From: Dyella psychrodurans
GTDB taxonomy: Bacteria > Pseudomonadota > Gammaproteobacteria > Xanthomonadales > Rhodanobacteraceae
Assembly (NCBI RefSeq): GCF_003363265.1
Contig: NZ_QRBF01000002.1
Location: 207,826 to 271,825, forward strand
Reading direction: 5' to 3'
DNA length: 64,000 bases
The notes below the pieces were generated by a model that searched no databases, was not told the DNA's origin, and saw only the letters and a list, made by a program, of their open reading frames with translations. Every line of letters starts with the position of its first letter. Position 1 is the first letter of the stretch. Both the position numbers and the translations under genes were made by a program. Positions 1-64,000 of the stretch are shown in pieces.

Positions 1-44
1 CGCAATGACCGGGCATCGCCTCTTTGCTTTTTAGTGGTGAGCGG

Positions 45-1070
45 CTAAAACCATTTGGCTCGTTTGAGTGCCAGATAAATGGCGCTTACAAGACAGGCGA
101 CGACGCCGATGATGGTGGGATACGCCCAGGGTTTCGCAAGCTCCGGCATATGCGTGAAATTCATGCCGTACCAGCTGGTGATCAGTGTCGGCGCTGCCAG
201 CATGGCGGCCCAGCCGGCGAGCTTTTTCATCACTTCGTTCTGCCCGAACGTTACAAGCGAAAGATTGACATTGATTGCTGCCGTGAGCATCTCGCGCATG
301 GCGCCGATGGATTCGTTGACACGAAATACGTGGTCGTAGACATCGCGGAAGTAAGCGCGAAGTTCCTTGGGTACAAATTCCGGATGCAGGCGCGCGAGTT
401 GGTTGATGACATCCTGCATCGGCGCCACGGCGAGGCGGAGTGTCATCAGGTCGCGCTGCATGTCGTACAGACGGCGCACCGTGTCGCGGTTGAACGTATC
501 GGAGAAAATGTCCTGCTCGAGTTCCTGTAGCTCCTGGCGGAAGTCCCGCACGATGGGCATGAGGTTGCCGACGATAAAGTCGAGTACTCCGTACAGCGCA
601 TAGGCTGGGCCGTGGGCCAGGAGTTCCGGAGACATTTCGCAGGCGCGCCGTGCTGGCGTGTAAGACAAAGACGCGCCGTGGCGTACCGTGATCAGATAGC
701 GCTTACCCAGGAAGATGTGCGTTTCGCCGAACGCGATGTGGCCACTTACAAGTTGTGCGGTTTGCACCACAATGAAAAGCGAGTCGCCGTAAGTCTCCAC
801 CTTGGTGCGCTGATGAGCATGCTGGGCATCTTCCACGGCCAAATCATGCAGACAAAACTCTTCCTGGAGTTTCGCGAGAAGCGGCTCGTCGGGCTCATGC
901 AGGCCCACCCATACGAACGTATCGGGTTTTTCGAGCACGTCGCTGATTTGATCTATGTTGATATCTCTCAGCCGCGTGCCATCGTTTCGATAGGCTACGC
1001 AATTGACGACCATCGGGCCTTCGATCGTCTGATCGCCGAGAGGCGGGCGGTCGGTCGTATGCATGTGCAT
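45..1070 (-). CDS. corA: CorA-family divalent metal (Mg2+/Co2+) transporter
   Basis: Inner-membrane channel for Mg2+/Co2+. The protein is 341 residues from the first ATG; an internal ATG at 1013 gives 322 residues, closer to the usual 316, and neither start has a convincing ribosome site. The long acidic/helical N-terminal cytoplasmic domain is followed by two C-terminal membrane helices (about residues 283-305 and 314-335). The first ends in the family signature YGMNF and the tail ends in the basic KRAKWF, as in CorA. The gene lies 65 bp downstream of the DUF4105 gene on the same strand and may share its transcript. The family assignment is firm; the metal specificity is inferred from the family. 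Confidence 0.93.
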   Translation of the reverse strand: MHMHTTDRPPLGDQTIEGPMVVNCVAYRNDGTRLRDINIDQISDVLEKPDTFVWVGLHEPDEPLLAKLQEEFCLHDLAVEDAQHAHQRTKVETYGDSLFIVVQTAQLVSGHIAFGETHIFLGKRYLITVRHGASLSYTPARRACEMSPELLAHGPAYALYGVLDFIVGNLMPIVRDFRQELQELEQDIFSDTFNRDTVRRLYDMQRDLMTLRLAVAPMQDVINQLARLHPEFVPKELRAYFRDVYDHVFRVNESIGAMREMLTAAINVNLSLVTFGQNEVMKKLAGWAAMLAAPTLITSWYGMNFTHMPELAKPWAYPTIIGVVACLVSAIYLALKRAKWF

Positions 1071-1135
1071 GCAGTGATGATGCTCCGCGTTGGCGGTGGA
1101 GGCAATCTTGCGCTGGCCAATTCACCGTAATGAGA

Positions 1136-2353
1136 TCACTGGATCTGCTTGTGTTGTCGAAATGTCCACGCCAGGGCCAGCCAGCATGGCAGTGCAAACA
1201 AAACCCAGGGTTGGTTCTGTTGAACTACGCCAGGCAATAGGTGAAATAACAGGGCAACCAACAACGCGATAAGTTGCAGCATCACCGTTGCGTTCGCGAG
1301 GCGCGACGCAGCGAGATTCCGTCGCGATCGCCACAACGCGCGTATCAGCACGAAAGCCAACGGATTGAAGAGCAACAAATTGGCGTTTGCCCACGCGGAG
1401 TGATGCTCGGTCAAGGTCCAGAGGGTCAGCATCAGCAAACCTGCAACACCGGCAAACACCAGGAAAACGCTGCCGAGCGTGGCATAGGCGAAGCGCGCAC
1501 GACGCCAGGTAAGCACCAGAGCGACGGCGACTAGAAGTCCTGCAATGCCAAGTGGGACGCGCAAATCAGGTGGTGCTGCAGGCGGTACATCCAGGCGATT
1601 GGGCGAAAGCAGGTCTTCGCTTTGCACCAACGGCATGGTGCCGCCGTGGCCATTGGATACCGTAGCGGCGCGGATGTTTTTCTGCAGTTCTTCCGGCAGA
1701 AAACTTTCCTGCCAGGCGTTGAGCGGATGATCGGCGTAGGGGCCGAGGCCGAGGTCGAGGATGAGCATCAGCCATGGCTGTGCGCTCATCAGGCGAATCG
1801 TCTGCTGGCGGTAGGTCATGCCACCTGGCATGGTGGTGAGGCGGGCCTTGATGACGCCGCCCAGTGCACGGTCCAGCGCGTCGCGCACGCGAGTGGTGCA
1901 GTTGTCGATGTAGTAGTCGTAGTTGTAGCCGACGTTTTCGGGACGCAGGTTCCAGAACAGAAAGTCGCGCAGGGCGGCGGCTTGTTGCGGCGTGAGTGCC
2001 AGGCGTTGGCGTGTCACCGAGCGGCCGACTTGTACGTAGTAACTCTCTTCGTCGGTGGTCGGTTCCGCGTCCATCAGGTAGTGCATGCGGCCGCGTGCAA
2101 AATTGAGGAAGAAGTTCTTCTCGTCGAAGTTGAACATCCCGTAGTTGAAGTCCACTTCTTCGCCGCTGACGGTGTCGCGCAGTTCGATCGCGTCGTGGCC
2201 GAAGCGCTCCCAGTAGATGTCGCCGGGGCCGTAGGTGATCAGCGAGACTTCCAGGTTCTGGCCTTGAGCATCTGCGACATCGGCGCGGGCCGGGGATAGT
2301 GCGCAGCTCAGGAACAACAGGGCGATGAGGGCGATGCGGCCGGCCAGGGTCAT
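1136..2353 (-). CDS. DUF4105 (Lnb N-terminal-like) exported membrane protein
   Basis: A 405-residue protein with a signal peptide (MTLAGRIALIALLFLSCALS, then PARA). This start was chosen because upstream in-frame codons are low-complexity and precede the signal. The periplasmic half (about 25-235) carries the DUF4105 pattern: YGPGDIYWERFGHDAIEL, the FNYGMFNF region, and YNYDYYIDNCTTRVRD with its conserved Asn-Cys. This family has an NlpC/P60-like Cys/His arrangement and is related to the N-terminal periplasmic domain of lacto-N-biosidase-like proteins. The C-terminal third has about five hydrophobic helices. Enzymatic role unknown. It lies between corC and corA in one orientation, so co-transcription is plausible. 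Confidence 0.85.
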   Translation of the reverse strand: MTLAGRIALIALLFLSCALSPARADVADAQGQNLEVSLITYGPGDIYWERFGHDAIELRDTVSGEEVDFNYGMFNFDEKNFFLNFARGRMHYLMDAEPTTDEESYYVQVGRSVTRQRLALTPQQAAALRDFLFWNLRPENVGYNYDYYIDNCTTRVRDALDRALGGVIKARLTTMPGGMTYRQQTIRLMSAQPWLMLILDLGLGPYADHPLNAWQESFLPEELQKNIRAATVSNGHGGTMPLVQSEDLLSPNRLDVPPAAPPDLRVPLGIAGLLVAVALVLTWRRARFAYATLGSVFLVFAGVAGLLMLTLWTLTEHHSAWANANLLLFNPLAFVLIRALWRSRRNLAASRLANATVMLQLIALLVALLFHLLPGVVQQNQPWVLFALPCWLALAWTFRQHKQIQ

Positions 2354-2461
2354 GGGATGAGCGGTTTGGGAGGACGCGTTAGGGTAGCCGATGTGTGTTG
2401 CGGCGATGGCGAGCCTCAGGCGACCTGTCTTAATCGCTGGGGCTTTTGGCGAGCCCCGGCC

Positions 2462-2477
2462 CTCCCCCGAAGGGGAG
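2462..2477. repeat. CTCCCC/GGGGAG hairpin, REP-like
   Basis: Six-base inverted arms (CTCCCC, loop CGAA, GGGGAG) in the gap between corC and the DUF4105 gene, extended imperfectly on both sides. Similar C-rich/G-rich hairpins occur at 26002-26027 and, more loosely, 49000-49029. No T-tract follows. Confidence 0.5.
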
Positions 2478-2489
2478 AGGAGGCAATGC

Positions 2490-3329
2490 TTAGCGGCGTA
2501 CCACGCGGAACTGCAGCACGCGACGGTCGTCGGCTTGCGTGACGTGGAATTTGAAATCGCCGATGTCGATCTCTTCGCCCACTTCCGGCAGATGTCCGAA
2601 TTCGGAAGTGGCCATGCCGCCGATGGTGTCGAACTCTTCGTCGGAGAAGGCGGCACCGATTTCCTCGTTGAAGTCGGCGATCGGGGTGAGCGCGTCCACG
2701 ATCCATTCGCCCTCGGCCTGGGCGTGCATCAGATCGGGTTCTTCCTCGTCGTCGTGCTCGTCGTCGATCTCGCCGACGATTTCTTCCAGTACGTCCTCGA
2801 TGGTGATGAGGCCGGCGACGCCGCCGTATTCGTCCACCACCAGCGCCATGTGGTTGCGGCTGCGGCGAAACTCCGCCAACAGCACGTTCAGGCGCATCGA
2901 TTCGGGAATCAGTACCGCCGGGCGCAGCATCGAGCGGATGTCGAAATCCGCGCCATTGCCGAAGTACTTGAGCAGATCCTTCGCCAGCAGGACGCCAAGG
3001 ATCTCGTCCTTGTCTTCGCCATGCACGGGGAAGCGGGAATGCCCGGATTCGACGACCTGGGCAAGGATGTCGCTGAGCGGTGCGTCGACGTCGATCATCA
3101 CGATCTGGACGCGCGGCACCATCACGTCGTCGACATTCAGTTCGGTAACTCGCAGCGCGCCTTCCAGCATGGGAAGGGTATCGGCGCTGAGCAGGCCATT
3201 GGCCTGGGCGGTGCGCAACTCGTCGATCAGTTCTTCGCGGTTGCGGGGTTCGCCGGAAAACAGATGGCCCAGTCGATCCCACCATTTTCGGTGGACCGGG
3301 CCGCTGGTACTGCCAGGGTCCTCGTTCAT
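2490..3329 (-). CDS. corC: CorC/YbeX-type CBS-pair protein
   Basis: A 279-residue soluble protein starting at MNEDPG. Two CBS domains span about residues 60-185 (VDDVMVPRVQIVMID; SRFPVHGEDKDEILGVLLAKDLL; VDEYGGVAGLITIEDVLEEIVGEI), followed by an acidic linker and the CorC_HlyC C-terminal domain (DFNEEIGAAFSDEEFDTIGG). There are no membrane helices, so this is the soluble YbeX form (292 residues in E. coli) rather than the membrane-anchored form. YbeX is linked to magnesium efflux and ribosome metabolism and usually sits next to ybeY. Here ybeY lies about 6.7 kb upstream on the same strand, with the polysaccharide operon in between. Confidence 0.92.
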   Translation of the reverse strand: MNEDPGSTSGPVHRKWWDRLGHLFSGEPRNREELIDELRTAQANGLLSADTLPMLEGALRVTELNVDDVMVPRVQIVMIDVDAPLSDILAQVVESGHSRFPVHGEDKDEILGVLLAKDLLKYFGNGADFDIRSMLRPAVLIPESMRLNVLLAEFRRSRNHMALVVDEYGGVAGLITIEDVLEEIVGEIDDEHDDEEEPDLMHAQAEGEWIVDALTPIADFNEEIGAAFSDEEFDTIGGMATSEFGHLPEVGEEIDIGDFKFHVTQADDRRVLQFRVVRR

Positions 3330-3457
3330 TACTCTTGTAAGTTCTGCCCGGAGAGGGCGGAACAAACAGTCTAGCGGAAAAACTATGACGATTCAGAACA
3401 AGGCCTTGCCGAGGGACGGGAGCCCCTCACCGGGCTCCGGGCCGACAGCCTCTCGCC

Positions 3458-4972
3458 TTAGCGGGAGGTCGCCGCCAGCGGCCGAGGCGAGGATGCCTTG
3501 GCAAGGCCCGCCGTGTTGGCCGCGGGGGCCTGGCGCCAGCCGCCGCCCAGAGCCTTGTAAAGGTTGACCTGGTTGACCGCCTGCGCCAGCTCCAGGCTGA
3601 CCAGCTGCTGCTGGGCGCCATAGAGCGACCGCTGGGCGTCCTCGGTCGAGATGTAGTTATCCAGGCCTTCCTTGAAGCGCTCCTGCGAAATCGCATAAAC
3701 GTGTTGCGATTGATCCACGAGTTCCGCCTGGGATTTCAGGGCGGGCACGATGTGGTCGCGGGTGACCAGCGCGTCAGCCACCTCGCGGAACGCCTCCTGC
3801 ACGGTGCCTTCGTAGGCGGCAACGGCTCCGGTGTCGCGGGCCTTGCTGGCGGCCAGGTTGTTCCTGTTCTTACCCCAGTCGAACAGCGGCATCGCGCCGG
3901 AGGCTCCGACCGTCCACGCCCCCGAGCCGGCCGTGAACAGGTTCGACAGGCCTCCACTCAAGACGCCGAGCACGCCGGTCAACGCAATGCTGGGGAAGAA
4001 TGCGGCGCGGGCGCGCCCGATGTCGGCATTGGCGGCGCGCAGCCGGTCTTCGGCGGCGATGACGTCGGGGCGGCGATCCAGCAGCGAAGACGGGAGGCCA
4101 GCGGGAACATCGACCAGCAGCGGCGCCTGCCAGGGGCGAGGCGAGTCGTAGCCGGCCGGCAGCGGCTGGCCGAGCAATACCGCCATGGCGTTGATGTCCT
4201 TAGCGACGCGAATCTCCATGCTCTGCACGTCGACCTGGCCAGAGTCGACCTGGGTCTGGGAACGACGCATGTCGAATTCCGATGCGCCGCCGTCGCGGTA
4301 GGCCTTCTGCATCACCTGGGCATGTTGCTCCTGGCCGGTCGTCGTCTGTTCGGCCAGCAGCAGCAAGGTGCGATCCGCCTGGAGCGACAGATAGGCATCG
4401 GCCACTTCGCCGATCAGCGCGATGCGCGCTGCTTGATAATCCGCGGCGCTGGCCGCCGCCAGCTTTCCGGACTCGTGCGCAATCGCGCGCTGATGGCCGA
4501 AGAAATCCAGCTCATAGCTCGTCATGCCCGCCTGCACCTGATACGTGTTGAACGTGGTGGCCGTGTTGCGATTGTTCTGGATCGGGCCGAGCAGGCCGGC
4601 GGCGGGCTGTTGCGACATCGCCGGCAGGCGTTGGCGTCCGGCATAACCCTGCAGGTCAATTTCCGGGAAAAGGTTCACACGCGCCGCGCCGTAGTCCGCA
4701 CGTGCCGCGGCCATATTGGCGGCGGCCACGCGCAGGTCGCGGTTGTTGTCCAGCGCGATCTGGATCAGCTGCTGCAACACCGGATCCTTGAAGAACACGC
4801 GCCAATCCTGATCGACCATGTCGGCCGAGACATCGGGCGCCGTCGGCGTTGTCGCGCTGCTCGACGGATAGTTGTTGGGCACCGGCATCGCGGGCCGCTG
4901 GTAAGTCGGTTCCATGGAGCAGCCGGCCAGCAGACAACTGGCGAGTGCGGTGGAAAGGAGCAGGGGCTTCAT
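3458..4972 (-). CDS. NodT/TolC-type outer-membrane efflux lipoprotein
   Basis: A 504-residue outer-membrane factor with a lipoprotein signal (MKPLLLSTALASCLLAGC, acylated Cys about 18) and the family motif EPTYQRPAMPVP. Two outer-membrane efflux repeats follow (about 70-270 and 280-470), containing DLRVAAANMAAARADYGAA, YELDFFG, RRPDVIAAEDRLRAANADIGRARAAFFPSI and LFDWGKNR. The tail is Ala/Pro-rich. It would form the trimeric channel-tunnel of a tripartite exporter. It begins 14 bp after the glycosyltransferase stop and is the last gene of the four-gene operon. No RND pump gene is adjacent, so it may serve the polysaccharide synthase and HlyD-type adaptor. That partner assignment is inference; the family call is firm. 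Confidence 0.92.
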   Translation of the reverse strand: MKPLLLSTALASCLLAGCSMEPTYQRPAMPVPNNYPSSSATTPTAPDVSADMVDQDWRVFFKDPVLQQLIQIALDNNRDLRVAAANMAAARADYGAARVNLFPEIDLQGYAGRQRLPAMSQQPAAGLLGPIQNNRNTATTFNTYQVQAGMTSYELDFFGHQRAIAHESGKLAAASAADYQAARIALIGEVADAYLSLQADRTLLLLAEQTTTGQEQHAQVMQKAYRDGGASEFDMRRSQTQVDSGQVDVQSMEIRVAKDINAMAVLLGQPLPAGYDSPRPWQAPLLVDVPAGLPSSLLDRRPDVIAAEDRLRAANADIGRARAAFFPSIALTGVLGVLSGGLSNLFTAGSGAWTVGASGAMPLFDWGKNRNNLAASKARDTGAVAAYEGTVQEAFREVADALVTRDHIVPALKSQAELVDQSQHVYAISQERFKEGLDNYISTEDAQRSLYGAQQQLVSLELAQAVNQVNLYKALGGGWRQAPAANTAGLAKASSPRPLAATSR

Positions 4973-4986
4973 GGTTATCTCCAAAG

Positions 4987-6957
4987 TCATCGCGGAGGAA
5001 GGGATACGCCGGCCGCGCGCATCAATTGCGCAAAGGCGCGCAGCGGGCGGGCTTTGACGGCGATGTTGTGCGGCGTATGGCAGAAGATCAGCCTGATCAG
5101 TCGATGCCGCATGGCTTCGTTCGGCTCGAACTGCACGCACAGTCGATGCTTGCTCAGGCGCGCGACGCGCGCGGGAACCCAGCCCACGTCGGGAACGGAG
5201 ACTTCGAGCATTTCCCCAGGCACCGGCATCACGGGGCTATGGCGCATGGCCGCGCCGCTCAGCGAAATGTCGATGAACTCGCTGGACTGCACGTGATGGC
5301 CTTGCCGCCAGTATGTCGCATGCGAATAGGGGAAACGTTCCTCATGCCGCAGGCGCGGCAGGTCCACGCAGGCGATGATCGCGGCCAGATCCAATACGAG
5401 CGCGATCAGCGTCCATGCAAGATTGAAGATGATGCCGCCACTCATCGGCGCGGTCAGGATGGTGTTTGCCGCGCCGGCCTGCAGGAACAACATCAGTGCG
5501 ATAAAGAAGCCGGCCAGTTTCCAGTGCACCACCACCTTGCTGCGGTCGAGCCCTTTGGCGGTCACCTTGAATGGACGTCCAAACGGACGGAAACATGCCG
5601 AGATCATGGTCATGGTCACCGCGTAGGCGGCTACCAGCTGCGTGACTTCCGTGAAGATCGGCAGCGTTTTGCGTTCGGTGATCCATGGGCCGTAGAACCA
5701 GAACCCGAGCAGCGCGGGCATGCCGTAGAACATGAACGCTTGCGGCGTGGTGTAGAACGCGGCGATGCCGAAGTACCAGTACAGCACGGGCGCAATCAGC
5801 ATCAGCAGCAGGAATGGCTTGCCGATCCAGTGCAGCATGCCGTGGACGTAGTGCAGGCGATCGATCAGGTTGTAGCCTTTGCCGCGCAAGGGGCCGTCCT
5901 TGAGCATGGCCACCTGCATCGTGCCCAGGCACCAGCGGCCGCGCTGGTTGATGTATTCGATCAATCCTTCGGCCGACAAACCCACGGAAAGGCGTTCGTT
6001 GAGCCAGCGCGTGATGTAGCCGTTCCTGCGAAGCACATAGGTGGTGTGGATGTCCTCGCACACGCTGTCGGTGGGGAAGCCACCCGCTTCCGTGATCGCC
6101 CTGCGCGACACCACGAACGACGTGCCCACACAGAAAGCGGAATCCCATGCGTCGCGCGACGGCTGGAACACGTCGAAGAACACGCGCTGCTCGTCCACCC
6201 AGCTGTCGGTGGCGCCCAGGTTGTGCTGAATCGGATCGGCGTTGTAGTAGAACTGCGGCGTTTGCACCAGCGCGACTTTGCGCTCGTGGAAGAGGCCCAT
6301 CACGCGGTAGAGGATGTTCTTCTGCGGCGCGAAGTCGGCATCCAGCACCAGGATGTAGGGTGCGTTAGTTTCTTGCGCAGACAGCTTCAAGCCGTTGTTG
6401 AGATTGCCGGCCTTGGCGTGGCGGTTGTCGGGGCGACGCAGATAGTGGACGCCCATGCGCGCGCAGTAATCGCGCAGCCAGTCGCGGCGTGTGTCGTCCA
6501 GCACCCAGACGTTGACGTGCGGATAGTCGATCGCTTTCGCGGAGACGATGGTTTTTTCCAATATCTGAAGGTCTTCGTTGTAGGTGGCGATGAACACATC
6601 GACCGCGGGGACGTCGCGGCCGGCTGCGCGCAAGCGCGCTTCGCCTGCATCGGCGAAGGGGCGCGAGTCGCGCCTGCGCACCATCACGACGATGGTCGCC
6701 AGCGTGTAGACCACGGAGACCATCTCGAAGGCGTAGAACACATAGGACCACACGCTCGCGAAACCGTGAGTCGCATCCGGCAAGGTATCGTTGGTGCGCC
6801 ATATGGCGTAGCGCAACAACAGCACGCCGGAGAACAGGCCGAACACGAGCCGATCAACCGGCCGATGCGGGTTGCCGAAACGCGCCATGCCGACACCGAA
6901 CAGCAATGTCAGGCCAAGCAGCTGCCATAGCGTGATCTGATCGACCGGAAAGTTCAT
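4987..6957 (-). CDS. GT2 cellulose-synthase-like polysaccharide synthase with C-terminal PilZ domain
   Basis: A 656-residue inner-membrane processive glycosyltransferase. Two N-terminal helices (about 10-55) precede further helices and a catalytic domain with D153/D154, the DAD triad at 206-208, a CED motif (300-302, in the position of the usual TED) and QRGRW at 338-342. At least four later helices form the translocation channel. The C-terminal PilZ domain has both c-di-GMP motifs: RHEER (537-541) and DISLSG (563-568). It resembles BcsA and the Sinorhizobium mixed-linkage beta-glucan synthase. Its ATG overlaps the stop of the preceding gene (ATGA), so the two are translationally coupled. No bcsB, bcsC or alg/pga genes are nearby. 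The polymer cannot be deduced; a beta-glucan is the best guess. Confidence 0.93.
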   Translation of the reverse strand: MNFPVDQITLWQLLGLTLLFGVGMARFGNPHRPVDRLVFGLFSGVLLLRYAIWRTNDTLPDATHGFASVWSYVFYAFEMVSVVYTLATIVVMVRRRDSRPFADAGEARLRAAGRDVPAVDVFIATYNEDLQILEKTIVSAKAIDYPHVNVWVLDDTRRDWLRDYCARMGVHYLRRPDNRHAKAGNLNNGLKLSAQETNAPYILVLDADFAPQKNILYRVMGLFHERKVALVQTPQFYYNADPIQHNLGATDSWVDEQRVFFDVFQPSRDAWDSAFCVGTSFVVSRRAITEAGGFPTDSVCEDIHTTYVLRRNGYITRWLNERLSVGLSAEGLIEYINQRGRWCLGTMQVAMLKDGPLRGKGYNLIDRLHYVHGMLHWIGKPFLLLMLIAPVLYWYFGIAAFYTTPQAFMFYGMPALLGFWFYGPWITERKTLPIFTEVTQLVAAYAVTMTMISACFRPFGRPFKVTAKGLDRSKVVVHWKLAGFFIALMLFLQAGAANTILTAPMSGGIIFNLAWTLIALVLDLAAIIACVDLPRLRHEERFPYSHATYWRQGHHVQSSEFIDISLSGAAMRHSPVMPVPGEMLEVSVPDVGWVPARVARLSKHRLCVQFEPNEAMRHRLIRLIFCHTPHNIAVKARPLRAFAQLMRAAGVSLPPR

Positions 6958-8219
6958 GGCGTGTTCTCCGCGCTGGCGATCGGTCGCCCTGTGAAGGGAT
7001 TCCAGCCTTTGGCGGCCAGAGCGGCCCAGGCAGTCGCGCCCAGGTGCGGGTAGTGGTAGTAGAAAAAGTCGGCGTAGGTCGACGTGGGGCCGATGGCGAA
7101 ATCCGTGCTTATACGCGGCTGCGGCGTGGCGTAGAGCATGCCGTCGTCGCTGCGCTGCGCGGCGAGCAATTGCCAGAGACTGTCGGGCACCTGTTTTCCG
7201 CTGGCCTGCATGGCGGCGGCGGCTTGTGCACTGCCTTCGGTCCATATGCCGTCGGGTTGACGCCGATAGCCATAACCTTCGCCGCTGCGATGCTGTGCTT
7301 CGACCCATGACCAGACCTGATTCCAGTCGGCGGGATGGGGATGAAAGGCGAGCAGCGGCCAGAGTTGCTCATCGAGGCCGGACTTGTCGCGCGACAAGGT
7401 TTTTCCATCATCCAGCGTTCCGACCAGGAAGCGATGTTGTGCGCCATCCCACATCGTGTTGACGAAGTCGCCGGCGATCTTCGCTTGTTGCACAAGCGTC
7501 GCGTCGTTGGCGTCGCGGCTCGCCCAGGTGGCCGCGGCATAGACATCGATGTTGTGCTCGGTCGCTTTCCAGTGCTGTGCGCGTTGCGCGTTGTCATAGC
7601 CGAACAGGCCGCCTTCATACGCCGCGGGCCCGGTACTCGCGGTGTGGGCCTGGATCCAGTGCAGCTGAGCGACAGCGGCATCCAGATAACGCCGATCGTG
7701 CGTGTTGTCGTAGACGGTCAGCATCAGCAAGGCTGCCCACGCCACGTTGCCAGTCGCGGTGCCTACCTGATAAGGATCCTGGCTCCAGTAGTTGCCCTTG
7801 CTCTGCCAGTAGCCCGGCAATTCGACTTTGCCGCCCTTGATGGCGCCTGCTCGATAGGCATTGCGCAGACGACCATCTCCAAAGGACGGGTCGTGTGCGG
7901 CAGCAAGCAATAATGCGTCTGCGATGCGTTGCGCTTGTTCCGGACTGCCGCAGGCGCTGAGCGCAATGCCGGCCAGTGCGTTGTCGTAGACGAATGCCAC
8001 GTTCTCCAGTGCGCGTATTGCATCATTGCCTTTTAGGCTCGGATAACTCGCCAGCAACATCGGGCCGTTTCCCGGTGCCGATGTGGCTGCCGAACGCAAG
8101 GCGGAGCAACTCGACTCGGCAAGCTGCTGCCGGGTAGCGTCGGTTGCGTGAAGGGTGGCGGAAGCAACCAGTGTGAGAATCAGACCGATGTTTACAACAT
8201 GACGCCATCGCGAGGACAT
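6954..8219 (-). CDS. Exported six-hairpin (alpha/alpha barrel) glycosidase-like protein
   Basis: A 421-residue protein with a clear signal peptide (hydrophobic SRWRHVVNIGLILTLVASAT, cleavage near LHA) and an AAGGAG ribosome site 7 bp before the ATG. The mature part consists of repeated helical hairpins typical of an (alpha/alpha)6 toroid, with aromatic/acidic patches such as TEHNIDVYAAATWASRD, MWDGAQHRF, GLDEQLWPLLA, GIWTEGSAQAA and STYADFFYYHYPH. It is not an obvious GH8 member (BcsZ type), so the exact family is unresolved. It lies 21 bp after the HlyD gene and overlaps the synthase gene by 4 bp. By analogy with BcsZ it may trim or edit the nascent glycan in the periplasm; that role is inferred. 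Confidence 0.75.
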   Translation of the reverse strand: MSSRWRHVVNIGLILTLVASATLHATDATRQQLAESSCSALRSAATSAPGNGPMLLASYPSLKGNDAIRALENVAFVYDNALAGIALSACGSPEQAQRIADALLLAAAHDPSFGDGRLRNAYRAGAIKGGKVELPGYWQSKGNYWSQDPYQVGTATGNVAWAALLMLTVYDNTHDRRYLDAAVAQLHWIQAHTASTGPAAYEGGLFGYDNAQRAQHWKATEHNIDVYAAATWASRDANDATLVQQAKIAGDFVNTMWDGAQHRFLVGTLDDGKTLSRDKSGLDEQLWPLLAFHPHPADWNQVWSWVEAQHRSGEGYGYRRQPDGIWTEGSAQAAAAMQASGKQVPDSLWQLLAAQRSDDGMLYATPQPRISTDFAIGPTSTYADFFYYHYPHLGATAWAALAAKGWNPFTGRPIASAENTP

Positions 8220-8240
8220 GCGTACTCCTTCGATAAGGCT

Positions 8241-9524
8241 TCAGCGCAGGCTCGCTACCACGCTTCGACCAGGTGCGCAGGAAACCGGGCCGGAGTCGTT
8301 TGCCGCACTGTTGTCATCCCACTGCGCGAGCGCGTAGACGGAGCCGTCTTCGGCATAGGGGAAAGGTGCGCTGAAGCTGTTTTGCAGCGACTCGGTAACT
8401 TTCGGTAGCAGTTGTGTGATGTGTGCATCGCGCGGACGGCTGGATTCGTTTACGCGCACGCGCAACTCGGTGCCTATGTTCAGGCGCGAAGCCATGCGAG
8501 AAGGAAAGACCGCAACGACATCGCTTTTGCGGCAATCGGTGGCACGCACCAGGGTTGCGCCAGCAGTTACCTGCGTGCCGACTGGCGCAATGACTTCTTG
8601 CGCCGTACCGGGCGCATAGGCTTTGACGTCGTAGTCGGATAGCGCGTGGACGCGATCCTGTTCGTGCCCGATCAGCTGATTGAGATTCGTCAGTTGATTG
8701 TTCAGGGCATCGGCCTGCGACTGTTCATCCTTGATGCTGTTCTGCAGGTCGGCACGACGTTGCGTCAGCTGCGGAAGTTGGCCATTGCTGTCCTGACCGG
8801 CGGAAACATACACGCCGCGTTTGGCGGCGGCGATGCCCGCACTGATGTTCTGGGCGTTCTGATCCAGTGCATCGGCCTCGCTGCGTGCCGCGTCGGCTTC
8901 GCTACGCGCTTCATCGACGACGGCTGCGCTGATGGCGCCGTCGCGCTCCAGTGCCATGGCGCGCGTGTACTTGGTATCGAGTTCCTGCAGCTTCTCCGAG
9001 GTCGCGTCTTGCTGGGCCTGAAGGGCTTCGTAGGAATTCTCAAGCTGTGCCACGCTGGCATGCTGGTATTTCTGATATTGCTGCGTGGTGTAGTCGAGCA
9101 TGCGCTGGTCGGCCTGAAGACGACTGTCGAGATCGTCGAGATGGCTTTGCAATTCCAGACGCTGCGTGAGCATCGTGGTCAATGAGTCGTGCGCAACGGT
9201 CGCATTCTTGATGACGGCGACTGTCTCGCCCGGCTTGATCGGTTGTCCGTTCTGCGCGTATTGCGCGCTGACGGTGCCGCTGATCGGCGTGGTGATGAGA
9301 ATCGCCGGCGCATTGAGAATCGCACGCGTGGCGTCGCCGGAGACCCACGGCTCGAACAACGTGGACAGCAACAACCATCCAATGAACGCCAACAAGGCGT
9401 AGCCGGCGAGACGCGGTACGACGGCGAAAGGCGATGGCTTGGCAGGCTTGATCTCACGAATAGGTGGAGGTGTGGCATGTGGCAAGCGTTCGCTGGGTTC
9501 TCTGGGAAGCAATTCGGTCTTCAA
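8241..9524 (-). CDS. HlyD-family membrane-fusion (periplasmic adaptor) protein, TTG start
   Basis: A 427-residue protein with one N-terminal membrane anchor (about 38-57), a first lipoyl half (ILITTPISGTVSAQYAQNG, PGETVAVIKN), a long coiled-coil hairpin (about 105-300, rich in Q/E/A/D) and the second lipoyl half/beta-barrel (YDVKAYAPGTAQEVIAPVGTQVTAGATLV). The only start fitting the domain is TTG at 9524, preceded by AGAGG with 9 bp spacing. Adaptors of this type bridge an inner-membrane transporter and a TolC-like channel. Here it is the first gene of the operon containing the GT2 synthase and an outer-membrane factor, so it probably bridges those two. The family is firm; the partnership is inferred from context. 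Confidence 0.9.
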   Translation of the reverse strand: MKTELLPREPSERLPHATPPPIREIKPAKPSPFAVVPRLAGYALLAFIGWLLLSTLFEPWVSGDATRAILNAPAILITTPISGTVSAQYAQNGQPIKPGETVAVIKNATVAHDSLTTMLTQRLELQSHLDDLDSRLQADQRMLDYTTQQYQKYQHASVAQLENSYEALQAQQDATSEKLQELDTKYTRAMALERDGAISAAVVDEARSEADAARSEADALDQNAQNISAGIAAAKRGVYVSAGQDSNGQLPQLTQRRADLQNSIKDEQSQADALNNQLTNLNQLIGHEQDRVHALSDYDVKAYAPGTAQEVIAPVGTQVTAGATLVRATDCRKSDVVAVFPSRMASRLNIGTELRVRVNESSRPRDAHITQLLPKVTESLQNSFSAPFPYAEDGSVYALAQWDDNSAANDSGPVSCAPGRSVVASLR

Positions 9525-10020
9525 GATGTTTCGCCTCTGTCAGTTCGCGCCGCGCAGACGCCTACGCCCATGCGCCAAAGCGGGGCGGAGAAAGTGCACA
9601 TCATCAGAGATGACAGCTGATTGCTTAACGTCCGGCGGGCAGATGGCCTACGTGCCGCGAATCGTCGTTCCGTTGTCGACGGTTCCTGATTGATGCGCTG
9701 CGTCAGCACCGAACGGGAACAAGGAATAGTGGTTCGGCCATGAACGTCGCCTGTCTTGCGATGCACAAACGCTCAATTCGAGTTAGATTTCAGTTCAAAA
9801 AATGAACATGCTTAACGTTGCATCGACGAGACATAGATCAACATTCGACAGTTGTGCGATGTATTGCTAGCGCTACGCAGCACGATGTGCGGCTAAGCCG
9901 TTGATCGTCGTCCATGGATGATGGTGTGCCAGATCCGCCAACGCGCATTGGCGGCGACATTGCGTTGTTTAGTCGCGATTCGATTTGGTGAATGTATCGC
10001 GGAGACGCGATATGTGACGC
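9525..10020. promoter_or_regulatory. 496-bp non-coding region upstream of the polysaccharide operon
   Basis: No credible gene was found. The stretch around 9780-9850 is AT-richer than its surroundings and should hold the operon promoter, reading leftward. Inverted repeats seen are GTTCA-N5-TGAAC at 9793-9807, CCGCCAA-N6-TTGGCGG at 9935-9954, and TATCGCG-GAGA-CGCGATA at 9995-10012. The last is close to the ybeY stop and could be a terminator stem, although no T-tract follows. No promoter could be assigned with confidence. Confidence 0.45.
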
Positions 10021-10518
10021 TTAGATGTCACGCTCGATCGCGTAAGGGTCGGCAATGCCAAGTCCAGCAAGCACCCGCTTTTCAAGTGCTTCCATCGCTT
10101 CGGCTTCTGCGTCGTCGATGTGATCGTAGCCAAGCAGGTGTAACACGCCGTGCACGGTCATGTGCGCCCAGTGGTCATTGGCGAACTTGCCTTGTTGCTT
10201 CGATTCGCGCGCCACCACTGGCGCGCAGATCACCAGGTCGCCGATCAGCGGCAAGGTCAGGCCCGGCGGGAGTTCCGCCGGAAACGACAACACGTTGGTC
10301 GCATAGTCTTTGTCGCGGTAGGCATGATTGAGCTTGCGGCCTTCTTTGGCATCAACGATGCGGATGGACAGCTCGGCAGCCTTGCGGCGCCTGGCGCCGC
10401 GCAGCGCGGCGTCCACCCATCGTTGAAAGCTGCGTGCAGAAGGCAGCCCGGTACGTGCTACACCGTAGTTGACATGAACGATATGCGAACCTGATGGCTG
10501 CGACTTACTTGCCGCCAT
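10021..10518 (-). CDS. ybeY: Endoribonuclease YbeY
   Basis: A 165-residue zinc-dependent RNase needed for 16S rRNA 3'-end maturation and late 70S quality control. The metal-binding signature [11 protein letters not shown] is at 123-133 (His 123, 127, 133), and the substrate-fold motif [10 protein letters not shown] is about 75-84. The chosen start (MAASK) overlaps the end of phoH by 14 bp, consistent with translational coupling of ybeZ and ybeY. An ATG 30 bp further upstream would add ten basic residues. In most gammaproteobacteria ybeX follows directly; here it is separated. Confidence 0.96.
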
Positions 10519-11518
10519 TGCCTTGCTTCCCCGAACCTTGCTCGCCATTGTTCGATTCCTCGAAGGCTTCGTAAGCACGCACGATCTTGGCCACCAGAGG
10601 ATGGCGCACGACGTCGCGCGAGGTAAAGAAAGTGAAGCTGATGCCGTCCACGCCGCGCAGTACTTCAACCGCGTGACGCAGGCCCGAGCGCACGTGGCGG
10701 GGTAGGTCGATCTGGCTGACGTCGCCGGTGATCACCGCCACGGAGCCGAAACCGATGCGCGTGAGGAACATCTTCATCTGCTCGACGGTGGTGTTCTGCG
10801 CTTCGTCGAGAATCACGTACGAGTCGTTGAGGGTGCGTCCGCGCATGTAAGCAAGCGGCGCGATCTCGATCACGTTGCGTTCGATCAGCTTGGCGACTTT
10901 TTCGAAGCCGAGCATTTCGTACAGCGCGTCGTAAAGCGGGCGCAGGTACGGGTCCACTTTCTGCGACAAATCACCGGGCAGGAAGCCGAGCTTTTCGCCT
11001 GCTTCCACTGCGGGGCGAACGAGCAGCAAGCGTTGCACGCGATTGGCTTCGAGTGCTTCGACCGCACTCGCTACCGCAAGATAGGTTTTGCCTGTGCCGG
11101 CCGGTCCAACGCCGAAGTTGATGTCGTGCGTGGTAATTGCATGCAGGTAGCGTGCCTGATTCGAGCCGCGGCCTTTGATGACGCCGCGTTTCACCTTGAT
11201 GGTGACTTCCTGTGCGCTCTCGGCCGCTTCGTCGGTGATCGCTTCGATGCCCGAATCGGCAAGCTGCAGATTGATCTTCGCGCCCGTCAGCGATTCGTTT
11301 TCCGTCGCTGCGTAAAGTGCCTTCAGCACTTTTTCGCCCGCGCGTGCGGCGCCCTCTTCGCCGATCACCTGAAAGAGATTGCCGCGGTGATCGATTTCCA
11401 CGCCCAAGCGCAATTCCACCTGGCGCAGATGTTCGTCAAACGGGCCGCACAGGTTGGCGAGCCGGGCGTTGTCTTCCGGATCGAGGGCGAAGTCGCGTTG
11501 GTTCAAGCCGTTGGTCAT
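10505..11518 (-). CDS. phoH: PhoH-family ATPase (YbeZ)
   Basis: A 337-residue cytoplasmic ATPase. An N-terminal KH-like/RNA-binding region (about 30-75) precedes the PhoH ATPase core with Walker A GPAGTGKT at 138-145 and Walker B VILDEAQN (Asp238-Glu239). The tail is Gln/Gly/Asn-rich. YbeZ interacts functionally with YbeY in RNA metabolism, and the two genes overlap here. It lies 67 bp downstream of the GNAT gene, same strand. Confidence 0.95.
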
Positions 11519-11585
11519 GGGGTTATGTCGAAGTGCGTGGGTGGATTTGCCGTCCAGGCTTGCGCTGGAACGACGGTGTGACCCG

Positions 11586-12110
11586 TTACCTATCGCTTGC
11601 TAAATCGAGTCGATAGAAACGTGTGTCGACTGGCATGAACAGGAAACTCGCCGGCAAGCTCGTTTTCTCGATCAGCGAAAAGCCGTGCTTTTCGTAGAAG
11701 CGATGCGCGGCGCGGAATTTTTCGGTGGTGCCAAGAAAGATGCTTTGCACGTCGTGATGCCGTGCCCAATGTATCGCGGTATGCAGCAGCTTCTTCGCTA
11801 CGCCCCACTCGGAACCACGGTACTTTGCTGCCACAAACATCTTGCGCAAGGCGACGTTGTGCTCGCCGATATCCTTCAGCGCGATCGTACCAACCACCGT
11901 ATCGTCATGCAGCGCCACCCAGAAATTGCCGGCGCCGGACTGATAGAACGCGGGAATGGCCGAAAGATCGGGCTGCCGTGCCAAGTCGATATCGAAACCG
12001 AATTCGTCTCGCTGGATGGAAACGATCAAGGCTGTCGCTGCGTCGAAATACTCGGGCTGGCAGGGCATCAACCGGATGTGTGTGTCCGAGCTTGCGGCGT
12101 CTGCGCCCAT
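11586..12110 (-). CDS. GNAT-family N-acetyltransferase
   Basis: A 174-residue protein starting at MGADAASSD. The GNAT acetyl-CoA fold is visible: IRLMPCQPEYFDAATALI at the N-terminus, FWVALHDDTVVGTIAL (beta4), then RKMFVAAKYRGSEWGVAKKLL (the motif A region, with R-x-x-G-x-[GA]), and FLGTTEKFRAAHRFYEKHGF (motif B). The gene starts 7 bp after the miaB stop, so it is probably in the miaB-ybeZ-ybeY transcript, where most relatives have no such gene. Substrate unknown. Confidence 0.88.
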   Translation of the reverse strand: MGADAASSDTHIRLMPCQPEYFDAATALIVSIQRDEFGFDIDLARQPDLSAIPAFYQSGAGNFWVALHDDTVVGTIALKDIGEHNVALRKMFVAAKYRGSEWGVAKKLLHTAIHWARHHDVQSIFLGTTEKFRAAHRFYEKHGFSLIEKTSLPASFLFMPVDTRFYRLDLASDR

Positions 12111-12117
12111 GCGAGAT

Positions 12118-13461
12118 TCAGGCGGCCTGGCTGTCCGCGCTGCCGATCCGTCCACGCAGCGAATTGGCCATCGCTTCGGTGATCACTACATCCACGAATT
12201 GACCAATCAGACGGGCAGGGCCGGGGAAGTTCACGTAGCGCATGTTTTCGGTGCGGCCCGTGAGTTCGTTCGGGTTCTTCTTGCTCGGCTTTTCCACCAG
12301 CACGCGCTGCACGGTGCCGACCATCGCTTCGTTGATCTGCCTGGCGTTGGCGTTGAGCACGGCCTGCAGTCGCGCAAGGCGCTCGTGTTTCACGGCGGCG
12401 GGCGTGTCGTCTTCAAGATTGGCCGCCGGGGTACCAGGGCGCGAGGAGAAGATGAAGGAGAAACTCTGATCGAAACCGACGTCGTCGATCAGCTTCATGG
12501 TCTTCTCGAAGTCGCTGTCTGTTTCGCCCGGGAAGCCGACGATGAAGTCCGAGGAGATGCAGATATCCGGACGCACCGCACGCAGCTTGCGGATCTTCTG
12601 TTTGAACTCCAGTGCCGTGTAACCGCGCTTCATCGCCGTGAGGATGCGATCGGAACCGGCCTGCACCGGAAGATGCAGGAAGTTGGCGAGCTTGGGCACG
12701 TTTGCATAGGCCTCGATCAGCGAGTCGGAAAACTCCAGCGGATGCGAGGTGGTGAAGCGGATGCGGCCGATGCCTTCGAGCTGCGCGATGGCATGGATGA
12801 GCACGGCAAGATCCGCCGTGCCGCCGTCGTGCGTGGGGCCGCGATAGGCATTGACGTTCTGGCCTAGCAGGATCACTTCGCGCACGCCCTGGTCGGCGAG
12901 TTGCGCCACTTCCACGATTACGTCGTCGAACGGACGGCTGATTTCCTCGCCGCGGGTGTAGGGCACCACGCAGTACGAGCAGTACTTGGAGCAGCCTTCC
13001 ATGATCGAGACGAAAGCGGTGGGACCCTCGGCACGCGGTTCGGGCAGGCGGTCGAACTTCTCGATCTCGGGGAAGCTGATGTCCACCTGCGGCTTGCCGG
13101 TGGCGCGCTTGGCTTCGATCAGTTCGGGCAGGCGGTGCAGGGTCTGCGGGCCGAAGACCAAATCCACGAATGGCGCACGCTTGATGATCGCCTCGCCTTC
13201 CTGCGAGGCTACGCAGCCGCCCACGCCGATCAGCACCGGCTTGCCGCCCTGTTTGTGCTCCTTCCAGCGGCCAAGCTGGCTGAAGACCTTTTCCTGCGCC
13301 TTCTCGCGGATCGAGCAGGTGTTGATCAGGATCACGTCTGCTTCGGACTCGTCCTGGGTCAACTCCAGGCCGTGCGACGCCTTCAGCACGTCGGCCATTT
13401 TGGCCGAGTCGTACTCGTTCATCTGACAGCCGTGGGTCTTGATGAAAAGCTTGCCGCTCAT
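12118..13461 (-). CDS. miaB: tRNA-2-methylthio-N6-dimethylallyladenosine synthase MiaB
   Basis: A 447-residue radical-SAM methylthiotransferase that converts i6A37 to ms2i6A37 in tRNAs. The N-terminal UPF0004 domain holds three auxiliary-cluster cysteines ([12 protein letters not shown], Cys12; [20 protein letters not shown]). The radical-SAM CxxxCxxC is in [17 protein letters not shown]-terminal TRAM domain follows ([27 protein letters not shown]). The start [12 protein letters not shown] is the family start; upstream in-frame sequence is not conserved-looking. First gene of the minus-strand miaB-GNAT-ybeZ-ybeY group. Confidence 0.97.
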
Positions 13462-13648
13462 GGCGTTCGGTACCGTGGATGCGAAGGGCGCGGACGCAGG
13501 GTGCGCCGAACCGCTTAGTTTACTAGCCCCCCGGGCGACCTGCCACTGACGCGGACTCGGCGGATCAAGCACTTGCGGGTATGTCCTGCCGCACGAAATC
13601 GGTCATTCGGGCTTGGCGCCAGCCCGGCGGAGGGGCACACTGCCGCCC

Positions 13649-14746
13649 ATGCCCATCGTCGTACGCCAAGGGGGAGGCGCCGGCCCCAAGGCAGTCAGCC
13701 TCCCCGTGTTCCTGAGGACCCTTTTGCAGGTCGTGCTGGGTTGTGTCTTTTTGCTGCTGGCGGGGATGTGGGGCGGTCCCGCGCATGCCGGCACGCTTTA
13801 TCGCTGCGCCGGATCGCAGGGCGAAACGGTGTTCTCCAGCAGCACGGCGGGCTACAAGGACTGCAAGCAGGTGGCCTCGTTCGCCAGTGCCTCGCCGCGT
13901 TCCGGATCGCGACGTGAGGCATCCAGGGTAACGTCCCTGGCATGGGTGACCGGCTGGGTCGACACCACCGCCCGGCCCATTGCGCCGATCGTGGTGTCGC
14001 TGGAGAAGGTGGCAGGCAGCGTCGAAACCACGGCGCGCGCGCTTCCCGCACCGGTGGCGCCGGCCGGTCGGCCAGGGCAATGGACTTATAACGAGTCGCG
14101 CGATGACTTACCCGCAGCGCTGGCTGGAGCGGGCGCGTCCGACTCGCCGGACAGCCGCGTCCTGCGCGGCGCGGTCTATCGCGTCGTGCATCGGGACGGC
14201 AGCGTCGAGTACACCAACATCCCGCCCGGTGGTGCGCAGGCGCGCAACGTCACGCGACTCTTCAGTTACATCGCCACCTGCATGGCGTGCAATCTGCACT
14301 CCCCGATCAATTGGGGCACGGTGCACCTCGATTTGACCGACTACGCCGACGTCATCCACAACGCGAGCCTCGAGTCGGGCGTCGACGAAGCGCTGATTCG
14401 CGCCATCATCCACGCCGAAAGTGCGTTCAATCCGCGCGCGATGTCGCTCAAGGGCGCACAGGGCCTGATGCAATTGATGCCCGGTACGGCCGACGACATG
14501 GGCGTGCTCGATGCCTTCGATCCGGCGCAGAACATCCGCGGCGGTGCACGCTACCTCGGTTTGTTGATGAAGAATTTCAACGGCGACATGAGGCTTGTTG
14601 CCGCAGCCTATAACGCGGGCCCTGCCGCCGTGCAGCACTACAACGGCGTTCCGCCGTTCGCGGAAACACAGGTCTATGTGCAACGTGTGGGCGAGTTGCT
14701 TCAGCGCTACAACAAGGCGTTGCATCCGCCGCTCGCGAGTCTTTAG
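13649..14746 (+). CDS. Lytic transglycosylase (SLT domain) with DUF4124 segments
   Basis: A 365-residue periplasmic peptidoglycan-cleaving enzyme. After a signal/anchor helix (about 20-45, ending GGPAHA) comes a DUF4124-like segment (GTLYRCAGSQGETVFSSS), then a variable linker, a second DUF4124-like segment (YRVVHRDGSVEYTNIPP), and the Slt70-type catalytic domain. In that domain the catalytic Glu lies in HAESAFNPRAMS, followed by GAQGLMQLMPGTA and AAAYNAGPAAV. Convergent with the protease gene downstream (6 bp between stops). The start at 13649 gives a normal signal length; an ATG 36 bp upstream is also open. Confidence 0.92.
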   Translation: MPIVVRQGGGAGPKAVSLPVFLRTLLQVVLGCVFLLLAGMWGGPAHAGTLYRCAGSQGETVFSSSTAGYKDCKQVASFASASPRSGSRREASRVTSLAWVTGWVDTTARPIAPIVVSLEKVAGSVETTARALPAPVAPAGRPGQWTYNESRDDLPAALAGAGASDSPDSRVLRGAVYRVVHRDGSVEYTNIPPGGAQARNVTRLFSYIATCMACNLHSPINWGTVHLDLTDYADVIHNASLESGVDEALIRAIIHAESAFNPRAMSLKGAQGLMQLMPGTADDMGVLDAFDPAQNIRGGARYLGLLMKNFNGDMRLVAAAYNAGPAAVQHYNGVPPFAETQVYVQRVGELLQRYNKALHPPLASL

Positions 14747-14752
14747 GCGATC

Positions 14753-15988
14753 TCAACCACCACTATTCGGGTCGCCGCCACTGCTCGAGGCCGAGGCGGC
14801 CGTCGGTACTTGCGGCGGCCGTTGGGTCACGGTGAGCATCAGATGGAACGGCACGCCGTTGCGCAGTCCGGATAGTTCGACATGGCCGCCTGGCTTGAGT
14901 GCGGCTTCGCGCCGGCTGAGATCCGCCGGATCGCGGATGTCGTCGTCGCCCAGGCGCAGCAGGATGTCGTGCGGCTGGATGCCTGCGATGGCGGCGGGGC
15001 CTCCCGCAATGACGTCGGTGACCTGGGCGCCGCGGGCGGCAGCGGGCAGACCGCTGTCCGCCGCTATCGGGACGAAACCGTAATCGGCGCCCAGCCAGCC
15101 GCGGATCACATGACCGGTTGCGATTAATTGTCGCAGGACGTTGGTTGCCGTATCGACGGGAATGGCGAATCCGATACCTTCTGCATTGGCGGCTTTGCCG
15201 ATCAGCAGGGTGTTGATGCCGACGAGATCACCGTTGCTGTTGACGAGGGCGCCACCGGAGTTGCCGAGGTTGATCGCGGCATCGGTCTGAATGAAATCTT
15301 CGGGGCTGCTGTTGCTGAGTTGTCGCCCGATGGCGCTGATGATGCCCATGGTGACCGTCTGGTTGAGACCCAGCGGATTGCCGATCGCCAGCACCACGTC
15401 GCCGACGCGAAGCTTTTTCGGATCGGCCATCTGGATCACCGGCAAGTTGCCGGCGTCGATTTTCAGTACGGCGAGATCGGTTTCTTCGTCGGCACCGACG
15501 AGCTTGGCCTTGGCCACGCGACCGTCGTAGAGCAACACCTGGATATCATCGGCATTGGCGATTACGTGATTATTGGTCAGTACATAACCTTCCGCGCTGA
15601 CGATCACGCCAGAACCAAGGTTTTGTTCGCGACGCGCGACCGGCGGGCCCGCGGGCGTGCCGCCGAACAGCTGCTGCATCAGCGGATCGGTGAACATGCG
15701 TACGGCCTGTTCGGTGACCACCTTGTTTGCGTAAATATTGACCACCGACGGTGCCGCTTTCGTCACGGCGTCGGCATAGGAAAAGGGGGCGCTGGCGGTG
15801 GGCGATGCGGTTTGCGTGATGGCGGGAGACGCAACACTGGTCGCTTCGGCCGGGGAGTGCTGCAAACCGAAGCGTGCGCGCAAATTGTCGCCGACCCTCG
15901 GCCACATCAAGCTGATCACGAACGCAAGCGCCAACCCGAGTACCACGAATCGGGCAATAAAGGCGACGATGCCTGCGGCATGCTTCAT
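14753..15988 (-). CDS. DegS/AlgW-like periplasmic serine protease with one PDZ domain
   Basis: A 411-residue HtrA-family protease anchored by one N-terminal helix (about 8-30). The catalytic triad is His141 (TNNHVIAN), Asp171 (EETDLAVLKI) and Ser244 (INLGNSGGALVN). A single PDZ domain follows (about 305-395; RGAQVTDVIAGGPAAIAGIQPHDILLRLG), with a Ser/Gly-rich tail. The membrane anchor and single PDZ match DegS/AlgW, the site-1 protease that starts sigma-E release by cleaving RseA/MucA, rather than soluble DegP/DegQ with two PDZ domains. No rseA/mucA is nearby, so the regulatory role is inferred. Confidence 0.93.
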   Translation of the reverse strand: MKHAAGIVAFIARFVVLGLALAFVISLMWPRVGDNLRARFGLQHSPAEATSVASPAITQTASPTASAPFSYADAVTKAAPSVVNIYANKVVTEQAVRMFTDPLMQQLFGGTPAGPPVARREQNLGSGVIVSAEGYVLTNNHVIANADDIQVLLYDGRVAKAKLVGADEETDLAVLKIDAGNLPVIQMADPKKLRVGDVVLAIGNPLGLNQTVTMGIISAIGRQLSNSSPEDFIQTDAAINLGNSGGALVNSNGDLVGINTLLIGKAANAEGIGFAIPVDTATNVLRQLIATGHVIRGWLGADYGFVPIAADSGLPAAARGAQVTDVIAGGPAAIAGIQPHDILLRLGDDDIRDPADLSRREAALKPGGHVELSGLRNGVPFHLMLTVTQRPPQVPTAASASSSGGDPNSGG

Positions 15989-16045
15989 GTCGTGATGCGA
16001 TCCGTGGAAGTGTGGCGGAGCGACGTGACCGCCTGTGCGGTTTTA

Positions 16046-16074
16046 TTGTAGGGTTCAAGACCTGAGGCTAGACT
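16046..16074 (+). promoter_or_regulatory. Possible petABC promoter
   Basis: TTGTAG and TAGACT are separated by 17 bp in the 227-bp gap between the divergent protease gene and petA. Both boxes are only moderate matches to the sigma-70 consensus. Confidence 0.3.
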
Positions 16075-16215
16075 AACGCGATTTTTTAAGCAGTACGATT
16101 TTGGATTTTGCAGGGGCACGATCCTGGGGCGGTCGGCGAAGCGCAATCTTTTTCGTCCGCAGTGGCAGAATCTGGTTTCTGCAGTGTCAATGGCATGCAA
16201 GTACCGGAGAGCCTG

Positions 16216-16821
16216 ATGGCGAACGAAGTCGTCGATCAAGGCCGCCGCCGCTTTCTCACCACGACGACTGCCGTGGTGGGTGGAGTGGGTGTGGTGGCGG
16301 CAGCAGTGCCTTTCATCAAGTCGTGGGAACCCAGTGCAAGAGCAAAAGCTGCAGGCGCTCCAGTCACTCAATCGCTTAAAAAGATCGAGCCCGGCCAGCA
16401 GTTGATCGTGGCCTGGCGCAGCCTCCCGGTATTCATCGTCAATCGCACGTCAGCTCAGCTTGCCGGTCTGCCCAAGCAGGAGTCGCGACTGGTCGACCCT
16501 AGCTCGACCGGCACGTCTGCCGACCAGCAACCGAAGTACGCGCAGAACGGTACGCGTTCCATCAAGCCCGAGTGGCTCGTGATGGTCGGCATCTGCACCC
16601 ATCTGGGTTGCGTGCCCGACTACGTGGGCGACATGAAACCCGAACCGTTCGACCCGAACTGGCAAGGCGGTTATTACTGCCCGTGCCATCACTCGCGCTA
16701 CGACATGGCGGGTCGCGTCTATCAGGGCGTGCCGGCACCGAAGAACATGGTGGTTCCGCCCTATCAGTATCTCGATGACACGACGATCCAGATCGGCGTG
16801 GACGCTCAGGGGGCTGCGTAA
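16216..16821 (+). CDS. petA: Ubiquinol-cytochrome c reductase Rieske iron-sulfur subunit
   Basis: A 201-residue subunit of cytochrome bc1. A Tat-type signal/anchor (RRRFLTTTTAVVGGVG, residues 10-25) tethers the Rieske domain. Cluster ligands are in CTHLGC (Cys127, His129) and CPCHHS (Cys155, His158), with Cys132 and Cys157 as the disulfide pair. The second box has His where CHGS is usual. GGAGA sits 6 bp before the ATG. The TAA stop overlaps the petB ATG by one base. It transfers electrons from ubiquinol at the Qo site to cytochrome c1. Confidence 0.97.
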   Translation: MANEVVDQGRRRFLTTTTAVVGGVGVVAAAVPFIKSWEPSARAKAAGAPVTQSLKKIEPGQQLIVAWRSLPVFIVNRTSAQLAGLPKQESRLVDPSSTGTSADQQPKYAQNGTRSIKPEWLVMVGICTHLGCVPDYVGDMKPEPFDPNWQGGYYCPCHHSRYDMAGRVYQGVPAPKNMVVPPYQYLDDTTIQIGVDAQGAA

Positions 16822-18125
16822 TGGCGAACGTCTTCTCAAGCATCGGCGATTGGGTCATTGAACGCGCGCCCGGCTTGATGCCGGTGTATCGCAAGCACAT
16901 GACCGAGTACTACGCGCCGAAGAATTTCAATCTTTGGTATTACTTCGGTTCGCTCGCGTTGCTGGTGCTGGTCAATCAGATCGTCACCGGCATCTTCCTC
17001 ACCATGAACTACGACCCGAGCGCGGCAGGCGCGTTCGATTCGGTGCAGTACATCATGCGTGACGTGGAGTGGGGCTGGCTGATCCGCTACATGCACACCA
17101 CGGGTGCGTCGCTGTTCTTCGTGGTGATCTACCTGCACATGTTCCGCGGCATTTTGTACGGTTCGTACAAGAAGCCGCGAGAACTGGTGTGGCTGCTCGG
17201 CATGCTGATCTTTCTCGTGCTGATGGCCGAGGCCTTCATGGGCTACGTGTTGCCGTGGGGCAACATGTCGTTCTGGGGCGCGAAGGTGATCGTCTCGCTA
17301 TTCGGCACCATTCCGGTGATCGGCAAGGATCTGGTGGAGTGGATCATGGGCGATTTCCTGCCTGCCGACGCGACGCTCAATCGCTTCTTCGCGTTGCATG
17401 TGATCGCGCTGCCGCTGGTGCTTCTGCTGCTGGTGGTGCTGCATCTGGCGGCCTTGCACGAAGTGGGTTCGAACAACCCCGACGGCGTCGACGTGAAGCA
17501 CGGCCCGAAGGGCAATCGCTGGGATCCGACCAAGCCGGCCGATGGCATTCCGTTCCATCCGTATTACACGGTGAAGGATCTGGTGGGCGTGGGTCTGTTC
17601 CTCGCCATCGCCGCGTTCATCATCTTCTTCCAGCCGACATTCGGGGGTTGGTTCCTCGAGCATGACAACTCGATCGCTGCGAACAACCTGGTGACGCCGG
17701 CTCAGATCAAACCGGTGTGGTACTTCACCGCGTTCTACGCGATCGTGCGCATGATTCCGTCGGCACTCGGCACCGCCGTGTGGGGTGTGCTGGGCATGTT
17801 TGGATCGATCGCCTTGCTGTTCGCACTGCCGTGGATCGACGTGGGCAAGGTGAAGTCGGTGCGCTATCGCGGTACCGGTTACAAGGTGGCGCTCACGCTG
17901 TTCGTGCTCGCTTTCTTCGGCCTGGTGCTGATCGGTACGGACTTCACCGACGAACTCTTTCCGAAACTGTTTGGCAGCGATATCGACATCACTGCCTGGG
18001 ACAACGCGTTCGGCCGTGTGATGACGCTCATCTACTTCGGTTTCTTCGTATTCCTGTGGCTGTACACGCATCTTGGCTGGGAAAAGACCAAGCCGGTTCC
18101 GGAACGGGTGACGACGCATGATTAA
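16821..18125 (+). CDS. petB: Cytochrome b of the bc1 complex
   Basis: A 434-residue inner-membrane subunit with eight predicted helices and four heme-binding histidines in paired helices (RYMHTTGASLFFVVIYLHMF; RFFALHVIALPLVLLLLVVLHLAALH). The Qo-site motif reads PVWY (IKPVWYFTAFYAIVR) rather than PEWY, a known variant. It carries hemes bL and bH and both quinone sites. Start and stop overlap the neighbouring pet genes (1 and 8 bp), showing tight translational coupling. Confidence 0.97.
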   Translation: MANVFSSIGDWVIERAPGLMPVYRKHMTEYYAPKNFNLWYYFGSLALLVLVNQIVTGIFLTMNYDPSAAGAFDSVQYIMRDVEWGWLIRYMHTTGASLFFVVIYLHMFRGILYGSYKKPRELVWLLGMLIFLVLMAEAFMGYVLPWGNMSFWGAKVIVSLFGTIPVIGKDLVEWIMGDFLPADATLNRFFALHVIALPLVLLLLVVLHLAALHEVGSNNPDGVDVKHGPKGNRWDPTKPADGIPFHPYYTVKDLVGVGLFLAIAAFIIFFQPTFGGWFLEHDNSIAANNLVTPAQIKPVWYFTAFYAIVRMIPSALGTAVWGVLGMFGSIALLFALPWIDVGKVKSVRYRGTGYKVALTLFVLAFFGLVLIGTDFTDELFPKLFGSDIDITAWDNAFGRVMTLIYFGFFVFLWLYTHLGWEKTKPVPERVTTHD

Positions 18126-18861
18126 GCGCTACTTCTCCATGTTTGCGTTGGCATTCGGCCTGTTGCTCGGCACGAGTGCCGCCGTCGCCGACGAAGGTCC
18201 GGAGCTTCCGTCGGCCGGCACCAATATTCGCGACATCGCATCGCTGCAGCGCGGCGCCCACTTGTTCTTCAACTACTGCGTGGGTTGTCATTCGCTGAAG
18301 TACATGCGCTACGAGCGCATCGCGGCCGACCTGGGGCTTACCCAGGACGACGTGATGAACAACCTCAATTTCACGGGCGCGAAGTTCGGCGATCCGGTGA
18401 TCTCGCACATGCCGGCGGACGATGCGCAGAAGTTCTTCGGCAAGGCGCCGCCGGACCTGTCGCTGGAAGTAAGCGCCAAGGGTGCGGATTGGGTGTTCGC
18501 CTATCTCAACTCGTTCTATCTGGACCCCAAGAGCCCGATCGGCTGGAACAACACCGTGCTTCCCAACGCGGCCATGCCGTTCCCGCTGTGGGAGCTGCAG
18601 GGCGAGCAGACGGCGGTGATGAAGCCAGGCACGCCGGGTGACGATGCCCAGATCGAAAAGCTGACCCTGTCCCGCCCCGGCCGCCTGACGCCCGAGCAGT
18701 ACCAGCAGGCCACCCGCGACCTCACCAACTTCCTTGAATACGTCTCCGAGCCGGCCGCCATGCAGCGGCGCCAGTACGGCATCTGGGTCGTGCTGTTCCT
18801 CCTGGCTTTCACCTTCCTGGCATATTTGCTAAAGAAGGAATATTGGAAGGACGTCCACTGA
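18118..18861 (+). CDS. petC: Cytochrome c1 of the bc1 complex
   Basis: A 247-residue periplasmic c-type cytochrome with a signal peptide (residues 1-24), the heme-attachment motif CVGCH at 54-58, and a C-terminal membrane anchor (about 222-241, VVLFLLAFTFLAYLL) followed by a basic tail. It accepts electrons from the Rieske protein and passes them to soluble cytochrome c. Overlaps petB by 8 bp. Confidence 0.97.
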   Translation: MIKRYFSMFALAFGLLLGTSAAVADEGPELPSAGTNIRDIASLQRGAHLFFNYCVGCHSLKYMRYERIAADLGLTQDDVMNNLNFTGAKFGDPVISHMPADDAQKFFGKAPPDLSLEVSAKGADWVFAYLNSFYLDPKSPIGWNNTVLPNAAMPFPLWELQGEQTAVMKPGTPGDDAQIEKLTLSRPGRLTPEQYQQATRDLTNFLEYVSEPAAMQRRQYGIWVVLFLLAFTFLAYLLKKEYWKDVH

Positions 18862-18870
18862 ATGGACTTG

Positions 18871-18908
18871 TGACCGCCGGCTGATGGCGAGGGCCACCCC
18901 GGCGGTCA
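18871..18908 (+). terminator. Hairpin between petC and sspA
   Basis: Perfect 10-bp arms (TGACCGCCGG / CCGGCGGTCA) with an 18-base loop, starting 10 bp after the petC stop. There is no T-run, so it may be an RNA-stabilising or attenuating stem that lets some transcription reach sspA. Confidence 0.5.
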
Positions 18909-18930
18909 TATTCGATGGGGAGAAAAGTGC

Positions 18931-19557
18931 ATGGTCCAGAACGCTCGTTCCCGGACGGTACTAGCCATGTACTCGGCTGCCGATGACATCCAATGTCATC
19001 GGGTGCGCCTCGTGTTGGCGGCCAAGGGTGTGGCCTACGACCTGATCCAGGTCGATACGGCCAAGCCCCCGCAAGACCTGATCGACCTCAATCCCTACGG
19101 CTCTCTGCCGACGCTGGTCGACCGTGATCTCACGCTCTACGACACATCGGTCATCTGCGAGTACCTGGACGAGCGCTACCCGCATCCCCCCTTGATGCCG
19201 ATCGATCCACTCTCCCGCGCCCGGCTGCGCCTGGCCGCCGTGCGCATCGAGCGCGATTGGCTGCCCGAAGTCGAGCACATCCGCGCCGGTGGCCGGCCAG
19301 CCGATACGGCGCGCAAGCATTTGCGCGAACACCTGCTGACGGCCTTGCCCCTCTTCAAGGCGGCCAAGTTTTTCCTGAATCCGGAGATGAGCCTGGCCGA
19401 TTGCCTGGTGGCACCGGTGGTGTGGCGGCTGCCATCGCTGGGGGTGGACCTGGGACGCGAGGGTAAGCCGATCATGGATTACGGCGAACGCCTCTTCCAC
19501 AGCCAAGGGTACGCGCGCAGCCTGACGGCCGACGAGAAAGCACTCCGGGCGCTCTGA
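18931..19557 (+). CDS. sspA: Stringent starvation protein A
   Basis: A 208-residue GST-fold protein that binds RNA polymerase. The N-terminal thioredoxin-like half has MYSAADDIQCHRVRLVLAAKGV and PYGSLPTLVDRDLTLYDTSVICEYLDERYPHPPLMP, the SspA-type signature; the C-terminal helical domain has WLPEVEHI and MSLADCLVAPVVWRLPSLGVDL. GGGGAG lies 9 bp before the ATG. It sits between petC and sspB, the common betaproteobacterial/gammaproteobacterial order. Confidence 0.95.
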   Translation: MVQNARSRTVLAMYSAADDIQCHRVRLVLAAKGVAYDLIQVDTAKPPQDLIDLNPYGSLPTLVDRDLTLYDTSVICEYLDERYPHPPLMPIDPLSRARLRLAAVRIERDWLPEVEHIRAGGRPADTARKHLREHLLTALPLFKAAKFFLNPEMSLADCLVAPVVWRLPSLGVDLGREGKPIMDYGERLFHSQGYARSLTADEKALRAL

Positions 19558-19801
19558 GGAACCTGTCCTCCTAGTCCACGCGGCAGGAGGAGAGGCTCCG
19601 GGCTTCTGGACATCAACCCGTATTTCAAATTCAATACGTTGGGGCCGGCTCTGTCTGTCCGCATACTTTCGGTGCGCCGGTTCGGCAGACGATCAGTCTG
19701 CTTTCGCTGTCACCCGTCTGTGCTGCGCCAACCAGAATCGGTGACATCTATACAGCACTAATCAGAGCGCCCTTCCGGTGACCCAGCAGGACCCCCACGG
19801 C

Positions 19802-20224
19802 ATGACCTCCAATCGCCCCTATCTGTTGCGGGCGATCTACGATTGGATCAGCGACAACAACCTCACGCCGTACATGCTGGTCGACGCCACGCGCAGCGGC
19901 GTACGCGTGCCCACGCATGTGATCAAGAACGGGCAGGTCGTGCTCAATCTGGCCATGCGCGCGGTGGCCAATCTGGATCTGGGCAACGAATGGATCAGCT
20001 TCCAGGCGCGCTTTTCCGGCGTGAGCCATAGCATCCAGATTCCGATTCCCGCCGTATTGGCGTTGTACGCGCAGGAGAACGGGCAGGGCATGATGTTCCC
20101 GGCCGATGAGGATGGTGGCGAGCCGCCTACCGATACGCCGCCCTCACCACCGGCTCCCGAGCCGCCCACCGAAGGCGACAAGCCCAAGCGCGGCGGCGGT
20201 TCGCATCTGCGCGTCGTCAAATAG
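19802..20224 (+). CDS. sspB: ClpXP protease specificity-enhancing factor SspB
   Basis: A 140-residue adaptor delivering ssrA-tagged and other substrates to ClpXP. The substrate-binding domain begins RPYLLRAIYDWISDNNLTPYMLV and includes ISFQARFSGVSHSIQIPIPAVLALYAQENGQGM. A Pro/Glu-rich flexible linker (about 100-128) follows. The tail GGGSHLRVVK matches the ClpX-docking XB motif. The ATG at 19802 fits the family start; a GTG at 19778 would add eight residues. Convergent with the DUF3301 gene. Confidence 0.95.
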   Translation: MTSNRPYLLRAIYDWISDNNLTPYMLVDATRSGVRVPTHVIKNGQVVLNLAMRAVANLDLGNEWISFQARFSGVSHSIQIPIPAVLALYAQENGQGMMFPADEDGGEPPTDTPPSPPAPEPPTEGDKPKRGGGSHLRVVK

Positions 20225-20240
20225 GCGTGGCCGGCGGCGC

Positions 20241-20657
20241 TTAGTGCCGAACGTCCCGATCGCGAACAGGGCGGCGGAACGGCAACACGTTGCCGTCTCC
20301 CTCTGCCGGCGCGTGAGGTGACGAAGCGCCGTCCTGCTCGGGTGTGTACAACTCGATCGTGGGAAGGATGAGTGCCGTCAGCTCGTTGCCGATCATCCAC
20401 AGATGGCCGGCTTCGCGATCGTTGCCGTCGACACTCACTTCGAAACTGTAACGTCGCTCGATGATGCGCCGGCCGCCGAGGCGACGCAGGCGCAGCCCGC
20501 TCAACCCGACCGTTTCGTCCAGCAATTGCAGGCCGTGCTGGTAGCAGCGCGAGCGTGCTTCCTGGATGGCTTTGTCGCGGGCGCGACTCAGGGTCAGCCA
20601 CGTGCCGGCAATGGCAAGCAGCATAAGCAGCAACAACAATGTAGCCAGGTCACCCAT
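20241..20657 (-). CDS. DUF3301 domain membrane-anchored protein
   Basis: A 138-residue protein starting at MGDLATLL with one N-terminal helix (about 5-23). The DUF3301 core follows: SRARDKAIQEARSRCYQHGLQLLDETVGL, then RRIIERRYSFEVSVDGNDREAGHLWMIGNELTALIL. The tail is Pro/Asp-rich. Function unknown. It lies 37 bp downstream of nadC on the same strand, so it probably ends the DUF1631-nadC transcript. Confidence 0.85.
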   Translation of the reverse strand: MGDLATLLLLLMLLAIAGTWLTLSRARDKAIQEARSRCYQHGLQLLDETVGLSGLRLRRLGGRRIIERRYSFEVSVDGNDREAGHLWMIGNELTALILPTIELYTPEQDGASSPHAPAEGDGNVLPFRRPVRDRDVRH

Positions 20658-20694
20658 GTAAAGCAGTGTGTGGGCGGCCCAGGCGGGCCGCAAG

Positions 20695-21552
20695 TCACCC
20701 GATCTTCAAACGGAGCGAGAGATCGATGGCCTGCACGTGCTTGGTCAGCGCCCCGACCGAGATGTAATCGACGCCGGTGCGGGCGTATTCGCCAATGGTT
20801 TGCAAGCTGACGTTGCCGGAAATCTCCAGCGGCACGCGTCCTGCGGTGATGGCCACCGCTTCGCGCATCAGTGGCAGCGTGAAGTTGTCCAGCATGATGC
20901 GATCCACGCCGGCGTCGAGCGCCTGCTGCAGTTCGTCGAGGTTTTCCACTTCCACGATGAGCTGGAGCGCGGGATGAAGCTTGCGTGCGGCCAGCACTGC
21001 AGCCGCGATGCTGCTGGCGGCGATAATGTGGTTCTCTTTCACCAGGATGGCGTCATACAGACCCATGCGGTGATTGTGGCCGCCGCCGCAGCGTACCGCG
21101 TATTTCTGCGCAAGGCGCAGGCCCGGTACGGTCTTGCGCGTGTCGATGACCCGCACTTTGGTGCCGGCCACGGCAGCCATGTACGCGGCCGTGATGGTGG
21201 CGGTACCCGACAGCATCTGCAGGAAGTTCAGCGCGGAGCGTTCGGCGCTGACCAATGCGCGAGCGTTGCCGCGCATCTCGCAGACCACCATGCCTGGCGT
21301 GACCCGGTCGCCGTCGTTGGCATGCCAGTCAATGCGCGCATTCGGATCGAGCTTGAGTACGCACGCATTGAACCAGGGGATGCCCGCAAGCACCGCGTCT
21401 TCGCGGCAGGTGAGTTGCGCGGCGGCCTGGGCATCGGCGGGTAAGAGGCTGGCGGTAGCGTCGCCTTTGCCAAGGTCTTCGGCAAAGGCGCGTTCTACGT
21501 CTGCGGCGATCAGGGCAGGGTCGGGCGGGGTGAAGCGAAAGGCAGTCGTCAT
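20695..21552 (-). CDS. nadC: Nicotinate-nucleotide pyrophosphorylase (quinolinate phosphoribosyltransferase)
   Basis: A 285-residue NAD-biosynthesis enzyme converting quinolinate and PRPP to nicotinate mononucleotide and CO2. Motifs: RSALNFLQMLSGTATITAAYM; VIDTRKTVPGLRLAQKYAVRCGGGHNHRMGLYDAILVKENHI; VEVENLDELQQALDAGVDRIMLDNFT; LEISGNVSLQTIGEYARTGVDYISVGALTKH. Its ATG overlaps the stop of the upstream DUF1631 gene (ATGA), so its translation is probably coupled to that gene. nadA and nadB are not in the window. Confidence 0.97.
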   Translation of the reverse strand: MTTAFRFTPPDPALIAADVERAFAEDLGKGDATASLLPADAQAAAQLTCREDAVLAGIPWFNACVLKLDPNARIDWHANDGDRVTPGMVVCEMRGNARALVSAERSALNFLQMLSGTATITAAYMAAVAGTKVRVIDTRKTVPGLRLAQKYAVRCGGGHNHRMGLYDAILVKENHIIAASSIAAAVLAARKLHPALQLIVEVENLDELQQALDAGVDRIMLDNFTLPLMREAVAITAGRVPLEISGNVSLQTIGEYARTGVDYISVGALTKHVQAIDLSLRLKIG

Positions 21553-23849
21553 TCGGTATCGCTGGTTCGGACTTCCTCATGACTGAGTCGGTCGACGATG
21601 GCATCCATCGCGCGGTCGAACAGGGCATTGGAAGCTAGGATGCGCGCACGCCCATCGGCCATCACGGTGGCCAGTTCGTAAGGCGAGTAATCGGCCACTT
21701 TCAGGCCACGGCGGTTGACGAACAGATAGCGGCCGCTCATCGGGCTGATCCACGACAGCTTGGCGCGTTCGAAGTGCTCGTCCTGGCTGCTGAATTCAAG
21801 CCATGTACCCGGTTTGAGCGCGTTGATGCGCTCCAGCTCATCGCGCACTTCCGGCGGAATGGCGGCAGCTTCCGGCTCGGCGTTGGCCGATTCGTCTTCC
21901 AGGTCCGCCATGCTTTCGGCGATGGGCTGGATGCTTTCCGGAATCGGCAGCGGGGCGGGGGTGCCTCCCTCCAACGTCTGCGGCTGTTCGGCGGCCGGCA
22001 CGGCGTCGCCCAGCTGCTGGCGGTAGTAGGTATGCAACTGACCCAGCAGGCGTTCGATGTCGGCGTCCTGGAACGCTACGTTCGCCAGACCCTTGCGCAA
22101 CGCACGCTCGATGCCCGGCAAAAGCTGGCGCAGATCGCGTTTGGCTTCGGGCGTACGGACCGGCTTGGTGCTGGCGATGAAGGCGTCGACAAAACGCACG
22201 GCCTCGCGGAACTCGGTGGATTCCTCACCCTTGCGCAGGATGGTGAGCACCATGTAGTTCGCCCAGGCACGCGACAGCACACCGTGCACCAGCGGCGGGA
22301 GCACATGATCGCCAATGCGGTTGAGGATTTCGCGTGCCGCGCGGCGGCGCGCCTGCTCCAGCTTCTCACGGCCGCGCGTGGACTCGGCCACGCGCTGCTC
22401 GGCGAGTTCCGCGCGGCGGCGGCTGGCTTCCTGGAATTGCTGCAGTTCGGCCGACAGGCGATCGAAGATCGACATGTCGTCGTCGAATTCCTGCAGCAGG
22501 CGATCGACGATCGCCTTGATCATGTCGTGCAGGCGACCATCGCGGTCGGATTCTTCCGACCAGCTCTTGGCTGCATCGGCCAGGCCATCGAGCAGGCGGC
22601 GCGCCGGATGCTGGCGGTGCGCGAACAGCTTGCGGTCGAGGATCGCGGCCTTGAGATACGGAATCTGCAGACGCGCCAGCAGTACCTGCATCTGCGGCGG
22701 CAGGTTGCGGTCTTCGAGGATGAACTCGAACAGCATGCCAACCAGATCGATCGTGTCTTCGTCGATCGTGGCGATCTGGCCCGGGCGCTGGCCACGCAAG
22801 GAACCGAGCTGCGACAGCAGCTGTTCCTTCAGGTGCAGCACCTGTTCGGTGATGGCTATGACACTGCTGTCGGCGATGGGCATCGTCGTCGATTGCAGCG
22901 CTGCCGCCTGGCTCTGGAGCACGCTGAGCGCGCCGATCAGTTCGTTGGCGGTGGGTAGCTGGCCTTGCGTCATCGCCGACAGTGGAACGGTCGGATGTGC
23001 GCGGCGCGCACCGAACAGCGTACGCAAGGTCTGCAACAGTTCGGCCGATGCTTCGCTGTCATCCACCGCGAGCGGGGTAGTCATCTCGTTTTGCACGGAA
23101 GCCCCGCCCGCTGCGGCCGTTGCGCTCCCGCTGGGGTTGCGCAGCAATTCGTGACGCAGCTGCGGCAACACGCCGGCGCGCATCAGCTCGGCGTTGGTTT
23201 CCTGGTAGAGCTCGTCCAGCGACGCCATCACGTAGCGATCGAACAGCTTGTAGATGATCAGCTTCACGCGCATGTCGGCGCTGAGTTCGCGCATCGACTG
23301 GCGGAACGCCTGGGCCAGCAGGGCCGGACCGATCGGGTTGGTGGCGTCTTCGATGCGCGTACCGCCGCAGATGACGGACAGTCGCTGGTTGACCGCGAAA
23401 AGATCGCGCGCCAGGCGCGTTTCGTTCTTGCCGATCAGGCTGGTGATGGCGAGCGATTCTTCCAGTTCGTTGTCGGCGACCAGCGAGAGTTCGATGGAGC
23501 CGGCCGCTGGCATCGACGGGTTGTTCTGGCCGGGGGAGCGTTGACCGCTGACAAAGTCATTCAGCTCCCGCGAGACCAGGGTCAGAAAGCTGCGCTCGAT
23601 CACGGGGCGGCGCTTGCGCACTTCGCGCATGCCGTCGAAGTAGTGCATCTGCGCGGCGTTGTTTTCGGCTTTCTCCGCGAGGTCGAACAGGGCGTCGTCG
23701 ACGTGCTCGAACATGTTGCCGATGTACTGCTGCAAACGGCGCGCGGCGATGTTGCGAACAGCGTTCAACAGGTCGCCCCCGCGACCAGTGGCAGGATCCA
23801 GTCGCTGGCTGAGATTGACGATGTTCGACTGCTCGTTGGCTTCTTTCAT
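21549..23849 (-). CDS. DUF1631 family protein
   Basis: A 766-residue cytoplasmic protein, start MKEANEQSN chosen by onset of the conserved region. Hallmarks: FEHVDDALFDLAEKAENNAAQMHYFDGMREVRKRRP near the N-terminus, long helical central parts (FDRYVMASLDELYQETNAELMRAGVLP; EFDDDMSIFDRLSAELQQF; YMVLTILRKGEESTEFREAVRFVDAFI), and a C-terminal beta-rich region (LKPGTWLEFSSQDEHFERAKLSWISPMSGRYLFVNRRGLKVADYSPYELA) that looks PilZ-like in outline but lacks clear RxxxR and DxSxxG motifs. Function unknown. It overlaps nadC by 4 bp. Confidence 0.85.
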   Translation of the reverse strand: MKEANEQSNIVNLSQRLDPATGRGGDLLNAVRNIAARRLQQYIGNMFEHVDDALFDLAEKAENNAAQMHYFDGMREVRKRRPVIERSFLTLVSRELNDFVSGQRSPGQNNPSMPAAGSIELSLVADNELEESLAITSLIGKNETRLARDLFAVNQRLSVICGGTRIEDATNPIGPALLAQAFRQSMRELSADMRVKLIIYKLFDRYVMASLDELYQETNAELMRAGVLPQLRHELLRNPSGSATAAAGGASVQNEMTTPLAVDDSEASAELLQTLRTLFGARRAHPTVPLSAMTQGQLPTANELIGALSVLQSQAAALQSTTMPIADSSVIAITEQVLHLKEQLLSQLGSLRGQRPGQIATIDEDTIDLVGMLFEFILEDRNLPPQMQVLLARLQIPYLKAAILDRKLFAHRQHPARRLLDGLADAAKSWSEESDRDGRLHDMIKAIVDRLLQEFDDDMSIFDRLSAELQQFQEASRRRAELAEQRVAESTRGREKLEQARRRAAREILNRIGDHVLPPLVHGVLSRAWANYMVLTILRKGEESTEFREAVRFVDAFIASTKPVRTPEAKRDLRQLLPGIERALRKGLANVAFQDADIERLLGQLHTYYRQQLGDAVPAAEQPQTLEGGTPAPLPIPESIQPIAESMADLEDESANAEPEAAAIPPEVRDELERINALKPGTWLEFSSQDEHFERAKLSWISPMSGRYLFVNRRGLKVADYSPYELATVMADGRARILASNALFDRAMDAIVDRLSHEEVRTSDTE

Positions 23850-24004
23850 CGCCACACCCCTGTGGTTGAGCCCATTGCTTATGACGACGGTTTGCTGGCT
23901 GATTTGACCACCATAAGCGAAAACGGGTTCCCTCGCCATGTCGGCCGTCATGGAATCGCACTTTGCCGTTCAGCCGGAGGCGTCAGCCCGGCGTCGGCAA
24001 GGTT

Positions 24005-24277
24005 TTACGCTGCGGAGGGGAAGTCCGTCAGCTGGGTGGTGCCGATGCCTTCCTCGGGAAGCATGACCGGAATGCCGTCCTCAACCCGGTAGACGACCTT
24101 GCGGTCCACGGTGATCAGGCCTTCGGCCAGGCGCCCCTGGACGGCGCTGCCCGATATGCTGAGCACATCGCCCCCGTCGATGGCGCGGTTCAGCGCCGTG
24201 AGCTCGCTGGCGTTGAGCGGGCGTACCGGGGTCTTGCTGACCGGGCAGCACAGAATGTCGAGCAGGCGCTTGTCCAT
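24005..24277 (-). CDS. Trm112/YcaR-like small protein
   Basis: A 90-residue protein starting [18 protein letters not shown], the usual start of the Trm112 (YcaR) family, and ending with [16 protein letters not shown], the family's C-terminal motif. Relatives are about 60 residues with a CPxC zinc site; here the second Cys of that site is Ser, and the middle is enlarged ([35 protein letters not shown]), so zinc binding is probably lost. It is divergent from purE across 67 bp. Confidence 0.85.
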
Positions 24278-24344
24278 GGAAAGTGGCAGGTATCGTTGCA
24301 ATGCAGGGAAGTACGTACAATATCCCCTTTTGGACGACCGGGCC

Positions 24345-24848
24345 ATGACGGGAACAGCTGCGGCACCGCGGGTTGGTGTGGTGATGGGATCGCGTTCGGA
24401 TTGGGAAACCATGACGCACGCGGCCGAAATACTTGAAACATTGGGCGTGCCCCATGAGGTGCGCGTCGTCTCTGCGCATCGTACCCCGGACCTTCTGTTT
24501 CGCTACGCCGAGGAGGCGGTGGCGCGCGGCATCCAGGTGATCATCGCCGGTGCCGGCGGTGCCGCCCATCTGCCGGGCATGCTGGCCGCCAAGACGCGCT
24601 TGCCGGTGTTGGGCGTACCGGTGCAGTCCAAGGCACTCAATGGTATGGATTCCCTGCTTTCCATAGCGCAGATGCCGGCAGGCATTCCCGTGGGCACCTT
24701 GGCGATCGGACGCGCCGGTGCCGTCAATGCCGGCTTGCTTGCCGCTTCGGTGCTGGCGCTGCATGACCCGGCCTTGGCCAAGGCGCTCGACGCCTATCGC
24801 GCCAAACAAACCCAAACCGTCCTGGATAACCCGGACCCACGCTCGTGA
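24345..24848 (+). CDS. purE: N5-carboxyaminoimidazole ribonucleotide mutase PurE
   Basis: A 167-residue class I PurE converting N5-CAIR to CAIR in purine synthesis. Motifs: [29 protein letters not shown] (catalytic His45), [55 protein letters not shown] -10-like box lies at 24316-24321 without a good -35. It overlaps purK by 4 bp (GTGA). Confidence 0.97.
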
Positions 24849-25999
24849 CTGTTCGTTGTCAGCCCGTTCTGGGCATTCTGGGTGGCGGCCAGCTGGCCCG
24901 AATGCTCGCTCTCGCCGCCGCTCCGCTCGGCGTCAAAACGCTTGTGGTGGATAGCGCGCCGGATGCCTGTGCCGGACAGGTGGCGCCGCTGAGGCTCGCC
25001 GACTGGACCGACTACGCCGCGCTGGAGAAATTCGCCGCCGAAGTCGATGTGGTCACGTTCGATTTCGAGAACGTACCGGCGGAAACCGCGCACTGGCTCG
25101 CCGAGCGCGTGGCGGTGTTTCCGGATCCGCGCGCGTTGGCGGTGGCACAGGATCGCCTGGCGGAAAAGACACTGTTCCGCGAATGCGGCTTGCAGACGCC
25201 CGCGTTCGAGGCGGTGGATACGCGCGCCGATCTGGATCGCGCACTTGCCGTCATTGGCGCGCCGGCGATCCTCAAGACGCGCCGCCTCGGATACGACGGC
25301 AAAGGGCAGTTCCGCATCAAGCAATTGTCCGACGCGGATGCCGCATGGGCGGCATTGGGCGCACAAGCCAGTGCCCATGGCTTGATTCTGGAAGCCTTCG
25401 TGCCGTTCGATCGCGAACTTTCGGTGCTGGCGGTGCGCGCACGCGACGGCGACTTTCGCATCTGGCCGCTGACACAGAACTGGCACACCGACGGCGTGTT
25501 GAGTTTCAGTCTGGCTCCCGCGCTCGATGTCGGTGGATTGCAGCCGCGTGCCGAGGAGCTGGCGCGCATTCTTGCCGAGCGTCTGGGCTACGTGGGAGTT
25601 TTTGCGCTGGAGCTGTTCGTCAAGGACGGTCAGCTGCTTGGCAATGAGATGGCGCCGCGCGTTCACAACTCGGGGCACTGGACCATCGAGGGTGCGGTTG
25701 CCAGCCAGTTCGAGAATCACGTGCGTGCCGTGCTCGGCCTGCCGCTTGGCGACACCGCGGTGCGCGGGTTCTCGGCGATGTTCAACTGGATCGGCGAGCT
25801 GCCCGATGCGATATCGGTGCTCAATACGGTCGATGCGCATTGGCACGACTACGGCAAACAGCCGCGGCCAGGGCGCAAGGTAGGTCATGCCACGGTGTGC
25901 GCGAAAGAGGCTCGGGATCTTGCCTTGCGCATCGACGAAATTGCCCGTGCGTTGAAGCGCGAAGAGCAGGTTGCTCCGGCTTTGAAAGTACTCGGGTGA
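24845..25999 (+). CDS. purK: N5-carboxyaminoimidazole ribonucleotide synthetase PurK, GTG start
   Basis: A 384-residue ATP-grasp enzyme making N5-CAIR from AIR, bicarbonate and ATP. Motifs: [18 protein letters not shown] (N-terminal Rossmann), [37 protein letters not shown] (ATP-grasp), [54 protein letters not shown]. Its GTG start overlaps the purE TGA, so the pair is translationally coupled. Convergent with sodB. Confidence 0.97.
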
Positions 26000-26001
26000 T
26001 C

Positions 26002-26027
26002 CTCCCTCTCCCCGGAGGGAGAGGGAG
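26002..26027. terminator. Perfect hairpin between convergent purK and sodB
   Basis: Eleven-bp perfect arms (CTCCCTCTCCC / GGGAGAGGGAG) closed by CGGA, three bp after the purK stop and nine bp before the sodB stop. There is no T-tract on either strand, but the position between converging genes suggests a bidirectional transcription barrier. Related to the hairpin at 2462-2477. Confidence 0.55.
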
Positions 26028-26035
26028 TGAAACGA

Positions 26036-26617
26036 TCAGGCGAGATTCTTCGCCGCGAAGTCCCAGTTCACCAGATTCCAGAACGACTCCACGTACTTCG
26101 GACGCGCGTTGCGGTAATCGATGTAATAGGCGTGTTCCCACACGTCGATGGTGAACAGCGGCTTGTCGCTGCCGGTGATCGGCGTGGCGGCGTTCGAGGT
26201 GTTGACGATGCCCAGCGAACCATCCGGACGCTGCACCAGCCAGGTCCAGCCCGAACCGAAGTTGCCGACCGCCGACTTGGTGAACTCTTCCTTGAACTTG
26301 TCGAAGGAACCGAAAGCCTTGGCGATGGCATCGGCCAGCTTGCCGCTGGGCGCATTGCCGTCCTTCGGCGAGCGCATCGAGTGCCAGTAGAAGGTGTGGT
26401 TCCAGATCTGCGCTGCGTTGTTGAACACGCCGCCGGAGGACTTCTTGATGATGTCTTCGAGCGCGGCGCTTTCGAACTCGGTGCCCTTGATCAGGTTGTT
26501 GAGGTTGGTCACGTAGGCCTGGTGGTGCTTGCCGTAGTGGAACTCCAGCGTTTCGGCCGAGATGTTCGGCTCGAGCGCGTTCTTTTCATAGGGCAGCGGG
26601 GGAAGTTCGATCGCCAT
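26036..26617 (-). CDS. sodB: Superoxide dismutase, iron type
   Basis: A 193-residue cytoplasmic SOD starting [17 protein letters not shown]. Metal ligands by family are His27 (HYGKHH), His74 (NHTFYW), and the Asp and His of [11 protein letters not shown]. Gln70 in [13 protein letters not shown] is the residue typical of Fe-SODs (Mn enzymes place it elsewhere). The gene is divergent from grxD across about 110 bp. It converts superoxide to O2 and H2O2. Confidence 0.96.
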
Positions 26618-26727
26618 AAGAAACTCCTGGGCGTTGGCTGAGGAAGACGGTTCTGGTGGCCCACAGGGCCGCCATGACGGCTGGTACACTACCTATCGGG
26701 CTGCATTGTAGTGATGAATCTGAAGTT

Positions 26728-27054
26728 ATGGACGTCAACGAACGAATCAAGGCGGTGCTCGCGGAGCATCCCATCGTGCTTTTCATGAAAGGCACGCCCG
26801 AGTTCCCGATGTGCGGATTCTCCAGCCGCGCGGCACAGGCGCTGAACGAATCGCACGCCCAATTCCATGCCGTGAATGTATTGGCCGACCCGGAAATACG
26901 CGCGGCCTTGCCGCATTACGCGAATTGGCCGACATTCCCGCAGCTTTTCATCCAGGGCGAGTTGATCGGCGGCTGCGACATCGTGGAAGACCTCAAGGCT
27001 TCGGGCGAACTTGCACGCATGGCGGCCGATGTGGCGGGAGCGAGTCACGCATGA
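26728..27054 (+). CDS. grxD: Monothiol glutaredoxin Grx4
   Basis: A 108-residue Fe-S cluster-carrying glutaredoxin with the CGFS active site at 29-32 (MKGTPEFPMCGFS) and the glutathione-binding stretch NWPTFPQLFIQGELIGGCDIVEDL. It moves [2Fe-2S] clusters, often with BolA. Its TGA overlaps the ATG of the SDR gene (ATGA). Confidence 0.96.
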   Translation: MDVNERIKAVLAEHPIVLFMKGTPEFPMCGFSSRAAQALNESHAQFHAVNVLADPEIRAALPHYANWPTFPQLFIQGELIGGCDIVEDLKASGELARMAADVAGASHA

Positions 27055-27818
27055 ATCTTCCGTCCTATCGCCTCCCGGCCACGTGGACGAGCTCCCCTCA
27101 CACGCTGGACGGGCGCGTGGTGCTGGTCACCGGTGCTTATGGCGGATTGGGCAGCGCGGTGGTGCGCGCCGCCGCGCGTGCGGGTGCTACCGTGGTGATC
27201 ACGGGCAAGCGCAAGCGCCAGCTCGAGCAACTTTATGATGCGATGATCGCCGAGGGGCTGCCCGAACCCGTCATTCACCCGCTCGATATGGAGTCGGCCA
27301 CGCCCCGCGATTACGAAGTGTTGGCCGACGGCTTGCAGCGTGACCTTGGACGGCTTGACGGCATCGTGCACACGGCAGCGAGCTTCGCTGGATTGACGCC
27401 GATCGCCATGCACAAGCCGGATGCGTGGCTGCGCGCATTGCATGTCAATGTCTCCGCACCGTTTGCACTGACGCAGGCCTGCCTGCCATTGCTGACCCGG
27501 GCATCCGACAGCTCGGTGGTGTTCGTGCTGGACAATCCCGAACTTGTGCAGCGCGCGCACTGGGGTGCGTACGGTGTATCCAAAGCGGCGCTTGAGCGCT
27601 TTGTGACCATCCTCCACGAAGAACACGATTCCGGAGCGCTGCGTGTGCACGCGCTGCTGCCTGCGCCCATGCGCACCACGTTGCGGCGCATGGCGTATTT
27701 CGGCGAAGACACGCTGCAGCTCCCGCTGCCCGAGGCCACGGCCGATGCGGCGGTCTATCTGCTGAGCGCCGAAGCGGCTGCGGCGCGCGGCACGGTGCTC
27801 GATCTGCGCGTGGCATGA
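27051..27818 (+). CDS. Short-chain dehydrogenase/reductase (YciK-like)
   Basis: A 255-residue classical SDR: cofactor motif TGAYGGLG at 27-34, VHTAASFAGL (NNAG-equivalent region) and the catalytic Tyr/Lys in WGAYGVSKAALERF. It resembles the YciK subgroup (LDGRVVLVTGAYGGLG; the DNPE stretch near the active site; APMRTTLRRMAYFGE), whose substrate is unknown. Translationally coupled to grxD. Confidence 0.88.
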   Translation: MNLPSYRLPATWTSSPHTLDGRVVLVTGAYGGLGSAVVRAAARAGATVVITGKRKRQLEQLYDAMIAEGLPEPVIHPLDMESATPRDYEVLADGLQRDLGRLDGIVHTAASFAGLTPIAMHKPDAWLRALHVNVSAPFALTQACLPLLTRASDSSVVFVLDNPELVQRAHWGAYGVSKAALERFVTILHEEHDSGALRVHALLPAPMRTTLRRMAYFGEDTLQLPLPEATADAAVYLLSAEAAAARGTVLDLRVA

Positions 27819-27861
27819 TCACCTCGGCGGCGACGGGCCGCGGGTTGCATAAGGGGGCAGG

Positions 27862-28473
27862 GTGGAAACGCAGATGACGACATTGTCGGCGGCGATCCTG
27901 CTGTTCCTGATCATGGATCCGCTCGGCAATATTCCGATCTTCCTCAGCTTGCTGAAGGACGTCGCACCCAAGCGTCGCCGTGCGGTGATGGTGCGCGAAT
28001 TGCTGATCGCGCTGGCGGTGTTGCTGGTGTTCCTGATGGGCGGGCAGTGGATTCTTCACCTGCTGCAGCTGAAGGAGGAGTCGATCAGCATCGCGGGCGG
28101 CATCGTGCTGTTTCTCATCGGCATTCGCATGGTGTTTCCGCCGGCTGATGGCGGCGGCATTTTCGGCGGGGCGGGCGAGGGCGAACCTTTCATTGTGCCG
28201 ATGGCGATTCCAGGCGTCGCCGGGCCGTCGGCCATGGCGGCCTTGCTGCTGTTGACCAATACCCAGCCAGGGCGCACAGCCGATTGGGCGATTGCGCTGT
28301 TGTGCGCGTGGCTTGCGACGGCGCTCATTCTGCTCAGTTCCACCTATCTGTTCCGCTGGTTGGGCGAGAGCGTGCTCACGGCACTGGAGCGCGTCATGGG
28401 CATGTTGCTTATCGCCTTGTCGGTGCAGATGTTTCTGGGCGGTGTCGCGGCCTACTTGCATTTGTCGGTTTGA
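27862..28473 (+). CDS. MarC-family integral membrane protein, GTG start
   Basis: A 203-residue inner-membrane protein with about six helices and the family pattern FLIMDPLGNIPIFLSLL at the N-terminus, SIAGGIVLFLIGIRMVFP in the middle and PMAIPGVAGPSAMAALLLL after it. AAGGGGG precedes the GTG; an in-frame ATG four codons later is an alternative. Members (MarC, YhgN, YchE) have no settled function, and the old link to multiple antibiotic resistance was not confirmed. It lies 43 bp after the SDR gene. Confidence 0.9.
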   Translation: METQMTTLSAAILLFLIMDPLGNIPIFLSLLKDVAPKRRRAVMVRELLIALAVLLVFLMGGQWILHLLQLKEESISIAGGIVLFLIGIRMVFPPADGGGIFGGAGEGEPFIVPMAIPGVAGPSAMAALLLLTNTQPGRTADWAIALLCAWLATALILLSSTYLFRWLGESVLTALERVMGMLLIALSVQMFLGGVAAYLHLSV

Positions 28474-28672
28474 GTCGCTCCCATGCCCACGGTAAGACGG
28501 AACGATCTCCAAGTGTCCCTAGGTGCGGGGCAAAGCCTTGCGCTAAACAAGCTCTTAAGAAATCATCCTTAGTTCATCGTGTATTCTTGCGAATGAGACG
28601 GGTTTGGCAACGTAAATTCGCGCAGTTGTCACACTTGATCGGCAAGATGGACGAAAACCAAGGGAGGCGGTC

Positions 28673-30385
28673 ATGCTTCACGTCGAACAGGCCCTTACCG
28701 AACGTCTGCCATGGCTTGCGCAGCATCCGATGATCCGCCGACCGGTGGCCGGAATGCTTGGTCGCCTGGCTGACGAATCGGGATTCAATCGCGTTCTGGA
28801 TCGCATCGGAAACGCAGAGGGCTTTGCCTTCGCCGAAAAGGCGCTCGATGTTCTTGGCTGCAGTTATCACGTGCTCCAGCGCGAGCGGGAAAACATTCCC
28901 GTCGAGGGCGGCGTACTCATCGTCGCCAATCATCCGTTGGGCATGCTCGATGCCATGGCATTGGTGGATCTGGTGGGGTCGGTCCGCCAGGACGCGCGCA
29001 TCATGGGCAACGACTTTTTGAAGGCGATTCCGCAGCTCGGCGAGCTGTTGCTGCCGGTGGACGTGTTCGGCAGTGGCGCGGCGTCGCGCTTGCGCAATGT
29101 GTATCGCGCGCTTGAGCGCGGCGAGGCATTGATCGTTTTCCCGGCGGGCGAGGTGTCGCGCATGGGGCCTGCGGGCGTGCGTGATGGCCGCTGGTCCGAT
29201 GGCTTCGCGCGACTGGCCATGCACAGCAAAGTGCCTGTACTGCCGATCCACGTGGCCGCGCGCAACTCCGCCATATTCTATGGCTTGTCGATGCTCGCCA
29301 AGCCGTTGAGTACCGCGATGCTGCCGCGCGAAGCGGTGGCTACCAACGTAAGCCGCATCGGTTTCAGCGTCGGTGCGCTGATCAGTCCGGAAGAACTGGA
29401 AAAGCGCAGCGGAGGTTCGAGCCAGCGCGCAGCGAATCTGATGCGCCGCCATGTGTATCGTCTCGCGCGACGTCGTGGATTGATCTTTGGCGGCCAGGTG
29501 CCGCTGGCCCATCCGGAGCCGGTCGATCGTGTCGCGATGGAACTGGGGCAGTGCGAAAAGCTGGCCGACCTGTCCGACGGCAAGCAGCTGCTGGTGCTGC
29601 GCGGATCGGTCGATGGCGCTGCGTTGCGCGAGATCGGCCGCTTGCGCGAACTCACCTTCCGCAAGGTCGGCGAAGGTACGAATACACGCCGCGATCTCGA
29701 TGCTTACGATGCCCACTACGAGCATCTGGTGCTATGGGACCCGAAAGCACTGCGCATCGTCGGTTCCTATCGTCTTGGATACGGCGGTCGCCTGATCAAC
29801 GAGCAAGGCATGGCCGGGCTCTACACCTCCAGCCTTTTCCAGTATTCGCCGGCGCTTGAATCGAGGCTCGCACAAGGCCTTGAGCTGGGGCGCAGCTTTG
29901 TCGCTCCGGCCTACTGGCGTTCACGCGCGCTCGATCAACTCTGGCAAGGCATCGGCCTGTATCTCCAGCGCCACAGGGATCTGCGCTACCTGTTCGGTCC
30001 GGTAAGCATGTCCGTCAACCTGCCGCGCCAGGCGCGCGAATGGATTGCAGCCGCGCACCAGCATTATTTCGGAGCACCTGGCCTGGCCGCTGCCCGACAG
30101 CCGTTCAAGGTCTCCCCGGACGTGCTCGAAGGAGTGCGCCGCGAGCTTGAAGGGCTGGACCCGGTAAGCGGTCTGGGACGCCTGCGAAATCATCTCGACG
30201 CCCTCGGCGTCAGCTTGCCTGTTCTGTATCGCCAGTACGTGGATCTGGTCGAGCCCGATGGCGTCCAGTTCCTTGATTTTGGTGAAGATCCCGGTTTTTC
30301 CGGCTGTGTCGACGGGCTGGTGATGCTCGACCTTTCGCGACTCAAGCCCGCCAAGCGCGCCCGTTACCTGGGCAAAGGCGCTTAA
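28673..30385 (+). CDS. olsF: Two-domain acyltransferase (PlsC-like plus OlsB/GNAT-like), ornithine-lipid synthase candidate
   Basis: A 570-residue protein. The N-terminal half is a lysophospholipid-acyltransferase-like domain: NHPLGMLD (His87-x5-Asp93, one residue longer than the standard HX4D) and FPAGE at 156-160. From about residue 290 the second half matches the OlsB/hemolysin-type GNAT family: LLVLRGSVDGAALREIGRLRELTFRKVGEG, YEHLVLWDPKALRIVGSYRLGYG, LELGRSFVAPAYWRSRALDQLWQGIG, LFGPVSMS. Size and domain order match OlsF, which performs both acylations of ornithine to make ornithine lipid. That function is inferred; a separate lysophospholipid acyltransferase role is possible. It stands alone, about 200 bp after marC. 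Confidence 0.8.
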   Translation: MLHVEQALTERLPWLAQHPMIRRPVAGMLGRLADESGFNRVLDRIGNAEGFAFAEKALDVLGCSYHVLQRERENIPVEGGVLIVANHPLGMLDAMALVDLVGSVRQDARIMGNDFLKAIPQLGELLLPVDVFGSGAASRLRNVYRALERGEALIVFPAGEVSRMGPAGVRDGRWSDGFARLAMHSKVPVLPIHVAARNSAIFYGLSMLAKPLSTAMLPREAVATNVSRIGFSVGALISPEELEKRSGGSSQRAANLMRRHVYRLARRRGLIFGGQVPLAHPEPVDRVAMELGQCEKLADLSDGKQLLVLRGSVDGAALREIGRLRELTFRKVGEGTNTRRDLDAYDAHYEHLVLWDPKALRIVGSYRLGYGGRLINEQGMAGLYTSSLFQYSPALESRLAQGLELGRSFVAPAYWRSRALDQLWQGIGLYLQRHRDLRYLFGPVSMSVNLPRQAREWIAAAHQHYFGAPGLAAARQPFKVSPDVLEGVRRELEGLDPVSGLGRLRNHLDALGVSLPVLYRQYVDLVEPDGVQFLDFGEDPGFSGCVDGLVMLDLSRLKPAKRARYLGKGA

Positions 30386-30411
30386 TCCCACGCGGTGTTT
30401 TCGATGGATCT

Positions 30412-30440
30412 CCCTGGCCTCTAAAGGCCGGGGGTTTCTT
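30412..30440 (+). terminator. Rho-independent-type terminator after the acyltransferase gene
   Basis: A stem of about 9 bp (CCCTGGCCT, loop CTAA, AGGCCGGGG, one G-U pair) followed by TTTCTT, starting 27 bp after the stop codon. Confidence 0.6.
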
Positions 30441-30845
30441 CACGATTGAGACATAATTGTAAAATTAATGTAAACGTCTTGTGTGATCTTGCTAAGGTAT
30501 CGCTAAGAGTACGTGACCTTTTCCCCTTACCCGACGTCCTGGAATGGCTCGGGTAACGCGTACGAATCAGGGTTCTCACACAGGCTTGTCATCCAGGGAT
30601 ATTGGCTTCGATTGACGTTTTCTTGCCTGCGTTTCTGCAAGAAATCCTAAAACCGAGGGTTCCACACGAAATGCCACGCGACTCATAGTCATGGGCCCGA
30701 GGTTTTTTGTGCCCATGAATGCCACGCGAGGCCTGGACGGACATGTCGCAGACGCTCTGCGAGCAGTCCGCAGATGCGGGAGCGGTCACGACAAGCGGTC
30801 AGAGAAACGATTTCAAAAATCAACAACCGAATTACGGGGCTCTCA
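30441..30845 (+). promoter_or_regulatory. 405-bp leader upstream of the TonB-dependent receptor
   Basis: No credible gene here. The first 100 bp are AT-rich (30445-30515) and probably contain the promoter, though no box pair is convincing. Further down are a 12-bp direct repeat (AATGCCACGCGA at 30670-30681 and 30718-30729) and, between the copies, a hairpin with 8-bp arms (TCATGGGC at 30689-30696, GCCCATGA at 30711-30718). These may be operator or RNA-leader elements. Confidence 0.4.
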
Positions 30846-33323
30846 ATGAAACGAACGCATCTTTCCGCAGCGATTGCCATGGCCTGTTGCATGTCCATGA
30901 GCGTTGCGATGGCACAGACCGCCAACAACGGTCCGGCGCAGCCAAGCCAGGACAGCACGGCCAGCCAGCAGCGCGTCAATGCATCCAGCACGTCGAACAC
31001 CACCACGTCCAACGCGACGGAGCGTGACGTCAAGCAGATGTCCGCGGTAACGGTGCAGGCTCAGTCGCTGTCGCTGGGTGGCGGATTGATGTCGGTGCAG
31101 ACGGCACCCAAGGCCGTGTCGACCATCACGCGCGAGGCCATCGAAAAGGCCAGCCCCGGCAGCAACTTTACTCAGATGATCGGCAGCATCCCGGGCGTGA
31201 ACGCGGCGACCGACGACATTACCGGCCTGGCGAACGGCCACTACAGCATGCGCGGCTACGATTCGTCCGACATCGGCATGACTGTGAATGGCGCGCCGAT
31301 CACGGATACGGGCAGCTACTCCGTGTACGCCACCGAGTACGGCGACTCCGAGAACATGGGCGACATCACGGTGCTGCAGGGCATTCCGGATATCGACATG
31401 CCCGACTCCGGCGCGAGCGGCGGCCATATCGGTTGGGCGACCATCGATCCTTCGCATCAGGGCGGCGTGGACTTCACGCAGACCTTCGGCAACAACGACT
31501 ATCGCCGTACCTTCGTGCGCCTGAACACCGGCGACCTCGGTCCGGTGCGTTCGTGGGTGTCGTTCTCCGACAACAGCGCCAACATGTGGCGCGGTGCGGG
31601 CGACCTGCGCGTGTCCAAGGTGGACGGCAAGTCGGTGTGGACCATCGACGACAACAACTCGGTCAGCGCCTCGCTGCAGTACAGCCGCCAGAGCAACCTG
31701 GAATATGACGCACTGTCCAAGACCCAGGAACAGCAATCTGGGTATTTCTACAACTACAACAGCACCTGGATTCCGCTGAGCAATCTCAGTGGCGCCGCGC
31801 TCAAGAGTGCCGCGACCTCCGACGAGAATTTCTACGCGCTGCACACCAATCCGTACTCCAGCTACATGTTCAGCATGGATGGCGAGTTCAAGGTCAGCGA
31901 CAGCATTCACCTTTCGGTGATTCCGTACTACTGGTACGGCGATGGCGGCGGCGGCGGCGGTGCGCTGGCGCAGGAAAGCAATTCGCCGATCAACAAGTAC
32001 CTGTACGCGAACATCGATCTGAACGGCAACGGTTCGGTCACCAACAGCACCAAGACCAACTTCTCCGGCGGCACGGTGTATTCGTATTCGTCGGCGCTGA
32101 CCTATCGTCCGGGCGTGCTCGCGAAGTTCAACCAGGACTTCGGCATGGACAACAGCCTCGAGTACGGCTTCTGGTACGAGCGTTCGCGCAAGAGTCAGGC
32201 TGAAGAGTATGGCCTGGTGGATCCGAACACCGGCACCCCGGGCGACATCTGGGGCAATACCTCGCTCCTGGTCTACCCGACCGGCGGCGCGGTGCAGAAG
32301 TTCTACGACGAATACACCACGACCGAGCTGAAGAAAGGCTTCGTCACGGACAACTGGACGCCGAACGACTACTGGACCTTCGTCGCCGGCGTGAGCTACC
32401 TGTACGCCACGCGCACGGGCTTCAGCTACGACTATCCGGGTTCGACCACCCAGACCTTCGCGAGCTTCAACAACAACTGGCATAAGTTCCTGCCGATGGC
32501 GGGCATCAAGTTCCAGTTGGACGAGCACAACCAGTTCTACATCGGCAGCGGCAAGACCTTCCGCGTGCCGTCGAACACCGCGGCCATCCTCGACGCATTG
32601 GCCGGCGTGAACAACTCCGCGCCGGAAATGTCGTGGAATACGGACCTGGGCTGGCGCTACTACGGCGATGCGATCTCGGCCAGCGCCGACGTCTACAACA
32701 GCAACTACTTCAACAAGCAGGAAGTGGGTTACAACCCGGTCAACAACGCCGAGATCTACACCACGATCCCGCACATGGACATGCGCGGCTTCAACGGTGA
32801 AATCAGCTGGAAGTTCGCCCAGTACTGGAACGTGTACACCTCCTACACCTACACCCAGGCGAATATCCGCGGCGATCTCGATGGCGGTCCGTACGACAGC
32901 AACAACGGCAAGGGTCCGGGCATCTATCCGACCAACGGCAAGACCATGCCGGACACCGCGCGCAACATCGGCAACATCAGCCTGGGCTATGACGACTCGC
33001 GCATTTGGGCCACCCTGAATGCGCGCGCCACCAGCTCGATCTACGGCGACTACATGAACACCGAGTCGGTGGCTGGCTTCACCACGTTCAACTTCAGCGC
33101 GGGCTATCGCTTCGACGATTGGAGCGGCTTCTTCACCAAGCCCTACCTGAAGCTGAATATCGCCAACCTGGCCGACCGTCGTGCGTTTAGCTACGTCAGT
33201 TCAGCACCGGTCCTGTCCAGTGCAGCGGTGGGCAAGGCGCTCAACCTGTACAACGGTACGGCGTACTACGGCCTGCTGCAGCCGCGTTCGTACATGATGA
33301 CCTTCGGCGTGTCGTTCCGCTAA
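30846..33323 (+). CDS. TonB-dependent outer-membrane receptor
   Basis: An 825-residue protein with a signal peptide (MKRTHLSAAIAMACCMSMSV, cleavage near AMA-QT) and a low-complexity N/T/S-rich spacer (25-60). The plug domain follows (about 75-210; AVSTITREAIEKASPGSNFTQMIGSIPGVNA, YSMRGYDSSDIGMTVNGAPITDTGSYSVY, SGGHIGWATIDPS). A 22-strand barrel closes with the typical terminal aromatic (YMMTFGVSFR). The ATG at 30846 starts directly at the signal peptide. No siderophore, vitamin B12 or polysaccharide-utilisation genes are nearby, so the ligand is unknown. It is monocistronic and ends before a strong terminator. Confidence 0.93.
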   Translation: MKRTHLSAAIAMACCMSMSVAMAQTANNGPAQPSQDSTASQQRVNASSTSNTTTSNATERDVKQMSAVTVQAQSLSLGGGLMSVQTAPKAVSTITREAIEKASPGSNFTQMIGSIPGVNAATDDITGLANGHYSMRGYDSSDIGMTVNGAPITDTGSYSVYATEYGDSENMGDITVLQGIPDIDMPDSGASGGHIGWATIDPSHQGGVDFTQTFGNNDYRRTFVRLNTGDLGPVRSWVSFSDNSANMWRGAGDLRVSKVDGKSVWTIDDNNSVSASLQYSRQSNLEYDALSKTQEQQSGYFYNYNSTWIPLSNLSGAALKSAATSDENFYALHTNPYSSYMFSMDGEFKVSDSIHLSVIPYYWYGDGGGGGGALAQESNSPINKYLYANIDLNGNGSVTNSTKTNFSGGTVYSYSSALTYRPGVLAKFNQDFGMDNSLEYGFWYERSRKSQAEEYGLVDPNTGTPGDIWGNTSLLVYPTGGAVQKFYDEYTTTELKKGFVTDNWTPNDYWTFVAGVSYLYATRTGFSYDYPGSTTQTFASFNNNWHKFLPMAGIKFQLDEHNQFYIGSGKTFRVPSNTAAILDALAGVNNSAPEMSWNTDLGWRYYGDAISASADVYNSNYFNKQEVGYNPVNNAEIYTTIPHMDMRGFNGEISWKFAQYWNVYTSYTYTQANIRGDLDGGPYDSNNGKGPGIYPTNGKTMPDTARNIGNISLGYDDSRIWATLNARATSSIYGDYMNTESVAGFTTFNFSAGYRFDDWSGFFTKPYLKLNIANLADRRAFSYVSSAPVLSSAAVGKALNLYNGTAYYGLLQPRSYMMTFGVSFR

Positions 33324-33390
33324 GCAGTTCGGTAACCCGCATTGTCCAGGCAGTGCGGAGCTGGCCGATACATTGCCTGAAGTAGTACAC

Positions 33391-33424
33391 AAACTCCTCG
33401 CGGCGTGCTGCGAGGAGTTTTTTT
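33391..33424 (+). terminator. Strong rho-independent terminator after the TonB receptor
   Basis: Eleven-bp perfect arms (AAACTCCTCGC / GCGAGGAGTTT) with an 8-base loop, followed by an uninterrupted T-run, 67 bp past the stop. Confidence 0.9.
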
Positions 33425-33550
33425 ATGGAGGAGCGCGGCGCGGCATGTCCTCATACATTGACCGCATGGCTCCCAAGCGGGATGCTAGGCGGCCGCACGT
33501 ACGCCGTTCCCGATAGCACGACACGGCGAAGTGGTTAGGAGAAGCACAGC

Positions 33551-34951
33551 ATGAACGACACGCAGATCGACAAGTCCGGCAAGCCCGCCACCGTCAACGC
33601 CCGTATTTCGCCTGCTGGCGGCCTGGATATTCTTTCGCGCAACGAAGTCTCGCGACTGCGCGATGCCAGCGGCTCGGGGATGCATGGGCTGCTGCGCCGC
33701 TGCGCGCTGGCCGTGCTCAATTCCGGCGACATCAGCGACGATCCGCGCGGCATGTTCGGGCAGTATCCGAATTTCGACATCCAGGTGCTGCAGCAGGATC
33801 GCGGCATCAAGATTGAATTGTCGAATGCGCCGGCGCGCGCCTTTGTCGATGGACAGATCATTCGCGGCATCAACGAGTTGCTGGTGGCGGTCGTGCGCGA
33901 CATCGTCTACGTGTCGACGCAGTTGGAGCAGGGCAATTTCAATCTGGACGATTCGGTGGGACTCACGCACGCGGTGTTCGAGATCCTGCGCAACGCGCGC
34001 ATCCTCAAACCACAGGTCGATCCGAATATCGCAGTCTGCTGGGGTGGTCACTCGATTTCGCGCGACGAGTACGAGTACACCAAACTGGTGGGTTATCAGC
34101 TGGGTTTGCGCGGATTGGACATCTGCACCGGTTGCGGTCCCGGCGCCATGAAGGGGCCGATGAAGGGCGCGACCATCGCGCACGCCAAGCAGCGCCGCAA
34201 AAACAATCGCTACATCGGCATCACCGAGCCGGGCATCATCGCGGCCGAATCGCCCAATCCGATCGTGAACCAGCTGGTGATCATGCCGGATATCGAGAAG
34301 CGCCTCGAAGCCTTCGTGCGCATGGGGCACGGCATCATCGTCTTTCCAGGTGGCGTGGGCACGGCCGAAGAGATTCTCTATCTGCTCGGTATCTTGCTGC
34401 ATCCGGACAACGCGGGTATTCCGTTTCCGCTGATCTTCACGGGGCCGAAGCATTCCGCCGCGTACTTTGAACAGATCGACACCTTCCTGAAGCTCGCGCT
34501 TGGCGATGATGTCGCGAAACACTACAAGATCATCATCGACGATCCGACCGCCGTTGCACATTCGATGGTGCGCGGCATGGACAAGGTGCGCAACTACCGC
34601 CTCGATAACAAGGATGCCTTCTTCTTCAACTGGGCGCTGCATGTTCCGGTGGCGTTCCAGCAACCATTCATGCCCACACACGAAGGCATGCGTGCGCTGG
34701 CCATTCATCGTGATCGACCGCGCCACGAACTCGCCGCCGACCTTCGCCGTGCGTTTTCCGGCATCGTTGCCGGCAACGTGAAGGAAGAGGGCGTGCGCGC
34801 CATCGAAAAACACGGCCCGTTCGAAATCGACGGCGAAGCCGAGATCATGCGCGCGCTGGATCGCCTGCTGCAGGCCTTCGTGCAGCAGCAGCGCATGAAG
34901 CTGCCGGGCGGAACCGCCTACATACCGTGCTACCGGGTCCTGACCACCTGA
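33551..34951 (+). CDS. ppnN: Nucleotide 5'-monophosphate nucleosidase PpnN (YgdH/LOG family)
   Basis: A 466-residue enzyme that cleaves purine and pyrimidine nucleoside monophosphates to base and ribose 5-phosphate. An N-terminal domain of about 140 residues is followed by the LOG core: AVCWGGHSISRDEYEYTK, GLRGLDICTGCGPGAMKGPMKGA, and the signature PGGVGTAEEILYLLGILL. The C-terminal PpnN-specific part follows (FMPTHEGMRALAIHRD and the helical tail). Known PpnN is activated by (p)ppGpp; the length matches E. coli (454). Stands alone between the receptor terminator and tRNA-Asn. Confidence 0.94.
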   Translation: MNDTQIDKSGKPATVNARISPAGGLDILSRNEVSRLRDASGSGMHGLLRRCALAVLNSGDISDDPRGMFGQYPNFDIQVLQQDRGIKIELSNAPARAFVDGQIIRGINELLVAVVRDIVYVSTQLEQGNFNLDDSVGLTHAVFEILRNARILKPQVDPNIAVCWGGHSISRDEYEYTKLVGYQLGLRGLDICTGCGPGAMKGPMKGATIAHAKQRRKNNRYIGITEPGIIAAESPNPIVNQLVIMPDIEKRLEAFVRMGHGIIVFPGGVGTAEEILYLLGILLHPDNAGIPFPLIFTGPKHSAAYFEQIDTFLKLALGDDVAKHYKIIIDDPTAVAHSMVRGMDKVRNYRLDNKDAFFFNWALHVPVAFQQPFMPTHEGMRALAIHRDRPRHELAADLRRAFSGIVAGNVKEEGVRAIEKHGPFEIDGEAEIMRALDRLLQAFVQQQRMKLPGGTAYIPCYRVLTT

Positions 34952-34979
34952 GCGGCGCCAGGAAATCGCGGGCCGCGAC

Positions 34980-35011
34980 TTGACAGTCTCGGCCCGAATT
35001 CCCCAAACTAT
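34980..35011 (+). promoter_or_regulatory. Promoter of tRNA-Asn
   Basis: A perfect -35 box TTGACA at 34980-34985 is followed by a weak -10 region (CAAACTAT, around 35004-35011), ending about 10 bp before the tRNA 5' end. Confidence 0.5.
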
Positions 35012-35021
35012 GCAGCTCCCC

Positions 35022-35098
35022 GCCCGAATAGCTCAGCCGGTTAGAGCACTTGACTGTTAATCAGGGGGTCGTTGGTTCGAGTCCAACTTCGGGCGCCA
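35022..35098 (+). tRNA. tRNA-Asn (anticodon GUU)
   Basis: A 77-base cloverleaf: acceptor GCCCGAA pairs with TTCGGGC, the D-arm is in TAGCTCAGCCGGTTAGAGC, the anticodon loop is CTGTTAA with anticodon GTT, the T-arm is GTTGG-TTCGAGT-CCAAC, the discriminator is G, and CCA is encoded at 35096-35098. No other tRNA is adjacent. Confidence 0.97.
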
Positions 35099-35131
35099 TA
35101 TTCAGGCCTTGTGAACGATGTTCCTGGGTCG

Positions 35132-35160
35132 CAAAAAGCTCGCTTCGGCGGGCTTTTTTT
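35132..35160 (+). terminator. Terminator after tRNA-Asn
   Basis: The stem AAAAAGCTCGC / GCGGGCTTTTT (one G-U pair), with a UUCG loop, runs into a T-run, 34 bp after the CCA. Confidence 0.85.
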
Positions 35161-35615
35161 GTGTCTCCGTGCTGCCTGATGCCGCCGGTCAGCAAAGGAA
35201 CGCTTGGCTAAGCGGCCCGATTTGTGCTTGTCTTGTCGACTGGCCGATCGGTGCCGAACGGATGATGAGCTGTGCTGTTTGTGCAAATGCCCCCCGTTGC
35301 GTTCGAAAAGCCGGAAAAGCTGCGCAGGTCGGCGAAGCCGGTTGATGCCGGACGGGTGCCATGAAGCGGTCGCAGGTGACGCAACGGGTCATGCTCTGTG
35401 CTCCGGCGACGTTCCGCGAACGCCGCACCGCCGGGCAGCCGTCGCCGACGGCACCAAGAATTGTGATGGTCGACCCGCATGGCTGGGCGAAGCGTCGGCG
35501 GATCACCGACCCCCAGCGCAGCATCGCAGGCGCAGAACACGGCAGGAAGGCGTCTTTTGCGCTTCCATCGTTGCAGCAGCCATGGAACGTCGATTCGGCA
35601 GCCATGCTGCTTGCG
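35161..35615. other. 455-bp gap with no supported gene
   Basis: The frame of the downstream gene is open from 35361, but residues coded between 35361 and 35603 are low-complexity and precede a normal signal-anchor, so they were not accepted as protein. No promoter, hairpin or RNA gene was recognised. Confidence 0.4.
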
Positions 35616-36488
35616 ATGAAGCGGTATGCGTATACGCATCGTCGCACCGTGCTCGGCGGTCTTGGACTGGTGGTTGGAGCGGCGGCGGTTGTCGTCGTTG
35701 CACACAGTTGGCACGCGAGCATGCCGGCACCGTCGATGCCATCGATGGTGTCGACGGTACGCGTTGCTGCGCCGTCCGCTGCATCGGTTCCACTCTTGCC
35801 AGCGTCCGATACCGCGATACCCGCCAAGCGGCTGGCAAACCTTTCACCGCAGCCGTCCTTGCCGAAAACGACGCTGGGACTCTCGGACGACGGCACCATT
35901 GTGGTGGTAGCACCTCCGCATGCCAGCAACACGGATGGTTTCAATCTCGATATCACGTCGCCCGGCAATCTTTGGGCGAAAGCCGGCGCGCGTTATCGCA
36001 TCGATCCCGTGCTCATTTACGCCATTGCATTGGTGGAAACGCGTGGCGTGCAGCCGGATGGTTCGGTAGCGCCGAGTCCGTGGATCGTGCGTATCAACGG
36101 TCATTTGCACAACGGCACGCGCGCAGAGTCGGAGCATGCCATCGAACTCGCCAATCTGATGGCGGTGCCGGTGCAGGACGTCGGCATCATGCAGGTGTAC
36201 TACCCGATGCATCGGGACATCGAACCCGATCCGGTTGCGCTGCTCAATCCCGCGCGCAATATCGATGTCGGCACCGGCTTGCTGCGCAAGGCAATGCAGG
36301 AGAGCGGCGATCCGGTGCTGCGGATTGGCTACTACCACAGCCACGATGCGCAACTGGCGCGTGGTTATGGTGAGACCGTGCTCAACGTCTACCACGAATT
36401 GAAAACCGCGATGGGCAGGATCCCCATGAGCGGTGTGGCACTGGGACACGCTCAATCTGGCGTGCTTGCCATGCGTGGCGGTGGTTGA
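35616..36488 (+). CDS. Lytic-transglycosylase-like exported protein
   Basis: A 290-residue protein starting MKRYAYTHRRTVLGGLGL, with a signal-anchor (about 11-30) after a basic, Tat-like N-terminus. An ATG 12 bp upstream is equally possible. A Ser/Pro/Ala-rich spacer (about 35-120) leads to a C-terminal domain resembling Slt: RIDPVLIYAIALVETRG (Glu in the place of the catalytic Glu), NLMAVPVQDVGIMQVYYPMH (like GLMQ), and LRIGYYHSHDAQLARGYGETVLNVYHEL (in the place of AYNAG). The motifs are divergent, so catalytic activity is uncertain. Alone between tRNA-Asn and lgt. Confidence 0.75.
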   Translation: MKRYAYTHRRTVLGGLGLVVGAAAVVVVAHSWHASMPAPSMPSMVSTVRVAAPSAASVPLLPASDTAIPAKRLANLSPQPSLPKTTLGLSDDGTIVVVAPPHASNTDGFNLDITSPGNLWAKAGARYRIDPVLIYAIALVETRGVQPDGSVAPSPWIVRINGHLHNGTRAESEHAIELANLMAVPVQDVGIMQVYYPMHRDIEPDPVALLNPARNIDVGTGLLRKAMQESGDPVLRIGYYHSHDAQLARGYGETVLNVYHELKTAMGRIPMSGVALGHAQSGVLAMRGGG

Positions 36489-36570
36489 CGACACGCGCTG
36501 TACCGGGGCTGCGACCATGACGTTCCCGCGATCGGCCGCTAAACTGACGCTTTGACCCCCTGGCCACCCC

Positions 36571-37461
36571 ATGTCGCAACCCTTTGTCGTGCAATTCAAT
36601 CCGGTCGCCCTGCACCTGGGGCCGATCCAGATCCATTGGTACGGGTTGATGTACCTGCTGGGCTTTCTGGGTGCATGGTCGGTTGGCGAATACCGGCGCA
36701 GGCGCGGCCGCCTGCCGGTGAACCGCGATGCCCTGGGCGATCTGGCGTTCTACGCCATGATGGGTGTGATCCTGGGCGGTCGAATCTGGTACATGCTGTT
36801 CTATTACGCCGGGGGCATGCGCTGGATCTGGACCGATCCGATGGCCCTGTTCCGTGTGTGGGATGGCGGCATGAGCTTCCACGGCGGCCTGCTCGGCGTG
36901 CTGGTGGCGGGGCTGTGGTGGTCGCGCCGGCACAAGCTGCACTTTTTCGATACCGTGGATTTTGTCGCGCCGCTGGTACCCATCGGCCTTGGCCTCGGGC
37001 GTTTGGGCAACTTCATAAACGGCGAGTTGTGGGGCAAGCCGGGATCGGTGCCGTGGGCGATGATTTTTCCCAATGCGCGCGATGAGGATGCCGCGATGGC
37101 TGCGAGCGATCCGCATCTGGCGCAGCTGATGCAGCAGTACGGCGGATTGCCGCGTCATCCTTCGCAAGTCTACGAGTTGCTGCTCGAAGGCGTGGTGATG
37201 TTCGCCGTGCTTTGGCTGGTGTCGATGAAGCCGCGTCCGCGTTACCTGATCTCCGGTTTGTTCGCGCTGATGTACGGCTGCTTCCGTTTCGCGGTGGAGT
37301 TCGTGCGCGTGCCGGATGCTCAGTTGGGCTATCTGGCGTGGGGCTGGCTGACGATGGGCCAGATCCAGTCGTTGCCATTGATTGTCGTCGGCATCTGGCT
37401 GATTTGGCTGGCGCGTCGCGCGCCGACGTTGCCGAAAGCAGAAACACAGCAGACAGCGTAA
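36571..37461 (+). CDS. lgt: Phosphatidylglycerol-prolipoprotein diacylglyceryl transferase
   Basis: A 296-residue inner-membrane enzyme catalysing the first step of lipoprotein maturation. It has about seven helices, [16 protein letters not shown] at the N-terminus, [13 protein letters not shown], and the Lgt signature [15 protein letters not shown], followed by [12 protein letters not shown] and [12 protein letters not shown]. First gene of the lgt-thyA pair (10 bp gap), with folA downstream. A lipoprotein substrate in this window is the outer-membrane factor at 3458-4972. Confidence 0.97.
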
Positions 37462-37471
37462 ACTTTCTCGC

Positions 37472-38266
37472 ATGCGCGCCTATCTCGACCTGCTTCGTCA
37501 TGTGCTGGAACACGGCACCGAAAAAACCGATCGCACCGGTACCGGTACGCGCAGCGTGTTCGGTTGGCAGATGCGTTTTGATCTCAGCGAAGGTTTTCCG
37601 CTGGTCACCACCAAGAAGCTGCATCTGAAATCCATCGTGCATGAGTTGATCTGGTTCCTGCGCGGCGATACCAATATCGCCTATTTGAAGGAACACGGCG
37701 TCACCATCTGGGACGAATGGGCCGACGAGCGCGGCGACCTGGGACCCGTCTACGGCAAGCAGTGGCGCGCCTGGCCGGCTGCCGACGGGCGCATCGTGGA
37801 CCAGATTCGCTGGGTGGTCGAGGAAATCAAGCGCAATCCCGATTCGCGGCGCCTGATCATCAGTGCGTGGAATGTAGGCGAGCTGCCGAAGATGGCCTTG
37901 ATGCCCTGCCACGCGTTGTTCCAGTTCTACGTGGCCGACGGAAAATTGAGCTGCCAGCTTTATCAGCGCTCGGGCGATATCTTCCTGGGTGTACCGTTCA
38001 ACATTGCCAGCTACGCCTTGCTGACGCACATGATCGCGCAGGTCTGCGGCCTCGGCGTAGGCGATTTCGTGCATACGCTGGGCGACGCGCATCTTTACAA
38101 CAATCACCTGGAGCAGGCGCGCCTGCAGCTCACGCGCGAGCCGCGTCCGCTGCCGCATCTGCGGCTCAATCCGGATATCGCTTCGATCTTCGACTTCCGT
38201 TACGAAGACATCGTGATCGAGGATTACCACCCCCACGCGGCGATCAAGGCCCCCGTGGCCGTCTGA
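37472..38266 (+). CDS. thyA: Thymidylate synthase
   Basis: A 264-residue enzyme, the same length as E. coli ThyA, converting dUMP and methylene-THF to dTMP and DHF. The nucleophile is Cys146 in [58 protein letters not shown] and [21 protein letters not shown] are all intact. Its DHF product is recycled by folA, about 210 bp downstream. Confidence 0.98.
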
Positions 38267-38401
38267 TTCCGACTCCATTGCGCGCACCGGTTGCGGGCAG
38301 CGCGCCATGCCGCGGAAGGCGACTTCAAGCCAGCCTGCCGGGTGCTCCCAAGTAGAGTACGGTAGGCCATGGGGCTATCATCTCCACCCCACCCGAAACG
38401 C

Positions 38402-38407
38402 TATAAT
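38402..38407 (+). promoter_or_regulatory. Probable folA -10 box
   Basis: A perfect TATAAT lies 72 bp before the folA start. No good -35 box stands 16-18 bp upstream, so the promoter is provisional. The rest of the 212-bp thyA-folA gap shows no gene or hairpin. Confidence 0.4.
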
Positions 38408-38478
38408 GGGCGGTCAGCACGGCGGGGAGCATCCTCGCCGCGCCTTTCACCTGCCCACCTTTGTGACCCGGAGCATCC

Positions 38479-38967
38479 ATGGCCATTTCGTTGATTGCCG
38501 CCCTCGACGAGAACTTTGCAATCGGCCGCAAGGGTCAGCTGCCCTGGCATTTGCCGGACGATCTGCGCTGGTTCAAGCAGCTGACGGTCGGCAAGTACGT
38601 GCTCATGGGTTACAACACGGCCGTTTCGATCGGCAAGGCGCTTCCCAATCGCGAGAACCTGGTCCTTTCCCGTCGTCACGAGGCACCGTTTCCGGGGCAG
38701 GTGACGGTGCGTTCGATCGAGGAAGCGCAGGCCCGCTCCAACGGCACCGGACTGATGGTGATCGGCGGCGGCAAGGTTTTCCACGACGCATTGCCGATGG
38801 CGCAGCGCCTTTATCTCACCTGGGTCGGCGCGGCGGTGGACGGTGCGGATACGTTCTTCCCCGGCATTCATTTCAGCGACTGGGTCGAAGTCAAGCGCAC
38901 GCACCACAAGAAGGATAGCGATCACAGCTACGACTTCGACATGGTCGAGTACATCCGCAATAGCTGA
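38479..38967 (+). CDS. folA: Dihydrofolate reductase
   Basis: A 162-residue enzyme. Conserved parts: ISLIAALDENFAIGRKGQLPWHLPDDLRWFKQLT (acidic Asp in PDDL), NLVLSRR, and VIGGGKVFHDALPMAQRLYLTWV. The NADPH-loop usually read as MGRKTxxSIGRPLPGR is here MGYNTAVSIGKALPNR, with the Arg/Lys of GRK replaced, while the Thr and Ser remain. It produces THF for the thyA cycle. The MutT-ThiE gene starts 17 bp after its stop. Confidence 0.96.
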   Translation: MAISLIAALDENFAIGRKGQLPWHLPDDLRWFKQLTVGKYVLMGYNTAVSIGKALPNRENLVLSRRHEAPFPGQVTVRSIEEAQARSNGTGLMVIGGGKVFHDALPMAQRLYLTWVGAAVDGADTFFPGIHFSDWVEVKRTHHKKDSDHSYDFDMVEYIRNS

Positions 38968-38983
38968 AAACGCTCCCACTCCC

Positions 38984-39949
38984 GTGAATAACCGCGCGGC
39001 CGCCCAGGTTCACGTCATGGCTGGCGTGCTGTGCGACGCACAGGGCAGGGTGCTGCTGGCGCAGCGTCCGCCGGGCAAGCATCTGGCCGGATTCTGGGAG
39101 TTCCCGGGTGGCAAGCTTGAGCCGGACGAACTGCCGCAAAGCGCGCTCGTTCGAGAGCTTCACGAAGAACTCGGCATCCATATCGATGCCGCCGACGGAA
39201 CGCCGCTGATACGCGTGCCGTGGCGCTACGGCGAGCGCGAGCTATTGCTCGATGCATGGCAGTTCACGCGTTGGCAAGGCGCGCCTGCATCGCTGGAAGG
39301 ACAGGCGCTGCAGTGGTCGTTGCCGATGCGGGTGGATCTGGCAACACTGGCACCCGCCGATCGTCCCATTCTGCAGGCACTGCGGCTGCCTTCGCTCTAT
39401 GCGATCACACCGGCTGATGTCGTTCCGGAACAGGCGGAATCGTGGCAGCTGCGCCTGGATGCGGCACTCGCGCAAGGCGTTCGGTTGATTCAACTTCGTT
39501 TTCCGTTGTGGTCTGCGGCACAAGTGCGGGCGCTTGCAGCCCGTCTGCAGAAACGCGCTGTGCAATGCGATGCGAACATTCTGCTCAACGGCGATATCGA
39601 TGGTGCGCGCAGTCTCGGCGACGGTATTGGCGTGCATCTGAGATCCACGCAGTTGCATGCGCTGGACGAACGGCCATTGCCGTGGGCGCAGGTGGTCGGG
39701 GCCAGTTGCCATGTTGTATCCGAGCTGGGACGTGCTGCGCATGTCGGGGCCGACTTCGCCACGCTTTCTCCCGTAGCCTCGACGGCCAGCCATCCTGGGG
39801 TGGAAGCGCTGGGTTGGTTGCGATTCCAGGCGCTGACCGAAACGGCTGCGTTACCCGTCTACGCGTTGGGCGGCATGATGCCCGCGCAGGCTGACGAGGC
39901 GCGTCGCCACGGTGCCCAAGGCGTGGCGGGCATCGGTGCGTTCTGGTGA
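38984..39949 (+). CDS. Nudix (MutT)-ThiE/TenI fusion protein, GTG start
   Basis: A 321-residue protein. Residues 8-130 form a MutT-type Nudix hydrolase with a full Nudix box at about 43-65 (GGKLEPDELPQSALVRELHEELGI). Residues about 145-321 are a thiamine-phosphate-synthase/TenI-like barrel (SLYAITPADV, VRLIQLRFPLWSAAQVRALAARL, ILLNGDIDGARSLGDGIGVHLRS, VVGASCHVVSELGRAAHVGADFATLSPV, VYALGGMMPAQADEARRHGAQGVAGIGAF). The fusion is known in pseudomonads and xanthomonads. The Nudix half probably removes 8-oxo-dGTP; the role of the ThiE half is unclear. GTG at 38984 keeps the first beta strand; an ATG at 39017 would cut into it. Confidence 0.9.
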   Translation: MNNRAAAQVHVMAGVLCDAQGRVLLAQRPPGKHLAGFWEFPGGKLEPDELPQSALVRELHEELGIHIDAADGTPLIRVPWRYGERELLLDAWQFTRWQGAPASLEGQALQWSLPMRVDLATLAPADRPILQALRLPSLYAITPADVVPEQAESWQLRLDAALAQGVRLIQLRFPLWSAAQVRALAARLQKRAVQCDANILLNGDIDGARSLGDGIGVHLRSTQLHALDERPLPWAQVVGASCHVVSELGRAAHVGADFATLSPVASTASHPGVEALGWLRFQALTETAALPVYALGGMMPAQADEARRHGAQGVAGIGAFW

Positions 39950-39989
39950 CATGCTTGCTCGGCCGGACAAGCAGCAGTAGCGTGGCCCC

Positions 39990-40268
39990 ATGCGCATCAT
40001 CTACCGAGCCCAGAGCCTGATCGACGCCCATCTCGTCAAAGATGCGCTAGAGGGCGCCGAAGTGCCTGCTTTCATCTCCGGCGAATACCTCACGGGCGGT
40101 GTCGGGCAACTGCCGGCGTTGGACTATGTCGCGGTGCTCGTACCCGAATCGAGCGTGGATGCGGCCGAGGCGATCGTGCGCGAGATCGACCGCGCGCTGG
40201 CGGAAGCCAGAGAGGTGATCCAGGAAGAGGACGACGACACCGGCGCGCTGCTGCCGGCGCCGGGCTGA
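39990..40268 (+). CDS. DUF2007 (putative signal-transducing) protein
   Basis: A 92-residue protein with the DUF2007 pattern: RIIYRAQSLIDAHLVKDALEGAEVPAFISGEYLTGGVGQLPALDYVAVLVPESSVDAAEAIV, ferredoxin-like in outline, plus an acidic tail (EEDDDTG). Function unknown. It lies between the MutT-ThiE gene and the EamA transporter gene (7 bp gap to the latter). Confidence 0.88.
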   Translation: MRIIYRAQSLIDAHLVKDALEGAEVPAFISGEYLTGGVGQLPALDYVAVLVPESSVDAAEAIVREIDRALAEAREVIQEEDDDTGALLPAPG

Positions 40269-40275
40269 GGCAGTC

Positions 40276-41199
40276 ATGACCGAGTCGTCCGTCGCGACGC
40301 CTGCGGGCGTCGTCAGGGAAGTATCCATGCGCGATGCCATCGTTCAGATGGCCATCGGCGCGGCGCTGATTTCGAGCACCAGCCTGTTCGTGGTCTACGC
40401 GCAAGCCGCGCCGACTGTTTCTGCCTTTTATCGCATGTTTTTTGGCGGCGGCATGTTGCTGGCGTGGGTGGCGATGAGCGGCGGGTGGCGTCCGATGACT
40501 TGGCGCGACCTTACGCTCGCGGTGTTGCCTGCGATCGGGCTTGCTGCCGACCTGATTCAATGGCATCGCAGCATTCTTTGGGTAGGCCCTGGCGTGGCGA
40601 CCCTGTTGACCAATTTCCAGGTATTCCTGATGGCACTGGTCGGCCTGACCTTCTACCGCGAGCGGCCGGCGCGATGGTTTGTGCCTGGCGTGATGCTGGC
40701 GATGATCGGACTGTGGTTGCTGGTGGGCGCCCATTGGTCGGTGTTCGATGCGCAGCATCGATTAGGTGTCTGGCTGGGCCTCGGCAGCGGTCTAGCTTAT
40801 ACGGTTTATTTGCTCAGCTTCCGGCACGCGCTGAAGACGTATCCACATTTGTCGCCTGCGCAGTTTCTCGGCCTCATGAGCCTGCTGTGTGCGCTGCTGT
40901 TATGGGTGTGCGGCCTTGGCGAGGGAGATTCGTTTGTCTTGCATGGCGTGCGCAGCTGGAGCGCGTTGCTCGCCTTGGGTTTCTTCGGGCAGGTGCTTGG
41001 GTGGTTGCTGATGGTGCGGGCGATGCCGCGGCTGCCTGCTTCGCTGGTGGGGCTGCTGCTGCTGTTGCAGCCGGCGTTGGCATTCGTTCTTGATGTGATC
41101 CTGCTCGGCCGGCCTACCGGCGCAGGAGACTGGATCGGGTTTGTACTTGCGCTGGCAGGTATCCTATTCGGTGCATGGCGTCCGCGCCGAAGCGCGTGA
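40276..41199 (+). CDS. EamA/DMT-family transporter
   Basis: A 307-residue inner-membrane protein with about ten helices in two EamA repeats (about 22-150 and 165-300), including SAFYRMFFGGGMLLAW and GLLLLLQPALAFVLDVILLGRPTGAGDWIGFVLALAGILFG. Such proteins usually export metabolites or amino acids; the substrate is unknown. An alternative start is the Met at about residue 18 (MRDAIVQM), just before the first helix. Confidence 0.9.
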   Translation: MTESSVATPAGVVREVSMRDAIVQMAIGAALISSTSLFVVYAQAAPTVSAFYRMFFGGGMLLAWVAMSGGWRPMTWRDLTLAVLPAIGLAADLIQWHRSILWVGPGVATLLTNFQVFLMALVGLTFYRERPARWFVPGVMLAMIGLWLLVGAHWSVFDAQHRLGVWLGLGSGLAYTVYLLSFRHALKTYPHLSPAQFLGLMSLLCALLLWVCGLGEGDSFVLHGVRSWSALLALGFFGQVLGWLLMVRAMPRLPASLVGLLLLLQPALAFVLDVILLGRPTGAGDWIGFVLALAGILFGAWRPRRSA

Positions 41200-41227
41200 C
41201 CAGACAAATAAAAACGGGAGTACATGC

Positions 41228-41746
41228 ATGACATCGTTAGAAAGCCTGATCCGCGCGGTGCCGGATTTCCCAAAGCCGGGCGTGATTTTTCGCGACATCA
41301 CGCCGCTGCTGGCCGATGGCGCGGAGTTCGCGCGTTGCGTCGATGCCATGGCGGAACCGTGGCTGGGTCGCGATGTGCAGGCTGTCTGCGGCGTGGAATC
41401 GCGCGGCTTCATTTTCGCGGCGGCGATCGCGCACAAGTTGGGTGCGGGTTTTATTCCCCTGCGTAAGCCCGGCAAGTTGCCGCCTCCGGTGATGCATGCC
41501 GATTACGCACTGGAATATGGCACCGATCGGCTCGAAGCACGCACCGACACGCTACGGAAGGGCGAACGCGTGTTGCTGGTCGACGACGTGCTCGCCACTG
41601 GCGGAACGCTCGGCGCAGCACGCCATCTGCTGGGGCAGCTTGGCGCGGATCTCGTCGGTGCTTCCATTTTGATCGAGCTGCTGGCTTTGCAAGGGCGCTC
41701 GCTTTGGCCGGACAGCGTGCCCTTGCACAGTGTCTTGCACTATTGA
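41228..41746 (+). CDS. apt: Adenine phosphoribosyltransferase
   Basis: A 172-residue purine-salvage enzyme making AMP from adenine and PRPP. Signature parts: IRAVPDFPKPGVIFRDITPLLAD, VCGVESRGFIFAAAIAHKLGAGFIPLRKPGKLP, and the PRPP-binding loop VLLVDDVLATGGTLGAA. GGGAG lies 8 bp upstream of the chosen ATG. It lies 28 bp after the EamA gene. Convergent with the DUF3501 gene, about 100 bp away. Confidence 0.96.
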   Translation: MTSLESLIRAVPDFPKPGVIFRDITPLLADGAEFARCVDAMAEPWLGRDVQAVCGVESRGFIFAAAIAHKLGAGFIPLRKPGKLPPPVMHADYALEYGTDRLEARTDTLRKGERVLLVDDVLATGGTLGAARHLLGQLGADLVGASILIELLALQGRSLWPDSVPLHSVLHY

Positions 41747-41848
41747 TGCCGAGGCGTTTGCTCTCGAAGATGTAGGAGGATGTGGCTGTCTGGGCGGAAC
41801 CGGCATGTCGCGCCGCACCGGATTGCCGCTCGTCGGTTGAGCAGGCGG

Positions 41849-42430
41849 CTAGTCGAAATCTTCGGCCAAGGCTTGGCGTAGTTCGGGCGTCAGCTTGATG
41901 TGTTCGCGCATGGCGGGAAGGGTGGACGCCAGCGTGATATCTGCGCCCGCTTTCCAGTCTTCGATCATCGACGCATCGAGTTCGAAACGGAGGAAATGCA
42001 CCGCGGCGGTTTTTTCCTCGGTGCTGCGGTCCATGTCCTCGTCTGCAATCGCCTTGACGGGCGCATGCCCCGCGACGGTGAGTTCGATATCGTGTTCGAT
42101 GCCCACCAGTCGTTCCAGTGCAAGCCGGCGTTCCTCGACATCGGGATATTCGACGAACAGCGTTGCCTTGAGATTCTTGCCGTCGGGGATGAGTGGGTTG
42201 TAGGCATCGAGTTCGTCCTTGATGCCTTGCGCTTCGAAGATCCGCTCGATGCGCAGCATCTCCTGGATCTGGTATTGAATCGTCAGCTGGTCTTCGAACA
42301 CCAGTTTCAGGTGATGGCCGAGGTGCGCGCTGCGCGTTTTCTTGTGCGCGATGACGCGCGTGCGGAACGCCGCGCGCTCGGTGGCGTAGGTTTCCAGCGA
42401 AAGGAGGTCGTTGCGCTGAAGCTTGTTCAT
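41849..42430 (-). CDS. DUF3501 family protein
   Basis: A 193-residue protein of unknown function with the family pattern: NDLLSLETYATERAAFRTRVIAHKKTRSAHLGHHLKLVFEDQLTIQYQIQEMLRIERIFE, then ELDAYNPLIPDGKNLKATLFVEYPDVEERRLALERLVGIE and VHFLRFELDASMIEDWKAGADITLAS. It is third in the rubrerythrin/Fe-S/DUF3501 group, 56 bp after the Fe-S gene. The three genes recur together in proteobacteria, which points to a shared peroxide or redox task; the role itself is inferred. Confidence 0.9.
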   Translation of the reverse strand: MNKLQRNDLLSLETYATERAAFRTRVIAHKKTRSAHLGHHLKLVFEDQLTIQYQIQEMLRIERIFEAQGIKDELDAYNPLIPDGKNLKATLFVEYPDVEERRLALERLVGIEHDIELTVAGHAPVKAIADEDMDRSTEEKTAAVHFLRFELDASMIEDWKAGADITLASTLPAMREHIKLTPELRQALAEDFD

Positions 42431-42486
42431 ATCTCTTTTCTGGGCCGATGGATCTGCATGCTGAAGCGTGTTGCGCACAGGGCATG

Positions 42487-43830
42487 TCAAATGCCGTATG
42501 CCTTGCGCAACAGGCTCAGGGGATGTTCGGATGCCGGTTTGTCGTCGAGGCCGTGCGCGATGTGACTGCCGGCCATCGGGCAGTCGCTGGTGAAATGCGT
42601 GGCTTCCGCCTGGACGACGCGCGTTTCCACGGGTTTGGCGAGCTTGCGGGAAAGCGCATACGTCTTGTGCTTCACGCCGTAAGTGCCGTCGTGTCCGGAG
42701 CAGCGTTCGATGGTGGTGACCTCGGTGTCCGGCACCAGTTGCAATATGTCGCGTGTTTTCGGGCCGATTTTCTGCACGCGCTGATGGCAAGGCACCTGCC
42801 ACGCGACTTTGCCCAGCGATTGCTTGAAGTCGGTGACGAGCATTCCTGCCTTGTGGCGTTCGGCGAGGTATTCGAACGGATCGAAGAAACTGTCGCGCAC
42901 GAGCGCGACATCCGCATCATCCGGGAACATCAATGGCAATTCCTGCTTGAACATCAACACGCAGGAAGGAATGGCTGCGGTGAAATCCCAGCCATCACGC
43001 GCCATCTTGGCCAGAACGGGTATGTTGCGCTCCTTGTACTTGCGCACGGTTTCCAGGTCGCCGAGTTCGAGCTTCGGCATCCCGCAACAGCTTTCCTGTT
43101 CGACCATGCGCACGGGAATCGCGTTGTGTTGCAGTACGGCGGCAAGATCTTCGACCACGCCGGGTTCGGAGTGATCGCAGTAACAGGTGGCGAAGATGGC
43201 GACCTTGCCGCGTGTGCGGCCTGCGGGTTTCACCTCGCCCGAGCCATCGAGCTTGCGAAGGCGCTTGCGCGCCGTCGGCGTGTGATACGTGGGAACGCGC
43301 GCCTGCGCGTCGATGTCCATGGTTTTTTCGAGCAGCTTGCGTGCGGTCTTGTTCTTGTTCGCGGCATTGACCGTCTGCACGACCACGGGAATGGACACCA
43401 GCTTGCCCACGACGCGCGTATTGGAAAGCATGCGTGCCGACAGCGGCGCACCGTTTTCACGAAATTCCACGGCCTTCGCGCGTAGCATCACGTGAGGAAA
43501 ATCCACGTTCCAAGGGTGCGGCGGCACGTAAGGACATTTGGTGAGGTAGCACAGGTCGCACAGGTAACACTGGTCGACGACGTTCTTGTAATCGCTTTTG
43601 GCGACGCCGTCGATTTCCATCGAACTGGACTCATCGATCAAATCGAACAAGGTGGGGAAGGCGTGGCACAGGCTCACGCACCGCCGGCAGCCGTGGCAGA
43701 TGTTGAAGACGCGCTCCAACTCCGCATCGAGTGCCTGCTTGTTCCAGAATTCGGGATTCGTCCAGTCCAGCGGATGGCGCGTGGGCGCCTCGAGACTGCC
43801 TTCGCGTGAACCGGTGATCGGCTCGGCCAT
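42487..43830 (-). CDS. GlpC/HdrB-like iron-sulfur protein (two 4Fe-4S sites plus CCG domains)
   Basis: A 447-residue cytoplasmic redox protein. The first cluster site is [12 protein letters not shown] (Cys45, 48, 51, 55). The second is [13 protein letters not shown] (Cys88, 91, 94, 99), with four rather than three residues before the last Cys. The C-terminal half has two CCG-type motifs ([11 protein letters not shown] with [16 protein letters not shown] with [11 protein letters not shown]), as in GlpC and heterodisulfide reductase subunit B. It likely relays electrons, perhaps to the neighbouring rubrerythrin. It lies 108 bp after rubrerythrin. Confidence 0.9.
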
Positions 43831-43938
43831 GATCGTGTCCTCGGTGGCCGACGCATGCCGGCCGTGTGGTTCTTCAGCGAATGAAGGATCACAACAGCGA
43901 ACCGGCGGCTTCGTTGCGGAAGCCGCCGGCGCGAGACA

Positions 43939-44358
43939 TCAATGCAGTTCGTTCAAAGCTTTCTGGAAGCGGTTGGCGTGCGAGCGTTCGGCCTTGGCCA
44001 GCGTCTCGAACCAATCGGCAACTTCTTCGAAACCTTCGTCGCGCGCGGTCTTGGCCATGCCCGGGTACATGTCGGAGTACTCGTGCGTCTCGCCTGCAAT
44101 GGCGCTCTTGAGGTTCAGATCGGTGCCGCCGAAGGGAAGACCCGTGGCGGGATCGCCGCATTGTTCGAGATATTCCAGGTGACCGTGAGCGTGGCCGGTT
44201 TCGCCTTCGGCGGTGGAGCGGAACACCGCGGATACGTCGTTGTAGCCTTCCACGTCTGCCTTGGATGCGAAATACAGATAACGGCGATTGGCCATCGACT
44301 CGCCGGCGAATGCATCTTTCAGGTTCTGCTCCGTCTTGGAGCCTTTCAGCTTGCTCAT
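43939..44358 (-). CDS. Rubrerythrin without rubredoxin domain
   Basis: A 139-residue ferritin-like diiron protein. Ligand motifs are in [43 protein letters not shown] (ExxH) and [47 protein letters not shown] (ExxH). It ends at NELH with no CxxC rubredoxin tail (full rubrerythrins are about 190 residues), so it needs an external electron donor; the adjacent Fe-S protein is an obvious candidate. AGGTGA precedes the ATG. Family role: NAD(P)H-linked H2O2 reduction. Confidence 0.93.
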
Positions 44359-44509
44359 CACATCACCTCGTGGCGTTGGGCTTGGGAGGGGAATGCAGAG
44401 ACGACCTAGGGGCCGTGCCCTCCGAGCGTAACGCCGTGTTGGCAAGCCATGAAATTGATTGTTCTTATGAAGTTGATTGACCGTGACTATGGCAAAATGC
44501 CGCCGCTCA

Positions 44510-45454
44510 TCACGCGACGCGGCGACGTTTTGCACTGGCCGACGCTGCGGTGTGCGGATCGAGCAGATCGCTCGGCAGCGACCGGAACACATCGGCAAGC
44601 TGCTTGAGAAATCCACCCATCGCCGAACTCTTGCGCCACAGCATCGCGATACGGCGGCTGGGCGGATGACCGCTGAATTCGACCAGTTGCAGATTCGGCG
44701 CCTGCGCCACGGGCGGTTTCACGGCGAGCGTGGGCAGCAAGGTGATGCCGACATTGGCGGCCACCATCTGGCGCAGCGTCTCCAGGCTCGTGGCGCGAAA
44801 ACCGCTCTTCTCGCCGGCACCCGCCATGTGGCAGACCTCCAGCGCCTGGTCGCGCATGCAGTGGCCGTCTTCCAGCAACAGCAGGCTCTGATCGGAAAGA
44901 TCGTTGAGCTTCAGCTGCGAACGCTTGGCCAGCGGATGCGATTGCGGCACGGCCAGCAGGAAGGGTTCCTCGAACAAAAATTCGGAGTGCAGGCTGTCGT
45001 CGTGGACGGGCAGGGCGAGCACGCCGGCGTCGAGTTTCCCTTCGCGCAGGCGATGCAGCACTGTTTCGGTTTTCTCTTCGACAAGCAGCAATTCGAGGCG
45101 CGGAAAACGACTGTGCACCATCGGGACAACGTGTGGCAGCAAGTACGGCCCCAGCGTGGGGAAAATGCCCAGCCGCACCGTGCCCGATTCCGGATCCACC
45201 GTGCGCCGCGCGATGCCCTTGATCTGCTCGATTTCGTTGAGTACGTCGCGCGCGCGACTGGCGATCTCGCGTCCGACATCCGTCAGCAGCACCTTGCGCG
45301 GCGTGCGCTCGACGAGCGGTACGCCCAGCTCGTCCTCGAGTTTCTTGATCTGCGTGGAGAGCGTGGGCTGGCTGACGAAGCACGCTTCGGCGGCGCGACC
45401 AAAGTGCCGGTGTTCGGCCAGGGATACGAGGTAGTGCAGGTCGCGCAGGTTCAT
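44510..45454 (-). CDS. oxyR: Hydrogen-peroxide sensor OxyR (LysR family)
   Basis: A 314-residue regulator. The N-terminal LysR helix-turn-helix is LAEHRHFGRAAEACFVSQPTLSTQIKKLEDELGVPL. The redox cysteines sit at positions 199 and 208 (EDGHCMRDQALEVCHM), the same numbers as in E. coli OxyR. The start MNLRDLHYL is the family start; a TTG four codons upstream was rejected. It is divergent from ahpC, and the shared gap holds the OxyR-binding site. Confidence 0.97.
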   Translation of the reverse strand: MNLRDLHYLVSLAEHRHFGRAAEACFVSQPTLSTQIKKLEDELGVPLVERTPRKVLLTDVGREIASRARDVLNEIEQIKGIARRTVDPESGTVRLGIFPTLGPYLLPHVVPMVHSRFPRLELLLVEEKTETVLHRLREGKLDAGVLALPVHDDSLHSEFLFEEPFLLAVPQSHPLAKRSQLKLNDLSDQSLLLLEDGHCMRDQALEVCHMAGAGEKSGFRATSLETLRQMVAANVGITLLPTLAVKPPVAQAPNLQLVEFSGHPPSRRIAMLWRKSSAMGGFLKQLADVFRSLPSDLLDPHTAASASAKRRRVA

Positions 45455-45468
45455 CGATGACTCCAATT

Positions 45469-45505
45469 ATAGGCTTCGCCTATGAACCCTATGGTAATAA
45501 TTGAT
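45469..45505. promoter_or_regulatory. OxyR operator between oxyR and ahpC
   Basis: Four half-sites with exact 7-bp spacers: ATAG (45469), CTAT (45480), ATGG (45491) and TGAT (45502), against the consensus ATAG-N7-CTAT-N7-ATAG-N7-CTAT. The first two are perfect; the third has one mismatch and the fourth is weak. The site ends directly beside the ahpC -35 box, the position from which OxyR activates transcription, and lies 15 bp from the oxyR start, which would allow autoregulation. Confidence 0.85.
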
Positions 45506-45534
45506 TTGAACAATGCAAGTGCACCCCCTATCTT
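45506..45534 (+). promoter_or_regulatory. ahpC sigma-70 promoter
   Basis: TTGAAC (45506-45511), a 17-bp spacer and TATCTT (45529-45534). The transcription start would be near 45541, giving a leader of about 60 bases. It abuts the OxyR operator. Confidence 0.7.
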
Positions 45535-45602
45535 TGTACAGGTAGGTGCCGCGGGGTGCGGCGCCTGCGCCCGCTGAAACCCTTATCAATCAGGAGCAAT
45601 AC

Positions 45603-46142
45603 ATGCTGACCATCGGTGACAAGTTCCCGCAGTTCAACGTCCCCGCCACCGTTTCGATCGAAAGTCTCGACAAGGCGTTTCAGAACATCGACAACAACAC
45701 GTACAAGGGCAAGTGGCTGTGCGTGTTCTTCTATCCCAAGGATTTCACCTTCGTGTGCCCGACCGAAATCAAGGGCTTCAGCGATGTGAACCAGCAGTTT
45801 GCCGACCGCGACTGCCAGGTGCTTGCCGCCAGCACCGACTCCGAGTTCGTTCACCTCGCATGGCGCAAGGATCACAAGGATCTGCGCGACCTGAAGTTCC
45901 CGATGCTGGCCGACATCAAGAAGGACCTCAGCAACGCGCTGGGCATCCTGACCGAAGACGGCGTGGCCCAGCGCGCCACGTTCCTGGTCGATCCGCAAGG
46001 CGTCATCCGCTTCGTCTACGTGACCGACGGTTCCGTCGGCCGCAACCCGGCCGAAGTGCTGCGCGTGCTCGACGCCCTGCAGACCGACGAACTGTGCCCC
46101 TGCAACTGGAGCCAGGGCGACGAGACCCTCAAGGTCGCCTGA
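45603..46142 (+). CDS. ahpC: Alkyl hydroperoxide reductase subunit C (2-Cys peroxiredoxin)
   Basis: A 179-residue peroxiredoxin reducing H2O2, organic peroxides and peroxynitrite. The peroxidatic Cys52 is in DFTFVCPTEIKGF; the resolving Cys165 is in ELCPCNWSQG, where an extra Cys167 replaces the usual Ala. AGGAG lies 6 bp upstream of the ATG. It is controlled by the adjacent OxyR site. No ahpF is beside it; ahpD follows about 170 bp downstream. Confidence 0.97.
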   Translation: MLTIGDKFPQFNVPATVSIESLDKAFQNIDNNTYKGKWLCVFFYPKDFTFVCPTEIKGFSDVNQQFADRDCQVLAASTDSEFVHLAWRKDHKDLRDLKFPMLADIKKDLSNALGILTEDGVAQRATFLVDPQGVIRFVYVTDGSVGRNPAEVLRVLDALQTDELCPCNWSQGDETLKVA

Positions 46143-46206
46143 TTCCAGTTACCGCCAGCACTCCGCGCCGCTCATCCCCCTCCCCATCGGAGCGCGCGGA
46201 GTCGTC

Positions 46207-46242
46207 GCGGCGGCGAAGTTCGCTTCGCCGCCGCTTTTTTTT
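46207..46242 (+). terminator. Strong terminator after ahpC
   Basis: Twelve-bp perfect arms (GCGGCGGCGAAG / CTTCGCCGCCGC), a TTCG loop and eight Ts. It would largely separate ahpC from ahpD transcription. Confidence 0.92.
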
Positions 46243-46311
46243 CTTGCTGCGAACGCTTGAGGCCACGCGTGGGCTTCCGGCTCGCATGCCGAAAATTCAA
46301 AGAGGTGTCCC

Positions 46312-46851
46312 ATGAGCCTTGCCGACCTGAAAGCCCAACTGCCCGATTACGCGAAGGACCTGCGGCTTAATCTCGAATCCGTGCTGAGCGAAGGCGGTGC
46401 ACCGGGTCTGACGAACAAGCAGATTTTCGTGATCGCACTCGCTTCGGCGATCGCGTCGCGCTACAAGCCGCTCACTGCTGCGATCGCTGAAGAAGCGGCC
46501 AAGTATGCGAGCGCGGAAGAACTCAACGGTGCTCGCGTCGCCGCGGCGATCATGGGCATGAACAACATCTACTATCGCTTCCTGCACCTGGTTGAAGAAC
46601 CGGAATACGGCACGCTGCGTGCGGGCCTGCGCATGAACGCGATGTCCAATCCAGGTGGTTCTAAAGTCGACTTCGAACTCGCATCGCTCGCCGTGTCTGC
46701 GGTGAATGGCTGCGGCATGTGCCTGGAATCGCACGAGAAGACACTGCGTAAGCACGGTCTTTCTGCGCAGCCGATTCAGAGCGCCGCGCGCATCGCCGCG
46801 GTGATTCATGCTGCTGCGGTTGCACTCGAACAAGCCGACGTCGCCGGTTAA
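46312..46851 (+). CDS. ahpD: AhpD-like alkylhydroperoxidase (carboxymuconolactone decarboxylase family)
   Basis: A 179-residue helical protein with the AhpD active site in ELASLAVSAVNGCGMCLESHEKTLRKHG: CGMC thiols plus the preceding Glu and following His expected for the proton relay. The length matches mycobacterial AhpD (177). In actinobacteria AhpD, with lipoamide, reduces AhpC in place of AhpF. It sits next to ahpC, but a strong terminator between them implies its own or read-through transcription. Confidence 0.92.
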   Translation: MSLADLKAQLPDYAKDLRLNLESVLSEGGAPGLTNKQIFVIALASAIASRYKPLTAAIAEEAAKYASAEELNGARVAAAIMGMNNIYYRFLHLVEEPEYGTLRAGLRMNAMSNPGGSKVDFELASLAVSAVNGCGMCLESHEKTLRKHGLSAQPIQSAARIAAVIHAAAVALEQADVAG

Positions 46852-46872
46852 ACACGTAATAGCACGGAAAAT

Positions 46873-46904
46873 AAAAACCCCGGCACATGTGCCGGGGTTT
46901 TTTT
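46873..46904 (+). terminator. Terminator after ahpD
   Basis: A long perfect palindromic stem (AAAAACCCCGGCAC / GTGCCGGGGTTTTT around a minimal loop) ending in a T-run. It also reads as a terminator for the convergent protease gene. Confidence 0.9.
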
Positions 46905-46933
46905 ATGCAGCGTGTGCAGCGTGAAAGCGCCGA

Positions 46934-48886
46934 TTACGGGTTGTAGTCCGCCAGCACCGAGATGTTGCTATAGCTGCCCTGCGGCGCGGTTACAAGTATG
47001 TAGTACGTGGTCGCTTGCGGTTGCGGAATAACTACCGCTTCGCTGGTGCCGGGCTTGATCGAGCTGAAATCCGCATTGCTGCCGTTAGCGGACGGGGCGC
47101 TGCCGGCCTTCACGTACAAGCCCACGTTGCCCGAACCGCCAAGGGTGCGGATGTTCAGCGTCGTGGCACCTGCTGGCACGACGATCGAGTACAGATTGCT
47201 GGTGGTGGAGCTCTGGCCGGACAGCAACACACCCTTAGTCAGCGGCGTGGCGCTTGGAGCAGTTCCGCCACCGTTAGCCAATGCAAGGTTGACCGCGGCG
47301 TAAGCATCGACAATACCTGCGCCAATCGGATGGTCTTCGGCGACAGGGAACGCTCGTGCCGACTTCACAACCACGTTGGTGATTTGAGCGGGGGTAAGCG
47401 CTTGCGCGCCAGCAGCCTTCACAGCACCATCGATCATGGCTACGGTGCCGGTAACTTGGGGTGCGGCCTGCGAAGTGCCTGCCATGCCGCCATAAGCCTC
47501 AGCTGGATCGGCAGGATAAATGGGTGTTGTCGCGCCCAAATTCACAGCCTGCCAGATGAAGCCATTGTCCACGATCTGGCCTGACGAGGCATCGTTGGCA
47601 TAAATGCCGCCGCCCGGAGCCGAAATCGTAATGCCACTGCCGTAGTTGGAATAGAACGCGCGCTTGCCCGTGATGCCGTTGGAGGCGACTGCGATGACGC
47701 CCGGGCAGCTTGCCGGTGTGAAGTTGGCAACATCCGCCGCGCTGTTGCCAGCAGCCACCACCACCGTGGTGCCACGGCTGATTGCATCTTGGATAGCAGC
47801 GTATTCGGGGGTGGTGGCATCGCACGTCCCGCTACCGCCGAGGCTCATGTTGATAACTTGAGCCGGTTGCGCCAGATCAGGCACGCCATTGATGTGACCA
47901 CCGGATGCCCATTCGATGGCGTCGGAAATGTCGGAATCGTAGCCGCCGCAGTGGCCCAGTACGCGCACGGGCAGGACCTTGGCGTTGTAGGCAATACCGG
48001 CCATGCCGATGCCGTTGTTGGTGAGTTCAGCGACTTCGCCGGACACCACCGTACCGTGCCAGCTGCTTGGCTCACCATCGGCGGGGTTGTTCGAACCGTA
48101 GCATTCTTGCAGATAGGGTTGCGTGTTATCCCAGTCGCCAAGGTCCCAGCCGCCCGGCACGCGATCGTCCGTGGGGCGGCCGGAGACGAACGAATCGGTG
48201 ATGAAGTCGTATCCGATATTGTTGGTGGCCAGCGAATAATCCAGGTCGGGGTGCTGCGTAATACCGGTGTCGATCACGGCTACGGTGATGCCGGTGCCAT
48301 CGGCGATATTCCACGCATTGTTGACGTCGGCCCCGCCCGTTGGATTGAAGAAATACCACTGGTACTCCTCGTAGTACGGGTCATCAGGCGTAAAGGCTTG
48401 TAGTGCCGCATTAGCCTGTGCATTCATTGCAGCGGGTGCGGGAATGTCTTTGACCCGGTACATCTTGTAATCCGGCTGCACGTGCGCAACCGACGGGTCA
48501 GCAGTGAGCTGTGCCATCAGCGTGTTCGCTTCGCTCTGATTGAGCTTGCGCGAGGTGCGGACCAGATCGGAACCGACAGCGAGCTTGCGTTGGTACGACG
48601 CCGACACGGCGGCCACCGTGGCGCCGCCCGTGGACGAAATCGTCGCACGGTCCAGACCGGCACGGCTGATGGCAGCCTTGACGTTTTGCAGAGCAGCGGT
48701 GCTGCTGCTGCGCTGAGTCGTGCCGTCTTTGTAGGTAACGATGAAACGATCATAGGTTTGATTCGCCTGACCAACGCCGACAAACTTGGCCGATAGCGTG
48801 GGTGCATCAGCAGCATGAATCGCCGATGCGGACAAGAACAAAGCGGCAGCCAACGCGCCGAAACGAAGTGTGTGAAGTGACTTCAT
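46934..48886 (-). CDS. Secreted subtilisin-like (S8) serine protease with PPC-type C-terminal domain
   Basis: A 650-residue protein: signal peptide (1-26, ending IHAADA), propeptide-like region (about 40-145), S8 catalytic domain with Asp206 (VAVIDTGITQHPDLD), His277 (SSWHGTVVSGEVA), oxyanion Asn381 (VVAAGNSAA) and Ser472 (GGMAGTSQAAPQVTG). A C-terminal pre-peptidase domain of the PPC type follows (about 565-650; TSNLYSIVVPAGATTLNIRTLGGSGNVGLYVKAG and TTYYILVTAPQGSYSNISVLADY), usually removed after secretion. Start chosen at the signal peptide. It lies 149 bp downstream of the giant adhesin gene on the same strand, separated by hairpins. Confidence 0.94.
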   Translation of the reverse strand: MKSLHTLRFGALAAALFLSASAIHAADAPTLSAKFVGVGQANQTYDRFIVTYKDGTTQRSSSTAALQNVKAAISRAGLDRATISSTGGATVAAVSASYQRKLAVGSDLVRTSRKLNQSEANTLMAQLTADPSVAHVQPDYKMYRVKDIPAPAAMNAQANAALQAFTPDDPYYEEYQWYFFNPTGGADVNNAWNIADGTGITVAVIDTGITQHPDLDYSLATNNIGYDFITDSFVSGRPTDDRVPGGWDLGDWDNTQPYLQECYGSNNPADGEPSSWHGTVVSGEVAELTNNGIGMAGIAYNAKVLPVRVLGHCGGYDSDISDAIEWASGGHINGVPDLAQPAQVINMSLGGSGTCDATTPEYAAIQDAISRGTTVVVAAGNSAADVANFTPASCPGVIAVASNGITGKRAFYSNYGSGITISAPGGGIYANDASSGQIVDNGFIWQAVNLGATTPIYPADPAEAYGGMAGTSQAAPQVTGTVAMIDGAVKAAGAQALTPAQITNVVVKSARAFPVAEDHPIGAGIVDAYAAVNLALANGGGTAPSATPLTKGVLLSGQSSTTSNLYSIVVPAGATTLNIRTLGGSGNVGLYVKAGSAPSANGSNADFSSIKPGTSEAVVIPQPQATTYYILVTAPQGSYSNISVLADYNP

Positions 48887-48967
48887 GACACATGGATCCT
48901 TGAAGTGAGGCCTGGGACTATCCGCGTCCAGGGTGAAATGGCGGACGATGCGCAATCGTCCGGTTCT

Positions 48968-49029
48968 CGCCATGCCGTGAACGGCATGGCGATGTGCAAG
49001 CGCCCTCTCCCCTCGCGCGAAGAGGGCGC
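48968..49029 (-). terminator. Tandem hairpins between the adhesin and protease genes
   Basis: Two stems downstream of the adhesin stop (minus strand): 9-bp arms GCGCCCTCT / AGAGGGCGC at 49000-49029, and an 11-bp nearly loopless palindrome (CGCCATGCCGT / ACGGCATGGCG) at 48968-48991. Neither has a T-tract. They probably end the 7.7-kb adhesin transcript or protect its 3' end. Confidence 0.55.
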
Positions 49030-49035
49030 AATTCG

Positions 49036-52000
49036 TTACCAGCCGAAGCTGACGCCGACCGTGCCGCTGGATTCGCCACCACCGGCAATCGAGCCGCCGA
49101 TCAGCACGGCGCCGTTACCCGAAATGCGATGAGCGAGGCCAACCGCCAGCGCTCCCTGACCGGCGTAGGTACCGGCTGCCGCACTCACGCGATTGTCGGT
49201 GCCCGGTGCCGCCGCAATGGCGCCGGCCATACCGGCCATCGCCGTGCCCATGGCGCCCACGCGATTCAAGCGCAGGTTGACCGAGTGGAACTGGCTGTTC
49301 ACCGAGTCGCGGAACGCGTTGAAGTTGTCACTGGTGACCAGGCCTGCGGTCTTTTGATCGGTATACGCATTGGCGGAGCTCAGTGTTTGTGTATCACCGG
49401 CATCGGCGTACGACTGCGCAGCGTCGATGGCACTTTGCGTAGCTGCCGCCACTTGGCTGACGTTGGCTGCATCGGTGGCGTTGACCCCCGCGGCGACGTT
49501 GGTGATCTGACGTTCCGCACCGACGCTACCCACCGATACCGTGTTGGCTTGATCAGCGACCGAGCCGGCACCGACCGCGACGGCATTCGATGCGGTGACC
49601 TGACTACCCTGACCGATAGCGGTACCGGACGATGCGGTGACATTGCTGTCCGCACCCACTGATGTGGCATTCGAAGCCGTGCTGGCAATTTGTGCATTAG
49701 TGCCCGCGATGGTGTTCGTATCCGTGATGCTTGCCGCTTGTGTCGTGCTGGTGCTTGGGACGTTGCTGCTTGTTGCCGGCACGAGTGTGCTGCTGCTCGT
49801 GCCTAGACTGCTCACCTGGGTTTCGAGACTTCCGACGCGTCCATTCAACGAATTGATGCTGTTGAGGGCACCTGTCATGGCGCCGTCCAGGGCACTAAAC
49901 GCGCCGCTCACGTTGTTGAACATGTTGCCTTGGATGCTGAATTGCGGCAGGCCCATCATGCCGTTGGCATCCATGGCGACATTGCCCCCGATGGCGGCGG
50001 CCAGCGACTTGTACTGGTTCACGTTCACTGCATCCGTGCTGTTCAGGCCGGCTGCGACGTTGGTGAGTGTCGTTCCGCTGTTACCGCCGAACGTGATCGA
50101 GGCCTGGTTGCTACCTGCATCGTAAGCAAGGGCTGAAACGGTGTTGCCGCTGGCATCCATCAGACCTGCCTGCTTGAGCTGAGCAACGTTGACCGCATCG
50201 GTGTTCTGGGTGCCTGCCTTGACGTTCGTGATCTGACGTTCGCTACCTACGCGGCCCACGGAGACCGTGTTGTCGCGATCGGCAAAGCTGCCGTTGCCCA
50301 GCGCCACGCTGTTGTAGCCAGTGCTCAAGCTGTTGGCACCCAGTGCCATGCTGGCATTGCCAATGGCGGTTGCGCCAAACCCGAGCGCAGTGCTTTGCAC
50401 GCCCATCGCCGTGCTCGTTGCGCCTATAGCCACCGTGCCATCGGTAGTTGCCTTGGCATTGGCGCCGCTAGCAACCGACTGCGTGCCGCTGGCGCTGGCG
50501 TCGTCGGTACCATCGTTCATGCCATTGGCTTTGAAGTAGCGATTGGTTTGGGTGCCGGCATTGGCCACCGCATCCAGCTGCGACTTGTTCACCGCATCGG
50601 TGGCTTGGGTACCGGCAGCCACGTTGGTGATCTGGCGTTCGTCGCCGGCACTGCCCACAGAGACACTCATGTCGCGATCGGCCACTGACAGGTTGCCCAA
50701 CGCGACGGAGCGGCTGCCTTCGCTTAGTGCACCCGTGCCAATCGCCACACTACGATCGGCTTGGGCTTGCGCACCGGCTCCTAGCGCAGTGGAGGCGAAT
50801 CCACCCGCATAAGTGTTGGCGACATAAATGTCGTTACCTACAACATCGCCATAGATGCCGCCAATGGCCGTGCTGGACTGCCCCGACACACTGGCGAGCG
50901 TACCGATGGCGACGGAGTTGCTGGCATTTGCACCGGTGCTTGCAGCGACGCCCATGGCGATGGAAGCTGGGCCGTGAGCTTCCGACGCCAGACCGATGGC
51001 AATGCCGCCACTTGCCGCGCTATCTACATAAGATTCAGCGCCCAGAGCCAGCGAACCATCTGCCTGCGCATTGGCGGTGTAACCGAATGCACTCGCTTCC
51101 AAACCGCTGGCATTGGCTTGCTGGCCTGCGGCGATACTGTTGTCGCCGATAGCCGAGCTGCCATAGCCGACGGCGGTGCTGAAATTACCAATGGCGTTGG
51201 CGCCGCTGCCAAAGGCTGAGCTGCCCATGCCCATGGCGAAGCTGCCCGAGCCGGCGGCAGTGGCGTACTGACCACTGGCGATCGCATCGTCATTACCGTT
51301 GCCGGTGGCGGCGAAGTAATGGCTGGCGGCACCGACGCTGTCGGAGAGCGCATCCAACTGCGACTTGTTCACCGCATCGGTGTCTTCGGTGCCTGCGGCC
51401 ACGTTGGTGATCTGGCGTGTGACAGCGTTGTGCTCGACGCCATAACCATCCGTCCAAGCCGAATCGGCACCGACCGAGACGGTGTTCGCCCGATCAGCAT
51501 ACGAACCCGAACCCAGCGCCACTGCATTCGTAGCACCGTAAGCCACTTCGCTGCTTTCGCCGATGGCGGTGCCGTTGCTGTCGAAGCTGAAGGTATTGGC
51601 ACCGATCACGGTGCTCTTGGGTGCCCAGCTCGCGATGTAGCTGCCTGCCCCGACCGTTGTGGCGCGATAAGCGTTAGCTCCCGCATTGGAGCCCACTGCA
51701 GTGATTTCATCCACCGTATAGCCACTGCCTGCACCTGCGCCCAGTGCGGTTGAGTTGTTGCCCAGCACCCACGCCCCGGAGCCGGCTGCCAACGTGTTAT
51801 AGCCAATGGCCGAGGCAGCGCCACCCAGAGCAGTGGAGAACATGCCAGTAGCCGTGCTGGCCCAACCCAAGGCGACCGTGCCGAGATTGGCCGTCTGCGC
51901 CCGTTCGCCGATGGCGATGCTGCGAACGCCGTTGGCTTGGCTGTTCAGGCCCATGGCTATCGAGGACCAGCTGGTGGAAGCACTGTTGGAACCGATGGCG

Positions 52001-55000
52001 ATGGCGTTGTAGTACGACGCGGATGCCCCGCCACCCAGCGCCAGCGACTGGTCACCGCTGGCCTGCGCATTCGCACCCATGGCAATAGCGCTGTCGCCGA
52101 GTGCCGCGCTGCCATAGCCGGAGGCAACGCTGTATTGACCGATGGCATTGGCACCACTGCCGAAGGCCGACGCACCATCGCCCATCGCAAAGCTGCCCGA
52201 GCCGGCGGCGGTAGCGTACTGGCCGCTGGCGATCGCATCGTCGTTACCTTGGCCGGTGGCGGCGAAGTAATGACTGGCGGAGCCAACGCTGTCGGAGAGT
52301 GCATCCAACTGCGACTTGTTGACCGCATCGGTGGCCTGGGTACCGACGGCCACGTTGGTGATCTGACGCTCGTTGCCAACGCTACCCACCGAAAGAGTGT
52401 TGTCGCGGTCGGCTACCGAACGTGCTCCCAGTGCGATGGAGTTGATGCCCGTTACGGCGGTCGAATTACCGATCGCCACGCTCTCCGCCGTCAGGCCGTA
52501 GTAGCCGGCATACGGACCAAGCGCTACCGAATTGGCGCCGTAGGTAGTTGCTGCGAAGCCGAGCGCGACACTGGTCTTGCCGCCGGCTTGGGCTGCCGGG
52601 CCCAAGGCCATCGAATAGGTTCCGGTGCTCATCGTGGGACGAACGATGATGCTGTGGCTAACGTTATCGACAAGCGCGCCTGTCGAGCCTATCGCCATGC
52701 TCGACGACCCATTAGCCGTGGCATAGGCACCCATGGCAATGCTGCCGCTGGCGCTGCTGCCTACGGTGGCAGCCGAACCGATGGCGATGCCGCTGTAAGA
52801 ATTGGTGCCCACGGAGGCGCCATAGCCGTACGCCTGGCCGAAATTCGCAGTGCTGTCCACCGCGCCGCCGGCAACCGCCACGGAGTTGTAGCCCAGCGCC
52901 TGCGAGCTGCTACCCAGCGCAGTGCTCATAGTGCCATTCGCCGTTGCGTTGTTGCCAAGGGCGACACTGCTGTCGCCGATGGCCGAGCTGCCATAGCCGG
53001 TGGCGGTGCTGAAATTGCCAATAGCGTTGGCACCACTGCCGAAGGCCGATGCACCATTGCCCATCGCGAAGCTGCCCGAACCGGCGGCGGTGCCGTACTG
53101 GCCACTGGCGATCGCATCGTCGTTGCCTTGGCCGTTGGCGGCGAAATAGTGGGTGGCATCGCTTACGCCGTTAGCCACGTCATCCAGCTGCGACTTGTTG
53201 ACCGCATCGGTACCTTGGGTGCCGGCGGCCACGTTGGTGATCTGGCGTTCGTGTCCGACGCGGCCCACCGATACCGCGTTGGCACGGTTGGCGATGGAGT
53301 TGGCGCCCAGCGCCACGCTGCCGGTGGTGAGCGCTTGCGCGCTGTAGCCAAGTGCCATCGCATTGTCCGCCTGCGCACGGCTGACATTGCCGAGTGCGGT
53401 GGAATTGACGCCACTGGCGGACGAGCCACTACCAACTGCCGTGGAACTTTGGCCGTAAGCGAACGAGCTTGCGCCAACGGCCGTAGCATTGCCGCCGATG
53501 GCGTAGCTTGCCACGCCCAACGCTGCCGCATTGTCCCCGGTTGCCAAAGCTAAAGCACCTTGGGCAAGGGAGTAGTTGCCGGCGGCTTGAGCGCCAGCAC
53601 CGGTAGCGGTGCTGAAATTACCCGTGGCCGCGCTGTATGACCCGGCTGCCGTCGCCCTCACACCCGTGGCGATGGCATCGTCGCTGCCGTCGTTGTTGCC
53701 GTTGGCTTTGAAGTAATGCTGTGCGTCGCTGACGTTGCCGGCCAAGGTATCCAACTGCGACTTGTTGACCGCATCGGTGGCCTGCGTACCGGCCGCCACG
53801 TTAGTGATCTGGCGTTCGGCACCTGCGCTGCCGACGGAGACGGTACTGTCACGATCGGCGACGGAGTTCGAGCCCAGCGCAACGCTGTTGTTCGCTATCG
53901 CGGCGCTGCCGTAACCCACGGCACTGCTGTAGCTACCGATAGCATTGGCGCCACTGCCGAAGGCTGATGCGCCATCGTCCATCGCGAAGCTGCCCGAACC
54001 CGCGGCGGTGGCGTATTGACCGCTGGCGATCGCATCGTCGTTGCCTTGGCCGTTGGCGGCGAAATAGTGAGTGGCATCGCTCACGCCGTTAGCCACGTCA
54101 TCCAGCTGCGACTTGTTGACCGCGTCGGTGTCTTGGGTGCCGGCAGCCACGTTGGTGATCTGGCGTTCGTGTCCCACGCGGCCCACCGATACTGCGTTGG
54201 CACGGTTCGCGATGGAGTTGGCACCCAGCGCCACACTGCCTGCAGTGAGCGCTTGCGCGTTGTAGCCCAGTGCCATCGCATTGCGTGCCAGCGCGTAGCT
54301 GTCAACGCCGAGCGCGGTGGAATTGACGCCATTGGCGAACGAGGAGCCGCCCACTGCCGTGGAGCTTTGGCCGTAAGCGTAGGCGCCTCCGCCGACGGCC
54401 GTACTACCGTCGCCGCTGGCGAGGCTTGCCATGCCCAACGCGACCGACATGTCCCCGCCGGCGAATGCGTAGGCACCTTGGGCGAGAGAGGTGACGCCGG
54501 CGGCTTGAGCACCGATACCGGTGGCGGTGCTGTAATTGCCGCTGGCCACGCTGTCTGCCCCGGCCGCCGTCGATTTTATCCCCGTCGCACTCGCATCGTC
54601 GCTGCCATCGTTGTTGCCATTGGCTTTGAAGTAACGCTGTGCACCGCCGATGTTGCTGGCCAAGTCATCCAACTGCGACTTGTTCACCGCATCGGTGGCC
54701 TGCGTGCCGGCCGCCACGTTGGTGATCTGGCGTTCGTGTCCCGCGCTGCCCACGGATACCGAGTTGGCGCGGTTCGCGATGGAGTTGGCACCCAGCGCCA
54801 CACTGCCTGCAGTGAGCGCTTGCGCGTTGTAGCCCAGTGCCATCGCATTGCGCGCCTGCGCATAGCTGTCTGTGCCGAGCGCGGTGGCATTGACGCCATT
54901 GGCGAACGCGTCATAGCCGACCGCCGTGGAACCTTGGCCGTAAGCGAAGGAGAATCCGCCAATAGCCGTGGAATTTTGGCCGTAAGCGAAGGAGTCTTCG

Positions 55001-56778
55001 CCAACGGCCGTAGCATTATCGCCGATGGCAAAGCTCGCTACGCCCAACGCGGTAGCGCTGTCTCCCTCTGCCAATGCGAAGGCACCTTGGGCGAGGGAGT
55101 AGTTGCCGATGGCTTGAGCGGCAACACCGGTGGCGGTGCTGAAATTGCCCGTGGCCAGGCTGTATGACCCGGCCGCCGTCGCCTTCACGCCTGTGGCGAT
55201 GGCATCGTCGCTGCCGTCGTTGTTGCCGTTGGCCTTGAAGTAATGCTGTGCGTCGCTGACGTTGCCGGCCAAGGTATCCAGCTGCGACTTGTTGACCGCA
55301 TCGGTGGCCTGCGTACCGGCCGCCACGTTAGTGATCTGGCGTTCGGCACCTGCGCTGCCGACGGAGACGGTATGGTCTCGATCGGCGACGGAGTTCGCGC
55401 CCAGCGCAACGCTGTTGTTCGCTATCGCAGCGCTGCCGTAACCGACGGCACTGCTGTAGCTACCGATAGCATTGGCGCCGCTGCCGAAAGCCGAGGCACC
55501 GGTGCCCATGGCGAAGCTGCCCGAACCGGCGGCGGTGCCGTACTGGCCGCTGGCGATCGCATCGTCGTTGCCTTGGCCGTTGGCGGCGAAATAGTGAGTG
55601 GCATCGCTCACGCCGTCAGCCACGTCATCGAGCTGCGACTTGTTGACCGCGTCGGTGCCTTGGGTACCTGCAGCCACGTTGGTGATCTGGCGTTCGTGTC
55701 CCACGCGGCCCACCGATACCGCGTTGGCACGGTTGGCGATGGAGTTGGCGCCCAGCGCCACGCTGCCTGCAGTGAGCGCTTGCGCGTTGAAGCCCAGCGC
55801 GATGGCATTGCGCGCTTGTGCGTAGCTGAAGGTGCCGAGCGCGGTGGCATTGACGCCATTGGCGAATGCGAGACTGCCGACTGCCGTGGAACTTCGGCCG
55901 TAAGCGAGGGAGTCGTCGCCAACGGCCGTAGCACTGTCGCCGATGGCGTAGCTTGCCACGCCCAATGCGGTCGCACTGTCCCCGTTGGCGAATGCGAAGG
56001 CGCCTTGGGCGAGGGAATAGTTGCCGATAGCTTCGGCGGCAACACCGGTGGCGGTGCTGTAATTGCCCGTGGCCACACTGTATGACCCAGCCGCCGTCGA
56101 CCTCACGCCCGTGGCGATGGCATCGTCGCTGCCGTCGTTGTTGCCGTTGGCTTTGAAGTAATGCTGTGCATCGCTGACGCTGTCGGCAAGCGTCTTCAAC
56201 TGGGATATGTTCACCGCATCGTGCGCATCAACGCCATTGGCGACATGGATGACGCGGCGCTCTTGTCCTGCACTGCCTACGGAGACGACATTGTCGACAT
56301 CGGCGACCGATCCGGCACCAAGCGCAACGCTGTTGTTGCCCGATGCAGCGCTGTTTTGCCCCAGTGCAATGCTGGCCGTGCCAGAGGCGAACGCGTCGTG
56401 GCCGATCGCGATGCTGTTGTCGCCGCGCGCGGTCGACATGTAGCCAAGCGCCGTCGAATAGTCGCCCATCGCCAGCGAGCGATTGCCCAGGGCGGTGCTG
56501 TAGTTGCCCAGGGCCGACGCCAGCGAACCACAGGCGAACGCGTTGCTCAACGCATAAGGCTGATTGGCCGGCGCAAACGTTCCCGTGCAGACATCGGCGT
56601 GCGCGGACTTTGGCGTCAACGCCATGGCCAGCATGATGGCTACTGAAATACCGACAAGACGGAGGCCGGAGCGCTCTTGTTTGCGGCTGTCGACCACCAC
56701 ATCGCAGCTGGCCAGCTCGGATGCCACCACGACAGCGCCCAGCGATGCGTTCCAGACTTTGCTGTAAATCCTGTTCAT
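49036..56778 (-). CDS. Giant trimeric autotransporter adhesin (YadA/Hia type)
   Basis: A 2580-residue surface adhesin. It starts with an extended signal peptide region (MNRIYSKVWNASLGAVVVAS), basic KQERSG, then the hydrophobic core and AHA cleavage site near residue 61. A GGAGGAAA ribosome site supports the start. Most of the protein is YadA-like head repeats of about 14 residues (pattern SxAxGxxSxAxGxxAxALG), grouped into modules separated by neck/connector motifs like VSVGxxGxERQITNVAAGTQxTDAVNKSQL; about thirteen neck-like motifs are seen. A coiled-coil stalk with an S/T-rich stretch follows. The C-terminal 75 residues form the YadA membrane anchor, ending VGVSFGW. Predicted roles are adhesion to surfaces or hosts and biofilm formation. 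The response regulator gene lies upstream. Confidence 0.96.
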   Translation of the reverse strand: MNRIYSKVWNASLGAVVVASELASCDVVVDSRKQERSGLRLVGISVAIMLAMALTPKSAHADVCTGTFAPANQPYALSNAFACGSLASALGNYSTALGNRSLAMGDYSTALGYMSTARGDNSIAIGHDAFASGTASIALGQNSAASGNNSVALGAGSVADVDNVVSVGSAGQERRVIHVANGVDAHDAVNISQLKTLADSVSDAQHYFKANGNNDGSDDAIATGVRSTAAGSYSVATGNYSTATGVAAEAIGNYSLAQGAFAFANGDSATALGVASYAIGDSATAVGDDSLAYGRSSTAVGSLAFANGVNATALGTFSYAQARNAIALGFNAQALTAGSVALGANSIANRANAVSVGRVGHERQITNVAAGTQGTDAVNKSQLDDVADGVSDATHYFAANGQGNDDAIASGQYGTAAGSGSFAMGTGASAFGSGANAIGSYSSAVGYGSAAIANNSVALGANSVADRDHTVSVGSAGAERQITNVAAGTQATDAVNKSQLDTLAGNVSDAQHYFKANGNNDGSDDAIATGVKATAAGSYSLATGNFSTATGVAAQAIGNYSLAQGAFALAEGDSATALGVASFAIGDNATAVGEDSFAYGQNSTAIGGFSFAYGQGSTAVGYDAFANGVNATALGTDSYAQARNAMALGYNAQALTAGSVALGANSIANRANSVSVGSAGHERQITNVAAGTQATDAVNKSQLDDLASNIGGAQRYFKANGNNDGSDDASATGIKSTAAGADSVASGNYSTATGIGAQAAGVTSLAQGAYAFAGGDMSVALGMASLASGDGSTAVGGGAYAYGQSSTAVGGSSFANGVNSTALGVDSYALARNAMALGYNAQALTAGSVALGANSIANRANAVSVGRVGHERQITNVAAGTQDTDAVNKSQLDDVANGVSDATHYFAANGQGNDDAIASGQYATAAGSGSFAMDDGASAFGSGANAIGSYSSAVGYGSAAIANNSVALGSNSVADRDSTVSVGSAGAERQITNVAAGTQATDAVNKSQLDTLAGNVSDAQHYFKANGNNDGSDDAIATGVRATAAGSYSAATGNFSTATGAGAQAAGNYSLAQGALALATGDNAAALGVASYAIGGNATAVGASSFAYGQSSTAVGSGSSASGVNSTALGNVSRAQADNAMALGYSAQALTTGSVALGANSIANRANAVSVGRVGHERQITNVAAGTQGTDAVNKSQLDDVANGVSDATHYFAANGQGNDDAIASGQYGTAAGSGSFAMGNGASAFGSGANAIGNFSTATGYGSSAIGDSSVALGNNATANGTMSTALGSSSQALGYNSVAVAGGAVDSTANFGQAYGYGASVGTNSYSGIAIGSAATVGSSASGSIAMGAYATANGSSSMAIGSTGALVDNVSHSIIVRPTMSTGTYSMALGPAAQAGGKTSVALGFAATTYGANSVALGPYAGYYGLTAESVAIGNSTAVTGINSIALGARSVADRDNTLSVGSVGNERQITNVAVGTQATDAVNKSQLDALSDSVGSASHYFAATGQGNDDAIASGQYATAAGSGSFAMGDGASAFGSGANAIGQYSVASGYGSAALGDSAIAMGANAQASGDQSLALGGGASASYYNAIAIGSNSASTSWSSIAMGLNSQANGVRSIAIGERAQTANLGTVALGWASTATGMFSTALGGAASAIGYNTLAAGSGAWVLGNNSTALGAGAGSGYTVDEITAVGSNAGANAYRATTVGAGSYIASWAPKSTVIGANTFSFDSNGTAIGESSEVAYGATNAVALGSGSYADRANTVSVGADSAWTDGYGVEHNAVTRQITNVAAGTEDTDAVNKSQLDALSDSVGAASHYFAATGNGNDDAIASGQYATAAGSGSFAMGMGSSAFGSGANAIGNFSTAVGYGSSAIGDNSIAAGQQANASGLEASAFGYTANAQADGSLALGAESYVDSAASGGIAIGLASEAHGPASIAMGVAASTGANASNSVAIGTLASVSGQSSTAIGGIYGDVVGNDIYVANTYAGGFASTALGAGAQAQADRSVAIGTGALSEGSRSVALGNLSVADRDMSVSVGSAGDERQITNVAAGTQATDAVNKSQLDAVANAGTQTNRYFKANGMNDGTDDASASGTQSVASGANAKATTDGTVAIGATSTAMGVQSTALGFGATAIGNASMALGANSLSTGYNSVALGNGSFADRDNTVSVGRVGSERQITNVKAGTQNTDAVNVAQLKQAGLMDASGNTVSALAYDAGSNQASITFGGNSGTTLTNVAAGLNSTDAVNVNQYKSLAAAIGGNVAMDANGMMGLPQFSIQGNMFNNVSGAFSALDGAMTGALNSINSLNGRVGSLETQVSSLGTSSSTLVPATSSNVPSTSTTQAASITDTNTIAGTNAQIASTASNATSVGADSNVTASSGTAIGQGSQVTASNAVAVGAGSVADQANTVSVGSVGAERQITNVAAGVNATDAANVSQVAAATQSAIDAAQSYADAGDTQTLSSANAYTDQKTAGLVTSDNFNAFRDSVNSQFHSVNLRLNRVGAMGTAMAGMAGAIAAAPGTDNRVSAAAGTYAGQGALAVGLAHRISGNGAVLIGGSIAGGGESSGTVGVSFGW
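50560..56230 (-). repeat. Internal DNA repeats of adhesin head-neck modules
   Basis: The neck-coding stretch around NKSQL recurs near 50582, 51362, 52312, 53191, 53757, 54111, 54671, 55284 and 55636. Two alternating module types are distinguished by FAANGQGNDDA and FKANGNNDGSDDA starts. Blocks around 53.69-54.27 kb and 55.22-55.80 kb are nearly identical over several hundred bases, offset by 1527 bp. Such blocks can recombine, so copy number may differ between strains, and short-read assembly here may collapse. Confidence 0.85.
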
Positions 56779-56947
56779 GCTTGATATTTCCTCCATGCGG
56801 ATAAGGAATGCAGGACGCGCACGGCAACGCATGCGTACGTCGAGGCGATGGAAGCCGGATAGAAATTCCCCTCGATCCTGCTTTCGTGTGTGGCCGCAGC
56901 CGGTGGTCTGTCTGTGTCAGGCCCGTGCATGTGGCGCATGGCGAGCA

Positions 56948-57026
56948 TCACGATTCGTGTAAAGATGTGTCACGCACGGAAAATCACGGAAATTCACTTC
57001 TTTCACGCTTTCTCACGGTTTCTCAC
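56948..57026. promoter_or_regulatory. Helically phased TCAC (GTGA) repeat array upstream of the adhesin gene
   Basis: TCAC begins at 56948, 56970, 56984, 56994, 57003, 57013 and 57023: spacings 22, 14, 10, 9, 10, 10. On the minus (adhesin) strand the elements read GTGA, with units such as GTGAGAAACC, GTGAGAAAGC, GTGAAAGAA, GTGAATTTCC and GTGATTTTCC. Ten-base tandem direct repeats are typical of OmpR-family binding sites. The array lies 170-250 bp before the adhesin start and 140-220 bp after the response-regulator stop. The remaining 56779-57166 gap shows no gene. Confidence 0.6.
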
Positions 57027-57166
57027 ACGCGTGCTGGCGATCCATGCCGGAGGATGCATGCGGGGTCGCAGCCTTACGAGTGCGTATGGTGTGTGGATCG
57101 ATGACGTGCACACGCTCCACCCTTCTGGCGGCGACATGCGGTGAATGACCGTCGTGGAGTGCGTCG

Positions 57167-57937
57167 TTATCCGACGGTAATTGTCGGCTTATGCCAGGCG
57201 TCACTGGGCAGGATGTAGCCTTTGCTGCGCACAGTGAGCAAGGGCAGCGTCTCGTTGGTCTGCGAAAGCACCTTTCGACGAAGCCGGTGAATGATCATCT
57301 CAAGGCTATGCGGATCGCAGTCGTAGCGGTTGTGATTCAACGCCTGAATGAGGGATTCGCGCGTGACCGGCTCTTCGCTTGCGCACGTCAGCGTTGTCAG
57401 CACGCATTGCTCGATGGCGGTCAGCGCGACAATCTTGCCGCGTGGCGATACCAGTCGCCAGCCGCCGGCTTCCAATCGCCAACGGGATACGGGCGATTGT
57501 TCGGCAACGAAGCCGTGCGCTTGCGGAGTCATGCGGCGCGCAAGGCTGTGCAGTGCGGCGGCCAGTACGTCCAGGTCGACAGGTTTGATCAGGTAACCGT
57601 CTGCACCGCTGTGCAATGCCTCGATCTGATGTCGCCGATCGGTCGAGCCGGTCAGCATGATGATGCCGATGTTGGACATTGTGCGTAGATGCCGCGCGAC
57701 GGTAAGGCCATCCTCGTCGGGAAGGCCGATGTCCAGAACCACCATGTCGAAATGCTGCGACAACATGTGACGGTAGAGCTCGGCCGCAGAAGCGGCGCCT
57801 TGTGTGCTGAATCCGTAGTCACTCAGTGCAGGCAGCAGAATTTCTTCGCGCAGTGCTTCGTCGTCTTCCAGTACCGCGATGCGAATCGGCGGTGTGGACC
57901 CGTACCCGGACAATACCCGGTGACCCCTCATCGACAT
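57167..57937 (-). CDS. OmpR-family response regulator (orphan)
   Basis: A 256-residue two-component regulator. The receiver domain (about 18-130) has the acidic pocket LEDDE, phospho-acceptor Asp69 (DMVVLDIGLPDEDG), Thr96 (IIMLTGSTD) and Lys118 (GYLIKPVD). The C-terminal winged helix (about 160-245) includes LTAIEQCVLTTLTCASEEPVTRESLIQALN, DPHSLEMIIHRLRRKV and LPLLTVRSKGYIL. The N-terminal 17 residues precede the fold, and a second Met two codons on is possible. No sensor kinase gene is adjacent. Its position just upstream of the adhesin, with a repeat array between, suggests it controls that gene or itself. Confidence 0.92.
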   Translation of the reverse strand: MSMRGHRVLSGYGSTPPIRIAVLEDDEALREEILLPALSDYGFSTQGAASAAELYRHMLSQHFDMVVLDIGLPDEDGLTVARHLRTMSNIGIIMLTGSTDRRHQIEALHSGADGYLIKPVDLDVLAAALHSLARRMTPQAHGFVAEQSPVSRWRLEAGGWRLVSPRGKIVALTAIEQCVLTTLTCASEEPVTRESLIQALNHNRYDCDPHSLEMIIHRLRRKVLSQTNETLPLLTVRSKGYILPSDAWHKPTITVG

Positions 57938-58079
57938 GTCGTGCCCATCCCCTAAGCTCTCCCTTGGCCTAGCTTAGGGAGCGAGAGCGGCTTACATCAG
58001 AGGACTATGCCTTTTGGCACTGTGGCAGAGTACCTACACAACCTAGCGTGAACACTTTTCGATGCCGTAGGAAGCCACC

Positions 58080-60758
58080 ATGCACCGTTTCGTTCGCCCA
58101 CTTGCCTTGACTGTCCTTGCCATGTGTTGTGGCGCAGCATTAGCGGCTGCGCCGGCCGATCAAGTGCCGCATGGGACGTTGCCGCGCTGGGCGGTACCGG
58201 AGTCTTACCAGCTGTCGTTCAAGGTGGATCCGAAGCAACAGGACTATTCGGGTACGACCACGATCAAGGTCGACTTGAAGCAAGCCGCCGACCATCTGTG
58301 GCTGGACGGGCGCGATCTGAACGTGAGCAAGGTGACGATCACCGACGCGAGCGGCCATGCACATGACGGCAAATACGTTGCCGTCGCGCCGAACGAAGGC
58401 GTGTCGCGCATCGATTTCGGCAGCACGCTGAAGCCGCAGCCGTTGACGCTTGCGATCGAATACACCGCGCCGCTCAACCAGCAGTTGCAAGGTTTGTACA
58501 AGGTCAGTCACGCGGGTGTGCCGTACGCCATGACGCAGATGGAACCGATCAGCGCGCGCTACGCGTTCCCGGGCTTCGACGAACCCGGTTTCAAGACACC
58601 ATATGACATCAGCCTGACCATCCCGTCGGATGTCACCGCTGTCGCGAATACCAAGCAGATCAGCGAAACCGCCGCCGGGGCCGGTTGGAAGACACTGACC
58701 TTCGCGAAAACTCAGCCGCTTCCCACCTATCTTGTGGCGTTCGCGGTCGGTCCGTGGGATATCGTCAACGGCCCGGATATCGCGCCGGACGATTACCGCA
58801 CCGAGGTGCTGCCGCTGCGCGGCATTGCAGCGCATGGCGAGGGCCACCGCATGCAGCATGTGCTGAGCGAAACACCCAGCATCATCCATACGTTGGAAAA
58901 CTATTACGGCTTTGGTTATCCGTTCGGCAAGCTCGACTTGCTGGCGGCGCCGGACTTCTCCGCAGGTGCGATGGAAAATCCGGGGTTGGTAACCTTCCGC
59001 GACTGGTTGCTGCTGCTCGATCCCGATTCTCCGGCCAAATATGTACGCGGCTCTTTCAATGTCACTGCGCATGAGCTCGCCCACCAGTGGACCGGCGACA
59101 CTGTGACGCTGGCCTGGTGGAACGACATCTGGCTCAACGAAGCTTTCGCCACCTGGATGCAACAGAAAGTCACCATGAAAGTGCATCCGGAATATCGCGC
59201 CGATCTCGATCGTATCAGTGGTGCCGAAGGTGCGATGCACAACGACAGCCTGACCAGCGCGCGCCAGATTCGTCAGCCGATTACCGGCAATGGCGACATC
59301 GAGACGGCGTTCGATGGCATCACTTATCAGAAAGGCGCTGCCGTCCTTGGCATGTTCGAAGGCTACGTCGGAGAAGATACCTTCCAGAAGGGCATGCGCG
59401 CGTACATCCAGGCGCACAAGTTCGGTAACGCTACCGCCGACGATCTCGTGGGCGCCATCGCCACCGCCGCAAATCAGGGCCCGACGTTCAAGCACGCCTT
59501 CAACAGCTTCCTCAACCAGTCCGGCGTTCCATATGTGCAGACGCGACTGGAGCAGAAGGGCGGCAAGACCATCCTGCACCTGAGCCAGGACCGCTATCTG
59601 CCGGTTGGCAGCACGGGCGATGCAAATCGCGTGTGGGGCATTCCGGTTTGCGTGCGCTACGCCACCGGCGACGGCACCAAGCAGAGTTGCGAGCTGCTGG
59701 ACAAGCCGACGGGCACGATGGTGCTGGCCGATGCCAGCACGCCGACCTGGGTGATGCCCAACGCCAATGCGCGTGGTTATTACCGCTTCAATCTGAGCAA
59801 GCAAGAATGGGCCGATCTGACTCAGCACGTTGCCGCGTTGAGCGACACCGAACAGCTTGCCTACGCTGACAGCATCGATGCAGGTTTTCGCCACGGCGAT
59901 TTGAATGCGGGCGACGCGATGGCTGCGCTGAAGCCGTTGACCGGCGTGACGACTCGCGAAGTCGTCGTGGCGCCGCTGGAGACGATCAAGTGGATCTATC
60001 GCAACGAGGCCGTGACCGATGCGCAGCAAACCAACGTCGTGGCGTGGGTGAAGGACGCTTACATGCCACGCATGGAGCAGCTTGGCTATCAACGCAAGCC
60101 AGGCGAAGCCGATGGCGATTCGTTGCTGCGCAGCACGCTGGCCAGCGCGCTCGCACTGGACTTCAAATTGCCGGAAGTGCGGGCAGCCTTGCTCAAGCAG
60201 GGTGACGCTGCACTTGCCAAGAAAGCCGATGGCCATCTGAATCTGACTGCTGCAGATCCGGATCTGCTCGGCGTGGCGCTTGCTGTTGCCGTGCAGGAGC
60301 GTGGTGAGCCTGCGCTCGATGCATTGATTGCGGAACTTCCGCAGACGACCGATCCCGCTTTGCGCAACGCCATGCTCGACGGGCTCAGCGCGACCGATAC
60401 GCCCGCGTTGGCGGACAAGGCTCGCGATTTCTCGTTGAGCAAGCAGGTCAAGGTGGGTGAGATGGCGGCGATTCTGCGTGGCAACCACGACACGTCCGCG
60501 GCTCGCGATGCGCTGTGGCACTGGTTCACTGGCCACTACGATCAGGTCGTTGCGCGTACCGGCAGCTTTGCCGGTGGCCGCTTGCCGGCATTGGCTGGCG
60601 GTGGTGGTTGCTCCAAGGCGGAAGCGGATCGCCTCCAGGCTTATTTCGAGCCGCGCCTGAAGGATGTAACCGGTGCCGACCGTGGCCTTGCCCAGACGCG
60701 TGAGCAGACCTTGCTGTGTGCCGCGCTCAAGGCCAAGCAGGACCCTTCGAAGATTTAA
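58080..60758 (+). CDS. Secreted M1-family aminopeptidase
   Basis: An 892-residue zinc metalloprotease with a signal peptide (MHRFVRPLALTVLAMCCGAA, cleavage near ALA-AA). Substrate-recognition motif GAMEN is at 296-300. The zinc site HELAH at 331-335 is followed by NEAF with Glu354. An ERAP1-like C-terminal helical domain (about 550-880) is present. It should remove N-terminal residues from peptides in the periplasm or outside the cell, unlike cytoplasmic PepN. Divergent from the response regulator across 142 bp. Cysteines near the C-terminus (GGGGCSK, LLCAALK) could form a disulfide. Confidence 0.95.
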   Translation: MHRFVRPLALTVLAMCCGAALAAAPADQVPHGTLPRWAVPESYQLSFKVDPKQQDYSGTTTIKVDLKQAADHLWLDGRDLNVSKVTITDASGHAHDGKYVAVAPNEGVSRIDFGSTLKPQPLTLAIEYTAPLNQQLQGLYKVSHAGVPYAMTQMEPISARYAFPGFDEPGFKTPYDISLTIPSDVTAVANTKQISETAAGAGWKTLTFAKTQPLPTYLVAFAVGPWDIVNGPDIAPDDYRTEVLPLRGIAAHGEGHRMQHVLSETPSIIHTLENYYGFGYPFGKLDLLAAPDFSAGAMENPGLVTFRDWLLLLDPDSPAKYVRGSFNVTAHELAHQWTGDTVTLAWWNDIWLNEAFATWMQQKVTMKVHPEYRADLDRISGAEGAMHNDSLTSARQIRQPITGNGDIETAFDGITYQKGAAVLGMFEGYVGEDTFQKGMRAYIQAHKFGNATADDLVGAIATAANQGPTFKHAFNSFLNQSGVPYVQTRLEQKGGKTILHLSQDRYLPVGSTGDANRVWGIPVCVRYATGDGTKQSCELLDKPTGTMVLADASTPTWVMPNANARGYYRFNLSKQEWADLTQHVAALSDTEQLAYADSIDAGFRHGDLNAGDAMAALKPLTGVTTREVVVAPLETIKWIYRNEAVTDAQQTNVVAWVKDAYMPRMEQLGYQRKPGEADGDSLLRSTLASALALDFKLPEVRAALLKQGDAALAKKADGHLNLTAADPDLLGVALAVAVQERGEPALDALIAELPQTTDPALRNAMLDGLSATDTPALADKARDFSLSKQVKVGEMAAILRGNHDTSAARDALWHWFTGHYDQVVARTGSFAGGRLPALAGGGGCSKAEADRLQAYFEPRLKDVTGADRGLAQTREQTLLCAALKAKQDPSKI

Positions 60759-60784
60759 CAGCAAGCACTTTGGATCGAAAGATG

Positions 60785-60813
60785 CCGGGCAGCGAGGGCT
60801 GCCCGGTTTTTTT
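60785..60813 (+). terminator. Terminator after the M1 aminopeptidase
   Basis: Nine-bp perfect arms (CCGGGCAGC / GCTGCCCGG), a GAGG loop and seven Ts, 26 bp after the stop. Confidence 0.92.
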
Positions 60814-60901
60814 GTGCCCACTTTTTTCAGAAAAACACGGGCCTTTTTACTCCCCCGATTCCATCTAAACTGGGTGGAACGCCGCCGAGGGGGAGAGTCG
60901 C

Positions 60902-63900
60902 ATGCGTCGATGGACGGGGATATTCGTTCTGCTGTGGATGGTCGCGCCCCTCTGGGCGCAGGATGTCCCACCCGCATTGCACGACTGGCAGGGCTGGGTG
61001 TTGCACGATGTTCCCGAGCATGCCTGTCCATTCCTGGCCAACCGCAATCCGGGCGTCGGCAATTACCAATGCATCTGGCCGGGCCGTCTTGGCCTGGAGG
61101 CGGACAAGGATGGTGGACATTTCAGCCTCAGCGTGCACGTTGATGCTGCAGGCTGGGTGGGTGTGCCTGGCGATGAACACAGTTGGCCGCAGCAAGTGTC
61201 GGTCAACGACAAGGCCGCGCCCGTGTTGTCCCGGCAAGGGCGTCCCGCACTATGGCTGGAGCCCGGCGATTACACCGTGCGCGGCGCGTTGCCCTGGGAA
61301 ACGCGTCCCGCACGTTTGAACGTACCCATGAGCATTGGCCTGGTTTCGCTGAGTCTCGACAGCCAGCCCGTGGATCGCGTCCAGCGCAACGGCGATCAGC
61401 TCACGCTTGGCGAAGCCGCCGCAGAGCAGCGTCAGGCGGATGCGCTTTCGGTGCGTGTCTACCGGCATCTTTCCGATGGCATGCCGGCGATGCTCGATAC
61501 GCAACTGCAGTTGAATGTCACCGGCAGTTCGCGGGAGCTGCTGCTTGGACCTGCGTTGCCCAAGGGATTCGTCGCCACCGCATTGACCAGCGACCTGCCT
61601 GCTCAATTGGACAGCGATGGCCGGTTGCGCGTGCAGTTGCGCCCGGGCGATTGGACCGTGCAGCTCTCTGCACGCGGCGTGGATACCCTGCAACAGGTCA
61701 CGCTCCATCTACCGCCCGATCCATGGCCGCGTCAGGAAATCTGGAGCTACTCGGACGATCCAGGTCTGCGCAGCACACACGTCCTTGGCCATGCCACCGA
61801 CGCCGCGCAAGCGGACGTGCCGTCCGACTGGAATAACTTGCCAGCCTATGTACTTGATGCCGGTAACGGCTTGACGGTGGAGCAGGGCACACGCGGCAAC
61901 GAAGGCAGCGCCGCCGACCAGCTTCGATTGCAGCGTCAGATGTGGGTGGATTTCGATGGCGAAGGTCTAAGCATCAGCGATCATTTGACCGGCACGTTGC
62001 AGCATACGCAGCGGCTCGATGTGGATAGCCCATGGCAGTTGCAACGCGCATCGCAAAACGATGATCCGTTGCTCGTCACGCAAACAGGTGACGGTCGCAG
62101 TGGTGTGGAGTTGCGGGGGGCGGATCTGGATCTTGAGGCCGGCTTGCGCATCGCCGATCGCGGCGGTGCGTTGCCAAGTACAGGTTGGCATGCACCTCTC
62201 GAAAGCATCGATGCAACACTGCATCTTCCTTATGGCTATCGGTTGATCGGCGCGAGCGGGGTTGATCGTTCGCCTGATTCCTGGATCGCACAGTGGAGTT
62301 TGCTGGATCTGTTTGTCGTCGCCTTGATCGCTTTGCTGGCCGGACGTTTACTGGGATGGCGCTGGGCACTGATGGCGATCGTTTTTCTGGCGTTGTCCCA
62401 GCATGAGGGTGGCGCCCCGCGCTGGACGTTGGGTCTGGCGCTTGCCTTTGCGTTGCTGAAAAGAGCGCTGCCGCAAGGTCGATTGGAACGTGCTGCGCAT
62501 CTCGTCGCCGGCGCTGCGCTGGCGTTGGCGGTGCTATGGACGCTGCCTTTTGCATCGACGCAATTGCAAAGCGCCTTGCATCCGCAGTTGGAAAGCCGGG
62601 GTGGCCCAGCGTTCTTCGCGCAGGAGCAAATCGCCAAAGAGAAAGTGCAATACGTCGCCAAGGCGCCCATGCCTCCTCCTGTCGCGGAGGAACAAGCCGC
62701 TGCGCCCGCACCGCCGGCGCCACCTGCCGCGCCAGCGCCCGCCGTACAGGAGTCATCGACCAATCCCGCGATCACGGGTGGCAGTCGAGAGCTGGCCAGC
62801 GTGGTCGTTACGGCGAGCCAGATTCCAAGTTCGGTTTATGCGGACGAAACAGACAGCCGCAGCGTGATCCAGGCAGGTGCCGGCGAACCTTCGTGGGATG
62901 TAGGCAACAACTATCAGCTGAGATGGTCCGGCCCCGTCACGCCGGAACAAACCATGCGGCTGGTGATCGCGCCGGCATGGCTGGTGCGATGGTTGCGCGT
63001 CATCATGCTCGGTTTGCTGATCGTGTTGCTGGGGCGGATGGCGCAAAGCCTGATCAAGCCGCTGTATCCGTCGTGGCGCGGCGGCTGGCCGGGACGTGCC
63101 GCGGCGGCGTTGCTGATCATGGCGTGTTTGCCGCACATCGCGCACGCGCAATCGACACCGAACCAGGCCGTGTTGAACCAGTTGCAAGCGCGACTGACCG
63201 AGGCACCCAAATGTGTACCCGATTGCGCCGTCGTTGCCGCCACGACGGTGCAGGCCAAGGACGATCAGATCTCGCTCGATATGGAAGTGCACACGGGTGC
63301 GTCTGTAGCGCTTCCGATGCCGCAAACGGACGGCGGCATGCAATTGATCAGCGTGAGTGTCGACAACAACGCGAATGCCTTGATCGGCAGGAGCGAGGGG
63401 CAGCTCGTGACAAGGCTGGTTCCCGGCATACATCACGTGAGCCTGAGCTATCGCGTCAAACCGGTCGATAGCACGACATTGAATTTCACGTTGCGTCCGC
63501 AACGGATATCTTTCAGCGGACAAGGCTGGTCGCTGGATGGCGTCGATGCCGGCCGCATGCTGGGCGACAGTGTCACGTTCAATCGCTTGAAGGTCGCCGA
63601 AGATGGCAAGCAGGCACCTTTGCCGCAACAGGCATTTCCGCCGTATGTGCGAATCACGCGCGACTTGCGGCTGGGCGTGGACTGGAGGGTGGTCAATACG
63701 GTCAGGCGCCTTGCGCCCAGCGAGGGCGGATTCACAGTGGAAGTGCCCCTGCTTCCTAGCGAGCATCCGCTCGGCGACAACGTACGCGTTCAGAACGGAC
63801 GCGTCAGCGTAACGTTCAATGCCGGACAAACCAGTGTGGAGTGGGCCAGCCGCCTCGATCACGTCGACAGCTTGCAATGGAAGGCGCCTTCGCTCGATGA

Positions 63901-64000
63901 CCGCGCGGAGATCTGGCAATTGCATGCGGCAGCGATCTGGCACATTGAGACAAAGGGTGTGCCGCTTGGCGACAACAGCGATGGCATGCGGTTCGAGCCC
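60902..64000 (+). CDS. Very large exported membrane protein of unknown function (3' end beyond window)
   Basis: An open frame from ATG at 60902 to the window end: 1033 codons with no stop. It starts with a signal peptide (MRRWTGIFVLLWMVAPLWA) and a beta-rich periplasmic region of about 440 residues (PGDYTVRGALPW, RPGDWTVQLSARG, LPPDPWPRQEIWSYSDDPGLRS, DFDGEGLSISDHLTG). Four closely spaced hydrophobic helices follow at about 466-555, a Pro/Ala-rich linker (about 588-615), another helix (about 694-715), and a second signal-like segment (about 733-750, ACLPHIAHAQ), then a second beta-rich region (about 751 onward). No family was recognised. GGGGGAG lies 8 bp before the ATG. Confidence 0.85.
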   Translation, partial: MRRWTGIFVLLWMVAPLWAQDVPPALHDWQGWVLHDVPEHACPFLANRNPGVGNYQCIWPGRLGLEADKDGGHFSLSVHVDAAGWVGVPGDEHSWPQQVSVNDKAAPVLSRQGRPALWLEPGDYTVRGALPWETRPARLNVPMSIGLVSLSLDSQPVDRVQRNGDQLTLGEAAAEQRQADALSVRVYRHLSDGMPAMLDTQLQLNVTGSSRELLLGPALPKGFVATALTSDLPAQLDSDGRLRVQLRPGDWTVQLSARGVDTLQQVTLHLPPDPWPRQEIWSYSDDPGLRSTHVLGHATDAAQADVPSDWNNLPAYVLDAGNGLTVEQGTRGNEGSAADQLRLQRQMWVDFDGEGLSISDHLTGTLQHTQRLDVDSPWQLQRASQNDDPLLVTQTGDGRSGVELRGADLDLEAGLRIADRGGALPSTGWHAPLESIDATLHLPYGYRLIGASGVDRSPDSWIAQWSLLDLFVVALIALLAGRLLGWRWALMAIVFLALSQHEGGAPRWTLGLALAFALLKRALPQGRLERAAHLVAGAALALAVLWTLPFASTQLQSALHPQLESRGGPAFFAQEQIAKEKVQYVAKAPMPPPVAEEQAAAPAPPAPPAAPAPAVQESSTNPAITGGSRELASVVVTASQIPSSVYADETDSRSVIQAGAGEPSWDVGNNYQLRWSGPVTPEQTMRLVIAPAWLVRWLRVIMLGLLIVLLGRMAQSLIKPLYPSWRGGWPGRAAAALLIMACLPHIAHAQSTPNQAVLNQLQARLTEAPKCVPDCAVVAATTVQAKDDQISLDMEVHTGASVALPMPQTDGGMQLISVSVDNNANALIGRSEGQLVTRLVPGIHHVSLSYRVKPVDSTTLNFTLRPQRISFSGQGWSLDGVDAGRMLGDSVTFNRLKVAEDGKQAPLPQQAFPPYVRITRDLRLGVDWRVVNTVRRLAPSEGGFTVEVPLLPSEHPLGDNVRVQNGRVSVTFNAGQTSVEWASRLDHVDSLQWKAPSLDDRAEIWQLHAAAIWHIETKGVPLGDNSDGMRFEP

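Follow-up and report, generated by a model that had tools for sequence, protein, structure and literature searches.

A candidate synthase-adaptor-TolC-type glucan export operon in Dyella psychrodurans and related proteobacteria

The soil bacterium Dyella psychrodurans carries four closely spaced genes that probably encode a dedicated tripartite glucan exporter, in which a polysaccharide synthase would be linked through a periplasmic adaptor to a TolC-type outer-membrane factor (OMF). The genes lie at 3458-9524 on the minus strand of the window, the whole stretch of 64,000 nucleotides analysed here. In our best reading, this operon, with its predicted export route and product, is the proteobacterial equivalent, encoded in an operon, of the XcsAB-TolC model for cyanobacterial cellulose. 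Rhodanobacteraceae and Burkholderiales, among them named strains of Dyella, Cupriavidus and Variovorax, have all parts in a single operon, and a TolC-type tunnel as the exit for a synthase-dependent glycan becomes addressable by single-gene deletions.

Gene layout and protein features

The open reading frames follow the order adaptor, barrel protein, synthase and OMF, with 21 bp between the adaptor and barrel genes, a 4-bp overlap between the barrel and synthase genes, and 14 bp between the synthase and OMF genes. These coordinates, strand and gaps reproduce the four-gene arrangement of the original prediction. The operon is flanked by genes that we take, from their sequences alone, to be ybeY, phoH and miaB on the upstream side and corC on the downstream side.

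8241..9524, minus strand: adaptor, a periplasmic adaptor/membrane-fusion protein of EmrA/HlyD type, 427 aa, TTG start (translation, HlyD_3, AlphaFold model, PDB matches)
8928..8963, minus strand: hairpin-tip motif RAMALERDGAIS of the adaptor, fitting RxxxLxxxxxxS with R188, L192 and S199 (sequence and model, turn at 195-199)
6954..8219, minus strand: exported (alpha/alpha)-barrel glycosidase-like protein, 421 aa (translation, model, structure matches, relatives)
4987..6957, minus strand: PilZ-GT2 synthase of the cellulose-synthase superfamily, 656 aa (Pfam/NCBIfam, PDB matches, motifs)
5932..5946, minus strand: QRGRW catalytic motif of the synthase (sequence motifs)
5083..5352, minus strand: PilZ domain of the synthase, c-di-GMP receptor type, with RHEER and DISLSG (Pfam, residues 653-742 of a 773-aa ORF)
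3458..4972, minus strand: OMF lipoprotein of NodT/OprM type, 504 aa (Pfam/NCBIfam, OprM sequence match)
4919..4930, minus strand: lipobox LAGC of the OMF (sequence)
10021..10668, minus strand: ORF containing ybeY, on the upstream side of the insertion site (context)
2490..3365, minus strand: corC-like gene, downstream flank (context)

The adaptor scores 38.4 bits for HlyD_3 in Pfam, and its AlphaFold model, which is locally but not globally confident (pTM 0.47), contains an N-terminal helix (residues 36-61) and a long alpha-hairpin. The top structure matches in the PDB are EmrA and EmrAB-TolC, and other drug-pump adaptors are also close. The hairpin tip carries RxxxLxxxxxxS, which is presented as an OMF-docking motif in the part of the published work cited here (PMC3391258). 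In an alignment of 35 hand-picked adaptors (A4; alignment A5 holds 15 rows, also hand-picked), the motif with Ser or Thr at its end is exact in 13 adaptors, the window's among them. The tip Arg is present in 31 of the 35 and is His in the other 4, and the tip Ser is kept in all 35. The second tip position, whose Leu is the most conserved docking-motif residue (PMC4069162), holds Leu or Met in 35/35, with Met replacing Leu in 22.

The synthase matches PilZ with 35.5 bits (cut-off 22.5) and GT2 domains also above their cut-off, and BcsA is a relative among its PDB matches. The motifs located are DAD, QRGRW, the gating loop FKVTAK, and both PilZ motifs (RHEER and DISLSG), in line with the predicted GT2 synthase with complete catalytic and PilZ motifs. 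The anticipated PilZ control applies to the window's synthase but is not universal, as Pfam detected no PilZ in three single proteins tested, from Variovorax, Bradyrhizobium and Fulvimarina, and the tail of one Variovorax fusion (L075) contains no RxxxR. The 773-aa ORF starting at 7308 was rejected as the synthase: the true start is at 6957, and the first 117 codons are the barrel gene read out of frame. Six relatives that match this ORF solely in the out-of-frame part are barrel-only or degraded loci. The window's genome and most of the relatives also have a second GT2, with a frame of about 870-940 aa; the three pieces tested are CelA/PgaC-like and fall under every cut-off.

The barrel protein matches no Pfam or NCBIfam family at E 0.01, GH8 included. 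Its model is a confident (alpha/alpha)-barrel (pLDDT 91.7), as the original prediction of an exported alpha/alpha-barrel protein would have it, and the best VIA Z is 30.8. Fold matches within about 5.5 Z units include GH76, glucoamylase-type enzymes, AGE-type epimerase, terpene-cyclase-type and other folds, where the family numbers for GH76 and the glucoamylase-type enzymes are those we presume to apply. GH8 is absent among the 50 structure matches listed, which carries no weight on GH8 membership.

The OMF scores 145.6 bits for OEP and 385.7 bits for outer_NodT (cut-off 210.05), and its nearest sequence match is OprM. Together with the lipobox, the outer_NodT score agrees with the predicted NodT/TolC-type lipoprotein. 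The 40 kb around the operon contain no match to RND, ABC or MFS families, so the claim that an RND or ABC pump is missing stands and extends to MFS. A pump gene (RND, ABC or MFS) lies within 10 kb of 16 of the 19 NodT-family OMFs of the genome and none lies at the operon OMF, in a distance count that covered all 21, 55 and 46 rows, the MFS and ABC rows among them.

Recurrence of the cassette and the Variovorax fusion

Relatives were gathered via the barrel protein with two peptide patterns; barrel linkage is thus given by construction, and barrel-less systems are under-sampled. The 79 GTDB loci considered here come from the best 80 of 134 confirmed barrel relatives, with 54 lower-scoring ones outside. 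Among these loci from the best 80, the synthase adjoins the barrel gene in 66, and the adaptor is next to the synthase in 64 of the 66, the remaining two being cut by a contig end. An OMF is also present in 49/66, all from Rhodanobacteraceae or Burkholderiales (the four genes are separate in 40, the synthase is fused to the OMF in 6, all four are there but with broken frames in 1, and a contig end cuts the locus in 2). The other 17, again within the best 80 of 134, are alphaproteobacterial and show adaptor, barrel protein and synthase with no OMF match in the fetched stretch. The neighbourhood that the original prediction proposed to look for therefore recurs in Rhodanobacteraceae, but the alphaproteobacterial loci lack the OMF match. 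Nor is the cassette restricted to Rhodanobacteraceae, since the same order is found in members of that family and in Variovorax, Cupriavidus, Burkholderia, Ralstonia and Pandoraea. Because this gene set recurs in unchanged order in several genera, the grouping is more than chance. Alignment A3 leaves out seven barrel matches from Bradyrhizobium that contain an internal stop (L114, L119-L122, L124 and L125) and, for brevity, 21 further loci.

Direct synthase searches returned 4/369 genomes of the class at 1e-80 and 12/197 genomes of the family at 1e-120, each count including the window's genome. Of the other three class genomes, one (G237) has an adaptor-like gene, but its fetched stretch gave no match to the barrel protein or the OMF; in the other two (G314 and G409) the fetched stretch matched neither adaptor, barrel protein nor OMF. 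Four loci (L135, L136, L165 and L169) are adaptor-synthase pairs with neither barrel gene nor OMF. In the family of G425, 3 of 299 genomes matched at 1e-120, two of them Variovorax and the third G786. Within the genus of G425, 34 Variovorax synthase copies were found in 33 of 100 genomes.

In Variovorax, the synthase and the OMF are encoded in one unbroken frame in all 32 copies examined, the other two of the 34 having no fetched locus. The join consists of a hydrophobic stretch and a lipobox. In the single fusion ORF tested, the synthase and the OMF part are both recognised by Pfam and NCBIfam. The adaptor and barrel genes precede the fusion in 10/10 fetched loci. An SD-like tetramer stands before some in-frame start in 10 of the 32 copies, so that internal translation starts are possible, and one genome (G450) has a frameshift within the OMF part. 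We regard this apparent natural fusion, which would join a polymerase to its exit channel, as the strongest new evidence.

The OMF tree (50 hand-picked rows, with reading frames chosen by tblastn) places 28 operon OMFs on one side of a branch and 22 others on the opposite side with a support of 83/84, which is not strong, and sets Variovorax beside Rhodanobacteraceae (92/96). A synthase tree, made by a quick method from 50 hand-picked rows, gives the same grouping with a support of 99.

These observations bear on whether the adaptor and OMF could belong to an ordinary efflux system, working with a pump whose gene lies elsewhere and adjoining a stand-alone synthase by coincidence. The closest solved folds of the adaptor are those of drug-pump adaptors, EmrA among them, the OMF is closest to OprM, and it is established that OMFs can serve several systems. 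However, the order is conserved across Rhodanobacteraceae and Burkholderiales, the synthase and OMF trees group concordantly, Variovorax encodes both proteins in a single ORF, and no RND, MFS or ABC match lies within 10 kb; we consider the efflux explanation quite improbable. The conserved order, the missing pump, the OMF grouping, the tip motif and the fusion instead support, at the level of sequence, the predicted placement of the synthase in the pump's position.

Proposed route of export

We infer that the products of the operon form a complex. Starting from a nucleotide sugar, the PilZ-GT2 enzyme would make a chain resembling beta-glucan and extrude it via its own transmembrane channel, and, as in BcsA, c-di-GMP on PilZ may open the active site. 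The adaptor, held by its single N-terminal helix, would guide the chain across the periplasm, and its hairpin tips would dock onto a trimeric NodT-type OMF that takes the chain out. The barrel protein may trim or clear glycan in the periplasm, in the place of BcsZ or XcsC.

The barrel gene lacks a synthase in 13 of the 79 loci from the best 80 of 134 barrel relatives, standing alone in 12 and beside a scar in 1. Its median dN/dS is 0.20 when alone and 0.15 in complete operons (5/11 Rhodanobacteraceae barrel-only loci and 7/11 complete ones sampled). As the gene outlasts the other members and is constrained when alone, the processing of glycan in the periplasm may have been the earlier function. 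It is conceivable that the chain stays periplasmic or leaves otherwise and that the OMF removes short oligomers freed by the barrel enzyme, which would also suit the established preference of TolC-type tunnels for small molecules and proteins. The XcsAB-TolC precedent, however, concerns an extracellular polymer in the part of the source cited (PMC7582838), and the synthase, which has QxxRW and a gating loop, belongs to the cellulose-synthase superfamily of processive enzymes; we find the oligomer explanation unlikely.

The dedicated exporter therefore remains our preferred reading. The observations that count against it are the Met and His changes at the tip, the alphaproteobacterial loci without an OMF match, the adaptor-synthase pairs (L135, L136, L165 and L169) that show no barrel gene or OMF, the modest tree support (83/84), the pTM of the adaptor, and the barrel gene without a synthase in 13/79 loci from the best 80 of 134; the possible internal starts, the G450 frameshift and the missing PilZ in the Variovorax fusion tested also count against it.

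For Variovorax, we put forward a more tentative proposal, towards which we lean slightly less than away from it: the fusion may be made as a single polyprotein in which an inner-membrane GT2 synthase is followed by a lipoprotein signal inside the chain and then by an entire TolC-type channel. Signal peptidase II would cut at the internal lipobox, and since the halves would then be equimolar, one trimeric channel would be served by three synthases via the adaptor. The window's operon would be the unfused form, with the polymerase in the pump's place. The fusion thus yields a prediction for both processing and stoichiometry.

Comparison with known systems

The cyanobacterial synthase-HlyD-TolC model for cellulose that the original prediction mentioned does exist: it is XcsAB-TolC, described for Thermosynechococcus vulcanus with XcsA, XcsB, XcsC and a TolC-like protein in the parts of the sources cited (PMC12430437, PMC7582838). 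Both systems combine a PilZ-GT2 synthase, a HlyD-like adaptor and a TolC-like OMF, and the endoglucanase-like XcsC may be likened, by description, to the glycosidase-like barrel protein. In the cyanobacterial system, the OMF lies outside the operon, and the T. vulcanus genes are scattered, whereas here a single operon contains all four genes, found in two proteobacterial groups and with two genes fused in Variovorax. The first three Xcs parts sit together in Synechococcus elongatus and Nostoc punctiforme, according to the cited portion of a 2025 review (PMC12430437), which describes the XcsAB-TolC route as lacking experimental validation, its parts as lying outside one operon, and its relevance to operon-organised clusters as an open question. 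For a match on a Leptolyngbya plasmid, the synthase is listed with no neighbour named adaptor or glycosidase.

The predicted likeness to the bgsBA pair also agrees with the cited portions of the literature, where HlyD-like BgsB stands beside a c-di-GMP-activated GT2 synthase for mixed-linkage beta-glucan in Sinorhizobium meliloti and Rhizobium etli (PMC9495663, PMC5567048) and BgsA is described as having no PilZ (PMC5567048). Among the characterised synthases compared, the S. meliloti pSymB synthase is nearest to the window's, with 38-40% identity. We take this gene, from an unannotated record, to be bgsA. In both systems a HlyD-like protein adjoins the synthase. Membership in BgsBA was rejected, as the window's synthase has PilZ and the BgsA row falls outside the barrel-linked clade (SH-aLRT 100; synthase tree of 50 hand-picked rows).

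The likeness to Bcs lies in a processive, BcsA-like GT2 that has both PilZ and a gating loop, and in a periplasmic glycosidase-like partner. Bcs, however, has BcsB and the TPR/beta-barrel protein BcsC, and the window's operon has a TolC-type OMF instead; its genes fall into the adaptor, OMF and GT2 families or, for the barrel protein, into no family, with no BcsB or BcsC among them. As the CelA equivalog score of 378.3 bits in NCBIfam is also below its cut-off of 699.1, Bcs membership was rejected. The idea that the unit is a diverged form of Bcs or Bgs, with a BcsC-like or unknown protein encoded elsewhere as its actual exit, could draw on the relationship to BcsA and pSymB BgsA and on the S. 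meliloti adaptor-synthase pair, which has no barrel gene or OMF match beside it. Given the differences from Bcs and BgsBA, we hold this explanation to be very improbable.

The candidate exporter also resembles EmrAB-TolC and other tripartite efflux systems in the EmrA-type adaptor fold, the NodT/OprM-type OMF and the tip-docking motif. Where those pumps have an MFS, ABC or RND transporter, the window's operon has a polysaccharide synthase.

A four-gene operon without a pump

The four same-strand open reading frames of the original prediction were reproduced in placement, strand and spacing, with gaps of 21, -4 and 14 bp (window positions):

8241-9524, minus strand, HlyD-type adaptor
6954-8219, minus strand, exported (alpha/alpha)-barrel protein, here the barrel protein
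4987-6957, minus strand, GT2 synthase with a C-terminal PilZ domain
3458-4972, minus strand, NodT-type outer-membrane factor (OMF)

The predicted identities of the adaptor, the PilZ-containing GT2 synthase and the NodT-type OMF were all matched in domain searches (385.7 bits for the OMF, cut-off 210.05), and the same searches gave no family match for the barrel gene. Among solved sequences, the OMF comes closest to OprM and the synthase to BcsA. We place the synthase start at 6957; an alternative start at 7308, taken from an ORF list, was rejected because it falls within the barrel gene in a different frame. From their sequences, the flanking genes can be read as ybeY (with phoH and miaB further out) on one side and corC on the other.

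With its QRGRW motif and gating loop, the synthase belongs to the processive type. The second aspartate motif is DDT in six barrel-linked synthases displayed and DDG in five others displayed, which include a BcsA and the pSymB gene taken for BgsA. The TED motif of the window synthase is CED, the form seen in Rhodanobacteraceae and some Variovorax; most Cupriavidus and Burkholderia have TED here, and most Bradyrhizobium have SED. Among the characterised enzymes compared, the nearest is Sinorhizobium meliloti BgsA (38-40% identity to the pSymB gene taken for it), whose product is described as a mixed-linkage glucan (PMC5567048). The likeliest product of the window synthase would be a beta-glucan. 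None of the synthases tested from Bradyrhizobium, Fulvimarina and Variovorax (loci L116, L128 and L075) matched the Pfam PilZ model, and c-di-GMP control may therefore be lost or replaced in these.

The original prediction also held that no RND or ABC pump is present and that the synthase takes the pump's place. On the same contig, the nearest RND and ABC matches indeed lie 222 kb and 173 kb from the operon, and the closest MFS match is 41 kb away. The window's genome encodes 19 NodT-family OMFs above the cut-off, 16 of which have an RND, MFS or ABC match within 10 kb; the operon OMF is one of the three that do not. A pumpless NodT-family OMF is an exception in this genome, though not a unique one.

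In a tree of 50 OMFs, one branch splits 28 operon OMFs from 22 others (19 of them from the window's genome) with support of 83/84, a grouping that is suggestive but not strong. Variovorax joins Rhodanobacteraceae in this tree (92/96), separate from other Burkholderiales. A synthase tree built by a quick method also unites Variovorax and Rhodanobacteraceae (99), groups the OMF-bearing synthases (90), and places all barrel-linked synthases in one clade (100). The agreement between the trees, which depends on these few splits, suggests that OMF and synthase were inherited or moved together, and transfer between these groups was perhaps part of that joint history.

Adaptor and barrel protein

In the adaptor model, built with 35 relatives, an N-terminal helix (36-61) and the strands of a split lipoyl-type domain are seen, and an 82-residue helix (113-194) runs up to a turn (195-199). 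The model's top PDB match is EmrA, followed by EmrAB-TolC and MacA chains. The motif RxxxLxxxxxxS docks HlyD, AcrA, MacA and MdsA onto OMFs, as mutation and cross-linking have shown (PMC3391258, PMC4069162), and it occurs in the window adaptor as R188, L192 and S199, located at the modelled turn. These tip positions are RLS in 13, RMS in 18 and HMS in 4 of 35 adaptors from OMF-bearing loci. Among nine adaptors from OMF-less loci, the six from Bradyrhizobium retain R, L/M and S, and the remaining three end in P or G.

The barrel protein, modelled from 52 aligned relatives, folds into an (alpha/alpha)-barrel (pLDDT 91.7). Its best structural matches, at 7-14% identity, are methylmannose polysaccharide hydrolase, dextran dextrinase, bacterial glucoamylase, cellobiose 2-epimerases and GH76 enzymes; isomerases and terpene cyclases are also matched. 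Seven acidic residues (D79, D148, E221, D225, D283, D323 and E328) are invariant in all 52 relatives. We take the protein for a candidate glycan-active enzyme of an unnamed family. The median dN/dS of the barrel gene is 0.196 where it stands alone (10 pairs, 5 loci) and 0.152 inside complete operons (21 pairs, 7 loci). As the lone gene is still under constraint, the enzyme seems to have a use independent of the export machine. A relative lies on an Azospirillum plasmid (L134), away from any synthase, and a match was also obtained in one plasmid record from each of two genera that lack an outer membrane, Streptomyces and Kitasatospora. A second GT2 frame of ~900 residues is present in the window's genome (C9:328443-329366) and most relatives; pieces from three relatives score as CelA/PgaC-like, under the cut-offs. 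This second GT2 might supply the glycan in barrel-only genomes.

Recurrence, loss and fusion

The search for this neighbourhood across genomes, which the original prediction had called for, showed that the gene order recurs. The GTDB collection was scanned with the barrel protein, and the best 80 of 134 matches gave 79 loci. Adaptor, barrel, synthase and OMF occur as four genes at 40 loci (with a broken OMF frame in L071 and a broken synthase frame in L111) and with synthase and OMF fused at 6, every one Variovorax. All four are present in L095 with broken synthase and OMF frames, and L103 and L106 hold barrel-synthase-OMF at a contig start. OMF-less adaptor-barrel-synthase loci number 17 (14 from Bradyrhizobium, and Fulvimarina, Phyllobacterium and one Rhizobiales), the barrel gene is by itself at 12, and one locus (L056) is a remnant. 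The ybeY/corC flanks were matched in Rhodanobacteraceae-type loci only, so elsewhere the recurring cassette has different neighbours. Its distribution is patchy: in synthase searches, hits came from 4 genomes out of 369 in the class (1e-80), 12 out of 197 in the family (1e-120) and 3 out of 299 in the family to which a Variovorax genome belongs (1e-120). In an Agrobacterium tumefaciens plasmid typed as conjugative (pAspH13-3a, 456146-461079; L133), the order is changed to adaptor-synthase-barrel.

Among 23 Rhodanobacteraceae or Rhodanobacteraceae-type loci, 11 are complete, 9 of them in the ybeY-corC slot, and 11 are barrel-only, 7 of them in that slot (L054, L063, L064, L067, L068, L069 and L074). 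In L056 the adaptor is reduced to its final 84 codons, the OMF lacks its initial 84, and the barrel gene between them is intact; this is a scar left by deletion of adaptor, synthase and OMF sequence. The L056 record is titled Candidatus Eremiobacteraeota; since its miaB, phoH and corC products are 93-94% identical to those of the window's genome, the phylum label looks wrong or the bin contaminated.

In all six Variovorax loci from the barrel search, synthase and OMF form a single open frame. Across 100 genomes of the genus, a search detected 34 synthase copies, spread over 33 of them. All 32 copies examined (one of them, L201, cut by its locus end) keep a stop-free frame that leads from the synthase into the OMF by way of a linker, a hydrophobic stretch and a lipobox with GC at its end. 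The fused loci are L075, L076, L077, L079, L080, L113, L171-L173 and L175-L203. The L075 frame has Pfam matches to both GT2 families and OEP, and its NCBIfam score of 307.5 bits is above the NodT cut-off. Adaptor and barrel genes precede the fusion at 10 of 10 loci fetched (nine genomes). Counted between the conserved tail of the synthase and the cysteine of the lipobox, the linker has 44, 45, 47, 48, 50 or 63 residues (45 in 24 of the 31 copies with an anchored tail), and the frame is intact whatever the length. Of the alternative frames of this DNA, +1 contains a stop in 30 of the 32 copies and +2 in 1. Across the 24 copies with 45-residue linkers, pN/pS is 0.17 in the synthase tail, 0.33 in the linker and 0.56 in the hydrophobic stretch; nonsynonymous changes are suppressed against synonymous ones in tail and linker, and more weakly in the hydrophobic stretch. 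At one of the ten fetched loci, L206 of genome G450, the OMF part switches to a different frame, and genome G425 carries the whole cassette twice, on separate contigs with unlike linkers (L207, L208).

Some copies may use internal initiation: an SD-like tetramer precedes an in-frame start in 10 of the 32 fused copies, and none was found before any in-frame start in the other 22; in L176 the scanned stretch lacks a start codon. The orientation of the fusion is sensible, as the synthase has its PilZ end in the cytoplasm and a following signal would export the OMF. A linker of this size, some tens of residues, would hardly be long enough to bridge inner and outer membrane, and we therefore infer that the fused product is cleaved at the lipobox. 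AcsAB of Komagataeibacter is a cellulose-synthase precedent for such a fusion. The Variovorax fusion makes the finding better supported than the original prediction could know.

Comparison with known export systems

The cyanobacterial synthase-HlyD-TolC model mentioned in the original prediction is covered by two reviews, which describe XcsA, XcsB and XcsC with a TolC-like protein in Thermosynechococcus vulcanus (PMC7582838, PMC12430437). The TolC-like protein is stated to be essential to cellulose production there (PMC7582838). According to PMC12430437, the export model is without experimental validation, its parts lie outside one operon, and its applicability to operon-organised clusters is an open question. 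In titles and abstract openings, we found neither a proteobacterial operon like this one nor a synthase-OMF fusion described; subscription journals were mostly uncovered, and this absence is therefore no proof of novelty. The four-gene finding is real and recurrent, and its mechanism would be a variant of an export principle that is proposed but unproven. Whereas the Xcs parts of T. vulcanus are described as not lying in one operon, the proteobacterial operon carries its own OMF, and it is this operon form in Proteobacteria, together with the synthase-OMF fusion, that appears to be new.
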